Below, one piece after another: positions 1 to 64,000 of a stretch of 64,000 bases of DNA. The notes under the pieces are model-generated. The model searched no databases. It worked only from the letters and a program-made list of their open reading frames with translations, and was not told the DNA's origin. Source of the DNA: Thermoanaerobacterales bacterium (GTDB lineage Bacteria; Actinomycetota; Acidimicrobiia; Acidimicrobiales; VFJN01). Location: NCBI GenBank assembly GCA_017577565.1, contig PKRH01000002.1, positions 1 to 64,000 of the forward strand, read 5' to 3'. Both the position numbers and the translations under genes were made by a program. Each line of letters begins with the position of its first letter. Positions within the stretch are counted from its first letter, which is position 1.

Positions 1-159
1 GAGGTGGGCGGCGAGCGAGTAGAGCCGGCGCGCCACCATCAGCAGGGGGATGCCGAGCGGCAGCAGGACGATCGTGATCGAGAGCAGGAACCCGACCGCC
101 GCGAGCACCCCCGCCACCAGCCACAGGAGGCCACCGGACACCCAGCGCAGCGGCTTCAC
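1..159 (-). CDS. Membrane protein, N-terminal fragment (cut by window edge)
   Basis: Fifty-three codons run from a GTG at 159 off the left edge of the window. A strong Shine-Dalgarno GGGAGGAGGG lies about 8 nt upstream of the GTG. The peptide starts with a short basic stretch (VKPLRW), followed by a long hydrophobic segment from about residue 9 to 40 and then the positively charged MVARRLY. It is therefore an integral membrane protein with the N-terminus probably in the cytoplasm. The rest of the protein lies outside the window, so no family can be assigned. Confidence 0.65.
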   Translation of the reverse strand, partial: MKPLRWVSGGLLWLVAGVLAAVGFLLSITIVLLPLGIPLLMVARRLYSLAAHL

Positions 160-239
160 GGTCGACCCTCCTCCCGGACGGCGGGCGCCGTCCGGGTGTC
201 GTCTACCCCGTCCGGGCCGGGGGCACTCCCGTGACCCGG

Positions 240-725
240 TCACCCGCCGGCGAGGCGCCGGTCGGCTGCGCGGGCCTCGATGTCGAGGCGGCGGAGCAGG
301 CCGGGCAGGATGCGCCGCTCGGCCGACCCGCCGACCACCGGCACGGCGACGACGAGCTCGCCGTCGATCCGCCGCACCGAGCCGCCGTCGTCGGGGAGGA
401 CCGCCAGGTCGGCCCGCCCGTGGAGGCGGCGGGGGTCGGCGTCGGCCGCGAAGCGCAGGCTGCCCTCGCCGGTCCCCGGGTCGAGCTCGAGGTGCTGGGT
501 CCAGGTCAGCCGGTGCCGGCCGAGGAGGCGGCGAGCCAGCGGGTCGAGGCTCCCGACGAACTCGTAGCGGAGCCGGAGGACCGCCGGCCCCCCGCCGTCG
601 ACGGCCTCGGCCTCCAGCAGGGCGACGTCGGGCAGCTCGAGCTCCCGGTGGAACGCGGGGTCGACGAGCAGCGCCCGCACGGCGTCGGCGGGGGCGGCGA
701 ACCGGTGCTCGGCCTGGAAGCGCAC
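240..725 (-). CDS. DUF2505 family protein (START/SRPBCC-like fold)
   Basis: This 161-residue protein begins MRFQAEHRFAAPADAVRALL, the typical opening of DUF2505 proteins, in which an antiparallel sheet is followed by the 'P(A)xxV' turn of the SRPBCC fold. The length fits the family (about 160). The C-terminal part (GELVVAVPVVGGSAERRILPGL) also matches the family layout of a hydrophobic strand before the last helix. No catalytic residues are known; the family is thought to bind a hydrophobic ligand. It lies 90 bp downstream of the ecm-like gene on the same strand and could be co-transcribed. The GTG start is the first one that preserves the family N-terminus. Confidence 0.8.
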   Translation of the reverse strand: MRFQAEHRFAAPADAVRALLVDPAFHRELELPDVALLEAEAVDGGGPAVLRLRYEFVGSLDPLARRLLGRHRLTWTQHLELDPGTGEGSLRFAADADPRRLHGRADLAVLPDDGGSVRRIDGELVVAVPVVGGSAERRILPGLLRRLDIEARAADRRLAGG

Positions 726-815
726 GGCGCCATCGTCGCAGCCCGGCGGGCGCCGGACGGCGACCGTCGCGCCCCGGGTGCCGTCCGGCGCCGTCGGGTC
801 GGGTCCGGCCGGCGC

Positions 816-2795
816 TCAGCCGCCCCGGTGGGCGACGGCCAGGTCGACGATCTCGTCCATGATCCGGGCCAGCTCGAAGTCCTTCGGCGTGTAGACGGCC
901 GCCACGCCGGCCTCGGTCAGCGCCCGGCGGTCCTCCTCGGGGATGATCCCGCCGGCCACGACCGGTGCCTGGACCCCCTGCTCCCGCACGAGGCGCACGA
1001 CGGTCGGGACGAGGTCGAGGTGGGACCCCGACAGGATCGACAGGCCGATGACGTCGACGTCCTCCTCGACGGCCACCGCCGCGATCTGCTCGGGCGCCAG
1101 CCGGATGCCCTGGTAGATGACCTCGAGGCCGGCGTCCCGGGCAGCGACGGCGATCTGCTCGGCGCCGTTGGAGTGGCCGTCCAGGCCCGGCTTGGCGACG
1201 AGCAGGCGGGGCGGCCCGCCGGGCAGCGACCGCACCCGCTCGGCGACCCGGCGCAGCCCCTCGGAGCCGCCGCCGGCCCCGACGGCCGCGGCCACGCCGG
1301 TGGGGGCCCGGTACTCGCCGAACACCTCCCGCAGCACGCCGGCCCACTCGCCGGTCGTGCCGCCGGCGTGGGCCAGGGCGATGGTCGCCGGCATGATGTT
1401 CTCGCCGGTCTCGGCGACCCGGCGCAGCTCGTCGAGCGACCGCTTGACGGCGTCGTCGTCGCGCTGCTCGCGCCACCGCCGGACGTCCGCGATCATCTCG
1501 GCCTCCACCGCCGGGTCGACCTTGAGGATGTGGCCGCCCTCGCCGGCCGAGGCGGTGAGGGGCGACGGCTCGGTCTCGGTGAACCGGTTGAGCCCGACGA
1601 CGGTGATCTCGCCGTGCTCGATGCGCCGGACCCGCTCGGCGTGGCTGCGCACCAGCCGGCCCTTCAGCTCGTCGATGGCCTCGAAGGCGCCGCCCATGGC
1701 CAGGACGTCCTCGAGCTCGGCGGTGGCGGCGTCGACCAGCTCGGCGGTCAGGCCCTCGACGACGCGGGAGCCCTCGAACAGGTCGGGGTACTCGAGCAGG
1801 TCGGTCTCGTAGGCGAGCACCTGCTGCATCCGCAGCGCCCACTGCTGGTCCCACGGGCGGGGCAGGCCGAGCGCCTCGTTCCAGGCCGGCAGCTGGATCG
1901 ACCGGGCCCGGGCGTCGCGGCTGAGCGTCACCCCGAGCATCTCCAGCACGATGCGCTGCACGTTGTTCTCGGGCTGGGCCTCGGTCAGCCCCAGGCTGTT
2001 GACCTGCACGCCGTAGCGGAAGCGCAGGGCCTTGGGGTCGGTGACGCCGTAGCGCTCGCGGCCGATCCGCTCCCACATCCGGGTGAAGGCCCGCATCTTG
2101 CAGGTCTCCTCGACGAACCGGATGCCCGAGTTGACGAAGAAGCTGATCGAGCCGAACACCTGCGGGAACCGGTCGGGGTCGACCTGCCCCGACTCCCGCA
2201 CCGCGTCGAGCACGCCGATGGCGGTCGCCAGGCTGTAGGCGATCTCCTGCACCGGCGTCGCGCCCGCCTCCTGCAGGTGGTACGAGCAGACGTTGATCGG
2301 GTTCCACTTGGGGATCCGCTCGGCGCAGAACGCCACCATGTCGACGATCAGCCGGCGGGAGGGCTGCGGCGGGAAGATGTAGGTGCCGCGGGACAGGTAC
2401 TCCTTGACGATGTCGTTCTGGGTGGTGCCCCGCAGCTTCTCCGAGGGGACGCCCTGCAGCTCGGCGTTGGCCACGTAGAGGCCGAGCAGCCACGCGGCGG
2501 TGGCGTTGATCGTCATCGAGGTGTTCATCTCGGCCGGCGGGATGCCGTCGAGCAGCTCCTGCATGTGGCCGAGGTGGGCCACCGGGACGCCGACCTTGCC
2601 GACCTCGCCCCGGGCCAGCGGGTGGTCGGGGTCGTAGCCGGTCTGGGTCGGCAGGTCGAAGGCGATCGACAGGCCGGTCTGCCCCTTCGCCAGGTTGCGG
2701 CGGTAGAGCTCGTTGCTCGCCTTGGCGGTCGAGTGGCCCGAGTAGGTCCGCATCAGCCAGGGGCGATCGGGCTCGGGCAGTCTCACCTCGGTCAT
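816..2795 (-). CDS. ecm: Ethylmalonyl-CoA mutase-like B12-dependent mutase (MeaA/Ecm type)
   Basis: The 659-residue protein combines a mutase TIM barrel (about 10-490) and a C-terminal cobalamin-binding domain (about 528-655) in one chain. The B12 'base-off/His-on' signature D-x-H-x-x-G is at 539-544 with His541 as cobalt ligand. The N-terminal run RTYSGHSTAKASN (16-28) and the stretch QGVPSEKLRGTTQNDIVKEY are those of MeaA/Ecm rather than of methylmalonyl-CoA mutase (RxYAGFSTA). Ecm converts (2R)-ethylmalonyl-CoA to methylsuccinyl-CoA in the acetyl-CoA-assimilating ethylmalonyl-CoA pathway. A 3-hydroxybutyryl-CoA dehydrogenase sits 1.7 kb away, which fits, but the diagnostic reductase Ccr is not in the window. 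Substrate choice is inferred from similarity. Confidence 0.85.
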   Translation of the reverse strand: MTEVRLPEPDRPWLMRTYSGHSTAKASNELYRRNLAKGQTGLSIAFDLPTQTGYDPDHPLARGEVGKVGVPVAHLGHMQELLDGIPPAEMNTSMTINATAAWLLGLYVANAELQGVPSEKLRGTTQNDIVKEYLSRGTYIFPPQPSRRLIVDMVAFCAERIPKWNPINVCSYHLQEAGATPVQEIAYSLATAIGVLDAVRESGQVDPDRFPQVFGSISFFVNSGIRFVEETCKMRAFTRMWERIGRERYGVTDPKALRFRYGVQVNSLGLTEAQPENNVQRIVLEMLGVTLSRDARARSIQLPAWNEALGLPRPWDQQWALRMQQVLAYETDLLEYPDLFEGSRVVEGLTAELVDAATAELEDVLAMGGAFEAIDELKGRLVRSHAERVRRIEHGEITVVGLNRFTETEPSPLTASAGEGGHILKVDPAVEAEMIADVRRWREQRDDDAVKRSLDELRRVAETGENIMPATIALAHAGGTTGEWAGVLREVFGEYRAPTGVAAAVGAGGGSEGLRRVAERVRSLPGGPPRLLVAKPGLDGHSNGAEQIAVAARDAGLEVIYQGIRLAPEQIAAVAVEEDVDVIGLSILSGSHLDLVPTVVRLVREQGVQAPVVAGGIIPEEDRRALTEAGVAAVYTPKDFELARIMDEIVDLAVAHRGG

Positions 2796-2875
2796 GCCCC
2801 CATCGTCCCCCGACCTACCCGCGGGTCACAACCGAGCGGACCACCGGCGGCCGGTCCGGGGCGGGGTGCCGGCCG

Positions 2876-3586
2876 TCACCCGGCGAAGGCCGGCGGCGGG
2901 TCCAGCTCGACGGCCCGGGCGACCATCTCCAGGTAGGTGGCGCGGGGGACCTCGACCGCGCCCAGCGACGCGAGGTGCGGCGTGCACCACTGCACGTCGA
3001 GGACCCGTCCCTCGACGCCGCCCTCCCGGAGCAGCTCGACGAGGCCGACGAGGGCCACCTTCGAGGCGTCGGTCCGCCGGTGGAACATCGACTCGCCGGC
3101 GAACAGCCCGCCGATGGCCACGCCGTAGAGCCCCCCGGCGAGGACCGGCTCGCCGTGGTCGCCGTCCCGGCCGTCGCCCTCCCCGGGCACCGTCCACGCC
3201 TCGACCGAGTGCGCCCAGCCCAGGCGGTGGAGGCGGCGGTAGGCGGCCCGGACCTCGGGCGTGATCCACCCGTGGGGCCGGCGGGGGTCGGCGCAGGCGT
3301 CGATGACCTCGTCGAAGGCCGTGTCGACCCGGATCTCGAACCGCCGCAGGCTCCGGCGCAGCGACCGCGACACCCGCAGGCCGTCGAGCGGGATGATCCC
3401 CCGCGGGTCGGGCGACCACCAGCCGAGCGGGCCCCGGCCGCCCAGCGGCATCGGGAACAGGCCCCGCCGGTAGGCGGCGAGGATCGTGCCCGCCTCGAGG
3501 TCGGCGCCCACCCCGACCAGCCCGTCCTCGTCGGCGCTGTCGGCCGGGGGGAACGCCCAGCGCGGCGGCGGGGGTTCGACGGGCAT
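2876..3586 (-). CDS. aat: Leucyl/phenylalanyl-tRNA--protein transferase
   Basis: This 236-residue enzyme transfers Leu or Phe from aminoacyl-tRNA to N-terminal Arg/Lys of proteins, marking them for ClpS/ClpAP in the N-degron pathway. All family blocks are present in order: RRGLFPM (39-45), GWWSPDPRGIIPL, the GWITPEV block, GLYGVAIGGLFAGESMFHR, DASKVALVGL and the terminal DVQWCTPHLASLGA. The usual length is about 230. The ATG at 3586 has a TACGAT box 9 nt upstream, suggesting a leaderless or near-leaderless transcript. Nothing is missing. Confidence 0.95.
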   Translation of the reverse strand: MPVEPPPPRWAFPPADSADEDGLVGVGADLEAGTILAAYRRGLFPMPLGGRGPLGWWSPDPRGIIPLDGLRVSRSLRRSLRRFEIRVDTAFDEVIDACADPRRPHGWITPEVRAAYRRLHRLGWAHSVEAWTVPGEGDGRDGDHGEPVLAGGLYGVAIGGLFAGESMFHRRTDASKVALVGLVELLREGGVEGRVLDVQWCTPHLASLGAVEVPRATYLEMVARAVELDPPPAFAG

Positions 3587-3611
3587 GGGGCTGCGATCGT
3601 ACCGGCCGCCC

Positions 3612-4355
3612 TCAGGGTCGCAGCCCGAGGTCGCGGGCGACGCGGGTGCCCACGGCGACGGTCGCCCGCCGGTTGAGGTAGCCGGCGGCGACGGCCCCGG
3701 TGAACGCCGGGCCGAGGGCCGAGAGGTTGCGGGTGAACCGCCGGCGCAGCAGCGCGCGCAGGCGCCGGCGGCCGGCGGGCCCGAGCGCGTCGCCCCGGAC
3801 GTCGGCCCCGCCGCCGGGCGCGGCCCGGCCCGACATCCACGAGGCGATCGCCGCCTCGGTGGCCCGGCGCGGCCCGCCGGGCAGGGGCCGGCCGGCCAGC
3901 TGGTGCAGCTCGGCGACCAGCTTCACCTCGGTGGCCACGACCAGCGCCGTGGCCGCCGCCAGCTCGAACGGCACGAGCACCATGCCGGCGAGCGACACCT
4001 CCTGGGCGGTGACGAGGCCGCCGGTCGCGGCGGCGATCCCGCCGGAGACCCGGCCCGCGGCCCGGACGACCGAGCGGGCCAGCGCGTCGCCGGTGCGGCC
4101 GCCGTGGTGGGCCGAGAGCGTCTCGGCGTCCCGGACCGGCAGCCGGGGCGCGACGTCGAGGACGGTCTCGGCGAGCCACCGCCCGCTGGCGACGGCGCCC
4201 CGGCCGGCCCGGCGGGCCGAGGCGGCGAGGGCGGTGATCTGCGCCCGGCGGCGCTCGTCCGCGCCGGCCTCGCCGCCGGGCTCGGGGTCGCCGTCCGGCC
4301 CGGCACCGGACCGGGCCGCACGGTCGAGGAAGGTCGGGACGGGCAGGCGGGGCAT
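3612..4355 (-). CDS. Conserved membrane-associated protein, possibly EcsC-like
   Basis: The 247-residue product has an Arg/Ala-rich N-terminal third, then two Gly/Ala-rich amphipathic or membrane-embedded stretches (SGGIAAATGGLVTAQEVSLAG and VPFELAAATALVVATEV, about 105-145). It ends with GPAFTGAVAAGYLNRRATVAVG (about 215-235), a glycine-rich tail with 'NRRAT' resembling EcsC-family C-termini. The function of EcsC proteins is unclear (linked to ABC exporter activity in Bacillus). The assignment is tentative. It lies 25 bp upstream of aat on the same strand and is probably co-transcribed. Confidence 0.6.
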   Translation of the reverse strand: MPRLPVPTFLDRAARSGAGPDGDPEPGGEAGADERRRAQITALAASARRAGRGAVASGRWLAETVLDVAPRLPVRDAETLSAHHGGRTGDALARSVVRAAGRVSGGIAAATGGLVTAQEVSLAGMVLVPFELAAATALVVATEVKLVAELHQLAGRPLPGGPRRATEAAIASWMSGRAAPGGGADVRGDALGPAGRRRLRALLRRRFTRNLSALGPAFTGAVAAGYLNRRATVAVGTRVARDLGLRP

Positions 4356-4408
4356 CCACCCGAGTGTGGCGCGGCCACCCGGGCCGGGGCGCCCCGGCCG
4401 GGGGACGG

Positions 4409-4453
4409 CGGCGTCGCGGGCGGGCGACGCCGTGGCACCCGCCCGCGACGCCG
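4409..4453 (-). terminator. 16-bp GC hairpin ending the hydroxybutyryl-CoA dehydrogenase gene
   Basis: Positions 4409-4424 and 4438-4453 are perfect reverse complements (16 bp) with a 13-nt loop, placed 6 nt past the stop codon of the gene read on the minus strand. There is no U-tract, as is common for actinobacterial terminators. A second GC palindrome lies just beyond, near 4383-4400. Confidence 0.7.
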
Positions 4454-4458
4454 GCCCG

Positions 4459-5310
4459 TCAGCTGTAGTCGTAGAAGCCCTTGCCCGACTTCCGCCCCAG
4501 GTGGCCGGCCGACACCATGCGGCGCAGCAGCGGGACCGGCGCGTAGTTCGGGTCGCGGAACTCCTCGTAGAGCGCGTCGAGGATGGCGACCGACGTGTCG
4601 AGGCCCACGAGGTCGAGCAGGGCCAGCGGCCCCATCGGGAAGTTGCAGCCGCCCTGCATGGCCGCGTCGATGTCGTCGCGGCTGGCGGTGCCGTTCTCGA
4701 GCATCCGCACCGCGTTGTTGAGGTAGGGGAAGAGGAGGGCGTTGACGATGAACCCGGCCCGGTCCTCGACGACGACCGGGTTCTTGCCGCAGGCCTCGGC
4801 GAAGGCGACGGCCTCGGCCACCGTCTCCTCGCTCGACACCAGCGTGCGCACGACCTCGACGAGCTTCATCGCCGGGGCCGGGTTGAAGAAGTGGACCCCC
4901 ACCACCCGCTCGGGGCGGGACGTCTGGGTCGCCATCTCGATCACCGGGAGCGTCGAGGTGTTGGTGGCGAGGATGGCGCCCTCGCGCACGATGCGGTCGA
5001 GCTCGGCGAAGAGCTGCTTCTTCACCTCGAGGTCCTCGACCACCGACTCGACGACCATGTCGCAGTCGGCCAGCGCCTCCAGGTCGGCGGTGGCGGTGAC
5101 CCGGTCGCGGACCGCCGCGGCCGCGGCCTCGTCGAGCTTGCCCTTGCTGACCTGCTTCTCCAGGGACTTGCCCAGGGAGGCCAGCATGGCGTCGGCGGTC
5201 TCCTGCTTGCGGGACCGCAGCACCACCGTGACGCCCGCCTTGGCGGCGACCTCCGCGATGCCGGATCCCATGATCCCCGATCCGACGATGCCCAGTCGTT
5301 CGATTGCCAT
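4459..5310 (-). CDS. hbd: 3-hydroxybutyryl-CoA dehydrogenase
   Basis: The 283-residue protein has an N-terminal Rossmann fold with GIVGSGIMGSGIAEVAA (7-23), then the NTSTLPV segment and VGVHFFNPAP with the catalytic His, and Glu in the MKLVEVV block. The C-terminal dimerisation domain contains DRAGFIVNALLFPYLN and ends GRKSGKGFYDYS, the family's terminal signature. It oxidises or reduces (S)-3-hydroxybutyryl-CoA with NAD(P). It is a stand-alone dehydrogenase without a hydratase domain. With the ecm-like gene nearby it could act in the C4-CoA branch feeding ethylmalonyl-CoA, or in fatty acid or PHB turnover. The ATG start has TAGCCT 6 nt upstream. Confidence 0.93.
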   Translation of the reverse strand: MAIERLGIVGSGIMGSGIAEVAAKAGVTVVLRSRKQETADAMLASLGKSLEKQVSKGKLDEAAAAAVRDRVTATADLEALADCDMVVESVVEDLEVKKQLFAELDRIVREGAILATNTSTLPVIEMATQTSRPERVVGVHFFNPAPAMKLVEVVRTLVSSEETVAEAVAFAEACGKNPVVVEDRAGFIVNALLFPYLNNAVRMLENGTASRDDIDAAMQGGCNFPMGPLALLDLVGLDTSVAILDALYEEFRDPNYAPVPLLRRMVSAGHLGRKSGKGFYDYS

Positions 5311-5316
5311 CGAACG

Positions 5317-5322
5317 AGGCTA
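5317..5322 (-). promoter_or_regulatory. -10 box (TAGCCT) for hbd, leaderless spacing
   Basis: On the minus strand TAGCCT ends 6 nt before the ATG at 5310. A TAnnnT box about 7 nt from the transcription start would place that start at the A of the ATG. Confidence 0.55.
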
Positions 5323-5391
5323 CTGACGGTAAGTCGGACGGCGCCAACGCTCCGTGCCCGTGCATGCGCCCCGGGAGGGCGCGCCGCTCGC

Positions 5392-5397
5392 TAGCGT
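5392..5397 (+). promoter_or_regulatory. -10 box (TAGCGT) upstream of the S51-like gene
   Basis: TAGCGT lies 9 nt before the ATG at 5407, which fits a leaderless or nearly leaderless transcript. No Shine-Dalgarno is visible in front of this gene. Confidence 0.5.
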
Positions 5398-5406
5398 CGG
5401 GGCCCG

Positions 5407-6072
5407 ATGAGCGGACCCCTGGCCCTCGTGGGCGGCGGCGAGTGGCGCGACGGCTGCGACTTCGACCGCGACCTGCTGGCGGCCAGCGCGGGCGACGAGG
5501 TCGTCGTGCTGCCCACGGCGGCCGCCTACGAGCACCCCGAGCTGGTGGTCCGGCGGGCGACCGAGTGGTTCGCGGCCGCGGGCGCCACCGTGCGGCCGGT
5601 GCACGCCGTCGACCGGGCCGGCGCCCACGACGAGGGCAACGTGGCCGCCGTGCGGGACGCCGCCTTCGTCTACCTCGCCGACGGGTCGCCCATGCACCTG
5701 CGGTCGGTGCTGCTGCACAGCCCGCTGTGGGACGCCCTCGTCGCCGCCTGGCAGGGCGGCGCCGTGCTGGCCGCCTCGGGCGCCGGCGCCACCGTGCTGT
5801 GCGACCCGGCCGTCGACCCCCGGGGCGGCGCCTTCACCGTGGGCCTCGGGCTGCTGCGGGGCATCGCCGTCGTGGCCCGGGCCGACACCTGGTCCGAGGA
5901 CAAGCTGCACCGCACCCTGCAGCTCACCCCGCCCGGCGTGCCGCTGGTCGAGATCGACGAGCGCACCGCGCTCATCCGCGAGCCCGACGGCACCTGGCGG
6001 TCCGGGGGCGCCGGCACGGTCAGCGTCTGGGTCGACGGGCGCGAGGCCGGCCTCGACGCCCTGCCCGCCTGA
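5407..6072 (+). CDS. Peptidase S51/cyanophycinase-fold protein lacking the catalytic Ser
   Basis: The 221-residue protein has the class I glutamine-amidotransferase-like fold of S51 peptidases and cyanophycinases: LALVGGGEW (5-13), VVVLPTAAAYEHPE, and the FVYLADGSPMHLRSVLLHS block. The nucleophile elbow should read x-(S)-S-A-G-A; here it is S124-G125-A126-G127-A128, so the catalytic Ser position is Gly. The substrate-side GG(G/N) before SPMHL is AD, and the segment VVARADTW carries Ala-Arg where active relatives have a Pro-His. It is therefore likely a non-peptidase relative or a binding protein. The DNA reads cleanly through the region with no frameshift. Substrate unknown. Confidence 0.75.
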   Translation: MSGPLALVGGGEWRDGCDFDRDLLAASAGDEVVVLPTAAAYEHPELVVRRATEWFAAAGATVRPVHAVDRAGAHDEGNVAAVRDAAFVYLADGSPMHLRSVLLHSPLWDALVAAWQGGAVLAASGAGATVLCDPAVDPRGGAFTVGLGLLRGIAVVARADTWSEDKLHRTLQLTPPGVPLVEIDERTALIREPDGTWRSGGAGTVSVWVDGREAGLDALPA

Positions 6073-6192
6073 CGGGCCCCGGCCGCGTCCGCCGGCCCGG
6101 ACCGCCCGACCCCCTGGGGACGTGGGGCTCTTCCCGCCACGGGCGAGTGGTCCTACAGTCGACCTCGGCGGGCTCGGCCCCGAGGAGGCACC

Positions 6193-7233
6193 ATGCGTGC
6201 GGTCGTCTACCACGGTCCCGGTCGGAAGGCCTGGGAGGAGGTCCCGGACCCCACCCTCCAGGACGACACCGACGCCATCGTGCGGGTCGACGCCGTGACC
6301 ATCTGCGGCACCGACCTCCACATCCTGAAGGGGGACGTGCCCGCCGTGACCGACGGGCGCATCCTCGGCCACGAGGCCGTGGGCACCGTCCAGCAGGTCG
6401 GGCCCGGCGTGCGGGACGTGCAGGTCGGCGACAAGGTGCTCGTGTCCTGCATCAGCTCGTGCGGCACCTGCCGCTACTGCCGGCAGGGCGCCTACGGCCA
6501 GTGCCTGAACGGCGGCGGCTGGATCCTCGGCCACAAGATCGACGGCACCCAGGCCGAGTACGTGCGGGTCCCGTTCGCCGACACCTCCACCTACAAGGCG
6601 CCGGAGGGCGTCGGCGACGAGCAGCTGCTCATGCTCGCCGACATCCTCCCCACCGGCTTCGAGGTCGGCGTCCTGAACGGCCGGGTCCAGCCGGGTGACG
6701 TCGTCGTGGTCGTCGGCGCGGGCCCGATCGGGCTCGCGGCGATCACCGGCGCCCGCCTCTACAGCCCGTCCCACGTCGTGGCCGTCGACCTGGCCGACAG
6801 CCGCCTGGAGGCCGCCAAGGCGTTCGGCGCCGACGTCACCGTCAACAACGGCCGGGAGGACCCCTGGGAGGTCGTCGCCGGGCTGACCGACGGGCTGGGC
6901 GCCGACGTGGCCATGGAGGCCGTCGGCGTCCCGCCGACCTTCGAGCTCGCCGCCCGGCTCATCCGGCCGGGCGGCCGGGTGGCCAACATCGGCGTCCACG
7001 GCGAGCCCGTCGCCCTCCACCTGGAGGAGCTCTGGATCCGCAACGTCACCGTGACGACGGGGCTGGTCGACACCTACTCGACGCCGATGCTCCTGCGGCT
7101 CCTCGCCGGCCACCAGCTCGACGCCGGTCGGTTCGTCACCCACCGGTTCGCCATGGACGAGTTCATGGAGGCCTACGACACCTTCGAGCGGGCCGGCGAC
7201 ACCGGGGCGCTCAAGGTCGTGCTCACCCCGTGA
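6193..7233 (+). CDS. Zinc-dependent alcohol dehydrogenase (MDR family)
   Basis: The 346-residue protein has the MDR zinc ADH layout. Catalytic zinc ligands are Cys38 (TICGTD) and His60-Glu61 (GHEAVG). Structural zinc cysteines are Cys90, Cys93, Cys96 and Cys104. The Rossmann nucleotide motif VVGAGPIGLAA is at about 173-183, followed by the acidic VAVDL that prefers NAD. Best overall resemblance is to actinobacterial alcohol/formaldehyde-type dehydrogenases with the WILGHKIDGTQAEYVRVP segment. The start ATG has a clear GAGGAGG 6 nt upstream, and a TACAGT box lies about 35 nt upstream. Substrate not determinable from sequence. Confidence 0.9.
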   Translation: MRAVVYHGPGRKAWEEVPDPTLQDDTDAIVRVDAVTICGTDLHILKGDVPAVTDGRILGHEAVGTVQQVGPGVRDVQVGDKVLVSCISSCGTCRYCRQGAYGQCLNGGGWILGHKIDGTQAEYVRVPFADTSTYKAPEGVGDEQLLMLADILPTGFEVGVLNGRVQPGDVVVVVGAGPIGLAAITGARLYSPSHVVAVDLADSRLEAAKAFGADVTVNNGREDPWEVVAGLTDGLGADVAMEAVGVPPTFELAARLIRPGGRVANIGVHGEPVALHLEELWIRNVTVTTGLVDTYSTPMLLRLLAGHQLDAGRFVTHRFAMDEFMEAYDTFERAGDTGALKVVLTP

Positions 7234-7239
7234 CCCCGT

Positions 7240-7268
7240 GGCCGGCCGCGGTCCGCCCGCGGCCGGCC
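7240..7268. terminator. Bidirectional hairpin between convergent genes
   Basis: Positions 7240-7251 and 7257-7268 form a perfect 12-bp GC stem with a 5-nt loop between the stops of the ADH gene (+) and the FKBP gene (-). It can serve both. Confidence 0.65.
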
Positions 7269-7278
7269 CCACCGGCGC

Positions 7279-7965
7279 TCAGCCGCCGGCGCGCCGGATG
7301 TCGACGACGTCGACGTCGAAGGCCAGCGGGGCGTCCGGCGGGATCGTGCCCCTGCCCTCCGCGCCGTAGGCCTTCTCGGACCCGATGAGCAGGTGCCGGC
7401 GCTCGCCGATCCTGGCCCCGACGAGGCCCTCGTCCCACCCCTGGATCACGGTGCCCGCACCAAGCGTCACCTCGAAGGGGTCGCCGCCCCAGGACGAGTC
7501 GAACTCGGTGCCGTCCTCGAGCACCCCCACGTAGTGGACGACGACGGTGTCGCCGACGGCGGCGCCCTCGCCCTCGCCCTCGATGAGGGTGGTCACCTCG
7601 AGCGCGTCGGGCGGGGTGTCCTCCGGCGGCGGCTGGGGGATCGGTGGGATGCGGTCGATGATCTCGGCGGCGAGCTCGGGGTTGCTGTAGGCCGAGGGCG
7701 GGGTCGTGGAGGAGGTCGTCGTCGGCGCCGTCGTGGAGGTCGTCGTCGTGTCCTCGGACGTGTCCTCGGTCGCGCCCTCGGCGTCGTCGCCCCCGTCGTC
7801 ACCCATGAGCGTCGAGACCAGGAACAGCACGGCGAGCACGACGACCGAGCCGATCACGATGCGCACGAGGGCCCGGCGACGCCTCGCGCGCTTCGCGGCG
7901 GCCGCCTCGGCCAGCGCCTTCTCGATCCGTGCGGCCTTCTGACGCTCTCGCTTGGCGGTACCCAC
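7279..7965 (-). CDS. Membrane-anchored FKBP-type peptidyl-prolyl isomerase
   Basis: The 228-residue protein begins with a highly basic cytoplasmic segment (KRERQKAARIEK, RARRRR), then one transmembrane helix at about 34-53. A Thr/Ser-rich low-complexity linker (about 65-90) follows, and a C-terminal FKBP domain (about 125-228) carries VHYVGVLEDGTEFDSSW, the VIQGWDEGL motif and IGSEKAYG. The isomerase domain would face the outside and assist folding of secreted proteins. The GTG start at 7965 carries TAGCCT 9 nt upstream. Topology is inferred from the positive-inside rule. Confidence 0.9.
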   Translation of the reverse strand: MGTAKRERQKAARIEKALAEAAAAKRARRRRALVRIVIGSVVVLAVLFLVSTLMGDDGGDDAEGATEDTSEDTTTTSTTAPTTTSSTTPPSAYSNPELAAEIIDRIPPIPQPPPEDTPPDALEVTTLIEGEGEGAAVGDTVVVHYVGVLEDGTEFDSSWGGDPFEVTLGAGTVIQGWDEGLVGARIGERRHLLIGSEKAYGAEGRGTIPPDAPLAFDVDVVDIRRAGG

Positions 7966-7974
7966 GAGGGGGCG

Positions 7975-7980
7975 AGGCTA
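7975..7980 (-). promoter_or_regulatory. -10 box (TAGCCT) for the FKBP gene
   Basis: On the minus strand TAGCCT ends 9 nt before the GTG at 7965. It belongs to the recurrent TAnnnT-before-start pattern of this window. Confidence 0.5.
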
Positions 7981-8121
7981 GCGACAGCCGCTCCACCAGG
8001 GCACTCCGGCCGACCCCCTCACCACGCGAGCGGGTCCGGACTGCACTCTTCGGGGTCACACGTGCGACAATGCGTGGCTGAGGCGGTTCCACGTGACCTC
8101 TCCCCACCACGAGAACCACAC

Positions 8122-8625
8122 ATGAGCAACGATCAGCCAGATGAAGAGACGACGCCGACGAACGTGACCATCGAGGTCGGCCGGCGGTTGCGGGCCCTGC
8201 GGAAGGCCCGGCGCATGTCGCTCGACGACGTCGAGCGCGAATCCTCCGGGCGCTGGAGCGCATCCGCCATCGGCGCCTACGAGCGCGGCTTCCGCACCCT
8301 CAGCCTCCCCCGCCTGCACGAGCTGGCCGAGTTCTACGACGTGTCCGTGTCGGTCCTGCTCGGTGAGCAGCCGACCCCGACCGAGGGCCCGCCCAAGCTG
8401 GTCCTCGACCTGGAGGCGCTCAACCGGGTGCCCGAGGCGGCCCCCGTCCAGCGGTTCGTCCGGTCCATCATCGTCGAGCGCGGCGACTACAACGGCCGGG
8501 TGCTGACCCTCCGCCGCGACGACCTGCGGGCCATCAGCGCCCTCCTCCAGACCGACACGGCCGACGCCGTCAAGCGCCTCGAGTCGTGGGGCGCGCTCGT
8601 CGAGAGCCCCTCGGACCTCTCCTGA
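8122..8625 (+). CDS. bldD: BldD-like regulator with cyclic-di-GMP binding signature
   Basis: The 167-residue product has the same length and architecture as Streptomyces BldD. An N-terminal HTH_XRE domain (about 17-80; VGRRLRALRKAR, GAYERG, LPRLHELAEFYDV) is followed by a linker and a C-terminal effector domain starting PKLVLDLEAL. In BldD cyclic-di-GMP binds the RxD-X8-RxxD signature; here it is R120-G-D122, eight residues, R131-R-D-D134, fully conserved. BldD dimerises on tetrameric cyclic-di-GMP and represses development genes. The ATG at 8122 is chosen because it gives the BldD N-terminus; a longer open frame upstream overlaps the FKBP gene and is not credible. It is transcribed away from the FKBP gene, with a 156-bp intergenic region. 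Confidence 0.85.
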   Translation: MSNDQPDEETTPTNVTIEVGRRLRALRKARRMSLDDVERESSGRWSASAIGAYERGFRTLSLPRLHELAEFYDVSVSVLLGEQPTPTEGPPKLVLDLEALNRVPEAAPVQRFVRSIIVERGDYNGRVLTLRRDDLRAISALLQTDTADAVKRLESWGALVESPSDLS

Positions 8626-8734
8626 CCACCGGGTCGTGACCTCCGGCGCGGGCGGATCGGGCGGGCGGTCCCGGCGCGCCCCGGCGCCGGCCCGGCCGGC
8701 GACGGCGTTGTCGCCGGCCACCTCGGCGCGCCGG

Positions 8735-8740
8735 TAGCGT
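8735..8740 (+). promoter_or_regulatory. -10 box (TAGCGT) deciding the ask start
   Basis: TAGCGT ends 8 nt before the GTG at 8749. It supports that GTG over the in-frame TTG at 8740, which overlaps the box itself. Confidence 0.55.
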
Positions 8741-8748
8741 TGTCGCCC

Positions 8749-9969
8749 GTGCCCCTGGTCATCCAGAAGTTCGGCGGCACCTCCGTGGCCGACCCCGACC
8801 GCATCCGCGAGGTCGCCGACCACGTCGCGCGCACCGTCCGCCGCGGCAACCAGGTCGTCGTGGTGGTCAGCGCCATGGGCAAGGAGACCGACGAGCTCAT
8901 CCGCCTCGCGACCGAGGTGTCGGACGTCCGGCCGGGTCGCGAGATGGACATGCTCATCACCGCCGGCGAGCGCAAGGCGATGGCGCTGCTGTGCATGGCG
9001 CTGCACTCGGTCGGCGTGCCGGCCGACAGCTTCACCGGCAGCCAGGCCGGCTTCATCACCGACACCAACCACACCAACGCCAAGATCGTCGAGCTGCGGC
9101 CCGACCGGCTGCGCAAGGCCATCGAGGCCGGCCGGGTGCCGGTCATCGGCGGCGCGCAGGGCGTCTCGACCGACCACGACGTCACGTTCCTGGGCCGGGG
9201 CGGCTCGGACACGACCGCCGTGGCGGTGTGCCACGCCCTCGAGGGCGAGTTCTGCGAGCTCTACACCGACGTGCCCGGCGTGTTCACCGCCGACCCCCGC
9301 CTGGTGCCCAAGGCCCGGCGCATGGCCAAGGTCTCCTTCGAGGAGCTGCTCGAGATGACCGCCACCGGGTGCCCGAAGCCGGCCATGCGCTCGGTGGAGT
9401 ACGCCCGCCGGTGGGGGGTCAAGCTGCACGTCCGCTCGGCCTTCACGTGGGAGCCGGGCACCTGGGTGGTCGAGGAGGACCCCACGATGGAACAGGCGAT
9501 CGTCTCGGCCGTCACGCACGACACCAGCGAGGCCAAGGTCACGGTGTCGGGGGTGCCCGACCGCCCGGGCATCGCCGCCCGCCTCTTCCGCGAGCTGGCC
9601 GACGTGGACGTCAACGTCGACATGATCGTGCAGAACGTGTCCGACCGCGGCGTCACCGACATCTCGTTCACGGTCCCCCGCAACGACCTGCCCCTGGCCA
9701 CCCAGGTGTGCCAGCGCCTGGCCGCCGACATCGGCGCCACCGGCGTGTCGTCCGACAGCGCCATCGCCCGGGTGAGCATCATCGGCGCCGGCATGAAGTC
9801 CAACCCCGGCGTCGCCGCCAAGATGTTCGAGGTGCTGGCCGGCGAGGGCATCAACATCGAGATGATCTCGACCTCGGCCATCCGCATCTCCTGCGTCGTG
9901 CGCGAGGACGAGGTCGAGCGGGCCGTCCAGAGCCTGCACACCGCGTTCGAGCTCGACGCCGTCGCCTGA
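8749..9969 (+). CDS. ask: Aspartate kinase
   Basis: The 406-residue enzyme phosphorylates L-aspartate, the first step to lysine, threonine, methionine and diaminopimelate. The N-terminal kinase motif VIQKFGGTSVADPDRI is followed by VVSAMGKETDELI, GRGGSDTTAVAV and YTDVPGVFTADPR. The last about 150 residues hold two ACT domains (SGVPDRPGIAARLF and IIGAGMKSNPGVAAKMFEVL), the site of feedback inhibition. Actinobacterial ask genes often contain an internal start for a regulatory beta subunit, which was not resolved here. asd follows after 78 bp with its own TAGCCT box. Confidence 0.96.
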   Translation: MPLVIQKFGGTSVADPDRIREVADHVARTVRRGNQVVVVVSAMGKETDELIRLATEVSDVRPGREMDMLITAGERKAMALLCMALHSVGVPADSFTGSQAGFITDTNHTNAKIVELRPDRLRKAIEAGRVPVIGGAQGVSTDHDVTFLGRGGSDTTAVAVCHALEGEFCELYTDVPGVFTADPRLVPKARRMAKVSFEELLEMTATGCPKPAMRSVEYARRWGVKLHVRSAFTWEPGTWVVEEDPTMEQAIVSAVTHDTSEAKVTVSGVPDRPGIAARLFRELADVDVNVDMIVQNVSDRGVTDISFTVPRNDLPLATQVCQRLAADIGATGVSSDSAIARVSIIGAGMKSNPGVAAKMFEVLAGEGINIEMISTSAIRISCVVREDEVERAVQSLHTAFELDAVA

Positions 9970-11082
<1,113 letters not shown>

Positions 11083-11118
11083 CCAGCGCCGGGCCGGGCC
11101 CCGCGGCCCGACCGGCGG

Positions 11119-11400
11119 TCACGGGCAGGTGCAGGGGACGCCCCCGCAGCGGGGGCAGCCGTCGGCGTAGCGGGCCACGGCCTCGTCGAGGTCGATGCCG
11201 AGCTGGTTGGCCAGCGACGCCAGCCAGGCCAGCACGTCGCCGAGCTCGTGGACCTGGTCGGCGCGGTCGCCCTTGCGCACGGCCTGGGCCAGCTCCCCCA
11301 GCTCCTCGGCCAGCCACGCCACGGTCGCCGCCAGGCCCCGGGCCCGGTCGCGGGCGCCGTAGGTGTCGGCCATGAGCTGCTGGAACGCCGCCAGGTCCAT
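11119..11400 (-). CDS. MazG-like nucleotide pyrophosphohydrolase
   Basis: The 93-residue protein is a single MazG-like all-alpha NTP pyrophosphohydrolase domain. The metal-binding E-x-x-E ... E-x-x-D pattern is visible as WLAEELGELAQAV (29-41) and QVHELGDVLAWLASLAN (about 49-65). It ends in a short tail with four Cys (CPRCGGVPCTCP), which may bind metal or be structural. Such small house-cleaning enzymes hydrolyse non-canonical NTPs. A weak GC inverted repeat between asd and this gene (about 11086-11117) may serve as a shared terminator. Confidence 0.85.
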   Translation of the reverse strand: MDLAAFQQLMADTYGARDRARGLAATVAWLAEELGELAQAVRKGDRADQVHELGDVLAWLASLANQLGIDLDEAVARYADGCPRCGGVPCTCP

Positions 11401-11446
11401 GGGCCGGGAGCGTAGGGCGCGCCCGGGGCCCGCCCCGCACGGCCCC

Positions 11447-12760
11447 TCACCGGGCCGCGTCGCCCCGGGCGGCGGCCACCGGCCCCGGCCCGGCGCCGGC
11501 CGCCGCCGGGCCCCGGCGACGGGCTGCGACCCAGTCCAGCGCCAGCCACTGGTCGCCCCGGCGGGCGCTGTACCAGCCGTGGGGCCGCACCGCCCCGTAG
11601 CGGATCGTGAAGCGGGCCTCCGCGATGCCCGGCCGCCCGGCCAGGTGCCAGCGCTCGACCGCGGCGAGCACGGCGCGCTCGGCGCCGCGGCCGCCGTGGG
11701 CGACCAGCCGGACCCCGCCGCCCAGCCCGGCCGCGGGCACGAGGAGGGCGAGGCTGCCGTCGGCCACGTCGACGACGCCGAGCGCCTGCCGGGCGGTCGT
11801 CGAGCGCGGCCCGCCCCGGCTGACCTCGACCTGGCGCTGCTCGGGCAGGGCGAGCGCCACCCAGGTCATCAGCGCGTGCGGCGAGGCGCCCCGCAGGGGC
11901 AGGTCGCGGGTCCGGCCGAAGCCGAGCGCCGTGGTGATCAGGCGCTGGCGGTCCGAGCGGTCGAGCCCCGCCAGGGCCGGCCCCGCGATCTCCAGCAGCA
12001 CCCGGTCGCGCCGGGGGTCGGCGACCTCGCCGGCGACGAGGCGGGTCGGGCGGGCCACCGCCTGGGGGTCGGCGTCCGGCCCCGGGCGCAGGGCCATGAA
12101 GCCGCCGCCGGTGGCGGCCGTCGACACGAAGCCGTTGGCGCCCTTGCGGAAGGCGACCACCGCCTGCAGCCAGAAGACGACGGTGCTGAGCCGCAGGGGG
12201 ACGACCAGCGTGCCGCCGGGTCGCAGCTGGTCGAACCACGCCCGGGGCACGGCCTCGGTGCTGGCGGTGGCGATGACCGCGTCGTACGGCGCGCCCGGCG
12301 GCCAGCCCCGGGCGCCGTCGCCGACCTCGACGCGCGCCCCGGCGCCGGCGGTCAGCAGCGCCCGGCGGGCGGCCACCGCGGTGTCGGCGTCGACGTCGAC
12401 GGAGACGACCGTGCCCTCCTCGCCGACGAGGTGGGCCAGCAGCGCCGCGTTGTAGCCCGTCCCGGCGCCGATCTCGAGCACCCGCTGCCCGGGGCGGACC
12501 CCGAGCATCTCGAGCATCCGGGCCATGATCGCCGGCTGCGACGACGACGACAGCGGCGTGCCGGCGGCGTCGCGCCGGGTGACGATCGGCTCGTCCCGGT
12601 ACACCGCGGCCAGCCCGTGGCGCTGGGCGTGCTCGGCGAGGAAGAGCTCCCGTGGCACCGCCTCGAAGGCGGCCGCCACCCGGTCGTCCCGGAGGTGGCC
12701 CTGCTCGCGCAGCGCCTGCACCAGCTCGCGGCGCAGCCTGGTGCTGGTCCCGGACGCCAT
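11447..12760 (-). CDS. pcm: Protein-L-isoaspartate O-methyltransferase with extended C-terminus
   Basis: The 437-residue product has an N-terminal PCMT domain (about 1-215). It shows VPRELFL, the substrate-loop stretch DAAGTPLSSSSQPAIMARML, SAM motif I VLEIGAGTGYNAALLAHL and motif DAVIATASTEAVP. An additional about 220-residue C-terminal region (from GFGRTRDLPLRG to the end) is unlike E. coli Pcm (208 residues) but recalls the long actinobacterial 'FxLD-type' methyltransferases. That may point to a role beyond isoaspartate repair, for example peptide modification, though no precursor peptide is visible nearby. The ATG at 12760 has TACGAT 7 nt upstream; the longer frame upstream overlaps the next gene and is rejected. 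Confidence 0.85.
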   Translation of the reverse strand: MASGTSTRLRRELVQALREQGHLRDDRVAAAFEAVPRELFLAEHAQRHGLAAVYRDEPIVTRRDAAGTPLSSSSQPAIMARMLEMLGVRPGQRVLEIGAGTGYNAALLAHLVGEEGTVVSVDVDADTAVAARRALLTAGAGARVEVGDGARGWPPGAPYDAVIATASTEAVPRAWFDQLRPGGTLVVPLRLSTVVFWLQAVVAFRKGANGFVSTAATGGGFMALRPGPDADPQAVARPTRLVAGEVADPRRDRVLLEIAGPALAGLDRSDRQRLITTALGFGRTRDLPLRGASPHALMTWVALALPEQRQVEVSRGGPRSTTARQALGVVDVADGSLALLVPAAGLGGGVRLVAHGGRGAERAVLAAVERWHLAGRPGIAEARFTIRYGAVRPHGWYSARRGDQWLALDWVAARRRGPAAAGAGPGPVAAARGDAAR

Positions 12761-12767
12761 GGGGGCG

Positions 12768-12773
12768 ATCGTA
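12768..12773 (-). promoter_or_regulatory. -10 box (TACGAT) deciding the pcm start
   Basis: On the minus strand TACGAT ends 7 nt before the ATG at 12760, supporting this start and a leaderless transcript. Confidence 0.55.
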
Positions 12774-12840
12774 GGCCCGGGGGGCGCGAGGCCCGCGGGA
12801 CCCGCGGCCGCCCTCCCGGGCGCCGAGCGGCGGACGGCGC

Positions 12841-13692
12841 TCAGCCGCCGGGCCCGCCGACCCCGAGCACGGCCGTGACCGGCAGGTGGTCGGAGATCAC
12901 ACCGAAGCGGGTGACCTCCTCCCCCTGCGGGATGCGCACCTCGGCGGCCTCGACGCCCTCGCCGAGGTAGACGAAGTCGAGCTGCTGGGTGGGCGGCTCG
13001 GTCGTGCCCCGCCGCCAGCCGTGCCAGTTGGTGGGCAGCCGGTCGGCGCCGCGGCGGGGCCTCGTGGCGGCGGGCCCGTCCGGCCCGTCGGCCACCCCGA
13101 CGGTGGGCCCGTCCGGCCCGTCGGCGGCCCCCGAGACCACCGGGGGGTCCGGCGCGCCGGCGGCGATGGCCGAGGCGTCCCGCAGGCCCGCGGCGGCGAA
13201 GCGGTGGTGGAGCTCCCCGCCCGGGCGCTCGTTGAGGTCGCCGCAGACGACCACCGGCCCGGGGGTCCGGGCGACGTGGTCGAGCACCGCGGCGGCCTCG
13301 ACGGTCCGCAGCGTCGACAGGTCGTGGGGCGAGAGGTGCAGGTTGACGACGGTGAGGGGCGGCGCGCCGTGGACGCTGCCGGCCTGGAGGAGGCGGCGGC
13401 GCCAGCTGAGCACCCGCCACCGCGCCGTCAGCGCCCGGGCCCGCACGCTTACCGGCCGGTCGACCCCGATGATCGCCATGCCCTCGGGCCAGGTCCGCAC
13501 GGGCCAGTGCTTGAAGCTCCAGCCGCAGGACCGGGCGCCCAGCGCCCGGGCGATGCGGCGGGCCTGGTGCCACTGGACCTCCTGCAGGCAGACGAGGTCG
13601 GCCCCCTCGGCGCGCAGGTGGTCGGCGACGGCCTGCGCGTCCGGGTCCTCGGCGCCCTTCAGGTTCCAGGTGACGAGGGTCGTCGTCGCCAC
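12841..13692 (-). CDS. Endonuclease/exonuclease/phosphatase (EEP) family protein
   Basis: The 283-residue product shows all EEP metal and catalytic blocks: LVTWNLKG (Asn), CLQEVQW (metal Glu), VVNLHLSPHD, GDLNERPG (Asp, Asn), QQLDFVYL and the terminal SDHLPVTAVL (Asp-His). It is probably a phosphodiesterase or nuclease of unknown substrate. Residues about 195-215 contain a duplicated ADGPDGP segment, encoded by a 21-bp direct repeat. The GTG start at 13692 lies inside the end of the upstream PAP2 gene (34-nt overlap), implying translational coupling. Confidence 0.85.
   Translation of the reverse strand: MATTTLVTWNLKGAEDPDAQAVADHLRAEGADLVCLQEVQWHQARRIARALGARSCGWSFKHWPVRTWPEGMAIIGVDRPVSVRARALTARWRVLSWRRRLLQAGSVHGAPPLTVVNLHLSPHDLSTLRTVEAAAVLDHVARTPGPVVVCGDLNERPGGELHHRFAAAGLRDASAIAAGAPDPPVVSGAADGPDGPTVGVADGPDGPAATRPRRGADRLPTNWHGWRRGTTEPPTQQLDFVYLGEGVEAAEVRIPQGEEVTRFGVISDHLPVTAVLGVGGPGG
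13072..13125. repeat. 21-bp direct repeat inside the EEP gene
   Basis: The same 21 bases occur at 13072-13092 and 13105-13125 (period 33 bp, 11 codons). They duplicate an ADGPDGP-containing loop in the encoded protein, in frame. It looks like a recent slippage duplication in a surface loop. Confidence 0.8.
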
Positions 13693-14414
13693 GACTCGCC
13701 GAGCAGGCGGCAGGGGTGGCGGGCGTGCTGGCGGATGAGCAGCGCCTCGATCCCCAGCAGGAAGAACGCCCCCACGATCAGGCCGCCCGTCACGTCGGAG
13801 AACCAGTGGACACCGAGGTAGACACGGCTGGCGGCGATGCCGGCCACCAGGGCGGCGGCGATCGCCACCGAGGCCCACCACACGGCCCGCCGGTGGGTGT
13901 AGAGGGACACGACCACCGGCATCAGGCCCCACAGCGCCACGGCCGCCATGACGTGGCCGCTCGGGAACGACGGGCCGTTGCCCGCGACGAGGCGCTCGAA
14001 GTCCGGCCGCTCACGGTCGACGAGCGCCTTGACGGTGAACTCGACCACCGGCCGGCTGACGGTGGCCACCAGCACGGCGGTGCCGACGGCCCGGCAGCGG
14101 CGCCAGGCCACGACCGCGGTCACCGCGCCGAGCACCAGCACCGGGATGGTCGAGCCCAGGCGGGAGATGTTCAGGAAGAGGTCGTCGAGGAAGGCCGTGC
14201 GCCGGGACTCGACGCTGCGCTGGATCGGCTCGTCCCAGGTCAGCAGCAGCTCACCGCCCCACAGGGCGGCGCCGGTGGCGAGCGTCACGAAGGCGGCGAA
14301 CAGCCCGGCGACGAGCCGGGGCCGGGACAGCAGGACCGAGGACGGCGTGGCCGGGAGCTCGGCGTGGAGGTGCCCGGCGAGAGCCGGGACGGCCGTGGTG
14401 GTCGTCTGGTCCAT
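13659..14414 (-). CDS. PAP2-superfamily membrane phosphatase
   Basis: The 251-residue protein contains the three lipid-phosphatase motifs: K-x6-R-P (KALVDRERP), PSGH, and SR-x5-H-x3-D (SRVYLGVHWFSD). About six hydrophobic segments are visible. It would remove phosphate from a membrane lipid such as undecaprenyl pyrophosphate, phosphatidylglycerophosphate or phosphatidate, with the active site on the outer face. The ATG at 14414 was chosen because upstream in-frame sequence lacks membrane character. The 3' end overlaps the EEP gene by 34 nt. Confidence 0.88.
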   Translation of the reverse strand: MDQTTTTAVPALAGHLHAELPATPSSVLLSRPRLVAGLFAAFVTLATGAALWGGELLLTWDEPIQRSVESRRTAFLDDLFLNISRLGSTIPVLVLGAVTAVVAWRRCRAVGTAVLVATVSRPVVEFTVKALVDRERPDFERLVAGNGPSFPSGHVMAAVALWGLMPVVVSLYTHRRAVWWASVAIAAALVAGIAASRVYLGVHWFSDVTGGLIVGAFFLLGIEALLIRQHARHPCRLLGESWRRRPSSPGT

Positions 14415-14521
14415 GTGCGGCGGCGGTGTACCGGGATCGTCTCGCCGGCGTCCCGGCGGGTCATGGGATCCGGCGGCACCAGTGAACCAGGCCCGCGCGC
14501 GACGGGCAACCGGTCGCGCGC

Positions 14522-14935
14522 TCAGGCGGGGCGCCGGGCCTCGCGCTCGGCCTGGGGCAGCGAGCAGGCCGCCGTGCCCCCCGGCATCCGGTGCCGGTTG
14601 CGGGCCACCCACCGGTAGACGGGCCACGCCACCCACAGCACCGGCCGCAGCCCCAGCAGCCGGCCGAGGGGGCGCCAGTACGAGCCGGCGTCGACCAGCA
14701 TCCGGGCGATCGCCTCGGGGCCGTGGCGGGTGGGCTCGCCGGGCGCCACCCACACGACCGCCTCCTCGGCCTGGGCCTGCGTGACCCCGAGCGCGTCGAG
14801 GTCGGCGAACTGCCAGGGCACCACCCGGGCGGAGGTGGGGATGCGGCGCTCGATGAAGGTCGCGCAGCTGGTGCAGAAGGAGCAGTCGCCGTCGTAGAGG
14901 AACACCGGGGACGGCGGGGGCGCGGCGTCGGTCAC
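14522..14935 (-). CDS. DCC-family (DUF393) thiol-disulfide oxidoreductase-like protein
   Basis: The 137-residue protein opens with the family signature FLYDGDCSFC (a C-x-x-C-type site, here DCSFCTSC) in a thioredoxin-like fold. It is followed by the VPWQFADLDALGV strand and the later GPEAIARMLVDAG helix. DUF393 proteins are predicted thiol-disulfide oxidoreductases of unknown partner. The C-terminal third is hydrophobic and may associate with membrane (RPLGRLLGLRPVLWVAWPVYRWV). Start GTG at 14935; a longer frame upstream lacks family similarity. Confidence 0.82.
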   Translation of the reverse strand: MTDAAPPPSPVFLYDGDCSFCTSCATFIERRIPTSARVVPWQFADLDALGVTQAQAEEAVVWVAPGEPTRHGPEAIARMLVDAGSYWRPLGRLLGLRPVLWVAWPVYRWVARNRHRMPGGTAACSLPQAEREARRPA

Positions 14936-14963
14936 GCCGCCATTGTGGCGGCCGGCGGCCGGA

Positions 14964-16181
14964 TCAGGTCGCCGGCGGCAGGGCCGGGTCGGCCAGCGCC
15001 TGGCCGAGGGCGGCGATGCCCGCCTCGAGCTGGGCGTCCGACAGGTAGGGCGCGGGTCCCAGCCGCAGCACGTCGCCACGGCTGTCGGTGGCGACGCCCC
15101 GGTCCCGCAGCGCCTGCTGCAGGCGGGCCGCGTGCGGCGTCCGCAGCGCGAGGAAGCCGCCGAGCGCGTCCAGCGGTGCGTCGCGGTCGCGGGTGGCCAG
15201 CCGGTCGTCCACCCCCAGCGCGTCGAAGCCGGCCGCGAGCACGGCGAGCTGGCGCTGGTACGAGCGGCGCAGCAGCTCGGGGGTCAGCCCCTGCTCGGCG
15301 AAGAACCGCAGCACCCGGGCCGCCCGGTAGTGGCTGGTCGGGTCGTAGGTGGCGCCGGCGAAGCGGCCGGCGCCGCGCGGGTAGGCGACCCGGCCGGGGT
15401 CGTGGTGGGCGGCCAGCTCACCGAACTCGGCGAACCAGCCGGTGACGACGGGCCGGAACCGGTCGGCCTGCGGCGGCAGGCGCAGGAAGCAGTTGCCCTC
15501 GCCGAGCTGCAGGTACTTGTAGCCGCCGCCGGTGACCCACGCCGAGCCCAGGCCCAGCTCGTGCACCGGCAGCGGGACCGGCCCCAGCGCGTGGTACGCG
15601 TCGACGACCAGCTCGGCGCCCCGCCGCTCGCACGCCGCGGCCAGCCCGTCGAGGTGGGGCACGATGCGGGCCGAGGCGAACAGCACGGCGGAGACCAGCA
15701 CGGCGGCGGTGCGGTCGTCGACCGCGGCGGCCAGCCGCTCGGCCAGCGTGCCGGCCGGCTCGGCGGGCACGAGCACGACCTCGACGCCGCCCTCGGCCAG
15801 CCGGGCGAGCTGGCGGCGCAGGCTGTGGAACTCGCCGTCGGTCGACACGAGCCGGGGGCGGGTGCCGCCGAGGTCGAGGGCGGAGAGCAGGCGCACGACC
15901 AGCTCGTGCGTGCTGGCCCCCAGGGCGATCTCCGCCCCGGGGTCGGCGAGCAGCCGCCGGAACCCCGCGCGCACCTCGTCGGCGACCGCGAGGGCCCGGT
16001 CCCACTTGTCGTCGACCAGCGCGGCGGCGTCCTCCAGGGCGGCGAGCTGGCCCTCGGCGGCCACGTCCGGCCACGCCTGGTGGGAGTGGCCGGTGAGCAG
16101 CACCCGTTCCTCCACCCGGAACCGGCGGTAGTGCCGGGCCAGCGGGTTGGGCGACGCCGCGAGGTCCTCGGCGGTGATCAC
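14964..16181 (-). CDS. kynU: Kynureninase (PLP-dependent, aminotransferase class V fold)
   Basis: The 405-residue protein has a class V PLP fold. Asp194 in LVVDAYHALG holds the pyridine nitrogen, and Lys222 in TGGGYKYLQLGEGN is the Schiff-base lysine in the Y-K-Y-L context typical of kynureninases. It would cleave L-kynurenine to anthranilate and alanine. The GTG start overlaps the stop of the tryptophan dioxygenase gene as GTGA, so the two are translationally coupled, which strongly supports the kynureninase call. A cysteine desulfurase or other class V lyase is the alternative. No kynurenine formamidase gene is in the window. Confidence 0.85.
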   Translation of the reverse strand: MITAEDLAASPNPLARHYRRFRVEERVLLTGHSHQAWPDVAAEGQLAALEDAAALVDDKWDRALAVADEVRAGFRRLLADPGAEIALGASTHELVVRLLSALDLGGTRPRLVSTDGEFHSLRRQLARLAEGGVEVVLVPAEPAGTLAERLAAAVDDRTAAVLVSAVLFASARIVPHLDGLAAACERRGAELVVDAYHALGPVPLPVHELGLGSAWVTGGGYKYLQLGEGNCFLRLPPQADRFRPVVTGWFAEFGELAAHHDPGRVAYPRGAGRFAGATYDPTSHYRAARVLRFFAEQGLTPELLRRSYQRQLAVLAAGFDALGVDDRLATRDRDAPLDALGGFLALRTPHAARLQQALRDRGVATDSRGDVLRLGPAPYLSDAQLEAGIAALGQALADPALPPAT

Positions 16182-16969
16182 AGCCGGCTCCGGATGGCCC
16201 ACAGGTCGGGGAACATCGGCTGCCACAGGGTCGAGCGGAGGTAGTCGGCGCCGGAGGAGCCGCCGGTGCCGCCGCGGGTGCCGATGGTCCGCTCGACCAT
16301 CTTCACGTGGCGGTAGCGCCACTCCTGCAGGCCCTCGTCGAGGTCGACCAGCCGCTCGGCCACCATCGCCGGCCCGCCGTCGTCCCGGTGGACCTGCAGC
16401 AGCACCTCCTGGACCTCGGGGTCGGGGCGCCAGCGCCGGCCGACGTGGCGGTCGAGCACCGCCCGGGGCACGTCGTAGCCCCGGACGTGCAGGTAGCGGA
16501 GGAACGAGTCGAACAGCGACGGCCGCTCCATCGCCGCCTCGATCCGGGCCCGCTCGAGCGAGTCCGGGGCGTAGGCGTCGAGCACGCTGCGGTCCCGCCG
16601 CCCGAGCACGGCCTCGAGCTCGCGGAACTGGGCCGACTGGAACCCGCTCGCCCGGTCGAGCCGGTCGCGGAAGCCGAGGAACTGGCGGGGCGTCATCGTC
16701 TCCAGGACGTCGACCTGGGCGACGGCGACCTTCAGCACCGTCAGCACCCGCTTCAGCGTGTGGAGCGCGTGCGCCGTGTCCCCCGCCGCCAGCCGGTCCT
16801 GCAGGTGGGCCAGCTCGTGCAGGAGCTGCTTGAACCACAGCTCGTAGACCTGGTGGACGACGATGAACAGCATCTCGTCGTGCTCGTCCGAGCGGGGGCG
16901 CTGGGCGGCGAGCAGCTCGTCGAGCGCGAGGTACGACGAGTAGGTGAGGGCGGGCGAGCGGTCGGTCAT
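16178..16969 (-). CDS. kynA: Tryptophan 2,3-dioxygenase
   Basis: The 263-residue haem enzyme opens tryptophan to N-formylkynurenine. The family opener LTYSSYLALDELLAAQ is followed by HDEMLFIVVHQVYELWFKQ (distal His39), the DRLDRASGFQSAQFRELE substrate segment, and the proximal-haem block RYRHVKMVERTIGTRGGTGG. Length matches bacterial enzymes. The ATG is preceded by GGGAGGTGAGG. A TACGCT box lies about 60 nt upstream, so this gene probably has a leader and drives the kynA-kynU pair. Confidence 0.95.
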   Translation of the reverse strand: MTDRSPALTYSSYLALDELLAAQRPRSDEHDEMLFIVVHQVYELWFKQLLHELAHLQDRLAAGDTAHALHTLKRVLTVLKVAVAQVDVLETMTPRQFLGFRDRLDRASGFQSAQFRELEAVLGRRDRSVLDAYAPDSLERARIEAAMERPSLFDSFLRYLHVRGYDVPRAVLDRHVGRRWRPDPEVQEVLLQVHRDDGGPAMVAERLVDLDEGLQEWRYRHVKMVERTIGTRGGTGGSSGADYLRSTLWQPMFPDLWAIRSRL

Positions 16970-17090
16970 GGCCTCACCTCCCGGGGTCCGGCCGGCGGCC
17001 GCCGGCCGTCGACGGGCGCCGGCCGGAGCGTAGAGGCCGGCCGGGCGGCGCGCCCCCGGTCGCGGGCGAGCGGCGCCCCGGCCGGCCGGG

Positions 17091-18854
17091 TCAGCCCCGG
17101 ACGTCGGACCAGCGCCGCACCACCTGGACGTCGACGACGAAGCGCACGTCGGTGCCGGGTGCCCACCGGCCCGCCGCCTCGTCCAGGCACGCGGCGACGA
17201 CCCGGGCCACCTCGTCGCCCTGGTCCGCCGGCGCGTGCACGAGCAGCTCGTCGTGCAGGCACAGGACGATGCGGGCGCCGAGCGGCGCCGCCCGGGCCCG
17301 CACGGTCACGGCCCACATCTTGAACAGCTCCGCCGCCGCGCCCTGCACGAGGGCGTTGCGCCCGTAGCGCCCCCGGGCGGCGGCCCGCCGCCGGGCCTCG
17401 CGCTCGTCGAGGCGGCGCTCGTCTCCGGCTCCCAGCCGCACGAGCCGGCCGCCGTAGGTGCGGACGTCCCGGCCCATCCGGCCGGCCTCGTCGCCCGCGG
17501 CCAGGTAGGCCATGGCCACCGGGTAGGCGGCCTCCAGCCGCCGGAGGACCTGGGCCCCCCGCCCGGTGGTCTGCCCGTACATCGCCCCGAGCATCGCCAC
17601 CTTGGCCGTCTCCCGGTCGACCCCGAGGCTGCGGGCCACCGGCGCGTAGAGGTCGTCGGTCGCGCACGCCGCGGCCAGCGCCCGGTCGCCGGAGACGGCG
17701 GCGAGCACGCGGGGCTCGATCTGCCCGAGGTCGGCGCGCACGAACACGTGGCCGGGCTCGGCGACGACCGCGCCCCGCAGCTCGGCCGGGAGGTTGTGCA
17801 GGCCGGCGGTGGCGGTCATCCGGCCGGCGGCGCCGTCGCTGGCCGTCCACTCGCCCCGGAGCCGGCCGTCGGCGCCCAGGTGGCGATCGAGCCAGCCGTA
17901 GCCGTAGGTCGTGGCGACCCGCTCGGCCTTGCGCCAGGCGAGGAGCGCCTCGACGACCGGGTGGCGGTCGCGCAGCGCCTCGAGCCGCCACGCCCGGGTG
18001 TCGGCGACCTCGATGCCGACCCGGCGCAGCAGCGAGCGCACCTGCCCGGGGCTGCGCAGGTCGACCTCGAGCCCGGGCACGTGGCGCAGCACCTCGGCGT
18101 CACGCCGGGCCCGCTGGGCGGCGGCCTCGGCCTCCGAGCGGGCCCGGGGCCCGACGACGGCGGCGATGATCCGCTCGGCCTCGGCCCGGTCGACCGGCAG
18201 GCCGTCGGCGGCCAGCTCGGCGCAGAGCAGCTCGGCCGTCGACTCCGACCGGGCGACCGCCGCGGCCACGGGCCGGTCGAGCTGGCGGAGGCGCTCCTGC
18301 TGGCGCTCGGCCGCGGCCAGCGCGGCCGCCGCCCAGGCGGCCAGCCGGTCGGGCGCGGCCGCCCAACCGCCGTCGACCCAGGTCGCCTTCAGGTGGCCGT
18401 CACGCCGGACCGGCCCGTCGGCGGCGCCGTCGCCCCCGCCGTCCTCGTCGAGGTCGGCGGCCACGCTCCACAGGTCGGGCGGGCCGGTCGGGGCCGCGTC
18501 GAGCGGCAGCCCCTGGGCCCGGGCCCAGACGACGGCCGGGTCGACCCGCCACCCGCCGTGCAGCAGGCGGTCGACCGCCGCCAGGTCCCAGCACGTCGCC
18601 ACCCGCACCCCCGCGGCCACGAGCCGGACGGCCGTGCCGGCGTCCCACCAGACCCAGCGGGGCCGCAGCACCCGCTCCACCTCGTCGACGACCGACGCCG
18701 GGTCGGCGTCGGCCGCCGGCACCGCCAGCCGGCGCCCGGCCGCCGCCATCCCGACCCCGGCGGCGGCGTCGACGGCGAGGGCGACCGGCGCGCCGCGGCG
18801 CACGCCGGCCCGGCGCAGCTCCTCGACGGCCTGCGGCCCGCCGGCGAGCAGCAC
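17091..18854 (-). CDS. Actinobacterial PolA-like 'bifunctional 3'-5' exonuclease/DNA polymerase' (family A)
   Basis: The 587-residue protein has a complete family A polymerase palm and fingers. Motif A is VRADLGQIEPRVLAAVSGD, motif B is RETAKVAMLGAMYGQ and motif C is LCLHDELLVH. There is no 5'-nuclease domain, and the N-terminal part (about 1-200) lacks the DxE metal motif of an active proofreading exonuclease. This matches the second, shorter PolA relative widespread in actinobacteria, presumably used in repair. The start is uncertain: GTG at 18854 was chosen, while another in-frame GTG at 18923 would add 23 residues. It diverges from the gene at 18972. Confidence 0.85.
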   Translation of the reverse strand: MLLAGGPQAVEELRRAGVRRGAPVALAVDAAAGVGMAAAGRRLAVPAADADPASVVDEVERVLRPRWVWWDAGTAVRLVAAGVRVATCWDLAAVDRLLHGGWRVDPAVVWARAQGLPLDAAPTGPPDLWSVAADLDEDGGGDGAADGPVRRDGHLKATWVDGGWAAAPDRLAAWAAAALAAAERQQERLRQLDRPVAAAVARSESTAELLCAELAADGLPVDRAEAERIIAAVVGPRARSEAEAAAQRARRDAEVLRHVPGLEVDLRSPGQVRSLLRRVGIEVADTRAWRLEALRDRHPVVEALLAWRKAERVATTYGYGWLDRHLGADGRLRGEWTASDGAAGRMTATAGLHNLPAELRGAVVAEPGHVFVRADLGQIEPRVLAAVSGDRALAAACATDDLYAPVARSLGVDRETAKVAMLGAMYGQTTGRGAQVLRRLEAAYPVAMAYLAAGDEAGRMGRDVRTYGGRLVRLGAGDERRLDEREARRRAAARGRYGRNALVQGAAAELFKMWAVTVRARAAPLGARIVLCLHDELLVHAPADQGDEVARVVAACLDEAAGRWAPGTDVRFVVDVQVVRRWSDVRG

Positions 18855-18971
18855 GACCGCCGGGCCCTCGGCCGCCGGACCGCCCGTGCCGCCGGGTGAC
18901 AGGGGGTGGCCAGGCCGCCGCACAGGTCGCAGACTAGGAGGCGAGAGGCCCGACGACCCCGGGGGTGCCTC

Positions 18972-19688
18972 ATGACCCGACACGACGGCCCCGTGCCCGA
19001 GCTGGTCCCCCAGCTGTCCCGCGGCAAGCACCGCAACCCGAGGAAGGGCGCCTGCTTCATGGAGCTGGCCTCGTTCCTGGCCGGTGAGCGGTGGAGCGAC
19101 CACCCGGCCTGCACGCACCCCCTGCTCGCCGCGCTCGCCCGGCTGGTCAACGACCACACCTCCGACGCCGGGCGCCGCGAGCTCGCGCCCCTCGTCCCGT
19201 CGGTGATCGGGCTGAACGGCGACGACCCCGCCGTCGACGTGCAGGTCACCCTCCGGGCCGCGACGACGGCGCTGCCGGTCGTCGCCGCCGAGCGGCAGCG
19301 GGTGCTCGCCGTGTCGATCCTGGCCGCCGAGCGCATGCGCGACGACCTCGAGGGCCGGCCCCCGGGGACGCTGAGCCCCGGGAGCCGGTGGGCGCTCGCC
19401 CAGGCGCCGGACGCCGAGCGGTGGGCCCGCAGCTTCACCCGCGAGATCCGCACCAGCCTCAAGGGCTTCCGCCGCTACGCCGCCGCCAACACGCTGCGCC
19501 AGGCGGTCGTCGGGGTGGCCCAGGCCTGCATCCCCGACCCCGACCGCGTGCTGCGCGAGATGCTCACCGCCGCCATCGACGACTGCCGCCGCATCCTCGG
19601 CCACGGCGACCGGGCCGCCGTGGCGGTCGACCCGGCGTCGTGGCGGGCGGCGGTCGAGCTGACCACCACCGGCCGGGCCGCCCGCTAG
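18972..19688 (+). CDS. Conserved actinobacterial protein of unknown function
   Basis: The 238-residue soluble protein carries a striking block SRGKHRNPRKGACFMELAS near residues 14-32, followed by GERWSDHPACTHPLLAALARLVND. I recall similar blocks in uncharacterised proteins of other actinobacteria. The rest is helical, with a basic stretch REIRTSLKGFRRYAAANTLRQA. No enzyme motif was recognised. The ATG at 18972 lies inside the sequence GTGCCTCATG. It is divergent from the PolA-like gene, sharing an about 117-bp upstream region. Confidence 0.75.
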   Translation: MTRHDGPVPELVPQLSRGKHRNPRKGACFMELASFLAGERWSDHPACTHPLLAALARLVNDHTSDAGRRELAPLVPSVIGLNGDDPAVDVQVTLRAATTALPVVAAERQRVLAVSILAAERMRDDLEGRPPGTLSPGSRWALAQAPDAERWARSFTREIRTSLKGFRRYAAANTLRQAVVGVAQACIPDPDRVLREMLTAAIDDCRRILGHGDRAAVAVDPASWRAAVELTTTGRAAR

Positions 19689-19713
19689 GCGCGGCCCGGC
19701 CCGCGGCCGGCCC

Positions 19714-20658
19714 TCAGCCCTCCTCGCGGACCAGCTCGGCCATCTCCGAGATCGTCGAGATCCCGAGCTCGTCGGCGCGCTCCTCGGTCATGGCGATGGC
19801 GTAGGTGTTGTTGAACGGCGCCGGCGGGAGCCACGCGACGCCGTTGGCCTCGTCCGCGGCCTGCAGGGCCTCGTACTGCTCGTCGACGTCGGGGATGGCC
19901 TCGGTGTTGTCGAGGTAGGTCACCCAGCCCGTGCCGAGGTACTCCCAGTACATGTCGATGTCGCCGGAGAGCAGCGCCTCCCGGACGGTCGTGCTGCCGA
20001 CCAGGCCCGTCCGGTCCCGGACGTCCGCCCCGGCCTCCTCCAGCACGAGCATGGTCAGGTGGCCGAGGATGAGCTGCTCGGTGAACTCCTTCGACCCGAC
20101 GGTGAACGACGCGCCGGACAGGTCGACGTCCTCGACCAGGTCCGAGTTCTCGTCGAGCCAGGCCCGGGCGACGTCCTCCGGGTCCTCGCCCTCGACGTCG
20201 ACCTGGGCGTTCAGCTCGACCATCGTCTCGTCGTCGAGCACCTCGGAGATGGGGGCGAACAGCTCCTCGAGCTCGGGGTTGGCCTCCAGCACGTCGGCAC
20301 GCACGGTGAGCGAGCCGTTGAACGGCGGGAAGAAGCCCTCGTCGTCCTCCAGGACGGTCAGCCCCAGGGCGCCGACCCGCCCGTCGGTGGCGAAGATCGA
20401 GCCGAACGTGCAGTTCCCGGCGTCGACCTCGCTGTAGACCAGGGCGTCCTCGTCGAGGGCGGTGACGGCGTCGGCCGGGAACTCGAAGTCGTAGGCCTCC
20501 TCCAGCCCGGGGAGCCCGTCGGGGCGGGTGGCGAACTCGCCGCCGACGCAGATCGACACGTCGGCGGCGTCGCCGCCGCCGTCGCCGCAGCCGGCCGCGA
20601 GCAGCGCCGCCGCGGACAGCGCCGCGAGGCCGCTCGTCAGTCTGCGCGTGGTGTGCAT
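19714..20658 (-). CDS. Osmoprotectant (glycine betaine/choline-type) ABC transporter binding lipoprotein with swapped lobes
   Basis: The 314-residue protein has a lipoprotein signal with lipobox LAAGC (Cys24). In the ProX/OpuCC family the chain normally begins with the segment FTVGSKxFTEQLILG and later reaches FAxRxDGLPGL. Here the order is reversed: residues about 36-175 hold EFATRPDGLPGL, FATDGRVGALGLTVLEDDEGFFPPFN and ELNAQVDVEGEDPEDVA. Residues about 185-310 hold FTVGSKEFTEQLILG, GDIDMYWEYLGTGW and WLPPAPFNNTYAIAM. The protein is thus a circular permutation of the usual order. All ligand-lobe blocks are present, so it should still fold and bind. It is the last gene of a four-gene transporter operon. 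Confidence 0.88.
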   Translation of the reverse strand: MHTTRRLTSGLAALSAAALLAAGCGDGGGDAADVSICVGGEFATRPDGLPGLEEAYDFEFPADAVTALDEDALVYSEVDAGNCTFGSIFATDGRVGALGLTVLEDDEGFFPPFNGSLTVRADVLEANPELEELFAPISEVLDDETMVELNAQVDVEGEDPEDVARAWLDENSDLVEDVDLSGASFTVGSKEFTEQLILGHLTMLVLEEAGADVRDRTGLVGSTTVREALLSGDIDMYWEYLGTGWVTYLDNTEAIPDVDEQYEALQAADEANGVAWLPPAPFNNTYAIAMTEERADELGISTISEMAELVREEG

Positions 20659-20704
20659 GTGGTCTCTTCCTCCTGGTCGCGGCCGTGGCGGCGGGGCGGG
20701 ACGC

Positions 20705-21517
20705 TCAGGTCCCCTTCGGTCGGAGGAGGTCCTCGACGATCCCCGCGATCCAGTCCAGGGCGAGCGCGACGACCGCGGTCAGGACGCTGCCGGTGACGAG
20801 GACCGGCGTCCGGTCGTGGATGTTGCCCTGGTTGATGATCCAGCCCAGGCCGCCGGCGCCGATGAACGTCGCCAGCGCGGCGGTCCCGACGTTGATGACC
20901 AGCGCCGTGCGGATGCCCGCGAGCATGACGGGCACGGCGAGCGGCAGCTCGATGCGCAGCAGCACCTGGCGCGCGGTCATCCCCATGCCCCGACCGGCCT
21001 CGATGAGCGACCGGTCGACCTGGTCGAGCCCGACCATCGTGTTCCGCAGGACCGGCAGCACGGCGTACAGCACGAGCGCCGTGATCGCCTGCTCGAAGCC
21101 GATCCCGACGACGACGGCGAGCAGCACGAGGATGCCGATCGACGGGATCGACTGGCCGACGTTCGCGACCGCGAGGACCGCGGGCGCGAGCCGGCGGGTG
21201 GCCGGGCGCGTGACCAGCATCCCCAGCGGGACGGCGATGACGATCACGAAGAACGTCGACACCGCGGTGAGCTCGAGGTGCTCGAGGACGCGCTGGCGGA
21301 TCATGGGGGCGTTGAGCGCCGCCTCCTCGATGCGGTCGAGGTCCTGCCCCTGGACGTAGACGTAGAGCGCAGCGCAGACGCCGGCGAGCACGACCGGCGT
21401 GCCGACCCACCGCCACAGCGGGGACGGGCCGCCCAGCTCCTCGACGAGCTCCTCGGCGGCGAGGGCGTCGCCGGCGCCGGCGACGTCGCCGCCGCGGTCG
21501 ACGGTGGGGGCGGTCAC
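20705..21517 (-). CDS. Osmoprotectant ABC transporter permease (downstream)
   Basis: The 270-residue membrane protein has BPD-type permease features: about six hydrophobic segments and the EAA loop EAGRGMGMTARQVLLRIELPLAVPVMLAG. The GAGGLGWIINQGN stretch is typical of OpuCD/ProW-type permeases. An N-terminal tail of about 35 residues rich in Ala/Glu/Asp precedes the first helix. Its GTG follows the ATPase stop directly (TGA then GTG with no gap), showing translational coupling. It would form the membrane channel with the partner permease. Confidence 0.9.
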   Translation of the reverse strand: MTAPTVDRGGDVAGAGDALAAEELVEELGGPSPLWRWVGTPVVLAGVCAALYVYVQGQDLDRIEEAALNAPMIRQRVLEHLELTAVSTFFVIVIAVPLGMLVTRPATRRLAPAVLAVANVGQSIPSIGILVLLAVVVGIGFEQAITALVLYAVLPVLRNTMVGLDQVDRSLIEAGRGMGMTARQVLLRIELPLAVPVMLAGIRTALVINVGTAALATFIGAGGLGWIINQGNIHDRTPVLVTGSVLTAVVALALDWIAGIVEDLLRPKGT

Positions 21518-22729
21518 TCAGCCCACCTCCCCGACGGCGTCGCCGGGGGCGGCCTCCGCCTCGGCGACGGCCCGGTCGCGTCGGCGGACGTCGCTGCGCA
21601 TCTCGTCGATGGCGCTCGTGACCGTGCCCAGGTCGACCACGCCCTGGTAGCGGCCGCGCCGGTCGACGACGATGGCGCAGCCGACGGTCGAGGTGACCAT
21701 CTCGTCGAGGGCGTCGTGCAGGGTGGCGTGGGGCTCGACGACCGCCGTGGCGGGGAGGCCGACCCGGTGCAGGGGCTCGCGCTCACGGGCGAGGTCCCGG
21801 GCGGTGACCCACCGCAGGGGGCGGTCCTCCTCGTCGAGCAGCAGCAGCGAGCCCTGCTCGCTCTCGGCCAGCAGGCGGCGCAGGCGGGCGCGGTCCTCGT
21901 GCACCGAGGCGGCCGGCCAGTGGTCGAGCGGCACCTCGCGCACCCGGGTCAGGTTGAGCCGCTTGAGCGCCGCGCCCGCGCCGATGAAGTCCTCGACGAA
22001 GCCGTCGGCCGGGGCGGTGAGGATGGCCTCGGGCGTGTCGTACTGGGCGATGTGCGACTGCTCGCGCAGGATGGCGATCCGGTCGCCCATCTTGATGGCC
22101 TCGTCGATGTCGTGGGTGACGAAGACGATCGTCTTGCGCACGTCGGCCTGGATGCGCAGGAACTCGTTCTGCAGGCGGTCCCGGGTGATCGGATCGATCG
22201 CCCCGAACGGCTCGTCCATGAGCATGACCGGCGGGTCGGCCCCGAGCGCCCGGGCGACGCCGACGCGCTGGCGCTGTCCACCGGAGAGCTCCTTCGGGTA
22301 GCGGTCGCGGTACTCGGCGGGGTCGAGGCCGACCAGCTCGAGGAGCTCGTCGACCCGGGCGGCGATGCGCTGCTTCTCCCAGTGCAGCAGCTTCGGGACC
22401 ATGCCGACGTTCTCGGCCACGGTCATGTGGGGGAACAGGCCGATCTGCTGGATGACGTAGCCGATGTGGCGCCGCAGCTCGTCGGCGTCGGCCCGGGTCA
22501 CGTCCTCGCCGCCGATGAGGACCCGGCCGGACGTCGGCTCGATGAGCCGGTTGATCATCTTGAGCACCGTCGTCTTGCCGCAGCCGGACGGCCCGACGAG
22601 CACGACGATCTCCCCCTTGGGGATGTCGAGCGTGATCCCGTCGACCGCGGGCACGGCCTGGCCCGGGTAGCGCTTGGTCAGCGACTCCAGCCGGATCATC
22701 GGCTCGGGCGAGCGCGAGGCGTCGGTCAT
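21518..22729 (-). CDS. Osmoprotectant ABC transporter ATPase with C-terminal CBS domains
   Basis: The 403-residue ATPase shows Walker A GPSGCGKTT, the Q-loop region GYVIQQIGLFPHMTV, signature LSGGQRQRV, Walker B VMLMDEPFGAIDP and the H-loop FVTHDIDEA. After about residue 270 it continues into a CBS-type module (SLLLLDEEDRPLRWVTARDL; GCAIVVDRRGRYQGVVDLGTV). In OpuA/OpuC transporters CBS domains sense ionic strength, suggesting osmotic gating here. The ATG overlaps the upstream permease stop as ATGA. Gene order permease-ATPase-permease-binding protein is unusual only in having the ATPase second. Confidence 0.93.
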   Translation of the reverse strand: MTDASRSPEPMIRLESLTKRYPGQAVPAVDGITLDIPKGEIVVLVGPSGCGKTTVLKMINRLIEPTSGRVLIGGEDVTRADADELRRHIGYVIQQIGLFPHMTVAENVGMVPKLLHWEKQRIAARVDELLELVGLDPAEYRDRYPKELSGGQRQRVGVARALGADPPVMLMDEPFGAIDPITRDRLQNEFLRIQADVRKTIVFVTHDIDEAIKMGDRIAILREQSHIAQYDTPEAILTAPADGFVEDFIGAGAALKRLNLTRVREVPLDHWPAASVHEDRARLRRLLAESEQGSLLLLDEEDRPLRWVTARDLAREREPLHRVGLPATAVVEPHATLHDALDEMVTSTVGCAIVVDRRGRYQGVVDLGTVTSAIDEMRSDVRRRDRAVAEAEAAPGDAVGEVG

Positions 22730-23391
22730 CGGAGCCCCTTCGAGGTCGTCAGGCGGGCGATCACCTGGAAGAGGAGGTCGAACAGCAGGGCCAGGAGGGC
22801 GACGCTGACGGTGCCCGAGAAGGCCAGGTTGAACCCCCGCTGCGTGCCGGTGGCTCGCAGGCCCTGGAAGATCGGGCCGCCGAGCCCTGGGCCGTTGACG
22901 ATGGCGGCGATGGCGGCGATGCCGACCGTGAGCTGCGTCGAGACCCGGATGCCGGTGACGACGACCGGCCAGGCGAGCGGCAGCTCGATGCGGGCCAGGC
23001 GCTGGCCGCGCGACAGGCCCATGCCCACCGCGGACTCTGTGACCGCCGGGTCGACCGAGCGCAGGCCCGTGATCGTGTTCCGCACGATCGGCAGCAGCGC
23101 GTACATGACCAGCGCCACGATCGCCGGGCGGGAGCCGAGGCCGAAGATCGGGATGAACAGGCCGAACAGCGCGAACGACGGGATGGTGAGGAACGTGCCG
23201 GTGACGGTGAGCACGACCTTGGCCGCCGGCGGCCGCCGATAGGTGAGGACCCCGAGGCCGACGCCGATGACGGTCGCGATCAGGATGGCGGTGACGACGA
23301 TCTGCGCGTGGTCGATCGCCAGGTCGAGGTACGACCGCCACTCGTCTCTCAGGTACTCGGGGACGTTGCCCAGGTAGTCGAAGAAGTCCAT
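22726..23391 (-). CDS. Osmoprotectant ABC transporter permease (first gene of operon)
   Basis: The 221-residue permease is shorter than its partner and lacks the N-terminal tail. It has TVIGVGLGVLTYRRP, the GMGLSRGQRLARIELPLAWPVVVTGI EAA loop and GPGLGGPIFQGL. Five to six membrane helices are visible. It is the promoter-proximal gene of the four-gene operon and is coupled to the ATPase by a 4-nt ATGA overlap. It is divergent from the glutaminase gene; the 88-bp gap must hold both promoters. Confidence 0.9.
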   Translation of the reverse strand: MDFFDYLGNVPEYLRDEWRSYLDLAIDHAQIVVTAILIATVIGVGLGVLTYRRPPAAKVVLTVTGTFLTIPSFALFGLFIPIFGLGSRPAIVALVMYALLPIVRNTITGLRSVDPAVTESAVGMGLSRGQRLARIELPLAWPVVVTGIRVSTQLTVGIAAIAAIVNGPGLGGPIFQGLRATGTQRGFNLAFSGTVSVALLALLFDLLFQVIARLTTSKGLR

Positions 23392-23479
23392 CGCCGCCCG
23401 GTCCCCCTACCCCCGCCGGCGCGACACGATGCGTGGCGGGCACCGACCGCCCCGTACCCTCGCCCCCGAGGAGGCACCG

Positions 23480-24487
23480 ATGACGACCTCGGAGATCCGG
23501 CGCCAGATCGACGCCCGCCTGGAGGACCTGCACCGCCGGCACCGGGAGCTTCCGCCGGACCGGGAGGTGCGCTGCTACACGCCGGGCCGCGGCTACCACG
23601 CGCCGGACGGCGAGGAGATCCGGCACTTCGGCCTCGCCCTGGCCAGCCTCGAGGGCGACAACCACGGCGTCGGCGACGCCGAGGTCCCGTTCGCCATGCA
23701 GTCGATCTCGAAGGTGTTCACCTACGCGCTGGCGCTGGCCGACCACGGCCGCGAGCACGTCCTGTCCCGGGTCGGCGTCGAGCCGAGCGGCGACTCGTTC
23801 CGGTCGATCGTGTTCGACGAGCGGGCCCGTCGCCCCTACAACCCCATGGTCAACGCCGGTGCGCTGGTCACGGTCGACCTCGTCGAGGGCGACGACCTGG
23901 CGACCAAGCGGGCCCGCATCCTCGAGCTGATGCAGGTGGCGGCCGGTGAGCCGCTGGAGGTCGACGAGGACGTCTTCCAGCAGGAGATCCGCACCGACGA
24001 CCGCAACCGGGCGATCGTCTACCTGCTGCGCAGCGAGGGGATGATCGACGGCGACCCCGAGGAGGTGCTCGCCCTCTACCTGCAGCAGTGCTCGGTGACG
24101 GTGACCTGCCGCACGCTGGCGACGATGGCGGCGACACTGGCCAACGGCGGCGTCAACCCGGTGACGGGCGACGCCGCGTTCCCCCGGCGCTACGCCCGCG
24201 ACGTGCTGACCGTCATGTACACGTGCGGGATGTACGACTTCGCGGGCCAGTGGGCCTTCGAGGTCGGCGTCCCCGCCAAGAGCGGCATCAGCGGCGGTCT
24301 GCTCGTCCCCATCCCGGGCAAGCTCGGGATCGGGGTCTACTCCCCCGGGCTCGACGAGCACGGCAACAGCATCCGGGGCGTGGACGTGTGCCGGGAGATC
24401 TCGGTCCGCCTCGGGCTGCACGTGTTCGCCACCGAGGAGGAGGACGCGCTGCTCGGCCTGCGGTCCCCGGCCGCCCACCTGGACTGA
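23480..24487 (+). CDS. glsA: Glutaminase (serine-dependent beta-lactamase fold)
   Basis: The 335-residue enzyme hydrolyses glutamine to glutamate and ammonia. The catalytic Ser-x-x-Lys is Ser75-Ile-Ser-Lys78 in FAMQSISKVF. Other family blocks are YNPMVNAGALV, DDRNRAIVYLLRSEGM, the LYLQQCSVTVTCRTLATMAATLANGGVNP segment (in parts) and VPAKSGISGGLLVPIPG. The ATG has a strong GAGGAGG 6 nt upstream and TACCCT further up. It converges on the asnB-like gene whose own glutaminase cysteine is missing, so a functional link through free ammonia is conceivable. Confidence 0.95.
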   Translation: MTTSEIRRQIDARLEDLHRRHRELPPDREVRCYTPGRGYHAPDGEEIRHFGLALASLEGDNHGVGDAEVPFAMQSISKVFTYALALADHGREHVLSRVGVEPSGDSFRSIVFDERARRPYNPMVNAGALVTVDLVEGDDLATKRARILELMQVAAGEPLEVDEDVFQQEIRTDDRNRAIVYLLRSEGMIDGDPEEVLALYLQQCSVTVTCRTLATMAATLANGGVNPVTGDAAFPRRYARDVLTVMYTCGMYDFAGQWAFEVGVPAKSGISGGLLVPIPGKLGIGVYSPGLDEHGNSIRGVDVCREISVRLGLHVFATEEEDALLGLRSPAAHLD

Positions 24488-24515
24488 CCGCTGCGGGGCG
24501 GCGGCGCCGACCCGC

Positions 24516-26036
24516 TCAGGCCTCGGCGAACCGGCCGATCGTGCCCTGGGCCGGCACCCCCGGGAGACGCTCGGTGAACAGCCGGTGGTAGGCCAGCTCC
24601 TCCCGGGTGCGCAGCGGCGGGTCGACGGCGTGGCGCTCGCGGGCCAGCTCGTCCTCGCCGACCAGCCCGCCGAAGTGCTCGCGCAGCACCTCGTCCATGC
24701 CGGTGCCCTCGCCGAACTGCTGCTTCTCCCGCCACAGCACCTCCTCGGGCAGCCAGCCCTCGAAGGCCCGGCGGAGCAGCCACTTGCTCGGCCGCCCCGG
24801 GCCGACGAGCTTCCACTCGGGCGGCAGGGCCAGCGCCAGCTCCACGAGGTCGAGGTCGAGGAAGGGGAGGCGCGGCTCCAGCCCGTTGGCGCTCGTCACC
24901 CGGTCGACCCGCTGCAGGCCCCCGATGTGCATGCCGCCGAGCAGGTCGACCAGCTCGTCGTGCAGGGCGTCGGCGCTCTCCAGCCGGTGGAGGTGCTCGT
25001 ACCCGGCGAACAGCTCGTCCGCGCCCTCGCCCACCAGCACGACCTTGACGTGACGGCGGGCCAGCCGGGCCACGAGGTGGTTGGGCACCGCGCTGTGGAC
25101 GAGGGTGGGGTCGAACGACTCGAGCACCTCGATCACCTCCGGGACGCTGTCGATCGCGTCCGACGCGGTGTAGATCAGCTCGTGGTGGTCGGTGCCGAGG
25201 TGCTCGGCGACGGCCCGGGCGGCGGCGATGTCGCGGCTGCCGGCCATCCCGGCGGCGAAGGTGGGGACGGTGCGCCCGGCGGCCGCCGCGGCGCGGGCGG
25301 CGATGGCGGTGACGATGCTCGAGTCGACCCCGCCGGACAGGAAGACCCCCACCGGGACGTCGGCGACCAGCAGGTGCTCGACGGCCCGGACGAGGGTCTC
25401 GCGCAGCGCGTCGAACACCCACCGGGGCGGGTCGTCGTGCGGGCGACGGCTGCGGAGCAGCACCGGGGTCGGCGTGGGTGGCGGCCGCCAGGGGACGAGC
25501 CCGCGCGCCGGTGTCCAGGCGTTGCCCGGCGGGAACGGTTCGACGACCGACCGCCACTCGCCCTCGAACGCCTTCAGCTCCGAGGCGAACAGGGTCGTAC
25601 CGCCCCGACGGGACCAGTAGAGCGGGGCGATGCCCAGCGTGTCGCGGCAGGCGACGAAGCGCCCGTCCTCGCCGGCGAGCACGAAGGCGAAGGCGCCCCA
25701 CAGCCGCTCGAACGCCCGCAGGCCGGCGTCCTCGACGAGGTGCAGCACCACCTCGTGGTCGGAGCGGGTGCGGAAGCGGTGCTCGCCCAGCTCGGCCCGC
25801 AGGTCCTCGTGGTTGTACACCTCGCCGTCGCCGACGAGCCAGAGGTCGCCCGCGGCGGTCCCCAGCGGCTGGGCGCCCCGCTCGAGGTCGACGACCGCCA
25901 GCCGGCGGTGGCCGAGCCAGGCGCCGCCGACGGCGCGGGTCCCCTCGCCGTCGGGGCCGCGGTGGGCGAGCCGGTCGAGCATGCGCTGCCCGACGGCGGG
26001 GTCGAACGGTCCGTGGGCCGCCACGAGGCCGGACAT
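24516..26036 (-). CDS. asnB: Asparagine synthetase B-type amidotransferase with Cys-to-Ser at the nucleophile
   Basis: The 506-residue protein has an N-terminal class II glutamine amidotransferase domain (about 1-190) and a C-terminal ATP-PPase synthetase domain (about 205-500) with SGGVDSS at 234-240. The chain begins MSGLV instead of MCGI; the second codon is TCC (26031-26033), so the N-terminal nucleophile Cys is Ser. The other glutaminase residues (Arg45, Asn75, Asp93) remain. The synthetase half looks intact, including GEGADELFAGYEHLH and GLEPRLPFLD. It should make asparagine or a related amide from ammonia rather than glutamine. The start is firm: GGAGGTGA lies 7 nt upstream. Confidence 0.9.
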   Translation of the reverse strand: MSGLVAAHGPFDPAVGQRMLDRLAHRGPDGEGTRAVGGAWLGHRRLAVVDLERGAQPLGTAAGDLWLVGDGEVYNHEDLRAELGEHRFRTRSDHEVVLHLVEDAGLRAFERLWGAFAFVLAGEDGRFVACRDTLGIAPLYWSRRGGTTLFASELKAFEGEWRSVVEPFPPGNAWTPARGLVPWRPPPTPTPVLLRSRRPHDDPPRWVFDALRETLVRAVEHLLVADVPVGVFLSGGVDSSIVTAIAARAAAAAGRTVPTFAAGMAGSRDIAAARAVAEHLGTDHHELIYTASDAIDSVPEVIEVLESFDPTLVHSAVPNHLVARLARRHVKVVLVGEGADELFAGYEHLHRLESADALHDELVDLLGGMHIGGLQRVDRVTSANGLEPRLPFLDLDLVELALALPPEWKLVGPGRPSKWLLRRAFEGWLPEEVLWREKQQFGEGTGMDEVLREHFGGLVGEDELARERHAVDPPLRTREELAYHRLFTERLPGVPAQGTIGRFAEA

Positions 26037-26238
26037 CGCTCACCTCCGGTCGGGGTGGTCGCCCAGTCGACCACCGGGCGGGGTGACGGGTCAACCGTGC
26101 GCGCGGATCGTCGGCGAGATCCGACCGCGGCACCGACGACGGACCCGGACCGGACGGATCCCGCTGCCGGCCCTGTACAGCCACCACGTGCCGTGGTGGA
26201 CTGGCACGCGACGCATCCGAGCGGACCTGGAGGCGGGC

Positions 26239-27567
26239 ATGGACGTCATCTCCCCGGGCGATCCCCGTTACGACGAGGCGCGCGCGCTCTTCAACGCCAT
26301 GATCGACAAGCGCCCGGCGGTGATCGCCGGGTGCGCCACGCCGGAGGACGTCGCCGACGCCCTGGACCTGGCCCGGCGGGAGGGCTACGAGGTGGCCGTC
26401 CGCGCCGGCGGGCACTCGGTCGCGGGCATGTCGACGAACGACGGCGGCCTGGTGGTCGACGTGCGCCCGATGAAGCACGTCGAGGTCGACCCGACCACCC
26501 GGCAGGCCCGGGTGGGCGCCGGCGTGACGTGGGGCGAGTTCGACCGCGCCGCCCAGGAGCACGGGCTCGCGACCACCGGGGGGCGCGTCTCCACCACCGG
26601 CGTGGCCGGCTTCACACTGGGCGGCGGGTCCGGCTGGCTCGAGCGCTCGCACGGCCTGGCCTGCGACAACCTCGTGTCGGTCGACCTGGTCACCGCCGAC
26701 GGCCGCCAGGTCACGGCCAGCGAGGACGAGAACCCCGAGCTGTTCTGGGGGTTGCACGGCGGGGGCGGCAACTTCGGCGTGGCCACGTCGTTCGTGTTCC
26801 GGCTCCACCCGGTCGGGCCGATCGTGACCGCCGGCCTCCTGCTCTGGCCCGGCGAGGCCGCCACCGACGTCGCCCGGCTCTACCGCGACGTCGCCGGGAC
26901 GGCGCCCGACGAGCTCGGCTCGGGCCTGGTGTTCATCACCGGCCCGCCCGAGGAGTTCGTCCCCCCGCACCTGCAGGGCCAGACCCTCGTCGCGGTGGTC
27001 GGCATGTGGGACGGCGACATCGACGACGGCGCCGACGCGATGGCCCCCCTCCGCGCCCTGGCGCCCGAGGTCGACCTGGTCGGGCCGATGCCGTACACGG
27101 ACTTCCAGTGCCTGATCGACGACCCCCCGGGCATGCGCAACTACTGGTCGGCCGAGTACCACGACGAGTTCCCCGACGCCGCCCTCGACGTCTTCGTGAA
27201 GTACGGGTTCGAGCGGCAGTCGCCGCTCGCCCAGCAGATCCTCTTCCCGTGGGGCGGGGCCGTGGCCCGGGTGCCCGAGGACGCCACGCCGATGACGAAG
27301 CGGTCGGCCCGGTGGATCACCCACCCGTTCGCCGTGTGGGAGGACCCGGCCGACACGGACCGCAACGTCGAGTGGGCGCGCGCCTTCCGGCGCGACATCG
27401 CCCGCTACACGAACGGCGGCGTCTACCTCAACTTCGTCGGTGACGAGGGCCAGGACCGGGTGCGGGCGGCGTACGGCGACGAGAAGTACGGCCGCCTGGC
27501 CACGCTGAAGCGGGAGTGGGACCCCGGCAACGTCTTCCGCGGCAACCACAACGTCCGGCCCGCGTGA
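26239..27567 (+). CDS. FAD-linked oxidoreductase, berberine-bridge-enzyme (BBE) type
   Basis: The 442-residue protein has the VAO/PCMH FAD fold: VAVRAGGHSVAGMSTNDGG (the His of RAGGHS is the usual 8-alpha-histidyl FAD attachment site), TGVAGFTLGGGSGWLERSHGLACDNL and ELFWGLHGGGGNFGV. The C-terminal BBE block is YGDEKYGRLATLKREWDPGNVF. It lacks the second flavin-linking Cys at the DNL turn, so it is probably mono-covalent. It is probably a sugar, alcohol or secondary-metabolite oxidase; substrate unknown. A GGAGGCGGG lies just before the ATG. No signal peptide. Confidence 0.88.
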   Translation: MDVISPGDPRYDEARALFNAMIDKRPAVIAGCATPEDVADALDLARREGYEVAVRAGGHSVAGMSTNDGGLVVDVRPMKHVEVDPTTRQARVGAGVTWGEFDRAAQEHGLATTGGRVSTTGVAGFTLGGGSGWLERSHGLACDNLVSVDLVTADGRQVTASEDENPELFWGLHGGGGNFGVATSFVFRLHPVGPIVTAGLLLWPGEAATDVARLYRDVAGTAPDELGSGLVFITGPPEEFVPPHLQGQTLVAVVGMWDGDIDDGADAMAPLRALAPEVDLVGPMPYTDFQCLIDDPPGMRNYWSAEYHDEFPDAALDVFVKYGFERQSPLAQQILFPWGGAVARVPEDATPMTKRSARWITHPFAVWEDPADTDRNVEWARAFRRDIARYTNGGVYLNFVGDEGQDRVRAAYGDEKYGRLATLKREWDPGNVFRGNHNVRPA

Positions 27568-27581
27568 CACCGGCGGGGCCG

Positions 27582-28598
27582 CTACTCGTGCCGGACCGTG
27601 GACAGGGTCGGGTGGCTGGCGTCCTCGGCCACCCGGGCGAGGGCCTCGTCGTCGCCGTCGAGGGTCCCGTGCCAGAAGTCGAGCACGGTGCGGGTGACGA
27701 GCTCGTCGTAGGGAGACTCGTCGTCGGTGAAGGCGACCCGGTGGTCGGCGCCGTGGAGCGTGACGAACCACTTGGGCGGCGCCGCCCGCTCGAAGGGCTC
27801 GAGGTCGAGCTCCAGGGGGACGTCGTCGGCGTCGCCGTGCAGGACGAGGAGCGGCAGGCCCGAGTCGAGGTCCAGCTCGCCGCCCGGCATCGGCATCGTC
27901 AGGCCGGCGAAGACGACCGCCGAGTCGACGCGGTCGTCACGGGTGGCGGTGTCGAACGCGACCGCCCAGGTCGTGGCGCCGCCGAGGCTGTGGCCGACGA
28001 CGCCGACGGCCTCGGGGTCGACGAGGCCGTGCAGCGGGCTGGACGGGTCCTCGGACGCGGCCAGCACCTGGTCGATGACGAACGAGACGTCGCCCGGCTG
28101 GTTGACGACGTCGGGGACGTTGGACAGCGCCGAGGGCACGTCCCGGTTGGTCAGCGGGAAGTGCGGCGCGGCCACGACGAACCCGTCGGCGGCCCAGACC
28201 CGCATCGTCTCCGTGTACTCGTCGGGGTGGCCGCTCGCCCCGTGGCAGAGGACGAGGAGCGGGTAGGGCCCGCCCGAGGTCGGGTGGGTGATGCGGGTGA
28301 CGATCGTGCGGTCGGGCCGGGCCGGGGTCTCGGCCCCCGCCGGCGTCGGCCGCGTCGTGTCGACGAAGGTCTCGGTCGTCACGTCGACCTCGAGCGGCGT
28401 GCCGTGCTCGGCGGAGGCCGCCGCCCCCGCCTCGTCGCCGGCCCCCGCCTCCGGCGCGGGCTCGCCGTCGCCGCCCCCGCAGGCCCCGAGCACGGCCAGG
28501 GCCAGGGCGGCCGCCGCCCACGCGGCGCCCGGTCGCGACCGGCGCCGGGCGGCACCGGCCGCCGGCTCCCCGTCCCCTCGGCGCCCCCGGGTCGTCAC
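27582..28598 (-). CDS. Lipoprotein alpha/beta hydrolase (dienelactone-hydrolase/PAF-AH-like)
   Basis: The 338-residue product has an Arg-rich N-terminus, a hydrophobic signal segment and a lipobox VLGAC with Cys about residue 40. A Gly/Ala/Glu-rich linker follows, then an alpha/beta hydrolase domain. Catalytic elements are GHSLGG (nucleophile Ser), LHGDADDVP (Asp) and HGADHRVAF (His). The oxyanion strand is LLVLCHGASGHPDEY. It would be anchored outside the membrane and cleave an ester of unknown identity. The GTG start lies 4 bp after the stop of the small upstream membrane gene. It converges tail-to-tail with the BBE-type gene, 14 bp apart. Confidence 0.85.
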   Translation of the reverse strand: MTTRGRRGDGEPAAGAARRRSRPGAAWAAAALALAVLGACGGGDGEPAPEAGAGDEAGAAASAEHGTPLEVDVTTETFVDTTRPTPAGAETPARPDRTIVTRITHPTSGGPYPLLVLCHGASGHPDEYTETMRVWAADGFVVAAPHFPLTNRDVPSALSNVPDVVNQPGDVSFVIDQVLAASEDPSSPLHGLVDPEAVGVVGHSLGGATTWAVAFDTATRDDRVDSAVVFAGLTMPMPGGELDLDSGLPLLVLHGDADDVPLELDLEPFERAAPPKWFVTLHGADHRVAFTDDESPYDELVTRTVLDFWHGTLDGDDEALARVAEDASHPTLSTVRHE

Positions 28599-28602
28599 CG
28601 CC

Positions 28603-28893
28603 TCATGATGGCCCACCGGCCGGCGTCCCCGGCGCCTCGGCGGCCTCCGCCGCCCGGGTCCGGGCGACCCGTGTGAGGACGCTGCCCGTGACAACGCTCG
28701 AGAGGACCAGCACGAGGACGCCGAGAGGCACGTCCCCCCTGGCCACGAGCCACACCCCGACCACGAGCAGGACGACGTCGAGGACCAGCGCACCGACCAC
28801 CAGGGGGCGGCGCAGCAGGTGGGCGCCCGCCGACCCCGGTCGCCCCTCGGGATCGGCAGGGTCCACACGCCTCCACAGCAGGCCCAGGCTCAT
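28603..28893 (-). CDS. Small two-helix membrane protein
   Basis: The 96-residue protein starts MSLGLLWRRVDPADPEG, followed by two hydrophobic helices (about 31-50 and 54-75) and an Ala/Glu-rich tail. The ATG at 28893 has GGGAGGGT 5 nt upstream. A longer open frame running back to 29172 reads through the tRNA and is not coding. No family recognised. It is probably co-transcribed with the lipoprotein hydrolase 4 bp downstream. Confidence 0.65.
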   Translation of the reverse strand: MSLGLLWRRVDPADPEGRPGSAGAHLLRRPLVVGALVLDVVLLVVGVWLVARGDVPLGVLVLVLSSVVTGSVLTRVARTRAAEAAEAPGTPAGGPS

Positions 28894-28977
28894 CGTGACC
28901 CTCCCCTCGTTCTCGCTGACGGACGACGTCGACGGTCCGGGGGCGCAGCACCGGGACCACGCCGGCCCGAACGCGAC

Positions 28978-29003
28978 GAGAGGGCCTGTGACCAGGCCCT
29001 CTC
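28978..29003 (-). terminator. 11-bp hairpin after tRNA-Pro
   Basis: Positions 28978-28988 and 28993-29003 are perfect reverse complements (11 bp) with a 4-nt loop, beginning 2 nt past the CCA end of the tRNA on the minus strand. No U-tract follows. Confidence 0.7.
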
Positions 29004-29005
29004 CG

Positions 29006-29082
29006 TGGTCGGGTGGGCGAGATTTGAACTCGCGACCTCTGCGTCCCGAACGCAGCGCTCTGCCAAGCTGAGCCACCACCCG
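29006..29082 (-). tRNA. tRNA-Pro, anticodon CGG
   Basis: The minus strand folds as a complete cloverleaf: 7-bp acceptor CGGGTGG/CCACCCG, D arm GCTC...GAGC, anticodon stem CTGCG/CGCAG with loop TTCGGGA (anticodon CGG) and T arm GCGAG-TTCAAAT-CTCGC. Discriminator A and an encoded CCA (29006-29008) follow. The C1-G72 first pair is characteristic of tRNA-Pro. It reads CCG codons, which are abundant in this GC-rich genome. Confidence 0.95.
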
Positions 29083-29200
29083 GAGTGGATGCCGGCCGCC
29101 GGGCCCGCCGTGGGAACCGGTCGACCGGGTCAGACACTCTACCCGCTCCGTGGCGCAGCCTGGAAACGGCATGCCGCGCCGCGGGCCGGCCGCCCGGGGG

Positions 29201-29602
29201 TCACGACGCCAGCGCCGGGCTCTCCTGGTAGTCCTCGCCCGCCAGCAGCGTCCGGGCCGCCCGCCGCAGCCGGAACGCGTCGAGCGGCTTGAAGATCCAG
29301 CCGTCGACGCCGTAGCGGCGGGCGAGGAAGACGTCGGCCGGCCGGTCGAGCAGCAGCAGGATCGGCACCGGGGTCAGCGTGCCGGCGTCGAACTCCTGCT
29401 CGAGGTGCAGCGCCGTGGCGATGCCACCCATGTTGCCGATCTGGAGGTCGAGCACGACCAGGGCGGGCTGGACCTTGCGCACCGCCTCCGGGACGTCGCG
29501 GCCCCGGCGCACCCGCAGCACCCGGGTGTCCTCGTCGGCGAGGGCCTGGTCGACGTCCTCGAAGATCCAGTCGGCGTCGGTGGCGATCAGCACGTCGGGC
29601 AC
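29201..29602 (-). CDS. Single-domain response-regulator receiver protein
   Basis: The 133-residue protein is a CheY-like receiver with the acidic pocket Asp9/Asp11 (IATDADW), a phosphoacceptor Asp in ALVVLDLQIGNMGG (about residue 52), a hydrophobic strand PILLLLDRP in place of the Thr/Ser strand, and the invariant Lys in IFKPLDAFRLRRAART. No output domain is attached, so it acts through a partner. It is divergent from the STAS gene at 29752; a shared regulatory role is possible but not shown. The GTG start has TAGCCT 7 nt upstream. Confidence 0.85.
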   Translation of the reverse strand: MPDVLIATDADWIFEDVDQALADEDTRVLRVRRGRDVPEAVRKVQPALVVLDLQIGNMGGIATALHLEQEFDAGTLTPVPILLLLDRPADVFLARRYGVDGWIFKPLDAFRLRRAARTLLAGEDYQESPALAS

Positions 29603-29609
29603 GGTGGGG

Positions 29610-29615
29610 AGGCTA
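29610..29615 (-). promoter_or_regulatory. -10 box (TAGCCT) for the receiver gene
   Basis: On the minus strand TAGCCT ends 7 nt before the GTG at 29602, at leaderless spacing. Confidence 0.5.
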
Positions 29616-29751
29616 CGGGCCGGGCCCGCCCGGGTTCCAGCGCCGGCGGTGGAGGGTTCGCTACAGGTCCCGAACGGTCCCGTGAAGGCGGCCGACAGGG
29701 CGTCCCGGCACCGCTACCATCGCCGGACCGGGTCCCCGGGAGGAGAAGTTC

Positions 29752-30114
29752 GTGCTCGACATCCAGGTAGACCAGGCCGACAGCTACACCGTGTGCCGCC
29801 CGGTGGGCGAGCTCGACGCCTACACCGTCGGGCAGTTCCGCGACGCGCTGGGCGAGCTGGCCGACAAGCGCTACCTGCTCATCGACCTGTCGTCGGTGCC
29901 GTTCATGGACTCGGCGGGCCTCGGCGCGCTGATCGGGGGCATCCGCCGGGCGCGCGAGGCCGGGGGCGACGTCGCCGTCGCCTGCAGCCGGCCCACCCTC
30001 ACCCGCCTGCTGCACACCACCGGGTTCGACCGCATCGTGCCGGTCACCGAGACGGTCGAGGACGCCGTGGCGGCGCTCGACGAGGCGGCCAAGGCCGCCG
30101 AGGAGGCCGAGTAG
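29752..30114 (+). CDS. STAS-domain anti-sigma factor antagonist
   Basis: The 120-residue protein is a SpoIIAA-like STAS domain: VCRPVGELDAYTVGQFRDAL, YLLIDLSSVPFMDSAGLGALIGG with the phosphorylatable Ser in DSAGLG (about residue 54), and a C-terminal helix that runs on into an Ala/Glu-rich tail. It would release a sigma factor from its anti-sigma kinase when unphosphorylated. Neither kinase nor sigma partner is adjacent. GGGAGGAG lies 10 nt before the GTG start, and TACCAT lies further upstream. Confidence 0.9.
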   Translation: MLDIQVDQADSYTVCRPVGELDAYTVGQFRDALGELADKRYLLIDLSSVPFMDSAGLGALIGGIRRAREAGGDVAVACSRPTLTRLLHTTGFDRIVPVTETVEDAVAALDEAAKAAEEAE

Positions 30115-30163
30115 GCCGGACCGGGCGGCGCGCGGCGCCGGGCGCCCGGGACCGGCCCGCCCC

Positions 30164-31330
30164 CTAGGCGCCGGACCGCGCGAAGACGTGCCGGGCGATC
30201 TGCTCCATGCCGGCGATGTCGTGGACGTCGCTGCGCAGGAACGGGACCCACACGACCGGCGCCGGCGCCACGGCCTCGGCCAGCCCGGCCAGGTGGGCGT
30301 GCTCGCTGCCCGCCACCGCCTGGAAGTCGGCCAGGTTGCGGTAGAGGGCGCCGATCGCCGTCCCCGCCAGGCTCCTGGCCCGCTCGGCCGTGCCGGCGGC
30401 CACGACCTCGCTGACCGGGCCCCCGCCGACGGCGAAGGACGGGTGGACCCGGTTGACGATGAGCCCCTGGACCGCGATGCCGCCCTCCCGCAGCCGGTCG
30501 GCGAAGTACTGCGCCTCCTCGACGGTGTCCCGGCGGGGCGACGCGACCAGCACGAACGCGGTCTCGGGCGCCGCGAGCAGCTCGTTGACGCGGGCCGCCC
30601 GCTGGCGGAAGCCCTCCTCCATCCCCTCGAAGGCCTGGAAGAAGGCGATGGCGTCGTCGACCACGTCGCCCCCCACGACCCTGGACACCGTGCGCAGGAA
30701 GGTCTGGGCGGCGACGTTGACCGCCCGGACGAAGCCCCGGCTCGGCGCCATCAGGAACCGGAACAGGCGGTGGTCGAGGAACCGGGACAGCCGCCGCGGC
30801 GCGTCGAGGAAGTCGAGGGCGTGCCGGGTCGGCGGGGTGTCCACGACCACGAGGTCGAAGTCGGTCTCCTCGTGGAGCTCGTAGAGCTTCTCCATCGCCA
30901 TGTACTCCTGGGTGCCCGACAGGGCCCCGGAGATGTTCCGGTAGAACCGGTTGGCGAGGATGCGCTCGCCCTGCTCGGGCGTGCGGGCGTGCTTGAGCAC
31001 CAGGGCGTCGAAGGTCGACTTGGTGTCGAGCATCGTGGCCCACAGCTCGCCCGGCCAGTCGCCGTCGATCCGGCTGGGCCGGTCGGTCAGCCTGGCGAGG
31101 CCGAGGGCGTCGGCCAGCCGCTTCGCCGGGTCGATCGTCACGACGACGGTGCGGCGCCCCAGCCGGGCACCCTCCAGGGCCATGACCGCCGAGGTGGTCG
31201 TCTTGCCGACGCCGCCCGAGCCGCAGCACACGACGATGCGCCGCTCGGCCACGAGCTCGCGCAGCCGGGCGCCGGGGGTCGGGGCGGTGCGCACGTCGCC
31301 GCCCGCCTCGACGCTGCCGGTCCCGGTCAC
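30164..31330 (-). CDS. ArsA/Get3-family ATPase, subunit with deviant P-loop
   Basis: The 388-residue ATPase has a Walker A that reads GSGGVGKTTTS, lacking the signature Lys of the deviant Walker motif (KGGVGKT), but keeps TIDPAKRLADALG and the switch FDLVVVDTPPTRHALDFLD. It overlaps the upstream ArsA paralogue by 4 nt. The pair corresponds to the two adjacent ATPases beside whiB4 in mycobacteria (Rv3679/Rv3680), where the same subunit has lost the signature Lys. It probably forms a heteromer that shuttles a hydrophobic client or performs redox-linked transport. No arsenical pump is nearby. Confidence 0.9.
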   Translation of the reverse strand: MTGTGSVEAGGDVRTAPTPGARLRELVAERRIVVCCGSGGVGKTTTSAVMALEGARLGRRTVVVTIDPAKRLADALGLARLTDRPSRIDGDWPGELWATMLDTKSTFDALVLKHARTPEQGERILANRFYRNISGALSGTQEYMAMEKLYELHEETDFDLVVVDTPPTRHALDFLDAPRRLSRFLDHRLFRFLMAPSRGFVRAVNVAAQTFLRTVSRVVGGDVVDDAIAFFQAFEGMEEGFRQRAARVNELLAAPETAFVLVASPRRDTVEEAQYFADRLREGGIAVQGLIVNRVHPSFAVGGGPVSEVVAAGTAERARSLAGTAIGALYRNLADFQAVAGSEHAHLAGLAEAVAPAPVVWVPFLRSDVHDIAGMEQIARHVFARSGA

Positions 31331-32307
31331 AGCGGCAGCCCCGCCAGGGACTCGACCTCGGCCAGCAGGGCCCGGGCCAGCGCGTCCACCTCGGCGGGAC
31401 CGATCTCGGCGGTGAACTGGAACGGCAGCCGGATCTGCGGCAGGGGCAGGCCGGCGGCCAGCCGCTCGATCTGCGCGGCCTGCAGCGCCATGCGGTCGAG
31501 CCGGAACCGGGCCGCCTCGGCCAGGACCTCGGCCTCGCCCGGGCGCAGCGCCACGCCGGCCTCGGCCGCCGCCGCCTCGACCTCCGCCGGGGTGGTCACG
31601 AGCCCGTCGACCGGTGGGTAGACGCCGTTGACCACGATCGGCCCCAGCCCGACGCCCACCCGGTCCTCCAGCGAGAACGCCGTCTCGACGGCCTCGTTCA
31701 CGGGCGTCTCCTCGGGGATGGTGACCAGCACCACCTGGCAGCGCCGGTGGTCCTCCAGCAGCTCGAGCACGTCGCGGGCCTGGGCGTTGATCGGGCCGAC
31801 GCTCACGGTGTCGAGCAGGCTGCGCGCCGACTGCAGGAAGGTGATGGCGTGGCCGGCGGCCGGGGCGTCGAGGACGATGAGGTCGGCCACCCCGGCCCGC
31901 TCGAGCTGCTTCACCTTGCCGAGCAGGAGGATGTCCTTGATGCCGGGCGCCGCGGTGGCCACGACGTCGAGCGCGCCCGTGGCGACGAGGCGCCGCGAGA
32001 TGCGGGACATGCCGTGGTCCTCGAGGTACTCGAGCAACGCCGCGTCGGCCGTGAGCGTGCGGGCCCGCACGTCCGCGGCGCCGTCGGGCCCGCCCCCCGG
32101 CGACAGCACGACCTCCTCGTAGCCGAGCTCGCCCTGGCCGAACATCGACGCCAGCCCGGAGCGGCCCTCGACCTCCACGACGAGCGTCGACAGGCCGGCG
32201 AGGGCGGCGGCCCGGGCCAGCGTGGCGCTGACCGTCGTCTTGCCGACCCCGCCCTTCCCGGCCACGATGACCAGCCGGGATGCAGCGAAGAACTGTTCAG
32301 GATCCAC
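31327..32307 (-). CDS. ArsA/Get3-family ATPase, subunit with canonical P-loop
   Basis: The 326-residue ATPase has the complete deviant Walker A AGKGGVGKTTVSATLA (16-31), VVEVEGRSGLASMFG in place of switch I, and the switch II segment DLIVLDAPAAGHAITFL. It is the promoter-proximal gene of the pair. Its GTG is preceded by a leader containing GGAGGTG, and TACAGT lies about 45 nt upstream. The 5' end overlaps the predicted start of the divergent NfeD gene by 28 bp. Role as for its partner; asymmetric ATPase halves suggest one catalytic and one regulatory subunit. Confidence 0.9.
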   Translation of the reverse strand: MDPEQFFAASRLVIVAGKGGVGKTTVSATLARAAALAGLSTLVVEVEGRSGLASMFGQGELGYEEVVLSPGGGPDGAADVRARTLTADAALLEYLEDHGMSRISRRLVATGALDVVATAAPGIKDILLLGKVKQLERAGVADLIVLDAPAAGHAITFLQSARSLLDTVSVGPINAQARDVLELLEDHRRCQVVLVTIPEETPVNEAVETAFSLEDRVGVGLGPIVVNGVYPPVDGLVTTPAEVEAAAAEAGVALRPGEAEVLAEAARFRLDRMALQAAQIERLAAGLPLPQIRLPFQFTAEIGPAEVDALARALLAEVESLAGLPL

Positions 32308-33665
32308 AGCGCACGTCGTCGTCGGCCACCTCCGCGGCGGCTCGCGGGACTGTAGCGAAGGCGCGGCCCCGGCCCGGACGGCGTGCGCGTGGACCCCGCC
32401 GGTGGGCCGCCCGGGCCGTGGCGGCGCTCGCCGTGGCCGGGGCGGGGCTGGTGGCCGTCGCTGCTCCCGGCGGCGCCCGGGACCGGTGCGCCGAGCGGAG
32501 CGACCGGGTGGTGGTCGTCGAGGTGGACGGGCTGATCGACCCCGTGCTCGCCGACCTGATCGAGGACCAGGTCGCCGACGCCGCCGAGACCTGCCCGCTG
32601 GCGCTCGTGCTGCAGTTCGACAGCGGCGGCGCCGTCATCTCGGACGGCGAGATGGACGACCTCGTGGCGACGATCGAGCGGTCGCCCGTGCCCGTGGCCG
32701 TGTGGGTCGGGCCCTCGGGCTCCAAGGCGGCCGACGAGGCCGTGCGCGTCCTGGCCGCCGCCGACCTCACCGGCGTGTCGGTCGGCTCCAGCGTCGAGGT
32801 GACCCCCGCGCTGCTCGAGGCCCGCGGCCTCGAGCCCGGCGACCTGGGCTCGGTCGACGTGGGCGACCGGGTCGGCGCCCGCCGGGCCGTCGAGCTCGAC
32901 CTGGTCGACAACGACGCCCCGACGATCCTCACCTTCGTCGTGGAGATCGACGGGTTCCGGACCGAGGTCGTCGACGGCGAGCGCCGCCCGACGACCGAGG
33001 TCGCCTTCACCGGGCTCGACGTGTTCGGCGAGGTCATGCACACCGTCGCCAGCCCCAACGTGGCCTACCTGCTGTTCGTCATCGGCCTGGGGCTGCTGCT
33101 GTTCGAGCTCTTCACGGCGGGGGTGGGCATCGCCGGCATGGTGGGCGCCGGCTCGCTCGTGCTCGGCTGCTACGGGCTGTCCGTGCTGCCGTTCCGGCCG
33201 GTCGGCGTCGCGCTCCTGCTGTTCGCCATGTTCGGCTACGGCGTCGACGTGCAGACCGGCGTGCCCCGCGTGTGGACCGGCATCGCCACCGTGAGCTTCG
33301 TGCTCGGCTCGCTGCTGCTCTACGACGGGGTCTCGGCGAGCTGGATCACGCTTCTCGTCGCCTTCGTCGGCATGACGCTCGCCATGGTCTCCGGCATGCC
33401 GACGATGGTGCGGAGCCGGTTCTCGACCCCGACGATCGGCCGGGACTGGATGATCGGCGAGATGGGCGACGCCCGCACCGACATCGCCCCCGACGGGGTC
33501 ATCACCCTGCGGGGCGCCCCCTGGCGCGCCCGCACCAACCGGGCGACGCCCATCCGCAAGGGCGAGCGGGCCCGGGTCGTGGCCATCGAGGGGCTCGTGC
33601 TGGAGGTCGAGCCCGAGGAGGGCGGCGCCCGGGACCATCGGGAGCGCGCCCGCTCCCGGCAGTAG
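32280..33665 (+). CDS. NfeD-family membrane protein with degenerate ClpP-like domain
   Basis: The 461-residue product has an Arg-rich N-terminus and signal-like helix (about 40-62), then a ClpP/SppA-like domain (VLQFDSGG ... GPSGSKAADEAVRVLAAAD). A block of four or five membrane helices (about 265-385) and a C-terminal OB-fold NfeD domain (IGEMGDARTDIAPDGVITLRG) follow. In active NfeD proteases the sequence after GxxA is A-S-A-G-T; here the Ser position is Asp (KAADEA), so peptidase activity is unlikely. The start at 32280 is doubtful because it overlaps the divergent ArsA start; no better start preserves the signal segment. Confidence 0.82.
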   Translation: MQRRTVQDPQRTSSSATSAAARGTVAKARPRPGRRARGPRRWAARAVAALAVAGAGLVAVAAPGGARDRCAERSDRVVVVEVDGLIDPVLADLIEDQVADAAETCPLALVLQFDSGGAVISDGEMDDLVATIERSPVPVAVWVGPSGSKAADEAVRVLAAADLTGVSVGSSVEVTPALLEARGLEPGDLGSVDVGDRVGARRAVELDLVDNDAPTILTFVVEIDGFRTEVVDGERRPTTEVAFTGLDVFGEVMHTVASPNVAYLLFVIGLGLLLFELFTAGVGIAGMVGAGSLVLGCYGLSVLPFRPVGVALLLFAMFGYGVDVQTGVPRVWTGIATVSFVLGSLLLYDGVSASWITLLVAFVGMTLAMVSGMPTMVRSRFSTPTIGRDWMIGEMGDARTDIAPDGVITLRGAPWRARTNRATPIRKGERARVVAIEGLVLEVEPEEGGARDHRERARSRQ

Positions 33666-33877
33666 CCACGGCGCCGGACCGCCCCTCCTTCCCCATTCGC
33701 GCCGTCGCCATTTCGACCCACCCGCGCCGGCCGTCATAGCGCTGAAGGTTCCGGTTACCGCCTGTTCACAAGCGCCTGACCTGGGACATCGCCGGGTCTG
33801 TCCGGCCGCCGCGCCCCAAACTGCCCCTTGTCCGGTTCCTTCCGACGGCGTTATCGTCCGCCGGAGGAAGGGGGGGT

Positions 33878-34147
33878 ATGTCTGTGAGTGCACAGCGCGT
33901 TGAAGAAGATTGGCAGATGCGCGCCGCGTGTCGCGGCCCGCAGGCCGCCGTGTTCTTCCCGCCGTCGCACTTCGAGCGCAAGAGCGAGAAGCTGCGTCGG
34001 GAGGAGCAAGCCAAGGCCATCTGCGCCACGTGTTCGGTGCGCGAGCCGTGCCTCGAGTACGCGCTCCGCATCCGTGAGCCTCACGGGATCTGGGGGGGCC
34101 TGAGCGAGGCAGAGCGCCGAGCAGCCTTGGCGGCACAGCAGAACTGA
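33878..34147 (+). CDS. whiB: WhiB-family iron-sulfur transcriptional regulator
   Basis: The 89-residue protein carries the four cluster cysteines Cys18, Cys49, Cys52 and Cys58 (C...CxxCxxxxxC), the GIWGG turn at 70-74 and a short basic tail SEAERRAALAAQQN. WhiB proteins bind a [4Fe-4S] cluster that senses redox or NO and act with sigma region 4. The ATG has GGAGGAAGGGGGG upstream. A 212-bp intergenic region precedes it and a 15-bp hairpin follows. Location beside the ArsA pair mimics whiB4 of mycobacteria, but which WhiB paralogue this is cannot be settled. Confidence 0.95.
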   Translation: MSVSAQRVEEDWQMRAACRGPQAAVFFPPSHFERKSEKLRREEQAKAICATCSVREPCLEYALRIREPHGIWGGLSEAERRAALAAQQN

Positions 34148-34165
34148 CACGTCAGCGCGACGCAC

Positions 34166-34211
34166 GGCCGGCGCGGCGCCGTCCCCGGAGGGGGAGGGCG
34201 CCGCGCCGGCC
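34166..34211 (+). terminator. 15-bp GC hairpin ending whiB
   Basis: Positions 34166-34180 and 34197-34211 are perfect reverse complements (15 bp) with a 16-nt loop, 18 nt after the whiB stop. There is no U-tract. Confidence 0.75.
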
Positions 34212-34626
34212 GCGTCTCGGGCCGGTCCCGGCCGCCACGCTCGCCGCCCACCACGGTGGCACCGGCCGGGCCCCGGGAGGGGCGCGCGGCGGCACCCTCG
34301 GGTCCGCACGGCCCGGTGCGGACCGGCCGGCGACCTTGGCGTGGCCGGAGCGCTGCGCCGATCCTCTGCGGTGCCACCGCTCTCCGAGCCGGCGGCACCG
34401 CCTGGCCCCCCGTGGTCGGCGCCACGCTCCAGCCACGCCGTACGAGGATCCCCTCCCCCGTCGGTGGCGGCATCGTAACCATCGGGACGTCGGATGTGAA
34501 GAGGGTCACGTCACGGCGTGCGTCCGCCCAGGCGAGGCGCGTGGGCAGGCCACCGGCGGGGCGGGCCGGCGGTAGGCTGGGGGCCCAGCGGCTCCCGGTT
34601 CACCCGACCGTCCGCCGCCGTCCCGC
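34212..34626. other. Intergenic region before fxsA, no gene seen
   Basis: Both strands have only low-quality Arg/Pro/Ala-rich open frames without family resemblance or ribosome sites. The one clear element is TAGGCT at 34573-34578, a plausible -10 box giving an about 40-nt leader to the gene at 34627. Confidence 0.5.
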
Positions 34627-35103
34627 ATGGCACTCCTGCTGTTCCTCGTCTTCGTCGTCGCCCCGCTCGCCGAGCTGGCCGTGCTCATCCAGGTGGGCGC
34701 CGCGATCGGGGTGCTGAACACCATCGGCCTCCTGGTCCTGGTGTCGCTGGTGGGCGCGTGGCTCGCCAAGCGGGAGGGGCTCGGCGTCCTCCGCCGCATC
34801 CAGGCGACGATCGCCCGGGGCGAGCTGCCCAGCAGGGAGGTCGCCGACGGCGCCCTGATCCTGCTGGCCGGGGCGCTGATGATCGCACCCGGGTTCATCA
34901 GCGACGCGCTCGCCGTCGTCCTGCTGCTGCCCCCGACCCGGGCCCTCGTGCGGGCGCCGCTCGTGCGCTGGGCCGTGGGCCGCGGGCGGGTCACCGTCGT
35001 CCGGGGCGCCCGGTGGGGCGGCGCGGAGGTGTGGGACGTCGAGAGCTGGGAGGAGCCGGCGCGACCCTCGCTGCGCCACGAGCTCGGAGAGGCCCATGAC
35101 TGA
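34627..35103 (+). CDS. fxsA: FxsA-family membrane protein
   Basis: The 158-residue protein has the FxsA layout of helices at about 1-20, 25-45 and 75-100 with LVSLVGAWLAKREGLGVLRRIQ, then GALILLAGALMIAPGFISDALAVVLLLPPTR, the family core. The remaining C-terminal tail is cytosolic. FxsA in E. coli relieves phage exclusion by F; the normal role is unknown. Its end overlaps the MBL-fold gene by 8 nt (35096-35103), so the two are coupled. Confidence 0.88.
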   Translation: MALLLFLVFVVAPLAELAVLIQVGAAIGVLNTIGLLVLVSLVGAWLAKREGLGVLRRIQATIARGELPSREVADGALILLAGALMIAPGFISDALAVVLLLPPTRALVRAPLVRWAVGRGRVTVVRGARWGGAEVWDVESWEEPARPSLRHELGEAHD

Positions 35104-35956
35104 CGCCTCTGCGGACGACCAGCCGAAGCCCATCGTCTACGGGGTGGCGAGCGCGCTGTCACCGATGGTGCGGCGCATCGTCGCCAACAACCCCGGCCTC
35201 ATGACCGGGCCCGGCACCAACACCTACCTGGTCGGCATCGACGAGATCGCCGTCATCGACCCCGGCCCGGCCGACGACGCCCACCTCGACGCCATCGCCG
35301 GCTGCGGCGGCGACCGCATCCGCTGGATCCTGCTGACCCACACCCACGAGGACCACTCGCCCGGCGCGACCGGCCTCCGCAAGCGGACGGGCGCCCCGGT
35401 GCTCGGGTTCGGGCCCGGGCACGGCAAGGGCAAGGTCCGGCTCGACGGCACGCTGGCCGACGGCGACGTCATCGAGGCGACCGAGTTCCACCTCACCGCC
35501 ATCCACACGCCGGGCCACGCGTCCAACCACCTCTGCTACCTCCTCAACGAGGAGCGCACCCTGTTCACCGGCGACCACCTCATGCAGGGATCGACGGTGG
35601 TCATCAGCCCACCGGACGGCGACATGGCCGCCTACCTGGCGTCGCTCGAGCGCGTCAAGGCCATCCGGCCCCGCCTGCGGGCCATCGCGCCCGGCCACGG
35701 CCACGTGATCACCGACCCGATCGCCGCCATCGACGAGGTCGTCGAGCACCGGCTGGCCCGCGAGGCGCAGGTCCTCGAGGAGCTGCGGTCGCGGGGCACC
35801 GCCACCATCGCCGAGCTCGTCGAGGCCATCTACACCGACGTCCCCGCCGAGCTGCACCCCATGGCCCGCCGCACCGTCTGGGCGCACCTGCGCAAGCTGG
35901 CCACGGAGGGCGCGGTGACCGGCGAGCGGCTCGACGGCAAGTGGTCGGCCGCCTGA
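35096..35956 (+). CDS. Metallo-beta-lactamase-fold hydrolase (LACTB2-like)
   Basis: The 286-residue protein has the MBL metal motif THTHEDHSPGA, a second His in IHTPGHASNH and Asp in LFTGDHLM. A C-terminal helical domain (about 225-286; AREAQVLEELRSRGTATIAELVEAIY) resembles the winged-helix-like tail of LACTB2/RNase-type proteins. NNPGLMTGPGTNTYLVG near residue 30 is the family opener. It is probably a nuclease- or thioesterase-type hydrolase. It is coupled to fxsA by overlap. Confidence 0.88.
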   Translation: MTDASADDQPKPIVYGVASALSPMVRRIVANNPGLMTGPGTNTYLVGIDEIAVIDPGPADDAHLDAIAGCGGDRIRWILLTHTHEDHSPGATGLRKRTGAPVLGFGPGHGKGKVRLDGTLADGDVIEATEFHLTAIHTPGHASNHLCYLLNEERTLFTGDHLMQGSTVVISPPDGDMAAYLASLERVKAIRPRLRAIAPGHGHVITDPIAAIDEVVEHRLAREAQVLEELRSRGTATIAELVEAIYTDVPAELHPMARRTVWAHLRKLATEGAVTGERLDGKWSAA

Positions 35957-35965
35957 CCGCTTCTC

Positions 35966-35971
35966 TAGGGT
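35966..35971 (+). promoter_or_regulatory. -10 box (TAGGGT) deciding the MerR start
   Basis: TAGGGT ends 7 nt before the GTG at 35979. Three in-frame GTGs are available (35970, 35979, 35982); only the second has the leaderless spacing seen elsewhere in the window. Confidence 0.5.
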
Positions 35972-35978
35972 GCGGGCA

Positions 35979-36740
35979 GTGGTGAGTGGGAGGAGCGCGG
36001 CCGACGACGCGCGGACCGGTGGCTACACCGTCGACGAGGTGGCGCGCCTGACCGGCGCCACCGTCCGCACGATCCGCTGGTACCAGTCCGAGGGGCTGCT
36101 GCCGCCCCCCCGCCGGTCGGGCCGGGTCGCCGTCTACGACGACGAGCACGTGGCCCGCCTGGAGGCCATCCGCGACCTGCAGGCCCACGGGCTGACGCTC
36201 ACCGCCATCCGCCGCCTGCTCGACCAGGCGCCGGGCCACGCGGCCAGCACGGCCCTCGCCTTCGTCAAGGCGGCGGTCGCCCAGACCGCCGACGAGGGCA
36301 CCGAGACCATCTCCGCCGAGGAGGGCGCGGCCCGCCTCGGCATGGCGGTCGACGAGGTCGACCCCGAGCTCGTCGAGCGGATGGGGATGGCCCGCGTGCT
36401 CGAGGACGGGCGCTGGCAGGTCCTCGTGCCGTCGGCCTTCGAGGCCGCGGCCGAGCTCGCCCGGGCCGGCGTGCCCGCCGACAAGCGGGTCGAGGTCGGC
36501 CAGGCGCTGCACGAGCACGCGCAGGCCATGGCCCGGGCGGTCGTCGACCTGTTCGTCGAGCACCTGTGGCGGCCCTCCGACCACCACGCCGACGATCCCG
36601 AGGCCTGGACGGCCCTGACCGAGGCCGTCGAGCGCCTGCGGCCGCTGGCGACCGCGACGGTGGCCAGCTTCTTCGGCGTGGCGCTGGCCCGGGAGGCCGA
36701 GGCCGCCGCCGAGCGCGCCCTCGCCTCGCCCTCGTCCTGA
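35979..36740 (+). CDS. MerR-family transcriptional regulator
   Basis: The 253-residue protein has an N-terminal MerR winged helix (about residues 14-85): YTVDEVARLTGATVRTIRWYQSEGLL (in parts), the wing RRSGRVAVYDDEHV and the dimer helix. A long C-terminal all-helical domain of about 150 residues resembles TetR-like ligand domains (LVERMGMARVLEDGRW, EHAQAMARAVVDLFVEHLW). No Cys pair for metal sensing is present, so it is not a metal sensor of the MerR/CueR kind. It lies downstream of the MBL gene and convergent with mrp. Confidence 0.88.
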   Translation: MVSGRSAADDARTGGYTVDEVARLTGATVRTIRWYQSEGLLPPPRRSGRVAVYDDEHVARLEAIRDLQAHGLTLTAIRRLLDQAPGHAASTALAFVKAAVAQTADEGTETISAEEGAARLGMAVDEVDPELVERMGMARVLEDGRWQVLVPSAFEAAAELARAGVPADKRVEVGQALHEHAQAMARAVVDLFVEHLWRPSDHHADDPEAWTALTEAVERLRPLATATVASFFGVALAREAEAAAERALASPSS

Positions 36741-36775
36741 GCCCGGCGAGCGCGCGGGAGCGGCGCCGCCGGGGC

Positions 36776-37963
36776 TCAGGTGCCGGCGCCGCGGATCTCG
36801 AGCGCGGTCTCCGCGGCGGCGAGGATGCGAGCGCTGCACCCGGCCATCGCCGCCGGGGGCACGGCCTCCTCGACGATGCGGGCGGCGATGGCCCGGAAGG
36901 CCTCGGCCGCCGGCCCCTCGCCCAGCACGACCGGGCTGCCCTCGTCGCCGCCGGCCGACACGGACGGCTCGAGCGGCACCTGCCCGAGCAGGGGGACGCC
37001 GGCGTCCTCGGCCAGCTGGCGACCGCCGCCCTCGCCGAAGAGGGCGTAGCTCTCGCCGTGGTCGCACCGGAACGCGCTCATGTTCTCGATGACGCCGGCC
37101 ACCCGCAGGTAGCTCTTGCGGGCCATGCCCACGGCCCGGATCGCGACCTTCTGGGCGGCGCGGGCGGGCGTCGTCACGACCACGACGTCGGCCCGGGGCA
37201 CGAGCCGGGCGACGCCCATCTGCACGTCGCCGGTGCCCGGGGGCATGTCGACCAGCAGGTAGTCGAGGTCGTCGCCCCAGCGGACGTCCTGCAGGAAGTG
37301 CTGGACGCCCCGGTTGAGCATGAGGCCCCGCCACATCAGCGCGGTCTCCTCGTCGTCGACGAGCAGGCCCATCGACACGACCCGCAGGACCCCGTCGCCG
37401 AGCGGCCGCTCGATCGGCACGATCTGCTTGCGACCGTCCTCGACGGTGCCGGCCAGCCGGCCCTCGACCCCGAGCATGCGGGGGACGGAGAAGCCCCAGA
37501 TGTCGGCGTCGAGCACGCCGACGGTCAGGCCCCGGGCGGCCAGGGCGGCGGCGAGGTTCACGGTGACCGACGACTTGCCGACGCCACCCTTGCCCGACGC
37601 GATGAGGACGACCTTGGCCGACAGCGGCACCGAGGTCTGCTCCGGTCGCTGCGCCGCCTTGAGGCGGGCGGTGGCCATGGCGGCCGAGCGCTCCTCGGGG
37701 GTCATCTCGCCCCAGTGCAGGCGCACCTCGGTGACCCCGGGGAGGGACTCGAGCCGGGCGACGACGTCCTTCTTGATCTGCGCCCGCAGCGGGCACCCGG
37801 CGGTGGTCAGCGCGACCGTGACGTCGACGGCGCCGTCGGGGCGCACCTCGGCCGAGCGGACCATGCCGAGCTCGACGATGTCGCTGCCCAGCTCCGGGTC
37901 GACGACGCCGCGGAGGACGCCCATGACGTCCTGCGACGTCGGCAGCGACCGGTTCACATCCAC
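36776..37963 (-). CDS. mrp: Mrp/NBP35-type Fe-S cluster carrier ATPase
   Basis: The 395-residue protein has an N-terminal MIP18/DUF59 domain (about 1-85; LRGVVDPELGSDIVELGMV, TTAGCPLRAQIKKDV) and a P-loop NTPase domain with SGKGGVGKSSVTVNLA. It continues with VGVLDADIWGFSVPRMLG, the DYLLVDMPPGTGD switch and TTPARAAQKVAIRAV. The C-terminal Cys pair (CxxC) of ApbC/Mrp is reduced to a single FRCDHG, as in other actinobacterial versions. It carries Fe-S clusters to apo-proteins. The divergent neighbour is a CPF-type regulator followed by IscA, forming a Fe-S cluster set. GTG start at 37963. Confidence 0.92.
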   Translation of the reverse strand: MDVNRSLPTSQDVMGVLRGVVDPELGSDIVELGMVRSAEVRPDGAVDVTVALTTAGCPLRAQIKKDVVARLESLPGVTEVRLHWGEMTPEERSAAMATARLKAAQRPEQTSVPLSAKVVLIASGKGGVGKSSVTVNLAAALAARGLTVGVLDADIWGFSVPRMLGVEGRLAGTVEDGRKQIVPIERPLGDGVLRVVSMGLLVDDEETALMWRGLMLNRGVQHFLQDVRWGDDLDYLLVDMPPGTGDVQMGVARLVPRADVVVVTTPARAAQKVAIRAVGMARKSYLRVAGVIENMSAFRCDHGESYALFGEGGGRQLAEDAGVPLLGQVPLEPSVSAGGDEGSPVVLGEGPAAEAFRAIAARIVEEAVPPAAMAGCSARILAAAETALEIRGAGT

Positions 37964-37971
37964 GGGGCCGG

Positions 37972-37977
37972 ATTCTA
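37972..37977 (-). promoter_or_regulatory. -10 box (TAGAAT) for mrp
   Basis: On the minus strand TAGAAT ends 8 nt before the GTG at 37963. It is the best match to the TAnnnT consensus in the window. Confidence 0.6.
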
Positions 37978-38009
37978 CCGGCGGAGGCCGGGGAAACCGG
38001 GAGCCGGGG

Positions 38010-38015
38010 TAGACT
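38010..38015 (+). promoter_or_regulatory. -10 box (TAGACT) for the SufR-like gene
   Basis: TAGACT ends 8 nt before the GTG at 38024. It lies 33 bp from the mrp box on the other strand, so both promoters share one short control region. Confidence 0.55.
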
Positions 38016-38023
38016 CCCCCGAC

Positions 38024-38725
38024 GTGACCGAGGTCGCTCGGAACGCGCCCGCCACGCCGCGGCTCGACGTGCTGAAGGCGCTCGGCGACAACACGCGGTA
38101 CGCGATCTACCTCGAGCTCGCCCGGTCACCCCGCCCGCTGGCCACGGCCGAGGTGGCGGAGACGCTCGGGCTGCACCCGAACACGGTCCGACCCCACCTC
38201 GAGCGCATGCGCGAGGTCGGGCTGCTCACCATCGAGACCGACGCCCGCGGCACCGTCGGCCGCCCCCAGCACCTCTACTCGCTGGCCCCCGACGCGCCGT
38301 CCCTCGGCCTCGAGCCGGCCACGTTCCCGGTGCTCGCCCGCATGCTCCTGCGGGTGGCGGCCACCGCCGAGCTCGGCCGCGACGAGGTCGTCGAGGCGGG
38401 CCGGGAGCAGGGCGAGGCCGACGCCGCGACGATGACGCCGCCGGACGGCGTGCCCCCGGCGGCCGCCTGCCTGGAGGCGCTCCTGGCACGCCTCGACGCC
38501 CTGGGCTTCGACCCGGCGGTCGCCGGCGACGACGAGACGGCCACCGTCGCGTTCACCCACTGCCCGTTCCGCGAGCTGGCCGAGGCGCAGCCCGACATCG
38601 TCTGCGCGCTCCACGAGGGCCTGGTCGAGGGCATCGTCGACACGCTGGGTGGCGCGGCCGTCGAGGCGTTCCACCCGCTCACCCACCCGTCGGCCTGCCA
38701 GGTGCAGCTCGCGCTGTCACGCTGA
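38024..38725 (+). CDS. ArsR/SufR-like winged-helix regulator with CPF/VC cysteines
   Basis: The 233-residue protein has a winged-helix domain (about 12-90; LDVLKALGDNTRYAIYLELA, TAEVAETLGLHPNTVRPHLERM, GRPQHLYSL). Its C-terminal sensor region carries Cys in AACLEALL, THCPFRELAE and IVCALHEGLVEG, and one more near the end (SACQVQL). The CPF...VCxxH arrangement is the Fe-S ligand pattern of SufR-type repressors. Position between mrp and an IscA-type gene supports a role sensing Fe-S status. SufR identity is inferred, and cluster ligands need testing. A paralogue of the same 233-residue length lies at 49680. Confidence 0.8.
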   Translation: MTEVARNAPATPRLDVLKALGDNTRYAIYLELARSPRPLATAEVAETLGLHPNTVRPHLERMREVGLLTIETDARGTVGRPQHLYSLAPDAPSLGLEPATFPVLARMLLRVAATAELGRDEVVEAGREQGEADAATMTPPDGVPPAAACLEALLARLDALGFDPAVAGDDETATVAFTHCPFRELAEAQPDIVCALHEGLVEGIVDTLGGAAVEAFHPLTHPSACQVQLALSR

Positions 38726-38822
38726 GCGCGACATGTCGCCGCCGACGGCGGCGCCCCGGTACCCTGGTGCCGTTCCCGGGAACGTCCGGTTTCCACGCCA
38801 GACCGGAGGAGGCTCCAGAGAC

Positions 38823-39143
38823 GTGATCGCGCTCACCCCGGCCGCAACCGAGAAGGTCCGCTCCCTCATGGAGCAGGAGGGGGCCGAGGACCTCGCGCTG
38901 CGTGTGGCCGTGCGCCCGGGCGGTTGCTCCGGGTTCAGCTACGAGATGTTCTTCGACACCGACGTGTCGGACGAGGACAAGACGGCCGAGTACGACGGCG
39001 TGAAGGTCGTCGTCGACCCGTCGAGCGCCATGCTCCTCGAGGGCGCGACCCTCGACTACAAGGACGGCCTCCAGGGCGCGGGGTTCGCCATCGACAACCC
39101 CAACGCCCAGCGCACGTGCGGGTGCGGCCAGAGCTTCAGCTGA
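38823..39143 (+). CDS. erpA: A-type Fe-S carrier (IscA/ErpA family)
   Basis: The 106-residue protein has the A-type scaffold signature with three cysteines Cys35 (GGCSGFSY), Cys99 and Cys101 (TCGCGQSF), the canonical cluster ligands. LALRVAVRPGGC and ATLDYKDGLQGAGFAIDNPNA are family blocks. A GGAGGAGG lies about 12 nt before the GTG start. A TACCCT box lies about 60 nt upstream. It hands Fe-S clusters to apo-enzymes, in keeping with the mrp and SufR-like neighbours. Confidence 0.93.
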   Translation: MIALTPAATEKVRSLMEQEGAEDLALRVAVRPGGCSGFSYEMFFDTDVSDEDKTAEYDGVKVVVDPSSAMLLEGATLDYKDGLQGAGFAIDNPNAQRTCGCGQSFS

Positions 39144-39187
39144 CGACGACGCGCTGAGCCGTCCGGGCCGGCGCAGCTGGGGAGCTG

Positions 39188-41113
39188 GTGAGGCGACGAT
39201 CGAGACGAGGGCGCGACGCGCCGGGGCCCGCCGCCGACGGGTCCGGCGGTCGCGCCGGCCGCTCCCGGTCGCGGCGCGACCGGGGCGGACCCGTCGACCC
39301 GGCGCCCCCGCGCCCGGCCGGCCCCGCCGCCCACGGACCACCGCGGGGCACCGGGACGACCCGCCCGCCCGAGCGGCGGGCACCCGGCGCCTACCGCGAG
39401 ACCCGGGCGTACGGCCCGGGCGTCGGCGCGCCCGCCCGCGACCGCGGCGCGTACGGCCGGATCGGCCCCGAGGCCGGCGGCGCGCCCCCGCGGTCCGAGG
39501 CCTACAGCGGCGCCGCCGCGGGCCGACCCGACCGCCTGCACGGCCGCCTCGCCGACCCGGTGGGGCGGATGCCCGACCGGCCCCGCCGCTCGTCGCCGGC
39601 CCACCTCGCCCCCCGCTACGACCGCCGGCGCCTCGGCGCGCTGGTGCTCGTCGCCGCCCTCGTCCTCGGCTGCGCCGCCGCCGCCCACCAGGTGGTCCAG
39701 CTCGTCCGGGACGACGCCGACACGTCCGACGACCTGGCCGGGGCGCCCGACGAGCCGCTCGTCGTCGGCACCACGACGACCGCCCCGGCCGCCCCCGAGC
39801 AGGCCGCACCGGCCTCCGGCTTCCCGACCCCGGGCCTGCTGACGTTCCGGGGCAGCCCCACCCGCAGCTACCACGGGGAGGGGCCCGTCCCCACCGACCC
39901 CCGGGTGCTGTGGACCTACCCGGCCGACGGCGAGGGGATGTGCGCCGAGTCCGCCGTCGGCGACGAGGTGAAGGTGTGGTGCGGCAGCGGCTGGACCGGC
40001 CAGCCGGCGGTCTTCGAGCGCGACGGCCGCACCTGGGTCGTGTTCGGCGCCTACGACCGCATGGTCCACTTCGTCGACTACGAGACCGGCGAGGACATCC
40101 TCCCGCCCTTCGAGACCGGCGACATCATCAAGGGCTCGGTCACCGTCGACCCCGACGGGCTGCCGCTCGTCTACACGGGCAGCCGGGACAACAAGCTGCG
40201 GGTCATCGCCATCGACCGCCCCGAGCCGACCGAGCTGTGGTCGCTCGACGCCCGGGACGTCAGCCCCACGATGTGGAACGACGACTGGGACGGCTCGCCG
40301 CTCGTGCTCGGCGACTACCTCTACGAGGGCGGCGAGAACTCGCAGTTCCACATCGTCAAGCTGAACCGGTCCATCGGCGACGACGGGCTCGTCCAGGTGG
40401 CGCCGGAGCTCGTGTTCAACACGCCGGGGTGGGACGAGGAGCTGCTGGCGGCGCTGGAGACCCGGCGGAACGACGTGTCGATCGAGAACTCCGTCGCCTA
40501 CCACGACGGCGTCGTCTACTTCGCCAACTCCGGCGGCCTGGTCCAGGGCTGGGACGTGTCGGGCATCGCCGAGGGCGTGGCGCCGACCCGGGTGCTGCGG
40601 TTCTGGGCCGGCGACGACATCGACGCCTCGATCGTCGTCGACGAGGAGGGCTACCTCTACGTCGCGGTCGAGAACGAGCGGGGCAACAGCCGGTCCGCCG
40701 AGGTCGGGCAGCTGCTCAAGCTCGACCCCCGCTCGCCCGACGACCCGCTCGTGTGGTCGGTGCACGACAGCGGTGGCTTCTGGGCGACCCCGGCGCTGCA
40801 CCGCGACATCGTCATCGCCGCCTCCGACGGCGGCACCGTCTACGGCGTCGACCGGGAGACGGGCGAGGTCCGCTGGACCTTCCAGCTCCCGCCGCCCACC
40901 TGGCAGTCGGCCGTCGTCGTCGACGACACGCTGGTCCAGGGCGACTGCCAGGGCGGGCTGCACGCCTACGACGTCTCCGACACGACCGTCGCCCCGCCCG
41001 AGCTGTGGCGCGTCGACCTCGAGGGCTGCATCGAGTCGACGCCCGCCCTGTGGCACGGGCGGATCTTCGTCGGCACGCGGGGCGGGCTCTTCTACGCCAT
41101 CGGCGACGCCTGA
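39188..41113 (+). CDS. Membrane-anchored PQQ-type beta-propeller protein with long disordered N-terminus
   Basis: The 641-residue product starts with about 150 residues of Arg/Pro/Gly-rich disordered sequence, then a transmembrane helix (about 152-170; ALVLVAALVLGCAAAAHQVV) and a short acidic linker with TTTTAPAAPEQ. A beta-propeller domain (about 220-640) has repeated strands such as WTYPADGEG, GSVTVDPDGLPLVYTGSRDNKL and TVYGVDRETGEVRWTFQL. The propeller would lie outside the cell. No PQQ-dehydrogenase catalytic residues are evident. Two or more Cys in the propeller (GDCQGG, EGCIES) may form a disulfide. Function unknown. Confidence 0.8.
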   Translation: MRRRSRRGRDAPGPAADGSGGRAGRSRSRRDRGGPVDPAPPRPAGPAAHGPPRGTGTTRPPERRAPGAYRETRAYGPGVGAPARDRGAYGRIGPEAGGAPPRSEAYSGAAAGRPDRLHGRLADPVGRMPDRPRRSSPAHLAPRYDRRRLGALVLVAALVLGCAAAAHQVVQLVRDDADTSDDLAGAPDEPLVVGTTTTAPAAPEQAAPASGFPTPGLLTFRGSPTRSYHGEGPVPTDPRVLWTYPADGEGMCAESAVGDEVKVWCGSGWTGQPAVFERDGRTWVVFGAYDRMVHFVDYETGEDILPPFETGDIIKGSVTVDPDGLPLVYTGSRDNKLRVIAIDRPEPTELWSLDARDVSPTMWNDDWDGSPLVLGDYLYEGGENSQFHIVKLNRSIGDDGLVQVAPELVFNTPGWDEELLAALETRRNDVSIENSVAYHDGVVYFANSGGLVQGWDVSGIAEGVAPTRVLRFWAGDDIDASIVVDEEGYLYVAVENERGNSRSAEVGQLLKLDPRSPDDPLVWSVHDSGGFWATPALHRDIVIAASDGGTVYGVDRETGEVRWTFQLPPPTWQSAVVVDDTLVQGDCQGGLHAYDVSDTTVAPPELWRVDLEGCIESTPALWHGRIFVGTRGGLFYAIGDA

Positions 41114-41153
41114 CCGCCGCCCGTCCCCGGGCGGGGGCCGCCGCGGGTGGCCC

Positions 41154-41159
41154 TATCCT
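41154..41159 (+). promoter_or_regulatory. -10 box (TATCCT) for the [2Fe-2S] fusion gene
   Basis: TATCCT ends 6 nt before the GTG at 41166, at leaderless spacing. Confidence 0.55.
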
Positions 41160-41165
41160 CGCCCC

Positions 41166-42827
41166 GTGACCGCGCCGACCCCTCCCAACCGCCCCCCGCT
41201 CACCTTCACCGTCGACGGCCGGTCGGTCGAGGTCCCCGACGACGGCTCCAGCCTGCTCGGGGTCCTGCGCGACCGCCTCGGGATCCGCTCGGCCAAGGAC
41301 GGCTGCAGCCCCCAGGGCCAGTGCGGCTGCTGCACCGTGCTGGTCGACGGCCAGCCCCGGGTGGCCTGCGTGACGCCCGCCCGCCGGGTGCGGGGCCGCA
41401 CGATCACCACGCTCGACGGCCTGCCCGAGGACGAGCGCCGGTCGTGGGCCGAGGCGTTCTGCGCCACCGGCGCGAGCCAGTGCGGCTTCTGCACGCCGGG
41501 GATCGTCGTCCGGCTGTCCGGCCTCGCCGCCAAGGGCACCGCGGCCGACGACACGGCGGCGGTCGAGCAGGCGCTGCTGGCCCACCTCTGCCGTTGCACC
41601 GGCTGGCGCACCATCCTCGAGGCCTGGGCGGCCCACGTCGGCGGGCGCGCCGCCGGCGACCCCGACCGCGACCTCGAGGCCGCGGCGCGGCGGGCGACGA
41701 TCGAGGGGCGGACGCCCCAAGCGGTGTCCCCCGAGGTGGCGCTCGGCCACGGCGGCTTCGCCGACGACGGCGCCCCCGACGGCGCCCTGGTCGCCGTGCC
41801 CGACGGCGCCGGGGGGTGGTCGGTCGGCGAGACCCTGGCCGAGGCCCGGGCGGCCGCCGGGAAGGTGCAGGGCCGCCGGACCACCGTCGAGGTGCGCCAC
41901 CCGCTCGAGCCGCCGCCGGGCGACTGGGCGGCGACGCTGGTGACGACCTGGGTCGAGCCCGGCTACCTCGAGCTGGACGCGTCGTGGTGCGAGCCGGGCG
42001 GCGAGCCGGCCTCCCCGCTCGGCAACGGCGGGGCGTTCGGCGGGAAGCTCTCGACGGTCGTCACGACGGCGGCCCGGGAGCTGGCCGACCGGCACGGCCG
42101 GCCGGTGCGGGTCCTGCTCGCCCGCGAGGACGCGGTCCGGATGGGCCCGAAGCGCCCGCCGGTGGCCGGCGGGATGCGGGCCGACGGCTCCGGCGTGCTG
42201 CGGGTCGTCGCCACCCCGGGGATCGGCGAGGTCGTGGCCCGGGTGGCGCCCCGGCTGCACGTCGAGCAGGTCGAGGTGCCCGGGCCCGCCACGTCGCTCG
42301 ACCTCCGGGCGGCCGGGTGGGCCGAGGCCCTCGTGCTCGCCGCCGGCGCCGGCGCCGTGCTCGACGAGGGGGCGGACGCCCCCGGCGTCCTGGCCGTGGA
42401 GCGGGAGGCCGGGGCGGACGGGGCGGGGCGGGGCGCGGTGGCGCTGCGCTCGCCCGACGGCGCGGTGGCCCGGGCCGAGGTCGTGACCGGCGACGACCCG
42501 CGGGTCGCGGTCGAGGTGTCGTGCGGCGAGGTGCTCGACGAGGTGGTGCTGCGCTCCTACTGCATCGGCGCCGCCCACATGGCGCTCGGCTGGGTGACGA
42601 GCGAGGGCCTGGCGGTCGACGACGAGGGCCGCGTCCACGACCTGACCATCCGCAGCTTCGGCATCCTGCGGGCGGTCGACATGCCCCCGGTGGAGGTGGC
42701 GCTCGACCGGGCGGCCTCGGGCCCGCCGGTCAACGGCTCGGACGCGGTGTTCGCCGCGGTGGCCGCGGCCGCGTGGCTGGCCCAGGGCGCGCCGCCCGCC
42801 TGGCCGACCGGCGTCCGGCTGCGCTGA
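41166..42827 (+). CDS. Compact [2Fe-2S]/molybdopterin-domain fusion of the xanthine-dehydrogenase family
   Basis: The 553-residue protein begins with a CoxS/XdhA-type module holding both clusters: Cys47, Cys53, Cys56 and Cys68 (plant-type) and Cys106, Cys109, Cys142 and Cys144 (alpha-helical). From about residue 160 a shortened hydroxylase large-subunit region follows. It keeps the pterin-binding turn GNGGAFGGK (about 290) and the C-terminal block HMALGWVTSEGLAVDDEGRVHD, where full enzymes need about 750 residues. The G-x-G-E loop with the catalytic Glu is absent (GPPVNGSDAVF instead). No FAD subunit is adjacent. It could be a redox relic, an electron carrier, or a minimal oxidase. GTG start at 41166. 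Confidence 0.82.
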   Translation: MTAPTPPNRPPLTFTVDGRSVEVPDDGSSLLGVLRDRLGIRSAKDGCSPQGQCGCCTVLVDGQPRVACVTPARRVRGRTITTLDGLPEDERRSWAEAFCATGASQCGFCTPGIVVRLSGLAAKGTAADDTAAVEQALLAHLCRCTGWRTILEAWAAHVGGRAAGDPDRDLEAAARRATIEGRTPQAVSPEVALGHGGFADDGAPDGALVAVPDGAGGWSVGETLAEARAAAGKVQGRRTTVEVRHPLEPPPGDWAATLVTTWVEPGYLELDASWCEPGGEPASPLGNGGAFGGKLSTVVTTAARELADRHGRPVRVLLAREDAVRMGPKRPPVAGGMRADGSGVLRVVATPGIGEVVARVAPRLHVEQVEVPGPATSLDLRAAGWAEALVLAAGAGAVLDEGADAPGVLAVEREAGADGAGRGAVALRSPDGAVARAEVVTGDDPRVAVEVSCGEVLDEVVLRSYCIGAAHMALGWVTSEGLAVDDEGRVHDLTIRSFGILRAVDMPPVEVALDRAASGPPVNGSDAVFAAVAAAAWLAQGAPPAWPTGVRLR

Positions 42828-42876
42828 CGGCCGCACCGGGGCGGGCGCGCCCGCCCCGGCCCGCCGCGCCGCGGGC

Positions 42877-42882
42877 TACCGT
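42877..42882 (+). promoter_or_regulatory. -10 box (TACCGT) for the RidA gene
   Basis: TACCGT ends 7 nt before the ATG at 42890, consistent with a leaderless mRNA. Confidence 0.5.
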
Positions 42883-42889
42883 CGAGCCG

Positions 42890-43249
42890 ATGTCCACGCC
42901 TGCGAAGCCCGTCGGTCCCTACACGCCCGTCGTCCGCGCCGGGGGGTGGCTCGTGGTGTCCGGCCAGGTCGGCATCGCCGACGGCCGGCTCGTGCCGGGC
43001 GGCACGGCGGCCGAGACCCGCCAGGCGCTCGCCAACCTCGAGGCCCAGCTGGCCACCGAGGGCGCCTCGCTCACCGACGTCGTGAAGACCACCGTCTTCC
43101 TCCGCCACATGAGCGACTACGCGGTCATGAACGAGGTGTACACCGAGGTCTTCGGCGACCACCGGCCGGCCCGCTCGGCCATCGGCGTGGCCGAGCTCCC
43201 GCTCGGCGCGCTGGTCGAAGTGGAGGCCTGGGCGTGGGTCGGGGGATGA
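42890..43249 (+). CDS. RidA-family (YjgF/UK114) imine deaminase
   Basis: The 119-residue protein has the RidA fold opener KPVGPYTPVVRAGGWLVVSGQVG, then TRQALANLEAQL, VVKTTVFLRHMSDYAVMNEVY and the terminal RPARSAIGVAELPLGALVEVEAWA. Its Arg (PARS) is the family's carboxylate-binding residue. RidA hydrolyses reactive enamine/imine intermediates such as 2-aminoacrylate. It lies just after the [2Fe-2S] fusion gene, but has its own -10 box, so a functional link is not implied. Confidence 0.92.
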   Translation: MSTPAKPVGPYTPVVRAGGWLVVSGQVGIADGRLVPGGTAAETRQALANLEAQLATEGASLTDVVKTTVFLRHMSDYAVMNEVYTEVFGDHRPARSAIGVAELPLGALVEVEAWAWVGG

Positions 43250-43256
43250 TGGGCCC

Positions 43257-43415
43257 ATGCTCGGCGCTGTCCTGATCGTCATCGCGCTCGTCGTCGTCAT
43301 CCCGGTCGCCGTCCTCGTCACCACGCCGATCATCGCCGCCGTCCTCGGCTGGTCGCTGAAGGCCGACGCCGAGCGCCGCCACGAGGGCAGCGAGCTGATC
43401 GCGCTCAACCGCTGA
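43257..43415 (+). CDS. Small single-helix membrane protein (52 aa)
   Basis: An ATG at 43257, 8 bp after the RidA stop, opens a 52-codon frame. A long hydrophobic segment (about residues 3-33, LIVIALVVVIPVAVLVTTPII in part) is followed by a polar tail KADAERRHEGSE ending LIALNR. It is either one long helix or a hairpin. No homologue recognised. Coding status rests on membrane-protein-like composition and close spacing to RidA. Confidence 0.6.
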   Translation: MLGAVLIVIALVVVIPVAVLVTTPIIAAVLGWSLKADAERRHEGSELIALNR

Positions 43416-43448
43416 GCGCCCCGCGGCCGCCGGCAGGGGCGGCCGGGG

Positions 43449-44129
43449 CTACGGGGTCCAGCGCGCCTGGCCGAAGCGGTAGCCGACGGAGCGCACGGTC
43501 TGGATCAGGCTGGCGTGCTCCTCGCCGAGCTTGGCCCGCAGGCGGCGGATGTGGACGTCGACCGTCCGGGCGCCGCCGAAGTACTCGTAGCCCCACACCC
43601 GGCTGAGCAGGACCTCGCGGGTGAACACCCGACCGGGGTGGGCGGCGAGGAACTTCAGCAGCTCGTACTCCATGTAGGTGAGGTCGAGCGGCTGGCCGTC
43701 GATGGCCGCCTGGTAGGTCTCCAGGTTGAGCACCAGGGGGCCGTACTCGACGAGCTCGGGGCGCGTGCCCCGCCCGCTCCGCCAGAACAGGTGCTTCAGC
43801 CGGGCCTCCAGCTCCAGCGGCTGGAACGGGTACAGGCAGAAGTCGTCGAACAGGTCCTCGCGCAGCTCCAGGTCGCCCAGCTGCGCACCGGACACCAACA
43901 GGAGCAGGGGTTCGAGGGGCGTGTCGCGCTTGCGCACCGCCCGGCACAGCCGGAAGGCGCTCTCGGGCTCCTGGACGGCGACGACGACCGCCCCCGACCA
44001 GCCGTCGGCCGGCTCGTCGCGCGCCGCCGCCCGCTCGTCGGCGACGGCCTTCCACGGGTAGCCGGCGAGGTCGAGGGCCTGGGCGAGCTCCGGCGGGGCG
44101 GGGTCCGGGTGGATCAGCAGCGGTTCCAT
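43449..44129 (-). CDS. glnR: GlnR-like orphan OmpR-family nitrogen regulator
   Basis: The 226-residue protein has a receiver-like N-terminal domain without phosphoacceptor: around residues 47-57 the sequence is AVVVAVQEPES where the Asp should follow the strand. The C-terminal OmpR winged helix (about 130-223) is close to GlnR: YMEYELLKFLAAHPGRVFTRE, VWGYEYFGGARTVDVHIRRL and TVRSVGYRF. In actinobacteria GlnR works without phosphorylation and controls glutamine synthetase and ammonium genes. Lying 25 bp after a glnA2-type gene and near two other glutamine synthetases, it is very likely their regulator. Confidence 0.88.
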   Translation of the reverse strand: MEPLLIHPDPAPPELAQALDLAGYPWKAVADERAAARDEPADGWSGAVVVAVQEPESAFRLCRAVRKRDTPLEPLLLLVSGAQLGDLELREDLFDDFCLYPFQPLELEARLKHLFWRSGRGTRPELVEYGPLVLNLETYQAAIDGQPLDLTYMEYELLKFLAAHPGRVFTREVLLSRVWGYEYFGGARTVDVHIRRLRAKLGEEHASLIQTVRSVGYRFGQARWTP

Positions 44130-44154
44130 CGGGTGCCGCTCGCGCGCGTCGGGC

Positions 44155-45498
44155 TCAGAGGCGCGGGAGGTAGCGCTCGAGCTCGAAGGTCGTCACGTGC
44201 GTCTTGTACTCCATCCACTCCTGCCGCTTGTTGCGGATGAACCACTCGAAGACGTGCTCGCCGAGCGCCTCGGCCACCAGCTCGGAGCGCTCCATCTCGT
44301 CGAGCGCGTCCGACAGCGACTGCGGCAGCGTGTCGATGCCCTCGGCGATGCGCTCGGCCTCGGTCAGCTCGTAGAGGTTGACGACGGTCTCGTCGGCCAG
44401 CTCGTAGCCCTTCTCGATGCCCCGCAGGCCCGCGGCGAGGATGACCGAGAACGCCAGGTAGGGGTTGCAGGCCGGGTCGGGCGCCCGGTACTCGAGGCGG
44501 GCGCTCTCGGCCTTGCCCTTCTTGATCGGCGGCACGTTGACGATGACCGACCGGTTGTTGCGGGCCCACGACGTGTAGATCGGCGCCTCGTAGCCGACCA
44601 CCAGCCGCTTGTAGGAGTTCACCCACTGGTTGGTCACCGCGGTGATCTCCCGCGCGTGGTGCAGCAGGCCGGCGATGAACCCGCGGGCGACCTCGGACAG
44701 GCTGTACTCGTCGTCCGGGTCGTAGAAGGCGTTGGTGTCGCCCTCGAACAGCGACACGTGCGTGTGCATCCCCGAGCCCTGCACACCGGTGAGCGGCTTG
44801 GGCATGAAGGTGGCGTGCACGCCGGCCTCCAGCGCGACCTCCTTCACGACGAGGCGGAAGGTCATGACGCTGTCGGCCATCGTCAGCGCGTCGGTGTAGC
44901 GCAGGTCGATCTCGTGCTGGCTGGGCGCGTCCTCGTGGTGGCTGTACTCGACCGGGATGCCCAGGGCCTCGAGGGTGTGGATGGTCCGCTGGCGCAGGTC
45001 GGTCGCCACGTCGGCCGTCGTCAGGTCGAAGTACGACGCCTGGTCGAGAGGCTCGGGGCGCTTCGACGGGTCGCCGTCCGCGAAGTAGAAGAACTCCATC
45101 TCGGGGGCGACGTAGAAGCTGAAGCCCTTCTCGCGCGCCTTCTCGAGGTTGCGGCGAAGGACCTGGCGGGGGTCGCCCTCGAACGGGCTGCCGTCGAGGT
45201 TGATGATGTCGCAGAACACCCGGGCCGACGTGCCGACGCCGTCGGCCCAGGGCAGGATCTCGAAGCTGTTCGGGTCGGGGCGGGCCAGGACGTCCGACTC
45301 CTGCACGCGGGAGTAGCCGTCGATCGACGAGCCGTCGAACCGCATGCCCTCCTCGAACGCGCCCTCGAGCTCGACCGGCGAGATGGCGAAGGACTTCAGC
45401 TGCCCCAGCACGTCCGTGAACCAGAGGCGGATCATCCGCACGCCGCGCTCCTCGACCGTGCGGAGGACGTAGTCTCGCTGGCGCTCCGAGCTCTCCAT
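44155..45498 (-). CDS. glnA2: GlnA2-type (GSI-alpha-like) glutamine synthetase family enzyme
   Basis: The 447-residue protein matches actinobacterial GlnA2: [47 protein letters not shown], the VEYSHHEDAPSQHEIDLRY segment in parts, GSGMHTHVSLFEGD, NSYKRLVVGYEAP and a C-terminus VFEWFIRNKRQEWMEYKTHV. It lacks the 25-residue insertion of GSI-beta. Close relatives include gamma-glutamylpolyamine synthetases, so polyamine use is an alternative to glutamine synthesis. It heads an operon with glnR (25-bp gap). The ATG at 45498 is divergent from GSII across a 152-bp region with the 11-bp array. Confidence 0.9.
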   Translation of the reverse strand: MESSERQRDYVLRTVEERGVRMIRLWFTDVLGQLKSFAISPVELEGAFEEGMRFDGSSIDGYSRVQESDVLARPDPNSFEILPWADGVGTSARVFCDIINLDGSPFEGDPRQVLRRNLEKAREKGFSFYVAPEMEFFYFADGDPSKRPEPLDQASYFDLTTADVATDLRQRTIHTLEALGIPVEYSHHEDAPSQHEIDLRYTDALTMADSVMTFRLVVKEVALEAGVHATFMPKPLTGVQGSGMHTHVSLFEGDTNAFYDPDDEYSLSEVARGFIAGLLHHAREITAVTNQWVNSYKRLVVGYEAPIYTSWARNNRSVIVNVPPIKKGKAESARLEYRAPDPACNPYLAFSVILAAGLRGIEKGYELADETVVNLYELTEAERIAEGIDTLPQSLSDALDEMERSELVAEALGEHVFEWFIRNKRQEWMEYKTHVTTFELERYLPRL

Positions 45499-45550
45499 GG
45501 GGGGAATGGTGGGGCCGCCCCGGGCGGCGCCGCAACCAGGGCCTCGTCGG

Positions 45551-45599
45551 TTCACAGTCCGTTCACACATGGGCAACAGGTCGGAAACTGCCCGTTGCC
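45551..45599. promoter_or_regulatory. GlnR-box-like array: five pentamers at exact 11-bp spacing
   Basis: In the glnA2-GSII divergent region pentamers start at 45551 (TTCAC), 45562 (TTCAC), 45573 (GCAAC), 45584 (GAAAC) and 45595 (TTGCC), each 11 bp apart, one helical turn on the same DNA face. Known GlnR operators are gTnAC-n6-GaAAC repeats with the same pentamer plus 6-nt spacer. The fourth pentamer is a perfect b-site; the others keep the AC core, except the last. The array lies 52-100 bp upstream of the GSII ATG and 53-101 bp from the glnA2 start. Confidence 0.65.
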
Positions 45600-45650
45600 A
45601 GCCTGCGGAGCCGTCACGCTGGACTCGCCGAACGGGAGGATCCACCCCCC

Positions 45651-46655
45651 ATGACGTACAAGGCCGAATACATCTGGATCGACGGCACCGAGCCGACGGC
45701 CAAGCTGCGGTCGAAGACCAAGATCCTGCCGGACGGCGCGGAGATCCCGATCTGGGGGTTCGACGGCTCGAGCACCAACCAGGCCCCGGGTGACCGCTCC
45801 GACTGCGTGCTGCAGCCGGTGTTCACCTGCCCCGACCCGGTGCGGGGCGGCGACAACGTCCTCGTGCTGTGCGAGGTCCTCAACACCGACATGACCCCGC
45901 ACCCCTCCAACACCCGGGCCCGGTGCGTCGAGATCGCCGAGCGCTACAAGGACCACGAGCCCATCTTCGGGATCGAGCAGGAGTACACGTTCTTCAAGGA
46001 CGGCCGCCCGCTGGGCTTCCCGCCCGGCGGCTTCCCCGCCCCGCAGGGCGGCTACTACTGCGGCGTCGGCGCCGACGAGGTGTTCGGCCGCGACATCGTC
46101 GAGGCCCACCTCGACGCCTGCCTGGCCGCCGGCCTGCACATCTCGGGCATCAACGCCGAGGTGATGCCCGGCCAGTGGGAGTTCCAGGTCGGCCCGGTCG
46201 GCGTGCCGCAGGTCGCCGACGAGCTGTGGGTGGCCCGGTGGCTGCTCTACCGGATCGCCGAGGACTTCGGCATCTCGGCCACCCTCGACCCCAAGCCGGT
46301 GAAGGGCGACTGGAACGGCGCCGGCGCCCACACCAACTTCTCGACCAAGGCCATGCGCGAGAGCTACGACGCCGTCATCGCCGCCGCCGAAGCCCTCGGC
46401 AAGGACCCGCAGAAGCACATCGACGGCTACGGGGCCGACATCCAGCACCGCCTCACCGGCATGCACGAGACGGCCCCGTGGGACACCTACAGCTACGGCG
46501 TCTCGAACCGCGGCGCCTCGGTCCGCATCCCCTGGCAGGTCGAGGTCGACCAGAAGGGCTACATCGAGGACCGCCGCCCGAACGCCAACTGCGACCCCTA
46601 CGTCGTCACCCGGCTGCTGGTCGAGACGATCTGCTCGGCCGAGCAGCAGCAGTGA
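45651..46655 (+). CDS. glnII: Glutamine synthetase type II (eukaryote-type)
   Basis: The 334-residue enzyme is the GSII class: AEYIWIDGTEPTAKLRSKTKIL, WGFDGSSTNQAPGDRSDC, PIFGIEQEYTFFK and GGYYCGVGADEVFGRDIVEAHLDACL (in parts). GINAEVMPGQWEFQVGP and GDWNGAGAHTNFSTKAMRE complete the set. GSII is not adenylylated and is found in some actinobacteria and rhizobia. It is the target of the GlnR-like array directly upstream. A 12-bp hairpin follows the stop. Good GGGAGGA precedes the ATG. Confidence 0.95.
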   Translation: MTYKAEYIWIDGTEPTAKLRSKTKILPDGAEIPIWGFDGSSTNQAPGDRSDCVLQPVFTCPDPVRGGDNVLVLCEVLNTDMTPHPSNTRARCVEIAERYKDHEPIFGIEQEYTFFKDGRPLGFPPGGFPAPQGGYYCGVGADEVFGRDIVEAHLDACLAAGLHISGINAEVMPGQWEFQVGPVGVPQVADELWVARWLLYRIAEDFGISATLDPKPVKGDWNGAGAHTNFSTKAMRESYDAVIAAAEALGKDPQKHIDGYGADIQHRLTGMHETAPWDTYSYGVSNRGASVRIPWQVEVDQKGYIEDRRPNANCDPYVVTRLLVETICSAEQQQ

Positions 46656-46687
46656 GCCAACGGCTCTCCTCGCGGGGGGAACCGCGG

Positions 46688-46713
46688 CCGGGGCGCCCGT
46701 GCGGGCGCCCCGG
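46688..46713 (+). terminator. 12-bp hairpin after glnII
   Basis: Positions 46688-46699 and 46702-46713 are perfect reverse complements with a 2-nt nominal loop (effectively 4), 33 nt past the glnII stop. It separates glnII from glnA. Confidence 0.7.
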
Positions 46714-46816
46714 TGGCGCGGACGGGCACCGGGCCGGCCCGCACCGACCGTCCCGGTGCGCCGACACCCCGCTTGTTAGCGTGCGAAGCCGATCGAGCAC
46801 CTGAAGGGAGCAACGA

Positions 46817-48241
46817 GTGCAGGAGCGAACCCCCGACGAGGTCCTGGCACTGATCGCCGACGAGGGCATCGAGGTCGTCGACGTCCGGTTCTGCGACCTG
46901 CCGGGCCTGATGCAGCACTTCTCCGTCCCGGCGTCGCAGCTCACCCCCGAGGTGTTCGAGGAGGGCCTCGGGTTCGACGGCTCGTCGATCCGCGGCTTCC
47001 AGGAGATCCAGGAGTCGGACATGATCCTCATCCCCGACTCCAGCACGGCGTTCGTCGACCCGTTCCGGAGCCGCAAGACGCTGGCCATCCACGCCTACGT
47101 CCACGACCCGCTCACCGGCGAGCCCTACTCCCGCGACCCCCGCTACGTCGCTCGCAAGGCGGCCGAGCACCTGCGGTCGACCGGGATCGCGGACACCTGC
47201 TACATCGGCCCGGAGGCCGAGTTCTTCATCTTCGACGACGTGCGGTTCCACCAGGACCAGCACTCGGCCAGCTACTCGGTCGACTCGGTCGAGGGCGCGT
47301 GGAACACCGGCCGCGACGAGGGCCCGAACCTCGGCTACAAGATCCGGTACAAGGAGGGCTACTTCCCCCTCCCGCCGGCCGACCACTTCCAGGACCTGCG
47401 GACCGAGATGATGATGACGCTCGAGCAGGTCGGCATCGAGGTGGAGCTGCAGCACCACGAGGTCGGCACGGCCGGCCAGGCCGAGATCGACATCCGCTTC
47501 GACGAGCTGAGCCGCATGGCCGACAAGGTCATGCTGTTCAAGTACGTCGTGAAGAACGTGGCCCTGCAGTACGGCAAGACGGTCACGTTCATGCCCAAGC
47601 CGGTGTTCCAGGACAACGGCTCGGGCATGCACACGCACCAGTCGCTGTGGAAGGCGGGCGAGCCGCTGTTCTACGACGAGGCCGGCTACGCCGGGTTCTC
47701 CGACATCGGCCGCTGGTACATCGGCGGCCTGCTGGCCCACGCGCCGGCCGTCCTGGCGTTCACGAACCCGACGACCAACAGCTACAAGCGCCTGGTCCCG
47801 GGCTACGAGGCGCCGGTCAACCTCGTCTACAGCCAGCGGAACCGCTCGGCGGCGGTGCGCATCCCGCTCTACACGCAGAGCCCGAAGGCCAAGCGGCTCG
47901 AGTTCCGGTGCCCCGACCCGTCGTGCAACCCGTACCTGGCGTTCTCGGCGATGCTGATGGCCGGGCTCGACGGGATCAACAACCGGATCGAGCCGCCCGA
48001 CCCGGTCGACAAGGACCTCTACGACCTGCCGCCCGAGGAGCTGGCGCAGGTGCCGCAGGTGCCGGGGTCGCTGGAGGCGGTGCTCGACGCGCTCGAGGAG
48101 GACAACGAGTTCCTCAAGGCCGGCGGGGTGTTCACCGACGACCTCATCGAGACGTGGATCTCGTACAAGCGGACCCACGAGGTCGACGAGATGCGCCTGC
48201 GGCCCCACCCGTGGGAGTTCGCGCTCTACTACGACATCTGA
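46817..48241 (+). CDS. glnA: Glutamine synthetase type I (GSI-beta, adenylylatable)
   Basis: The 474-residue enzyme shows the GSI blocks [57 protein letters not shown] and [19 protein letters not shown] (in parts). It keeps the adenylylation site [10 protein letters not shown] with Tyr about residue 402, the target of GlnE. The longer length relative to GlnA2 reflects the GSI-beta insertion. A TAGCGT box at 46777-46782 gives an about 27-nt leader containing GAAGGGAG before the GTG. It is the main ammonium-assimilating enzyme. Confidence 0.97.
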
Positions 48242-48302
48242 GCCGCCCCGTCGGGCGATCCGGCGTCGCCGGGTCGGCCGTGTGCGGCTGAGGGACGCCG
48301 GG

Positions 48303-48350
48303 GCGCGGGGTGGCCGGGCGCGCGAACTCGCGTGCCCGGCCACCCCGCGC
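48303..48350 (+). terminator. 17-bp (extended 22-bp) hairpin ending glnA
   Basis: Positions 48303-48319 and 48334-48350 are perfect reverse complements (17 bp). The 14-nt loop adds five further pairs, one G-T, leaving an AACT tip. It is the strongest hairpin in the window, 62 nt past the glnA stop, again with no U-tract. Confidence 0.8.
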
Positions 48351-48395
48351 TCGGGCAGGCTCGCGGTGCCCGTCCGTCACCAGTGGAGGCCTCCG

Positions 48396-49310
48396 GTGAC
48401 CGCCCGCGTCCGCCACATCACCTTCGACTGCCGCGAGCCGTACCGCCTCGCCCGGTTCTGGGGTGAGGTGCTGGGGTTCGTCGACGACCCCGACAACCCC
48501 AACGCGCCCGACGACCCCGAGGCCCTGATCGTCGACCCCACCGGCCACCACCCGGGCCTGCTGTTCGTCCCGGTCCCCGAGCCGAAGACGGTGAAGAACC
48601 GGGTCCACCTCGACCTGCGGCCGGAGGTGTCCCGCGACGAGATGGTCGAGCGGGTGCTCGCCCTCGGGGGCACGGTCGTCGCCGACCGCCGGGCCGAGGA
48701 CGGCTCCGGCTGGGTCGTCATGGCCGACCCGGAGGGCAACGAGCTGTGCGTCGAGCGGTCGGCCGCCGAGCGGGACGACGTGCCCGCCCCGATCGACACC
48801 GGCGTCCGGCCCTTCCCGCCGGTGCGCACGGCGGGCGAGCGGGAGCTGCTGACGAGCATGCTCGACTGGTACCGGGACGGCGTCGTCCGCAAGGTCGAGG
48901 GCCTGCGGCAGCACCACGCGGTCGCCCGGCCGCTGCGGTCGGAGACGTCGGTCGCCGGGATCGTGAAGCACCTCGCCCTGGTCGAGGACGGGTGGTTCAG
49001 CATCCGCTTCGCCGGCCGGGCGGGGCAGGAGCTGTGGCCGGACCTCGACGAGGACCGCGAGCCCGACTGGGACTTCCGTAGCGCCCGCGACGAGCCCCTC
49101 GCGCTCAACGTCGCCCGCTACCAGGAGGCGGTCGCCCGGTCCCGGGCCGTCACCGAGGCGCACGAGCTCGACGACGTCTGCGCCGACCCCCACCCCCGCG
49201 GCGAGTTCACGCTGCGCTTCGCGCTCGTCCACATGATCGAGGAGACGGCCCGCCACCTCGGCCACCTCGACATCCTCTGCGAGCACCTCGACGGCCGCAC
49301 CGGGGAGTGA
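48396..49310 (+). CDS. VOC-fold / DinB (DUF664) fusion protein
   Basis: The 304-residue protein joins an N-terminal glyoxalase/VOC domain (about 1-122; VRHITFDCREPYRLARFWGEVLGF, WVVMADPEGNELCVE) and a C-terminal four-helix DinB/DUF664 domain (about 140-304; ELLTSMLDWYRDGVVRKVEGL, SETSVAGIVKHLALVEDGWF, HMIEETARHLGHLDILCEHLDG). DinB folds use three His for metal, and His at SVAGIVKHL and HMIEETARHLGH fits. It is perhaps a thiol-dependent detoxification protein. Its stop overlaps the next start as GTGA. Confidence 0.88.
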   Translation: MTARVRHITFDCREPYRLARFWGEVLGFVDDPDNPNAPDDPEALIVDPTGHHPGLLFVPVPEPKTVKNRVHLDLRPEVSRDEMVERVLALGGTVVADRRAEDGSGWVVMADPEGNELCVERSAAERDDVPAPIDTGVRPFPPVRTAGERELLTSMLDWYRDGVVRKVEGLRQHHAVARPLRSETSVAGIVKHLALVEDGWFSIRFAGRAGQELWPDLDEDREPDWDFRSARDEPLALNVARYQEAVARSRAVTEAHELDDVCADPHPRGEFTLRFALVHMIEETARHLGHLDILCEHLDGRTGE

Positions 49311-50089
49311 GCCCGCTCCACGTCGTCGTCTCCGGGCCGCCGGCCAGCGGCAAGTCGACCCTCGCCGCGCCGCTCGCCGCCGAGCTGGGGCTCCCGGTCG
49401 TTGGCGGCCGGGTCGTCGAGGTGTTCTGCCGCTGCGACCGCGACGTCACCGAGCGGCGGTTCCGGGCCCGGGCGGGCTCGTGCCACCCGGGGCACTTCGA
49501 CGGCGCCCGCCCCTTCGACGAGCTGTGGGACGCCGACGTCACGCGACCCGTCGCCGGCGGGTGGCCGGTCCTGGAGGTGGACACCGCCCGGCCGGTCGAC
49601 GTGGCCGCCCTGGCGGCGTCGATCGAGCGGCTGGGGCGCGACGCCGTGCCCGGCTGGGCCCCGGTCCGGGCCGCCGGTGTCACCGTCGGGGCCGGAGGCG
49701 GACGCAGCAGTGGTCGGGCTCCGGCTCCAGGCGGGCCTCCAGGCCGGGGTCGAGGTCGGCGACGGCGGCGCCGAGGAGGCCGAGGTTCATGCCGCACACG
49801 AGGTCGGTGTGGCGGCGGGCGAGGTCGTGGAACGGGCAGTTGCGCAGCACGACCGTGCCGTCGTCGCGGGCGACGGGCTCGTAGCCGATCTCCTCCAGCG
49901 CCCCGAGGATCGCCGAGCGGGGGGCGCGCCGCCCCGCCCGCTCGCGGACCCGCGCCGCCAACGCCCGGCCCTCGGCGGCGCAGACCTCCTCGAGCGCTGC
50001 GTCGACGTCGACGCCCTCGGCCCGGGCCCGGTCGACGGCGGCGGCGAGCAGTCGCCCGGCGAGCTCGTAGTCGCGGGGCGGGAGGGTGA
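49307..50089 (+). pseudogene. Decayed P-loop kinase/AAA ATPase with internal deletion and lost stop
   Basis: The frame opens with GTGA overlap and a perfect Walker A VSGPPASGKSTLAAPLAAELGLP, but then jumps straight to RVVEVFCRCDRDVTERRFRARAGSCHPGHFD. In the related uridine kinase-like ATPases that segment lies about 60 residues further on, so an internal in-frame deletion is likely. The homologous part ends near VDVAALAASIERL (about 49640), yet no stop follows: the frame runs on for about 400 nt antisense to the next gene as Arg/Gly-rich nonsense. It looks like a degraded gene; the boundary is uncertain. Confidence 0.5.
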
Positions 50090-50381
50090 CCTCGAACTGG
50101 CGGGAGGCTCGACGGTAGAGCTTGGCGGGCCGCCCCGCGCCCGGGCCCTGGCGGCCGGTCAGCCGCCGGTAGTCGATCTCCAGCAGGCCGTCGGCGGCGA
50201 GGCGGTCGAGGTGGTGGGCGGCCGTACCCCGCTCGACGCCCACGGCCCGGGCGGCCTCGTCCCGGCTGACCCACCCCCCGGCGGCCACGACGTACTCGTA
50301 CAGCGCCCGCCGCGAGCCGTCGCCGAGCGCGGCGAGGGCGCCCAGGTCGTCGCCTCGTGTCCGATCGGTCTGCTCGCTCAC
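49680..50381 (-). CDS. Winged-helix regulator with CPF/VC cysteines (paralogue of 38024 gene)
   Basis: The 233-residue protein has a winged-helix domain (LGALAALGDGSRRALYEYVV, RDEAARAVGVERGTAAHHLDRLAADGLL in part, GRPAKLYRR) and a C-terminal region with RNCPFHDLARRHTDLVCGMNLGLLG and a final HCCVRL. It thus shares the CPF...VCxxx layout and length with the regulator beside mrp. It probably binds a metal or Fe-S cluster. The start is GTG at 50381; longer frames add only low-complexity sequence. Targets unknown; no Fe-S gene adjoins it. Confidence 0.8.
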   Translation of the reverse strand: MSEQTDRTRGDDLGALAALGDGSRRALYEYVVAAGGWVSRDEAARAVGVERGTAAHHLDRLAADGLLEIDYRRLTGRQGPGAGRPAKLYRRASRQFEVTLPPRDYELAGRLLAAAVDRARAEGVDVDAALEEVCAAEGRALAARVRERAGRRAPRSAILGALEEIGYEPVARDDGTVVLRNCPFHDLARRHTDLVCGMNLGLLGAAVADLDPGLEARLEPEPDHCCVRLRPRR

Positions 50382-50478
50382 GGCTCCGGCCTTCTCGACG
50401 GCCGCCCGCCGGCCGGCAGGGCCGGCGCGGCACCGCTCGCAGTCTAAAGCAAACGGCCCTTGACGAAACAACGGGCGC

Positions 50479-51072
50479 TCAGGCGAGCCGGAGCCAGACG
50501 CGCACGAGGTCGCGCAGGCGGTCGATGCCCACGTTCCGCTCCGCGCTCGTCCACACGACGTCGCCCCGCTCGAGGTCGCAGGCCGCGGCCAGGTCGCGCT
50601 TGCGCCGCTCCCGCTTCGAGGGCCGCACCTTGTCGTGCTTGGTGGCCACGACGGTGTGCGGCAGGCCCTGGGCCCGCAGCCAGGCGAGCAGCTGCCGGTC
50701 GAGGTCGGTCGGCCCCACCTCGCCGTCCACCAGGGCCATGACCATCGTCAGCGGCTCGCGCTCGAGCAGGTAGCCCTCGATCATCCGCTGCCAGCGGCCC
50801 CGCTCCGCCTTCGAGACCTTGGCGTAGCCGTAGCCCGGGCAGTCGACGAGCGTCGGCCCACCCGCCTCGCCGACGGCGTAGCAGTCGAGCAGCCGGGTGC
50901 GGCCCGGGGTCTTGGAGGTCCGGGCGAGGCCGCGGCGGTTGGCGAGGGCGTTGAGCAGCGACGACTTGCCGACGTTGGACCGCCCGACGACCGCCACCTC
51001 GGCCGGCGAGGCGGGCAGGCGGTCGACGGACTCGGCCGAGGTGACGAAGCGGAGGGCGAGGGGCGGGCTCAT
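50479..51072 (-). CDS. engB: Ribosome biogenesis GTPase EngB/YsxC
   Basis: The 197-residue GTPase shows G1 VAVVGRSNVGKSSLLNALA, G2/switch I TSKTPGRTR, G3 LVDCPGYGYAKVSK and G4 VVATKHDKVRPS. The G5-like VVWTSAERNVG follows. EngB helps assemble the large ribosomal subunit. ATG at 51072 gives the usual family N-terminus; extended frames upstream lack similarity. It is divergent from the secreted peptidase gene. Confidence 0.95.
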   Translation of the reverse strand: MSPPLALRFVTSAESVDRLPASPAEVAVVGRSNVGKSSLLNALANRRGLARTSKTPGRTRLLDCYAVGEAGGPTLVDCPGYGYAKVSKAERGRWQRMIEGYLLEREPLTMVMALVDGEVGPTDLDRQLLAWLRAQGLPHTVVATKHDKVRPSKRERRKRDLAAACDLERGDVVWTSAERNVGIDRLRDLVRVWLRLA

Positions 51073-51236
51073 GGCGGCCACATTCTCGCCCGCGGCGACC
51101 CCCACCCACCGGCGACCGCCCTGGTCCCGGCGGCCACGGGGCGTCGGCGGGCCACATCGCAGCGCGCTCACCGGCGCGATGTGTTAGCCATTCGGCTCGG
51201 CGGGCGATCTTCTTGCCAATGCAGGGGGGATGCAAG

Positions 51237-52883
51237 ATGTCAGATCGTCCAGAACCGACCCGCGCACGGGTCGGTCGAGCGCTGGCGGCCCTCGCCGTCG
51301 CGCTGTCGGCCGTCGCCGCGGCCTCGCTGCCCGCCGACGCCGCACCCGACGGGGGCGGGGGGCACGGCCACGACCGGGCCTGCGAGCGCCGGGCCAACAA
51401 CACCTACGACAAGCTGCTCGAGTGCGTGGACGCCGAGGGGGTGTTCGAGCACCTCGAGGCGTTCCAGCAGATCGCGGACGACAACGGCGGCACCCGGGCG
51501 TCGGGCACGCCCGGCTACGACGCCTCGGCCGACTACGTCGCGAGCAAGCTGGAGCAGGCCGGCTACCAGGTGACGCGCCAGCGCTTCGAGTTCCCGTACT
51601 TCGAGGAGCTGGCCGACCCGGTGCTCGAGGTCGTCAGCCCCACGCCGGCGCTGCTGGAGACCGGCACGTTCGAGTTCTCCGGCTCGGGTGACGTCACCGG
51701 TCCCGTGGTCCCCGTCGACGTCAACCTCGACGGCGACCGGGCGTCGGACAGCGGCTGCGAGCCCGAGGACTTCGCCGGCCTCGACCTGAGCGGCGACGCC
51801 GACATCGCCCTCGTCCAGCGGGGCACCTGCGAGTTCGGCGTCAAGGCGCTCAACGCGCAGGAGGCCGGCGCCGAGGCGGTGGTCATCTTCAACCAGGGCA
51901 ACGACCCCGGGCGCCTGGACCTGATCGTCGGCACGCTCGGCGAGCAGGCGGCCGGCGCCGTCACCATCCCGGTCGTCGGCGCGTCGTTCGACGACGGCGT
52001 GACGCTCAGCCAGCCGGGGACGATCGCGCACGTGGCGACCGAGACGTTCCTCGAGTTCCGCACGACCGAGAACGTCATCGCGGACAGCCCGTGGGGCGAC
52101 CCCGACAACGTCGTGATGTCGGGCGCCCACCTCGACGGCGTCACCGCCGGCCCGGGCATCAACGACAACGGGTCGGGCTCGGCCGCGCTGCTCGAGGTGG
52201 CCCTGAACATGGCCAAGGTCCACGCGCCGAACAAGCTCCGCTTCGCCTGGTGGGGCGCCGAGGAGTCGGGCCTGATCGGCTCCTGGTACTACGTGGACAA
52301 CCTGCCCCAGGACGAGCTCGACCGGATCGCCCTGTACATGAACTACGACATGGTCGGCTCGCCGAACTACATCCTCATGGTCTACGACGCCGACGAGTCG
52401 ACCTTCGCGGCCGCCGACTTCGGCGTCGAGGTGCCCGAGGGCTCGACGGCCATCGAGGACGTCTACGAGTCGTTCTACACGTGGCTGGGCGTGCCGTACG
52501 ACGACACGGCCTTCTCCGGCCGCAGCGACTACCAGGCGTTCATCCTCAACGGCATCCCGGCGAGCGGCCTGTTCACGGGCGCCGAGGAGACCAAGACGGC
52601 GGAGCAGGCGGCGATCTGGGGCGGCACGGCCGGCGACTGGCTCGACCCCTGCTACCACCAGGCCTGCGACACGATCGACAACGTCGACCGTGACGCGATC
52701 GAGGTCAACAGCGACGCCATGGCCTTCGCGGCGCTGACGTTCGCCTACAGCACCGAGGACGTCAACGGCGTGCCCGGCCGCCGGGTGCCCGGGCGTCCCT
52801 TCCCGCTGCCGGACCCCGCCGGGCCCGAGGGCACCTTCGGCGGCGGTGACGGCGGCGCCGGTCCCGCCCACGGGTCGCGCTGA
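51237..52883 (+). CDS. Secreted M28 aminopeptidase with PA domain
   Basis: The 548-residue protein has a Sec signal peptide (about 1-38; ALAALAVALSAVAAASLPADA). A PA domain insert (about 170-275; IALVQRGTCEFGVKALNAQEAGAEAVVIFN in parts) precedes the M28 zinc peptidase core: SGAHLDGV (His), GPGINDNGSG (Asp), WGAEESGLIGS (Glu pair), NYDMVGSPN (Asp) and CYHQACDTIDN (His). It resembles Streptomyces griseus-type leucine aminopeptidase. It would act outside the cell in peptide scavenging. The C-terminal about 30 residues are Gly/Pro-rich. ATG at 51237 follows GGGGG. Confidence 0.93.
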   Translation: MSDRPEPTRARVGRALAALAVALSAVAAASLPADAAPDGGGGHGHDRACERRANNTYDKLLECVDAEGVFEHLEAFQQIADDNGGTRASGTPGYDASADYVASKLEQAGYQVTRQRFEFPYFEELADPVLEVVSPTPALLETGTFEFSGSGDVTGPVVPVDVNLDGDRASDSGCEPEDFAGLDLSGDADIALVQRGTCEFGVKALNAQEAGAEAVVIFNQGNDPGRLDLIVGTLGEQAAGAVTIPVVGASFDDGVTLSQPGTIAHVATETFLEFRTTENVIADSPWGDPDNVVMSGAHLDGVTAGPGINDNGSGSAALLEVALNMAKVHAPNKLRFAWWGAEESGLIGSWYYVDNLPQDELDRIALYMNYDMVGSPNYILMVYDADESTFAAADFGVEVPEGSTAIEDVYESFYTWLGVPYDDTAFSGRSDYQAFILNGIPASGLFTGAEETKTAEQAAIWGGTAGDWLDPCYHQACDTIDNVDRDAIEVNSDAMAFAALTFAYSTEDVNGVPGRRVPGRPFPLPDPAGPEGTFGGGDGGAGPAHGSR

Positions 52884-52911
52884 CCCGCGGCTCGGGCGAC
52901 TGCGCAGCGGA

Positions 52912-52937
52912 CGGGCCGGCCCCTCGGGGCCGGCCCG
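52912..52937. terminator. 12-bp bidirectional hairpin
   Basis: Positions 52912-52923 and 52926-52937 are perfect reverse complements between the convergent M28 peptidase and esterase genes. It is close enough to serve both. Confidence 0.65.
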
Positions 52938-52952
52938 CTCGCGCCCGGCGGC

Positions 52953-53885
<933 letters not shown>

Positions 53886-53970
53886 CGTCCCTCCCAGCGA
53901 CTGACGGGACCGTCATCATCGCGGCCGGCCGTGACGGCCGCCACACCCACCGCGGGGCGTGGGCGGCCCC

Positions 53971-56646
53971 TCAGCCGGTGCCGTAGAAGAGGCGCTCGAC
54001 GACCCGCCGGGCCCGGCGGGTGCGGCGGCGGTGCTCCTCCCGCAGCTCGGTCGGGGTGGTGTCGAGCGAGCGGGCCAGGCGCAGCAGGTCGTGCGGCCGC
54101 GTCGGCAGGGAGTCGACCGCGGTCGGCGCCGAGCCGACGAGCCACCAGCGGTTCCTGGTCCGCTCGCAGAACCGGTAGGAGTCCCGGAGCACCGCGGCGT
54201 CCTCGGGCGAGACGACGCCCTGCTCCTCGAGCACGTCGAGGGCCTGCATGGTCGACGGGGCGCGGGTGCGGGTGCGCAGCTGCAGCAGCTGGACGGTCCA
54301 CTCGACGTCCGCCAGCGCGCCCCGCCCGAGCTTGAGGTGGAAGCGGGGGTCCTCGCCGGGCGGGATCCGCTCGCGCTCGACCCGGGCCTTCATGCGCCGG
54401 ATCTCCCGCTCGTGCACGGCCTCGAAGGGCCGCTCCCACACCGCCTCCTCGATGAGGGCCAGGAACCGCCGGCCCAGCTCGGGGTCGCCGGCCACCGGCC
54501 GGGCCCGGGTCAGCGCCTGGCGCTCCCAGGTCTGGGCCCAGCGGTCCAGGTAGGCGGCGTAGCCCTGCAGGCTGCGGGCGAGCGGGCCGTGGCGCCCCTC
54601 GGGGCGGAGGTCGGCGTCGACCTCGTAGATGCGCCGGGCCGGGGTGTCGCCCGCCAGGAAGCGCAGGACGCCCGCGGCCACCCGCAACCCCTCCTCGTGG
54701 TCGGCGGGGGAGGCGCCGTCGTGGACGAACAGCACGTCGAGGTCGCTGGCGTAGGACAGCTCGCCCCCGGCGAACCGGCCGAGCGCCACGACGGCGAACG
54801 GGACCTCGGGCTCGAGCTGGGCCAGGGCGATCTCGAGGCAGGCCTCGGCCTGGGCGGTGAGGTCGGCGGCCACGACCGGCACGTCGGCGTGGCCGAACAC
54901 GTCGCGGGCGGCCACGCCCAGCAGGTGCCGGCCCCGCCACCGGCGCAGCGCCCGCTGCTTCTCCGCGATCGTCGGGCGCCAGTCGACCGTCGACGCGGCC
55001 GAGGCGATGAGCCCGGCGCGGTCGAGCGTCCGCAGCCGCGCCTCCTCGGCCAGCCGCTCGATCAGGTCGGGGTTGGCGACGAGGATGTCGCCGAGCAGCG
55101 CGCTGGTGCCGAGCAGCAGGCACAGCCGCTGGGCCACGTCGGGGCTGTCGCGGAAGGCCTGGGCGAGCGCCATCGAGCGCTGCTGCCCCGAGGCCAGCTT
55201 GCGCAGCCCGAGCAGGCCGAGGTCCGGGTCGGGCGAGGACGACAGCCAGTCGAGGACCAGCGGCATGAGCTGCTGCATCATCCGGGACGACCGGGTCAGG
55301 CCGCGGGTCAGCTCGCGCACCGCCTCCCGGGTGCGGGCCGCGTCGGTGAAGCCGAAGCTCGCCAGCGCCGAGGCGGCCGCCTCGGGCGACAGCCGCCCGG
55401 CCCCGGCCAGGCTGTCGAGCAGGGGCCGGAAGTAGAGCCGCTCGTGGACCGACCGCACGACGTTCCGCTGCCGGGCGAGGTCGCGGTCGAAGGCCTCGGT
55501 CGGGCCGGCCTCCCGCGTGCCCCGGTAGCCGAGGACCCGGGCGATCCGGCGCCGGTGCGCCCGGTCGGCGGGCACGGTGTGGGTCTGGCGCTCGTCCTCG
55601 ATCTGCAGGGCGTGCTCGACCCGACGGAGGAACCGGTAGGCGTCGGCCAGCGCCACGGCGTCGTCGTGGGCGACGTAGCCGGCCGCGTCCATCTCGGCCA
55701 GGGCGACGAGCGTCGTCGGCGACCGCAGCTCGGGGTCGGCCCGCCCGTGCACCAGCTGCAGCGTCTGGACGGCGAACTCGATGTCCCGGATGCCGCCGGG
55801 GCCGCGCTTGATCTCCCGGTCGGCCACGCCCTCCCGCTGCACCTCGGCCTCGGCCCGGGCCTTGAGCGCCCGCAGCGAGCGCAGGTCGTCGGCGCCGAAG
55901 GGCCGCGCCCACAGCGCGGCCGCGGCCGCCTCGGCCCAGGCCGCCCCGACCTCGCGGTCGCCGGCCACCGGCCGCGCCTTCAGCAGGGCCTGGAACTCCC
56001 ACGGCTGGGCCCAGCGCTGCCAGTAGGCCTGGTAGCTCGCCACCGTGCGGGTGAGGGCGCCGTCGCGGCCCTCGGGCCGCAGGTTGGCGTCGACCCGGTA
56101 GCAGCGGCGGGCGACGTCCATGACGGCCCGCGCCGCCCGGGCGTCGCCGCCGACGAACATCAGGTCGATGTCGCTGGCGTAGTTGAGCTCCCGCCCGCCC
56201 AGCTTCCCCATGCCGACGACGGCCAGGCCGGCGGCGCCGACCAGCGCCACGGCCCGGTCGAGCACGGTGGCGGCGACGTCGGACAGCGCCGCGGTCGTCT
56301 GCTCGAGGCTGCGCCGCCCGAGCAGGTCGACCGCCATGATCCGCAGGTGGGCCAGCCGCTTGGCCCGCGCGAGCGTCTCGACGTCGGGCGCCTCGGCGAG
56401 GAGCGCCAGGCCGCCGTGGGCCGCCCCGCCCTGGGCGTCGTCGAGGTCGGCCAGCACGTCGAGGGCGGCGGGATCGGTCTCGATCAGCCGCGTCGCGCTG
56501 CGGCTGGCGGCCACGACGGTCACGAAGGCCTCGGCCAGCGGGGGCGACGCCTCGATCCGGGCGACGACGTCGTCGCCCAGCCGGCCGAGCGCGGCCCGCA
56601 CCGCGTCGGGGTGCGCGCTGCGGTCCACGAGCTCGGCCAGCTCCAC
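53971..56646 (-). CDS. glnE: Glutamine synthetase adenylyltransferase/deadenylase
   Basis: The 891-residue protein has two nucleotidyltransferase domains with GMGKLGGRELNYASDIDLM (145-163, deadenylylase half) and ALGRFAGGELSYASDLDVLFVH (about residue 635, adenylylase half). Both carry the DxD metal pair. DANLRPEGRDGAL, DADLRPEGRHGPL and IKRGPGGIRDIEF are family blocks. It is somewhat shorter than E. coli GlnE (946). It would (de)adenylylate Tyr about 402 of GSI-beta at 46817. GTG at 56646 was chosen; the longer open frame upstream is antisense to nadE. No PII gene in the window. Confidence 0.95.
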   Translation of the reverse strand: MELAELVDRSAHPDAVRAALGRLGDDVVARIEASPPLAEAFVTVVAASRSATRLIETDPAALDVLADLDDAQGGAAHGGLALLAEAPDVETLARAKRLAHLRIMAVDLLGRRSLEQTTAALSDVAATVLDRAVALVGAAGLAVVGMGKLGGRELNYASDIDLMFVGGDARAARAVMDVARRCYRVDANLRPEGRDGALTRTVASYQAYWQRWAQPWEFQALLKARPVAGDREVGAAWAEAAAAALWARPFGADDLRSLRALKARAEAEVQREGVADREIKRGPGGIRDIEFAVQTLQLVHGRADPELRSPTTLVALAEMDAAGYVAHDDAVALADAYRFLRRVEHALQIEDERQTHTVPADRAHRRRIARVLGYRGTREAGPTEAFDRDLARQRNVVRSVHERLYFRPLLDSLAGAGRLSPEAAASALASFGFTDAARTREAVRELTRGLTRSSRMMQQLMPLVLDWLSSSPDPDLGLLGLRKLASGQQRSMALAQAFRDSPDVAQRLCLLLGTSALLGDILVANPDLIERLAEEARLRTLDRAGLIASAASTVDWRPTIAEKQRALRRWRGRHLLGVAARDVFGHADVPVVAADLTAQAEACLEIALAQLEPEVPFAVVALGRFAGGELSYASDLDVLFVHDGASPADHEEGLRVAAGVLRFLAGDTPARRIYEVDADLRPEGRHGPLARSLQGYAAYLDRWAQTWERQALTRARPVAGDPELGRRFLALIEEAVWERPFEAVHEREIRRMKARVERERIPPGEDPRFHLKLGRGALADVEWTVQLLQLRTRTRAPSTMQALDVLEEQGVVSPEDAAVLRDSYRFCERTRNRWWLVGSAPTAVDSLPTRPHDLLRLARSLDTTPTELREEHRRRTRRARRVVERLFYGTG

Positions 56647-56692
56647 GGGACGAGTCTGCCGCCTCCGTCGCGTCCCCGTCGGCACCCGGCCG

Positions 56693-56698
56693 TACCCT
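56693..56698 (+). promoter_or_regulatory. -10 box (TACCCT) for nadE
   Basis: TACCCT ends 8 nt before the GTG at 56707. Only 60 bp separate the divergent glnE and nadE starts. Confidence 0.5.
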
Positions 56699-56706
56699 GG
56701 AGGGCC

Positions 56707-58428
56707 GTGGCCCGCATCCGCGTCGCGCTCTGCCAGATCAACACGACCGTCGGCGACCTCGACGGCAACGTCGAGCGCGTGCTGCGCGCCGCCCGGGAGG
56801 CCGAGGAGGCGGGCTGCGACCTGGCCGTCTTCCCCGAGCTGGCGCTGACCGGCTACCCGCCCGAGGACCTGCTGCTGAAGCCCGGCTTCGTCGCCGACAA
56901 CCGGCGGGCGCTCGACCGGGTGGCGGCCGCGACCGGCGAGTGCGCCGTGGTCGTCGGGTTCGTCGACGCCGGCCGCGACCTCTACAACGCCGCCGCCGTC
57001 TGCGCCCGGGGCCGGGTGCACGCCGTCTACCACAAGCGCAACCTGCCCAACTACGCGGTCTTCGACGAACAGCGCTACTTCGCCCCCGGCCAGACCACCT
57101 CGCCGCTCGTCGAGGTGGCCGGCGTGCGGGTCGGCGTGTCCGTCTGCGAGGACGCCTTCAACCCCAGCGGGCCCATCGCCACCCAGGCCGACGGCGGGGC
57201 CGAGCTGGTGGTCAACATCAACGCCTCGCCGTACTACGCCAACCGCCTGGCCGAGCGCGAGCGCATGCTGGCCACCCGGGCGTCGGACGCCTCCTGCACG
57301 CTCGTCTACGTCAACCAGGTGGGCGGCCAGGACGAGCTGGTGTTCGACGGCGCCTCGATGGTGTTCGACACCCACGGCGAGCTGGTCGCCCGGGCCCGCC
57401 AGTTCGACGAGCAGGTGCTGGTGTGCGACATCGACGTCCAACCGGTGTTCCGCAAGCGGCTGCTCGACCCCCGGGGGCGGCGCACCGACGCGCCCCTGCC
57501 GGTCGTGACCATCTCGTCGGCGCCCCGGGTCGACGACCCCACCGACGTCCGGCGGCCCGCGGTGGCCCCCACCCTGCCCCCGGTGCGGGAGGTCTACGAG
57601 GCGCTGGTCCTCGGCACCCGCGACTACGTGCGCAAGAACGGCTTCACCGACGCGGTCGTCGGGCTGTCGGGCGGCATCGACTCGTCGCTGGTGGCGCTCA
57701 TCGCCGTCGACGCCCTCGGCGCCGACCACGTCCACGGCGTGCTCATGCCGTCCCGCTACTCCAGCGAGCACTCGCTGACCGACGCCGAGAAGCTGGCCAC
57801 CGAGCTGGGCATCGAGCACCGGGTCATCCCCATCGAGCCGGCGCACGCCGCCCTGCTCGACATGCTCGCCCCCAGCTTCGAGGGCCTCGAGCCCGACGTC
57901 ACCGAGGAGAACCTGCAGTCGCGCATCCGCGGCGTGGTCCTCATGGCGCTGTCGAACAAGTTCCCGGGCTGGATCGTCCTGACGACCGGGAACAAGAGCG
58001 AGAGCGCCGTCGGCTACTCCACCCTCTACGGCGACACCGCCGGGGGGTTCGCCGTCATCAAGGACGTGCCCAAGACGCTCGTCTACGAGCTGTGCCGCGA
58101 CCGCAACGCTCGGGCGGGCCGGGCGCTCGTGCCCGAGGAGGTGCTCACCAAGCCGCCCTCCGCCGAGCTGCGCCCCGGCCAGCTCGACGAGCAGTCGCTG
58201 CCGCCCTACGAGGTGCTCGACCCCATCCTCGAGGCCTACGTCGAGGACGACCGCACCCGGGCCGAGCTCGTCGGCATGGGGTTCGACCCGGCGCTCGTCG
58301 AGCGCGTCACCCGGATGGTCGACGCGGCGGAGTACAAGCGCCGCCAGACGCCGCCGGGCGTGCGGGTGACGCCCAAGGCCTTCGGCAAGGACCGCCGCGT
58401 GCCGATCACCAACCGCTACCGGGGTTGA
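56707..58428 (+). CDS. nadE: NAD+ synthase, glutamine-dependent
   Basis: The 573-residue protein has an N-terminal nitrilase-type glutaminase with the triad Glu44 (VFPELALTGY), Lys110 (YHKRNLPNY) and Cys147 (SVCEDAF). A C-terminal ATP-PPase synthetase follows with LSGGIDSSLVALIAV, TTGNKSESAVGYSTLYGD and the KPPSAELRPGQ tail. It makes NAD from nicotinate adenine dinucleotide using glutamine nitrogen, linking it to the nitrogen set. It is divergent from glnE. Confidence 0.96.
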   Translation: MARIRVALCQINTTVGDLDGNVERVLRAAREAEEAGCDLAVFPELALTGYPPEDLLLKPGFVADNRRALDRVAAATGECAVVVGFVDAGRDLYNAAAVCARGRVHAVYHKRNLPNYAVFDEQRYFAPGQTTSPLVEVAGVRVGVSVCEDAFNPSGPIATQADGGAELVVNINASPYYANRLAERERMLATRASDASCTLVYVNQVGGQDELVFDGASMVFDTHGELVARARQFDEQVLVCDIDVQPVFRKRLLDPRGRRTDAPLPVVTISSAPRVDDPTDVRRPAVAPTLPPVREVYEALVLGTRDYVRKNGFTDAVVGLSGGIDSSLVALIAVDALGADHVHGVLMPSRYSSEHSLTDAEKLATELGIEHRVIPIEPAHAALLDMLAPSFEGLEPDVTEENLQSRIRGVVLMALSNKFPGWIVLTTGNKSESAVGYSTLYGDTAGGFAVIKDVPKTLVYELCRDRNARAGRALVPEEVLTKPPSAELRPGQLDEQSLPPYEVLDPILEAYVEDDRTRAELVGMGFDPALVERVTRMVDAAEYKRRQTPPGVRVTPKAFGKDRRVPITNRYRG

Positions 58429-58503
58429 CGGCGACGCCCGCCGCGCCGCACGCGGGGCCCGGCGGATTGCCCCCGGCGCGGCCGCAGCGGCGAAGCTGGG
58501 GGC

Positions 58504-59193
58504 GTGAGCGCCGACATGCCCCCACCGCGACCCGACACCGCCCCGACCCCGGACGGGCCGGCGGTGACGATCCAGGCCGTGCTGTTCGACCTCACCGGCG
58601 TCCTCACCTCCTCGCCGTGGCCGGCGCTGGAGGCCTCGGCCGGCGGCGACCTGGAGCTGCTGACCGGCCCCTACCACGAGGACACCGACCACCCGTGGCA
58701 CCGCCTGGAGCGGGGCGAGATCACGCTCGAGGAGTGGCTGCTCGCGGTCACCGCCCTGGCGGAGGAGCAGGGGCGGACGCTCGACCTGTCGCCCATGCGC
58801 ACGCTGCTCGACGACCTCACCGTCCACGAGGACGTCGTCGAGCACGTCGCCGGGCTGCGGGCCGACGGCTACCGGACGGCGCTGGTCACCAACAACGTGC
58901 GGGAGGGCGCGTCGACCTGGCGGGCCAAGCTGCCGGTGGACGACCTGTTCGACGTCGTCGTCGACAGCTCGGCCGTGGGCATGCGCAAGCCCGACCCGGC
59001 GATCTTCACCCACACGCTCGACCTGCTCGGGGGCGTGGCGCCCGAGCGGGCCGTGTTCCTCGACGACGTCGAGAGCAACCTCGCGGGCGCCCGCCGGGCC
59101 GGCCTGCACACGATCCTCGTCGGCGACCCGCCGGCCGACGCGCTGCGGGCGCTCGATACGCTGCTGGGCCGCCGCGCCGGCACCGGCGTGTGA
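58504..59193 (+). CDS. HAD-superfamily hydrolase
   Basis: The 229-residue protein has HAD motifs: VLFDLTGVLT (motif I; the second Asp of DxD is replaced by Thr, as in some epoxide-hydrolase-type HADs), LVTNN (II), MRKPDPAIF (III, Lys) and AVFLDDVESNLAGA (IV). The missing second Asp argues against classic phosphatase chemistry. A small cap domain lies between I and II. The substrate is unknown. The first about 20 residues are Pro-rich, so the true start may be internal. Confidence 0.83.
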   Translation: MSADMPPPRPDTAPTPDGPAVTIQAVLFDLTGVLTSSPWPALEASAGGDLELLTGPYHEDTDHPWHRLERGEITLEEWLLAVTALAEEQGRTLDLSPMRTLLDDLTVHEDVVEHVAGLRADGYRTALVTNNVREGASTWRAKLPVDDLFDVVVDSSAVGMRKPDPAIFTHTLDLLGGVAPERAVFLDDVESNLAGARRAGLHTILVGDPPADALRALDTLLGRRAGTGV

Positions 59194-59234
59194 CGCCGGC
59201 GTCCGGACCCGCCCCCGAGCCCCCGAGGACGCCC

Positions 59235-59768
59235 ATGGCCGACATCGCCGAGACCATCGAGGAGAGCGGCCGCCGCATCGGCAGCCACGCCTGGGTCGAG
59301 GCGCGGCTGTTCGAGGTCGTCGGCCGGTGGTCGGGCACGGTGCCCGAGCCCCGCGCCCGGGTCCTGTTCGCCCGCCAGAGCCACCACCACGCCTGGCACG
59401 CCGAGATGTGGCACGACCTCCTGCCCGCGCTGCCGCACCTGCCGACCGACGAGCTCGTCGCCCCCACGGAGGGCGACGCGGCGCTGGTCGCGGCGCTCGA
59501 GGAGCCCGACGCGCCGGCCGGCGGGGACGGCGCCGGCGAGCAGGGCGAGGACGGCCGCCTGGCCACCCTGGGCCGGCTCACCGCGCTCTACCGGCGGGTG
59601 CTGCCCGAGCTCGCCGCCCGCTACGCCGACCACCTCGCCCGCACGACGCCCGTGACCGACGGCCCGACCATCCGCGTGCTCCGCCTGGTCACCGCCGACA
59701 TCGAGGCGGACACGGCCGAGGGCGAGGCGCTGATCGAGGCCCTCGGCGGGCCCCACCCCCCGACCTGA
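59235..59768 (+). CDS. Conserved helical protein, possibly ferritin-like
   Basis: The 177-residue protein is mainly helical with ARQSHHHAWHAEMWHDLLPALPHL near residues 47-70, which carries several His and a Glu spaced as in four-helix diiron or ferritin-like folds. An acidic Gly/Asp/Glu insert (about 92-112) and a final helix VLRLVTADIEADTAEGEALIEAL follow. No recognised family. It starts with ATG 42 bp after the HAD stop and is probably in an operon with it. Confidence 0.65.
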   Translation: MADIAETIEESGRRIGSHAWVEARLFEVVGRWSGTVPEPRARVLFARQSHHHAWHAEMWHDLLPALPHLPTDELVAPTEGDAALVAALEEPDAPAGGDGAGEQGEDGRLATLGRLTALYRRVLPELAARYADHLARTTPVTDGPTIRVLRLVTADIEADTAEGEALIEALGGPHPPT

Positions 59769-59787
59769 GGCGCCGCTCCCGGCCCGG

Positions 59788-59988
59788 TCAGCCCGGCGAG
59801 GGATCGACCCCGAGCAGGCGACGCAGCGGCGCCCGCATGGGCGGCGGCGGGGCGTCGCGGCCGGTCGACCGCAGCACCCGGAGGACCGCCGCCAGCTCGG
59901 TCAGTCCCCGGAGGTCCGGGCGCGGGCGCGCGACCTCGCCCGCGAGGAGGCGCTCGGCGTCGGTCCCGGTCAGCTCGGTGGAGGACAT
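59788..59988 (-). CDS. Small acidic protein, putative anti-sigma-like partner
   Basis: The 66-residue product begins MSSTELTGTDAERLLAGEVARP, followed by PDLRGLTELAAVLRVLRS, a pattern seen at the N-terminus of actinobacterial anti-sigma/ECF-associated proteins. It lies 82 bp downstream of the ECF sigma gene on the same strand. It lacks a membrane segment or zinc ligands, so if it is an anti-sigma factor it is a truncated or soluble one. Assignment is tentative. Confidence 0.55.
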   Translation of the reverse strand: MSSTELTGTDAERLLAGEVARPRPDLRGLTELAAVLRVLRSTGRDAPPPPMRAPLRRLLGVDPSPG

Positions 59989-60070
59989 CCCTACCCGTCG
60001 CGAACGTTCGCGGGGCCGCGCCGGATATGGGCACGCCGGAGGGGACCGCTGCCGCCGGGGCGGCGGCCGG

Positions 60071-60676
60071 TCACACGAGGGCGACCTGGTTCTCGAGGTG
60101 GCGGCGCAGGGACGCCAGCGCCCGGTGCTGCAGCGCCTTGACCGCGCCCTCGCGCTTGCCGAGCAGACGGGCCACCTCCTCGACGGACAGGTCGGCGACC
60201 ACCCGCAGCAGCACGACGTCGCGCTGGTCGGGCGACAGGACGCCGAGCAGCTCGCGCACGCTCTCGTGGGACAGGAGCGCGAAGGCGTCCTCCTCGACGT
60301 CGCCCCAGTCGGCGCTGGTGTCCTCGACGCCGACCTCACCCTGGAGCATCGGCTGGCGGCTGTTGCGCCGCCGGTCGTCGACCATCCGGTGGTGGGCGAT
60401 CGTGAACAGCCACGACCTGAAGCTGCGGTCGTCGCCCTCGAACCCGCCCAGCTTGCGGTGGACCTGGGCGAAGACGTCGTTGGTCAGGCCGTCGGGGTCG
60501 CTGGCCCGGTGCCAGCGGAGGTACGAGGCGACCTGGCCGGCGAAGCGGCGGTAGAGGTGCTCGAAGGCGATCGGGCAGCCGGCCCGGGCGTCGTGGACGA
60601 GTGCGGTGACCGGGAGGTCGCGGCGGAAGCGGCTCGGCGACGTGGTCGCTTGGCTCCGTCGGTCGCTGGACTGCAC
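60071..60676 (-). CDS. ECF-type RNA polymerase sigma factor
   Basis: The 201-residue protein has sigma region 2 (AFEHLYRRFAGQVASYLRW; DGLTNDVFAQVHRKLGGFEG; SFRSWLFTIAHHRMVDDRRR) and region 4 (LSPDQRDVVLLRVVADLSVEEVARLLGKREGAVKALQHRALASLRRHL in parts). There is no region 1 or 3, as in ECF factors. An about 30-residue N-terminal extension is basic. The GTG is preceded by GGGGGGAAGGA. A small protein gene follows that might be its anti-sigma factor. Confidence 0.92.
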   Translation of the reverse strand: MQSSDRRSQATTSPSRFRRDLPVTALVHDARAGCPIAFEHLYRRFAGQVASYLRWHRASDPDGLTNDVFAQVHRKLGGFEGDDRSFRSWLFTIAHHRMVDDRRRNSRQPMLQGEVGVEDTSADWGDVEEDAFALLSHESVRELLGVLSPDQRDVVLLRVVADLSVEEVARLLGKREGAVKALQHRALASLRRHLENQVALV

Positions 60677-60984
60677 GTGAGTCCTTCCCCCCGGATCTCC
60701 CAGGCCGTCGGCGGTCGGTGTCGTCGCTGCCGTCCCCGGCCGGTCACCTTAGCCAACGGCGACCGGCGACGCCGGGTGACCGTGGTCGCCGGGGTCGGGT
60801 CCGTCACCCGTCGTGGGCGTCGAGGTGGTCACTCTTGACCGCACCGGTATCCTTTGACGCGCCCAGGTTGCCCGGAGGTGACCTGGGGCACCGAGTCGAC
60901 CGTGTCCGCTCCGGGAGCTGTTTCCGTCCCCGGGGTGACGCGGGGCTCCGCACGGACCGAGTCAGACGCGAGAAGGACGTTACG
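60677..60984. other. Divergent promoter region between the ECF and sigma-70 genes
   Basis: No gene is seen in this 308-bp stretch. TATCCT at 60848-60853 is a possible -10 box on the plus strand. GGAGGTG lies at about 60875. The AGAAGG at about 60971 lies before the TTG taken as the sigma start. Confidence 0.4.
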
Positions 60985-61920
<936 letters not shown>

Positions 61921-61944
61921 CCCGACCGGGCAACGGCACGTTCC

Positions 61945-61970
61945 CGGGGCGCCCCGCCGGGGGCGCCCCG
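61945..61970. terminator. 11-bp hairpin between sigma factor and ClC genes
   Basis: Positions 61945-61955 and 61960-61970 are perfect reverse complements with loop GCCG, between convergent genes, 25 nt past the sigma stop. Confidence 0.7.
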
Positions 61971-62004
61971 TGTCGCGCCCGGGCCCGGGGCCCGGCCGGC
62001 CCGG

Positions 62005-63720
62005 TCAGCGCACGCCCGTGCGCTCGAGGATCTCGTCCAGCCGCAGCACGTCGCTGGTGGTGACGATGCCGACGAACCGGTCGTCGTTGTCGACGACCGC
62101 GAGGACGTCGGTGTCGCCCCGCTCCATCGCCTGCACGGCGTCGCGCACCAGCCAGGTCGGCCGGCCCCGGGTGAGGTCGGTCCGGGCGATCTCCCGCACC
62201 TCGGTGGTGGCCCACGCCTCGCGGCGGACGGCGACGACCTCGTCGAGGACCGCCATCCCCCGGTAGCGGTTGCCCTCGTCGACCACGGGCACCGCCCGCC
62301 GCCGCTGCCCGACGAGGTGCACGGTGAGGAACTCCTCGATCGTGGCGTCGGGCGGCACCGTGCGGACGTCGGTCGTCATGACCGCGGTGATGGGCAGCTC
62401 GAAGCGGCGCTCCAGGTGGCCGAGCCGGCCGGCCCGCTGGTACCGGGCCACCGAGTGCGAGTCGCCGACGAGCAGCTGCGACGCCGCCGTGGCGAGCAGC
62501 GCCGGCACGACGAAGGCCGGGCTGCCGGTCGTCTCGGCGACGAACACGACGCCGGCCAGCGGCGTGCGGTAGCCGGCGCCGAGGAAGGCCGCCATGCCGA
62601 CGACCACGAGCAGGTCGATGTCGTCCATGCCCAGGGCGCTGGCCGCCACCCGGCCGGTCAGCGCGCCGGTGACCACCAGCGGGATGAACAGGCCGCCGAC
62701 GCCGCCGGCGCCGTAGGTGGCCATGACCGCGGCGACCCGCACGAGGAGCAGGAGGACGACGAGCCACACGCCGTGCTCCGGGTCGGTCGCCCAGGCGATG
62801 GCGTCGTAGCCGGGGCCGAGCGACAGGGGCGCGTCGAGGGCCGCGTCGGACACCCAGGCCAGCAGCGCGAGCATCGCCCCGCCGACGGCCAGGCGGGTCA
62901 GCCACGGGACGGCGACGACCTGCTCGCTGCGCAGGTGGTTGATGGCGACGCTGAACAGGCGGGCGCCGAGGCCGCACAGGACGCCGATCAGCAGGGCGCC
63001 GCCGATCTCCCGCCACCCGAAGCCGAAGGTGCCCGCGACGGGCAGGAGCGGGTCGGTGCCCTTGACCGCCGCGAAGGTCAGGTAGCTCGTCGCCGCGGCC
63101 ACCATCGCCGGCAGGACGTTGCGGCGGGCCACGTCGGCCCGGTACGGGACCTCGATGGCGAAGAGCGCGCCCGCGGCCGGCGCCTTGAACACCGCGGCGA
63201 CGCCGGCGGCCGCCCCGGCGACGAGCAGCAGCTTGGCGTCCTCGCGGGAGAAGAACCGGCTGAAGCGGCGCTGCAGACCGGCACCGACGACGGAGCCGGC
63301 GTAGATGGACGGGCCCTCGAGGCCCAGCGCACCGCCGTAGCCGATCGTGCCGATGCTGGCGAGCACGCGGGCGACGGCGGGGCGGGGGTCGATGCGGTGA
63401 TCGGCCTGCTCGTGGAAGGCGCGGATGTACTCATCGGACGTCGTCGGGCTCGCGCCGTCGCCGATCCACCGCAGGCACACGCCCGCGACGAGCAGGCCGA
63501 GGGTCGGGGCCAGCGCCTGGAGGGCGAGGGGCTGGTCGGCGACCGCCGCGAAGAGCCACTCGACGGTGGCGTGCTCGATGGCCAGGACGACCGCGCCGAC
63601 GAGGACGCCGGTCACCGCCGCGAGCAGCAGCGTCTGGTTGGTGCGACGCCCGATGACCCGCGCCTCGGACTGCCGACGGGTGGACAGCAGCGGACGAGAC
63701 GCGAGCATGAGCGCAGACAT
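62005..63720 (-). CDS. ClC-family chloride channel/transporter with CBS pair
   Basis: The 571-residue protein has the ClC core with about ten helices and the filter motifs GGALGLEGPSIYAG (gating Glu135), GAGGVGGLFIP and AAFLGAGYRTPLAG. The proton-site position that in E. coli ClC-ec1 is Glu203 is Val191 (LFAIEVPYR), as in eukaryotic Cl- channels. The GSGIP filter is changed to GDGASP. A C-terminal CBS pair (about 440-560) starts PITAVMTTDVRTVPPDATIEE. It may be a passive channel or weakly coupled. Convergent with the sigma gene. Confidence 0.92.
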   Translation of the reverse strand: MSALMLASRPLLSTRRQSEARVIGRRTNQTLLLAAVTGVLVGAVVLAIEHATVEWLFAAVADQPLALQALAPTLGLLVAGVCLRWIGDGASPTTSDEYIRAFHEQADHRIDPRPAVARVLASIGTIGYGGALGLEGPSIYAGSVVGAGLQRRFSRFFSREDAKLLLVAGAAAGVAAVFKAPAAGALFAIEVPYRADVARRNVLPAMVAAATSYLTFAAVKGTDPLLPVAGTFGFGWREIGGALLIGVLCGLGARLFSVAINHLRSEQVVAVPWLTRLAVGGAMLALLAWVSDAALDAPLSLGPGYDAIAWATDPEHGVWLVVLLLLVRVAAVMATYGAGGVGGLFIPLVVTGALTGRVAASALGMDDIDLLVVVGMAAFLGAGYRTPLAGVVFVAETTGSPAFVVPALLATAASQLLVGDSHSVARYQRAGRLGHLERRFELPITAVMTTDVRTVPPDATIEEFLTVHLVGQRRRAVPVVDEGNRYRGMAVLDEVVAVRREAWATTEVREIARTDLTRGRPTWLVRDAVQAMERGDTDVLAVVDNDDRFVGIVTTSDVLRLDEILERTGVR

Positions 63721-63850
63721 TACGTCGCCGGTGGCGGGCCGCCGGAAGCGGGGGAGGGCGGCCCGGGCCCGTCCGGACGGGGTCGCCGTGACCCCCGGGC
63801 CGGCCGCGCCGGCGTCACGAGATCGCGTCGAACGCGGCCGCCGGGACCGC

Positions 63851-63856
63851 TACGAT
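63851..63856 (+). promoter_or_regulatory. -10 box (TACGAT) for the 24-aa ORF
   Basis: TACGAT ends 7 nt before the ATG at 63864, the same layout as at longer genes in the window. It argues that the short frame is real. Confidence 0.5.
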
Positions 63857-63863
63857 CGCCGCC

Positions 63864-63938
63864 ATGAAGAAGCTGCTGCTGCTCGTCGTGATCGCTGCCC
63901 TGGCCACCATCGCCACGAAGAAGGTGCGCTCGGCCTGA
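63864..63938 (+). CDS. 24-residue membrane microprotein, DLW-39-like N-terminus
   Basis: The tiny frame encodes MKKLLLLVVIAALATI followed by eight more residues ending KKVRSA: one short hydrophobic helix between basic ends. It resembles the first part of the actinobacterial DLW-39 microproteins but stops before the DLW motif. Support comes from the -10 box 7 nt upstream and a GC hairpin just after the stop. Function unknown. Confidence 0.5.
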   Translation: MKKLLLLVVIAALATIATKKVRSA

Positions 63939-63945
63939 CGTTCGG

Positions 63946-63998
63946 GACGGCCCTCCCCGCTCCCCCGGTGCCACGCCGCGGGGGTGGTGAGGGCCGTC
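63946..63998 (+). terminator. 10-bp hairpin after the microprotein gene
   Basis: Positions 63946-63955 and 63989-63998 are reverse complements (10 bp), with an additional inner GC pairing in the 33-nt loop. The element ends at the window edge. Confidence 0.5.
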
Positions 63999-64000
63999 GC

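Follow-up and report, generated by a model that had tools for sequence, protein, structure and literature searches.

An array of four units at an 11-bp pitch, GTTCACAnnnnGTTCACAnnnnGGCAACnnnnnGGAAAC (45550-45588), lies between the two divergent glutamine-synthetase genes glnA2 and glnII in the window, that is, in the whole 64,000-nucleotide (64 kb) stretch analysed here. It is very likely a four-site GlnR operator, through which the regulator encoded at 43449-44129 would activate glnII and would also act on the promoter of the glnA2-glnR operon. This GlnR reading is supported. What we observe is the array itself, how widely it is conserved, where it stands with respect to both genes, that it is found again at amtB, and that the regulator has a DNA-binding domain similar to that of GlnR. 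The features concerned are the following.

43449-44129, minus strand: gene for an orphan OmpR-family regulator, a GlnR relative (best PDB matches 8hih, 8hig and 8hml)
44155-45498, minus strand: second type I glutamine-synthetase-like gene, here "glnA2" (TIGR00653, 478.9 bits, cut-off 429.15; substrate not established)
45506-45511, minus strand: candidate -10 element of the glnA2-glnR operon, CACCAT, 7 nt before the glnA2 start and 38 bp from the array edge, with a putative start site
45550-45560, plus strand: predicted operator unit 1 (GTTCACAGTCC), a-type site TTCAC; A at position 5 in 47/47 aligned arrays, A at position 7 in 43/47
45561-45571, plus strand: predicted operator unit 2 (GTTCACACATG), a-type site TTCAC; TT and A at position 5 in 47/47, A at position 7 in 42/47
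45572-45582, plus strand: predicted operator unit 3 (GGCAACAGGTC), b-type site GCAAC; G in 46, A in 42, A in 42 and C in 26 of 47
45583-45593, plus strand: predicted operator unit 4 (GGAAACTGCCC), b-type site GAAAC; G in 46, A in 41, A in 42, A in 47 and C in 35 of 47
45596-45604, plus strand: putative extended -10 element of the glnII promoter, TGC-CAGCCT; conserved columns at fixed spacing from unit 4
45651-46655, plus strand: glnII, glutamine synthetase type II (NF041605, 677.3 bits, cut-off 500)
46817-48241, plus strand: glnA, type I glutamine synthetase downstream of glnII (TIGR00653, 684.6 bits, cut-off 429.15)

Two further genes were seen in the window. A RidA-like (endoribonuclease L-PSP) gene at 42884-43249 adjoins the regulator gene and faces it, and a single frame at 48282-49310 holds glyoxalase-like and mycothiol-S-transferase (DinB-type) domains, an apparent fusion.

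The sequence from 45550 to 45593 reads GTTCACAGTCC GTTCACACATG GGCAACAGGTC GGAAACTGCCC, then GTTGCCAGCCT. The original prediction had placed pentamers at 45551, 45562, 45573, 45584 and 45595; these read TTCAC, TTCAC, GCAAC, GAAAC and TTGCC, so its coordinates and pitch were right, and the GlnR-type geometry that it proposed, 5-nt sites separated by 6-nt gaps, is what we find. Between 45550 and 45594 self-identity at a lag of 11 is 20/34, against 4-10 matches at the other lags from 5 to 16, and 0.13% of the 45-mers of the window reach this value. This autocorrelation test is weak when taken alone, and the case is carried by conservation. TTCAC-N6-TTCAC occurs a single time on both strands of the window, and a loose four-unit version of the pattern is found at the place of the array only. 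With a weight matrix trained on 42 arrays, all from genomes outside the window's own family, the array scores 55.6 bits and the next place in the window 2.4, so that the array is by far the top place of the window in this matrix scan. A search of the window's own genome (3.43 Mb in 227 contigs, 95.7% complete) with a profile of 47 arrays, the window's own included, gave the array as the only significant site (E=1.6e-13), with one other match at E 0.24. No Rfam match at gathering score was found in 43000-48500, and a riboswitch or RNA leader there was rejected on this ground.

Conservation was assessed upstream of glnII in a set of 118 genomes, which held 71 further glnII places, 60 of them taken and 11 left out. 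Including the window's own, 48 of the 61 regions carry the array at a score of at least 20/27, a threshold set from a consensus drawn by eye; the other 13 fall under it, some keeping only units 1 and 2. The spaced units are thus kept in relatives, one of the two checks on which the original prediction had staked itself. Alignment of 47 of these arrays (G081, one base too short, was left out) gives the consensus GTTCACA for units 1 and 2, nG[A/C]AA(C) for unit 3 and nGAAA(C) for unit 4. A second set consists of 80 named loci selected for their GlnR gene, at least two of which are also in the glnII set; at E up to 0.01 the profile search detects the array in 51 of them. In 34 of these 51, glnA2 is divergent from glnII (17) or from a type I glutamine synthetase (17). 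In 12 (L219, L231, L223, L235, L204, L226, L246, L217, L218, L220, L221 and L236) array, glnII and glnR all run in one direction, and five fit no gene-order class by the motifs used. The alignment of relatives' GlnR loci (A2) omits 7 of 29. Six genomes without a glnII match (L122, L124, L131, L134, L136 and L146) have the array directly before glnA1; in this glnA1 survey, only one strand was read for 4 of the 13 loci (L130, L135, L144 and L145), and it showed no array. The array therefore follows the ammonia-assimilating glutamine synthetase of either type.

The array is conserved across the order and beyond. In a sample of 198 genomes of the phylum, 35 have a profile match at E up to 0.01, and in six genomes (7.9-9.9 Mb) of one genus, probably Streptomyces, the array stands before glnII and a -10-like element keeps the same register. 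This conservation refutes the idea that the array is a chance repeat or low-complexity artefact, whose probability we regard as negligible; furthermore, the matrix gave at most 5.2 bits on simulated sequences (100 of 64 kb each, from a first-order Markov model, scored on one strand), against 55.6 for the array.

Five units had been counted originally; column conservation in the 47 aligned arrays leaves four and makes of the fifth position an extended -10 element. Indeed, its conserved columns are T46 (28/47), G47 (32/47), A50 (33/47) and T54 (41/47), a TGn-nAnnnT pattern of extended -10 type and no pentamer ending in AC. The element overlaps the proposed pentamer at 45595, which we rejected as an operator unit. 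Because it stands at a fixed spacing from unit 4, the glnII promoter would begin where the array ends. This putative promoter has no evident -35 element, the hexamer at 17-bp spacing (45576-45581) being ACAGGT. Four units still leave room for more than one dimer, as had been suggested.

The regulator gene lies about 1.4 kb from the array (44129 to 45550), as first described, and starts 25 bp past the stop codon of glnA2, so the two genes probably form one operon. That the nearby regulator is a GlnR relative is borne out by its best PDB matches and its recognition helix. In phmmer searches of the PDB it matched 8hih (1.2e-40), 8hig (3.3e-39) and 8hml (2.1e-34) before MtrA (2.4e-24) and RegX3 (4.7e-23), which score 53 and 58 bits under 8hih. 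We take these three entries to be GlnR structures, 8hih together with RNA polymerase; their chain titles name only an OmpR-family or transcriptional regulator. The recognition helices of the regulator, GGARTVDVHIRRLRAKLG, and of GlnR, GGTRTVDVHVRRLRAKLG, are nearly identical. Pfam finds only Trans_reg_C, with no match to Response_reg at E up to 0.001, which agrees with an atypical receiver domain as in GlnR. By sequence likeness, then, the regulator is closest to GlnR. One genome raises a doubt. G038 has a strong array at glnA1 next to glnA2 (L131, L306) and another at amtB; its 97% complete assembly yielded no GlnR ortholog, and no GlnR-like frame was seen beside glnA2. Arrays with no detectable GlnR ortholog count against the GlnR reading.

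To see where else the array occurs, we searched 41 genomes with the profile and obtained 101 matches at E up to 5. Fifteen are at amtB (at most 1 kb upstream, same strand), where 0.03 would be expected by chance assuming 3.3 Mb per genome; two of them have E of at most 0.0011 and the other 13 are individually weak (E 0.04 to 1.85). The amtB count used 77 of 80 places and the pstS count 30, fragments and weak ones being left out, and a single match (E=1.8) lies upstream of pstS. From 20 extra match regions, Pfam was run on the frame behind 10. P-II genes stand behind two further matches (L173 and L186) and glnA behind L180 (by Pfam) and L187 (by eye), so that the array recurs at nitrogen-assimilation genes of the clade: amtB, P-II and glutamine synthetase. 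Genes for an NMT1-type binding protein and an MFS transporter are also found behind matches, and several matches precede genes with no known nitrogen role (two ABC ATPases, two Na/H exchangers and an ATP-grasp protein). The window's own amtB was considered as a strong second site and rejected, its best match being weak (18/27) and absent from the profile-search matches. The nitrogen-type arrays before Na/H exchanger genes come from two genomes (L176, E 4.9e-4; L178, E 0.0067). Putative Na+/H+ antiporters are among the S. venezuelae genes reported as induced on nitrogen starvation (PMC3087709).

The same comparison bears on a reading of the array as a PHO box, bound by a phosphate regulator of RegX3/PhoP type through the two GTTCAC direct repeats at 11 bp. 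The Streptomyces PHO box is GTTCACC in 11-nt repeats (PMC4415409, PMC6988585), and the window array is like it in that units 1 and 2 match GTTCAC directly repeated at this pitch. Moreover, Streptomyces PhoP competes with GlnR at glnII (PMC10704036). The window's own genome has a RegX3-like regulator on its pst contig and GTTCACC-N4-GTTCAC upstream of its pstS, and three profile cross-matches in distant genomes (L288, L290 and L296) precede genes that resemble pstS by eye. However, the array departs from the PHO box at position 7 and in units 3 and 4. In the 10 pstS arrays that passed the pair score, out of 21 regions, position 7 is C, T or G and never A, whereas it is A in 43/47 and 42/47 of the aligned arrays (units 1 and 2), and a GnAAC unit 3 and a GAAAC unit 4 are found in 0/10. 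The array thus lacks the GTTCACC repeats seen at pstS in the clade, and 1 of the 101 profile matches is at a listed pstS against 15 at amtB. After this comparison with pstS upstream regions we rejected the PHO box as the main reading and regard it as very improbable. The nitrogen and phosphate codes have the core GTTCAC and a pitch of 11 bp in common, yet can be distinguished.

The own-genome array GTTCACC-N4-GTTCAC upstream of pstS (L035:1501-1640; C199:5227) is on the contig of the RegX3-like regulator, and nitrogen and phosphate arrays of the clade differ at unit position 7, with A in the former and C, T or G in the latter.

Another regulator deserves consideration, since Streptomyces MtrA binds GlnR boxes, including that of glnII (PMC9045223, PMC6988585), and the same four units are contained in SVEN1874, a probe used for EMSA in S. 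venezuelae work (PMC9045223). The array could then be mainly an MtrA site, at which MtrA represses the genes or competes with GlnR. The window's own genome does encode a regulator like MtrA, which is its best PDB match, though its score of 281.3 bits stays under the cut-off of 300. Nevertheless, the regulator gene adjoining the array is a GlnR relative, the pairing of GlnR with the array recurs, though in loci chosen by GlnR, and competition would add to GlnR control rather than replace it. We hold an array that is mainly for MtrA to be improbable. By analogy with Streptomyces, the own MtrA-like and RegX3-like regulators may compete at the array.

As for glnA2, 26 of 34 loci have a -10-like hexamer 5-9 nt upstream of its start, so the glnA2 transcript is probably nearly leaderless. 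We measured the distance from the array edge to this start in 65 divergent loci, 34 from the glnII-region set and 31 named ones with two duplicates removed; 14 of 48 array regions and 6 of 39 named loci, with no recognised glnA2 motif, were left out. The distances are 38-39 (5 loci), 49-54 (30, the window's own being 51), 60-62 (14), 70-74 (3), 81-82 (2), 92-93 (2), 104 (1) and 128-240 (8). In 57 of the 65 loci they thus change in steps of about 11 bp from 38-39 to 104, in seven classes and with no value between classes among loci up to 104 bp; for the eight of at least 128 bp no phasing is claimed. Array-to-hexamer distances (45 loci, the other 20 of the 65 having no -10 that passed the score) are 26 (5), 36-41 (28), 48-50 (9), 58, 70 and 153, and follow the start-codon distances because hexamers were sought only shortly before the start codon. 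The observed phase was matched by 0 of 50,000 random draws with the main class and the value 153 left out, and P is about 0.0016 when each of the four off-centre -10 spacing classes counts as one event; both are guides only, since the loci have common ancestry and the data themselves supplied the phase centre and the period.

We read this spacing as the result of selection for the helix face at the glnA2 promoter, the main alternative being 11-bp insertions and deletions. Under that alternative the operator would serve glnII only, and its spacing to glnA2 would come from slippage or shared ancestry and not from function. The array points to glnII and is itself made of 11-bp repeats, and the spacings are common to related genomes, so that the 57 distances are not independent. 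On the other hand, the step is kept by seven distance classes up to 104 bp, the single-event P value, for which the data themselves gave phase and period, argues in the same direction, and the gap carries no trace of extra units. Indeed, no extra operator units were seen between array and glnA2, and position 5 of a would-be unit 0 is A in 0/30 loci of the main class and 2/14 of the next; extra copies in the gap were therefore rejected. A glnII-only operator is, in our judgement, unlikely. The stepped spacing fits helix-face-dependent control of both divergent promoters, and its conservation suggests that the array serves the genes on both sides, so that the joint control proposed at the outset is plausible and has gained support. 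This whole-turn spacing to glnA2 is apparently new; neither it nor the Acidimicrobiia architecture was found in the literature searched, of partial coverage.

The binding, direction of regulation, start sites and autoregulation that we infer for the four-site GlnR operator can be put together as follows. When nitrogen is limiting, the GlnR-like product of 43449-44129 would bind as two dimers, head-to-tail, along the four 11-bp units and recruit RNA polymerase to the extended -10 promoter, activating glnII and probably glnA behind it. With its other end the same complex would act on the glnA2-glnR promoter, which would start almost at the glnA2 start codon, the array being kept on one helix face. 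As glnR would be the second gene of the glnA2 operon, the loop would include its own regulator. Since the array points away from glnA2, the standard activation geometry is impossible there. We give even chances to a more specific model in which a directional GlnR tetramer array drives two promoters, by class-II-like activation at the front and by helix-face-dependent control of glnA2-glnR at the rear over 38-104 bp. If true, the locus would amount to a nitrogen switch that regulates itself and is conserved in the lineage, in which the distance changes by whole turns and the helical phase is kept. The whole-turn spacing toward glnA2 is a natural mutational series, with which one can ask whether an OmpR-type regulator bound head-to-tail can influence a promoter at its rear.

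The literature searched, of partial coverage, yielded no paper in which Acidimicrobiia and GlnR are both named. The array length and its placement over two classes of glutamine synthetase, put forward as new in the original prediction, have precedents in Streptomyces and M. smegmatis. According to a review (PMC10704036), GlnR boxes are built of a sites and b sites, each of 5 nt and separated by 6 nt, in the classical order a-b-a-b; it also describes GlnR structures of the kind matched by the regulator, and the head-to-tail binding of four GlnR DNA-binding domains to four sites. The window shares the 5-nt sites and 6-nt separation of the canonical S. coelicolor box, and its invariant A is the fourth-position A of the 5-nt box reported as irreplaceable (PMC10704036 section 20). 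Units 1 and 2 fit the a-type form (gTnAC or the variants t/gTAAC and t/gna/cAC), TTCAC matching the S. erythraea a-site form and missing the strict S. coelicolor one at the first base (PMC10704036 Table 2), and GCAAC and GAAAC fit the b-type form (GaAAC or Gc/aAAC). The layout assumed earlier therefore stands for sites and gaps and falls for the implied alternation: the window reads a-a-b-b, in contrast to the a-b-a-b of S. coelicolor. It also has four sites where S. coelicolor amtB has six, in three boxes (PMC10704036 section 20; PMC5826061). In M. smegmatis six divergent gene pairs are under GlnR control, and these pairs and the AC-n9-AC motif are like the window; that system has one motif per binding site, and the available text of PMC3662644 holds no evidence of helical spacing.

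The closest likeness is with S. venezuelae glnII (Sven_1874), for which the sites GTAACACGGGGTTCAC and GCAACCGACGGGAAAT are listed (PMC3087709 Table 3); the EMSA oligonucleotide SVEN1874 joins both into one four-unit array (PMC9045223). As in the window, four sites at an 11-bp pitch lie upstream of glnII, GTAAC-TTCAC-GCAAC-GAAAT (PMC3087709), with GTAAC as unit 1 where the window has TTCAC. This promoter has a GlnR ChIP-chip peak and an EMSA (data not shown in that paper), and its glnII transcript is 291.6-fold lower in the glnR mutant (PMC3087709). Being a GlnR ChIP target with the same a-a-b-b order as the window, it shows that a-b-a-b is not obligatory. Judged by this four-unit match and by the arrays of the phylum sample, the operator is of a known kind and older than this order, and the present locus would extend the glnII operator, for which there is experimental support in Streptomyces, to a large group of actinobacteria that are mostly uncultured.

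Follow-up and report, generated by a model that had tools for sequence, protein, structure and literature searches.

Metal-dependent VOC enzymes of the glyoxalase I and FosA types have a His, a second His and a Glu at their metal site, and glyoxalase I has a fourth ligand. According to the available excerpts of PMC10950700, FosA and FosB join thiols to fosfomycin, and the mycothiol-S-transferase (MST) of Mycobacterium tuberculosis binds its metal through two His and one Asp, other DinB proteins having three His. In the parts of PMC5815605 at hand, LmbV and EgtB are named as two-domain STL thiol transferases, and the second domain of such enzymes is said to be most likely the one that drives specificity for the non-thiol co-substrate. 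A further source, likewise represented by excerpts, describes the siwR locus, at which a pfam18029 gene takes the place of the pfam04978 gene in some actinobacteria (PMC10693628).

A gene that encodes both of these families in a single chain is present in the window, i.e., the whole stretch of 64,000 nucleotides that was analysed. Judging from sequence comparisons, its product may be a metal-dependent low-molecular-weight-thiol S-transferase of the DinB/STL superfamily to which an N-terminal VOC domain has been added, the VOC domain setting specificity; the probability of this reading is estimated at about 0.5. The fusion is most likely a small detoxification enzyme.

The fusion gene and its domains

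The fusion gene occupies positions 48396..49310 of the plus strand and encodes a single protein of 304 amino acids, from a GTG start at 48396, with a GGAGG at 48385-48389 on its 5' side, to a TGA stop at 49308-49310. The G+C content of the window is 70-78% and long ORFs are frequent on both strands, including an antisense ORF of 380 amino acids that overlies the fusion gene, so that the length of the reading frame alone is no proof of a gene. The gene was accepted because homology runs along the entire chain, the full-length relatives being 60-64% identical, and because both domains score far above the Pfam cut-offs in one frame. The first of them, the VOC domain PF18029 (Glyoxalase_6), spans residues 7-119 (48414..48752, plus strand), covers positions 1-105 of the 106 in the model and reaches 96.4 bits (E = 1.9e-27) against a gathering cut-off of 23.6; AlphaFold2 and Foldseek agree with this assignment. 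It is followed by a linker at about residues 126-146 (48771..48833, plus strand), weakly conserved among the fusions in the alignment and the site counts, and by PF04978 at residues 152-300 (48849..49295, plus strand). The latter, a domain of the DinB/STL four-helix type by its fold matches to 2ou6 and 8f5v, covers model positions 2-149 of 149 with 127.4 bits (E = 7.8e-37; gathering cut-off 27), and DinB_2 also hits the C-terminal half (E = 1e-8). The original prediction of a VOC domain joined to a DinB/DUF664 domain is thereby confirmed, by the two Pfam families in a single frame and by intact relatives. Its naming was right in substance, PF04978 being the former DUF664 that Pfam now calls "MST, mycothiol-S-transferase".

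Distribution and surroundings of the fusion

The pattern-led scan of GTDB contigs confirmed 588 places, and among the best 80 of these the full query is covered by two, L035 from an Acidimicrobiales MAG and L036 from an Actinomycetota MAG. Of 397 genomes from the window's order, searched with at most five candidates scored per genome at E ≤1e-20, three gave intact full-length matches: G521 (locus L115, 64% identity), G490 (L116, 60%) and G419 (L035, 60%). In a fourth genome, G473 (L036), the two domains lie in different frames, 44 nt apart as measured between the profile ends. This out-of-frame arrangement (L036:486-1378) corresponds to a broken gene, a split gene or an assembly error. All four genomes belong to one genus of the same order as the window and have the VOC domain before the MST domain; within that genus the fusion is found in 4 of 12 genomes, counting the frameshifted G473. 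In the window's family it occurs in one genome out of seven (one of which is only 67% complete), namely the window genome itself. Among the matches listed for a class sample of 296 genomes (at most seven candidates each) and for a phylum sample of 396 genomes (at most five candidates each, E ≤1e-30), there is no full-length fusion besides that of the window genome. G076, which matches residues 41-302 with 31% identity and one stop, was rejected as a further fusion since it has the MST domain only. Eight other places matching across or near the domain boundary include none with both full domains: four have MST only and three VOC only, and the eighth is L155. At L155 (reverse strand, around 1291-1950), in another family of the phylum, an MST gene is immediately preceded by a stretch whose only match is to the C-terminus of the VOC domain.

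The presence of an intact fusion in G490, a one-contig assembly, argues against an assembly artefact, and a chance join or an assembly error was rejected in view of the three intact relatives together. The join of the two domains is real; it looks rare, and its distribution is patchy. The five fusions form one group in both domain trees, with supports of 100/100 for MST (48 rows) and 98/65 for VOC (92 rows), and the relationships among the five are not resolved in the MST tree. This single grouping is compatible with one origin, and the patchiness would follow from gene transfer between lineages as well as from repeated loss. Composition gives no sign of a recent foreign gene, as third-position G+C is 0.99 in the window copy and 0.89-0.97 in the relatives. 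Over six pairs of fusions, pN/pS is 0.33-0.53 in the VOC domain, 0.53-0.77 in the MST domain and 0.45-1.46 in the linker, values of little weight, given that the synonymous count is distorted by third positions rich in G+C.

In the window, the fusion gene comes after a gene for a type I glutamine synthetase, and its end shares 4 nt with the ORF that follows. Upstream, positions 43449-48241 hold a nitrogen-assimilation cluster. It includes an OmpR-type regulator, whose GlnR-like N-terminal match stays under the cut-off (15.7 bits against 27); the minus strand further encodes a type I glutamine synthetase, and the plus strand GlnII and, adjoining it, a second type I enzyme. Downstream, the ORF at 49307-49648, which shares the four letters GTGA with the fusion's stop, begins with a P-loop and ends in a kinase-like part. 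Its counterpart in G367, G110 and G345 is one frame of 199-214 amino acids, whose two parts match separately with 126-159 nt between them, and the window copy therefore seems to lack the middle piece. The translations around the other fusions, read by eye, show an M16-peptidase-like gene, which adjoins the fusion in L035 and L116 and is separated from it by one gene in L036, as well as a dapB-like gene nearby in L035 and L115. Since the neighbours differ between the window and its relatives, the neighbourhood is not common to the fusions.

That separate VOC and MST genes generally lie next to each other was considered and rejected: a VOC match is present in 88 loci and an MST match in 50, and beyond the five fusions both occur together in only two, L051 and L058. 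In L058 they lie about 3.6 kb apart on opposite strands. The VOC gene at L051:2107-2918 stands alone and is placed with the fusions by the VOC tree (support 94/43); an MST match is found 86 nt from it, on the opposite strand and in convergent orientation.

The MST half and the host thiol

Conservation was read from 98 VOC rows and 50 MST rows, which were collected with profiles built from matches of the fusion itself. Some rows are near-copies or come from overlapping loci (e.g. L002 and L003), and L117 and L118 were omitted as duplicates of the L035 and L036 records. The ligand set expected of a DinB/STL protein, either a His triad or two His and one acid, is present in the sequence as H192 (48969..48971), E283 (49242..49244) and H287 (49254..49256), all on the plus strand and all in 50/50 rows. 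R274 and D292 are likewise found in 50/50 rows, and R160 in 48/48. The original prediction had been staked on relatives not lacking the metal ligands of both domains; those of the MST half are kept in every row.

The closest solved structures were sought by profile, by single sequence and by fold. A profile of 45 rows matched 2ou6 with an E-value of 2.2e-8 and the MST chains 8fx9 and 8f5v with 6e-5, unrelated PHF2 chains appearing at 0.002 as a gauge of the noise in the same search; a PDB search with the single sequence retrieved 2ou6 only (E = 0.023). In the profile alignment, E283 is matched by an Asp, and H287 by a His, in both 2ou6 and 8f5v. H192 is aligned with a His in each of them as well, without gaps in 2ou6 but only behind an insertion of 11 residues in 8f5v. 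A mixed alignment (A1, 84 rows) placed the first MST helix over VOC columns and was replaced by two others, A3 (45 rows) and A4 (43 rows). The full-length model from 45 rows has a mean pLDDT of 78 and is good in the MST half only, residues 1-80 remaining at 43-65. Foldseek ranked 2ou6 first and 8f5v second for this model, both with E = 1.2e-4 and with target TM-scores of 0.60 and 0.71, respectively.

The two structures differ in what they convey. 8f5v, whose name is also that of 8fx9, shows the M. tuberculosis MST in complex with mycothiol and zinc, and the fusion shares with it the four-helix DinB fold and an aligned acid and His at the metal site. Nevertheless, the fusion is only 23% identical to it, has other conserved residues and carries the extra N-terminal VOC domain, and the NCBIfam equivalog model MST_Rv0443 (NF047843) scores it at 13 bits against a cut-off of 170. 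R286 (49/50 rows), H290 (48/50) and D292 (50/50) have no common counterpart in 8f5v in the profile alignment, so the thiol or the chemistry may differ from those of the tested MST. 2ou6, DR_1065 of Deinococcus radiodurans (DUF664), is both the best PDB match by profile and the first-listed fold match, but its chain of 190 residues is without a VOC domain and its title describes the metalloenzyme only as "putative".

These comparisons leave some space for an MST half that would be a metal enzyme working with another thiol, or one using the thiol as a cofactor of isomerisation or hydrolysis, rather than a mycothiol transferase. The closest solved relative by profile comes from Deinococcus, and the mycothiol-dependent maleylpyruvate isomerase 2nsf is also among the fold matches of the full-length model. 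Moreover, PF04978 matches were obtained in 3 of 14 control genomes, those of Bacillus subtilis, Thermus and Deinobacterium, and are absent from Corynebacterium glutamicum, which indicates that the family is not tied to mycothiol. Yet the window genome has MshA-, MshC- and MshD-like genes, and this alternative appears unlikely.

In that genome, which is 95.7% complete, the MshD gene is above its cut-off (222 bits against 163), as it is in all three genomes searched for it. The MshC-like gene scores 418 bits as MshC (cut-off 485) and 343 as CysS, and a separate CysS gene scores 431 as CysS and 306 as MshC; the MshA-like gene reaches 415 bits (cut-off 462.5). The curated cut-offs were reached in none of five genomes for MshA and in none of three for MshC. 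The L035 genome has the same set of Msh-like genes as the window genome, its MshC-like gene scoring 405 bits; in the L036 genome the profile search saw no MshC, the best match having 215 bits. The bit scores alone are informative here, as the three Msh models match 14/14 control genomes at E 0.001, each being over its cut-off in 1/14. On these scores the thiol of the window organism is likely to be mycothiol or a close relative of it.

The VOC half and the proposed function

Modelled alone (residues 1-132, 43 rows), the VOC half is predicted by AlphaFold2 with confidence (mean pLDDT 92.1, pTM 0.85). Foldseek placed FosA-type chains first for this model, with E = 2.6e-7 and a TM-score of about 0.62, among 213 chains at E ≤0.001 that also include the mitomycin-binding MRD protein (1kll), TnmS1 (5umq) and bleomycin-related chains. 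At the sequence level, no related PDB chain was found at E <1 with the single sequence, and the profile of the VOC half hits 4lqb (E = 1.4e-5) within the first two thirds of the residues. The fusion and FosA/FosB thus have the VOC fold in common, but identities are 14-19%, the fusion has a Cys at the place of the Glu ligand, and the NCBIfam model fos-Vibrio gives 13 bits against a cut-off of 250.

Among the VOC rows, H71 (48606..48608), the second ligand position, is kept in 96/96, and C118 (48747..48749) is a Cys in 94/95; H7 (48414..48416), the first ligand position, is a His in 35/95, with Asn in 42 (all three codons on the plus strand). A local profile alignment with E. coli GloA sets H7 on H5, H71 on H74 and Val46 on E56 and ends with residue 117 on 121, so that C118 would land on E122, probably the place of the last Glu ligand of glyoxalase I; its probability is very low (0.59%) and the ligand mapping therefore rests on motifs. 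A global alignment with GloA differed, was worse (0.08%) and was set aside. As far as this low-scoring alignment goes, the glyoxalase I/FosA ligand set is incomplete: H7 and H71 are present, Cys118 stands at the place of the Glu and Val46 at that of the fourth ligand. H7 and E120 occur together in 20 of the 98 rows, H7 alone in 15, E120 alone in 7 and neither in 56 (gaps counted as absent), an association that is no independent test since the rows are related. At positions 7, 73 and 120, Asn-Cys-Leu is found in 35/98 rows and His-Asp-Glu in 20/98, and these two classes may mark two types of active site.

The original prediction envisaged detoxification in two steps, in which two catalytic domains would act in sequence: the MST half would conjugate the thiol and the VOC half, with a metal of its own, would isomerise or cleave the adduct, or the reverse. 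The confidently predicted VOC fold is consistent with such a second enzyme, as is the retention of H7, H71, C118 and E120 in 5/5 fusions, which fall in the H7-D73-E120 class, in a family where position 7 is not a His in 60/95 rows. The retention of H7 leaves room for a second metal site in the VOC half. However, Cys seems to replace the last Glu ligand, the fourth place is taken by Val46 (in a weak alignment), and no tested function or reaction of a PF18029 protein was found in the open-licence literature searched, as represented by its excerpts. Two successive catalytic domains are therefore an unlikely arrangement. A stricter version pairs a FosA/FosB-type VOC with a DinB-type MST, each with a metal site (His-His-Cys, H7/H71/C118, in the VOC half), and has both act on the same substrate, either at two of its positions or in two steps; it is less probable again. 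Least probable of all is that the VOC half merely sequesters a toxic compound like mitomycin- or bleomycin-binding VOC proteins, making the fusion a private protective protein, for the matches to 1kll, 5umq and bleomycin-related chains that suggest it do not go beyond the superfamily (TM about 0.6, with 213 chains at E ≤0.001) and none of the nine window neighbours run on Pfam resembles natural-product synthesis.

The VOC half is more likely a binder of the second substrate than a second enzyme, a preference that follows from the incomplete look of the usual ligand set and from the poor retention of H7 across the family. In the favoured reading, a thiol S-transferase with an added VOC domain, H192, E283 and H287 of the MST half would bind a divalent metal, probably zinc, which would activate the thiol of mycothiol. 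The VOC half would bind the electrophilic second substrate, or shape its pocket, and would thereby set specificity; the activated thiol would then be added to the electrophile. LmbV and EgtB serve biosynthesis, and to our knowledge their second domains are not VOC domains. As far as the excerpts describe LmbV and EgtB, the fusion has in common with them a DinB-type thiol-handling domain and a second domain thought to set substrate specificity. The role ascribed to the second domain in the available parts of PMC5815605 fits the VOC half at least as well as the two-step idea does. Taken with the gene exchange at siwR in the excerpts of PMC10693628, it favours a pathway shared by the VOC and MST halves. 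The dependence on a thiol and a metal in the original prediction is thus supported, by membership of PF04978, a family with a zinc- and mycothiol-bound member, by the invariant triad and by the Msh-like genes; its two steps are not, given the Cys, the Val and the variable position 7 of the VOC half.

Both domains belong to known families, and it is their combination that looks new and their joining that looks rare; no publication on a VOC-MST (PF18029-PF04978) fusion was found in the open-licence literature searched, as far as the excerpts of it extend. If both halves did bind a metal, one chain would unite two unrelated bacterial folds for low-molecular-weight-thiol transfer. The window copy and its three intact relatives make a small set that can be tested. 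PF18029 proteins are common in the actinobacteria examined, and the fusion, together with the exchange of the two families at siwR reported in the excerpts of PMC10693628, gives a concrete hint that Glyoxalase_6 proteins may take part in thiol-dependent detoxification.
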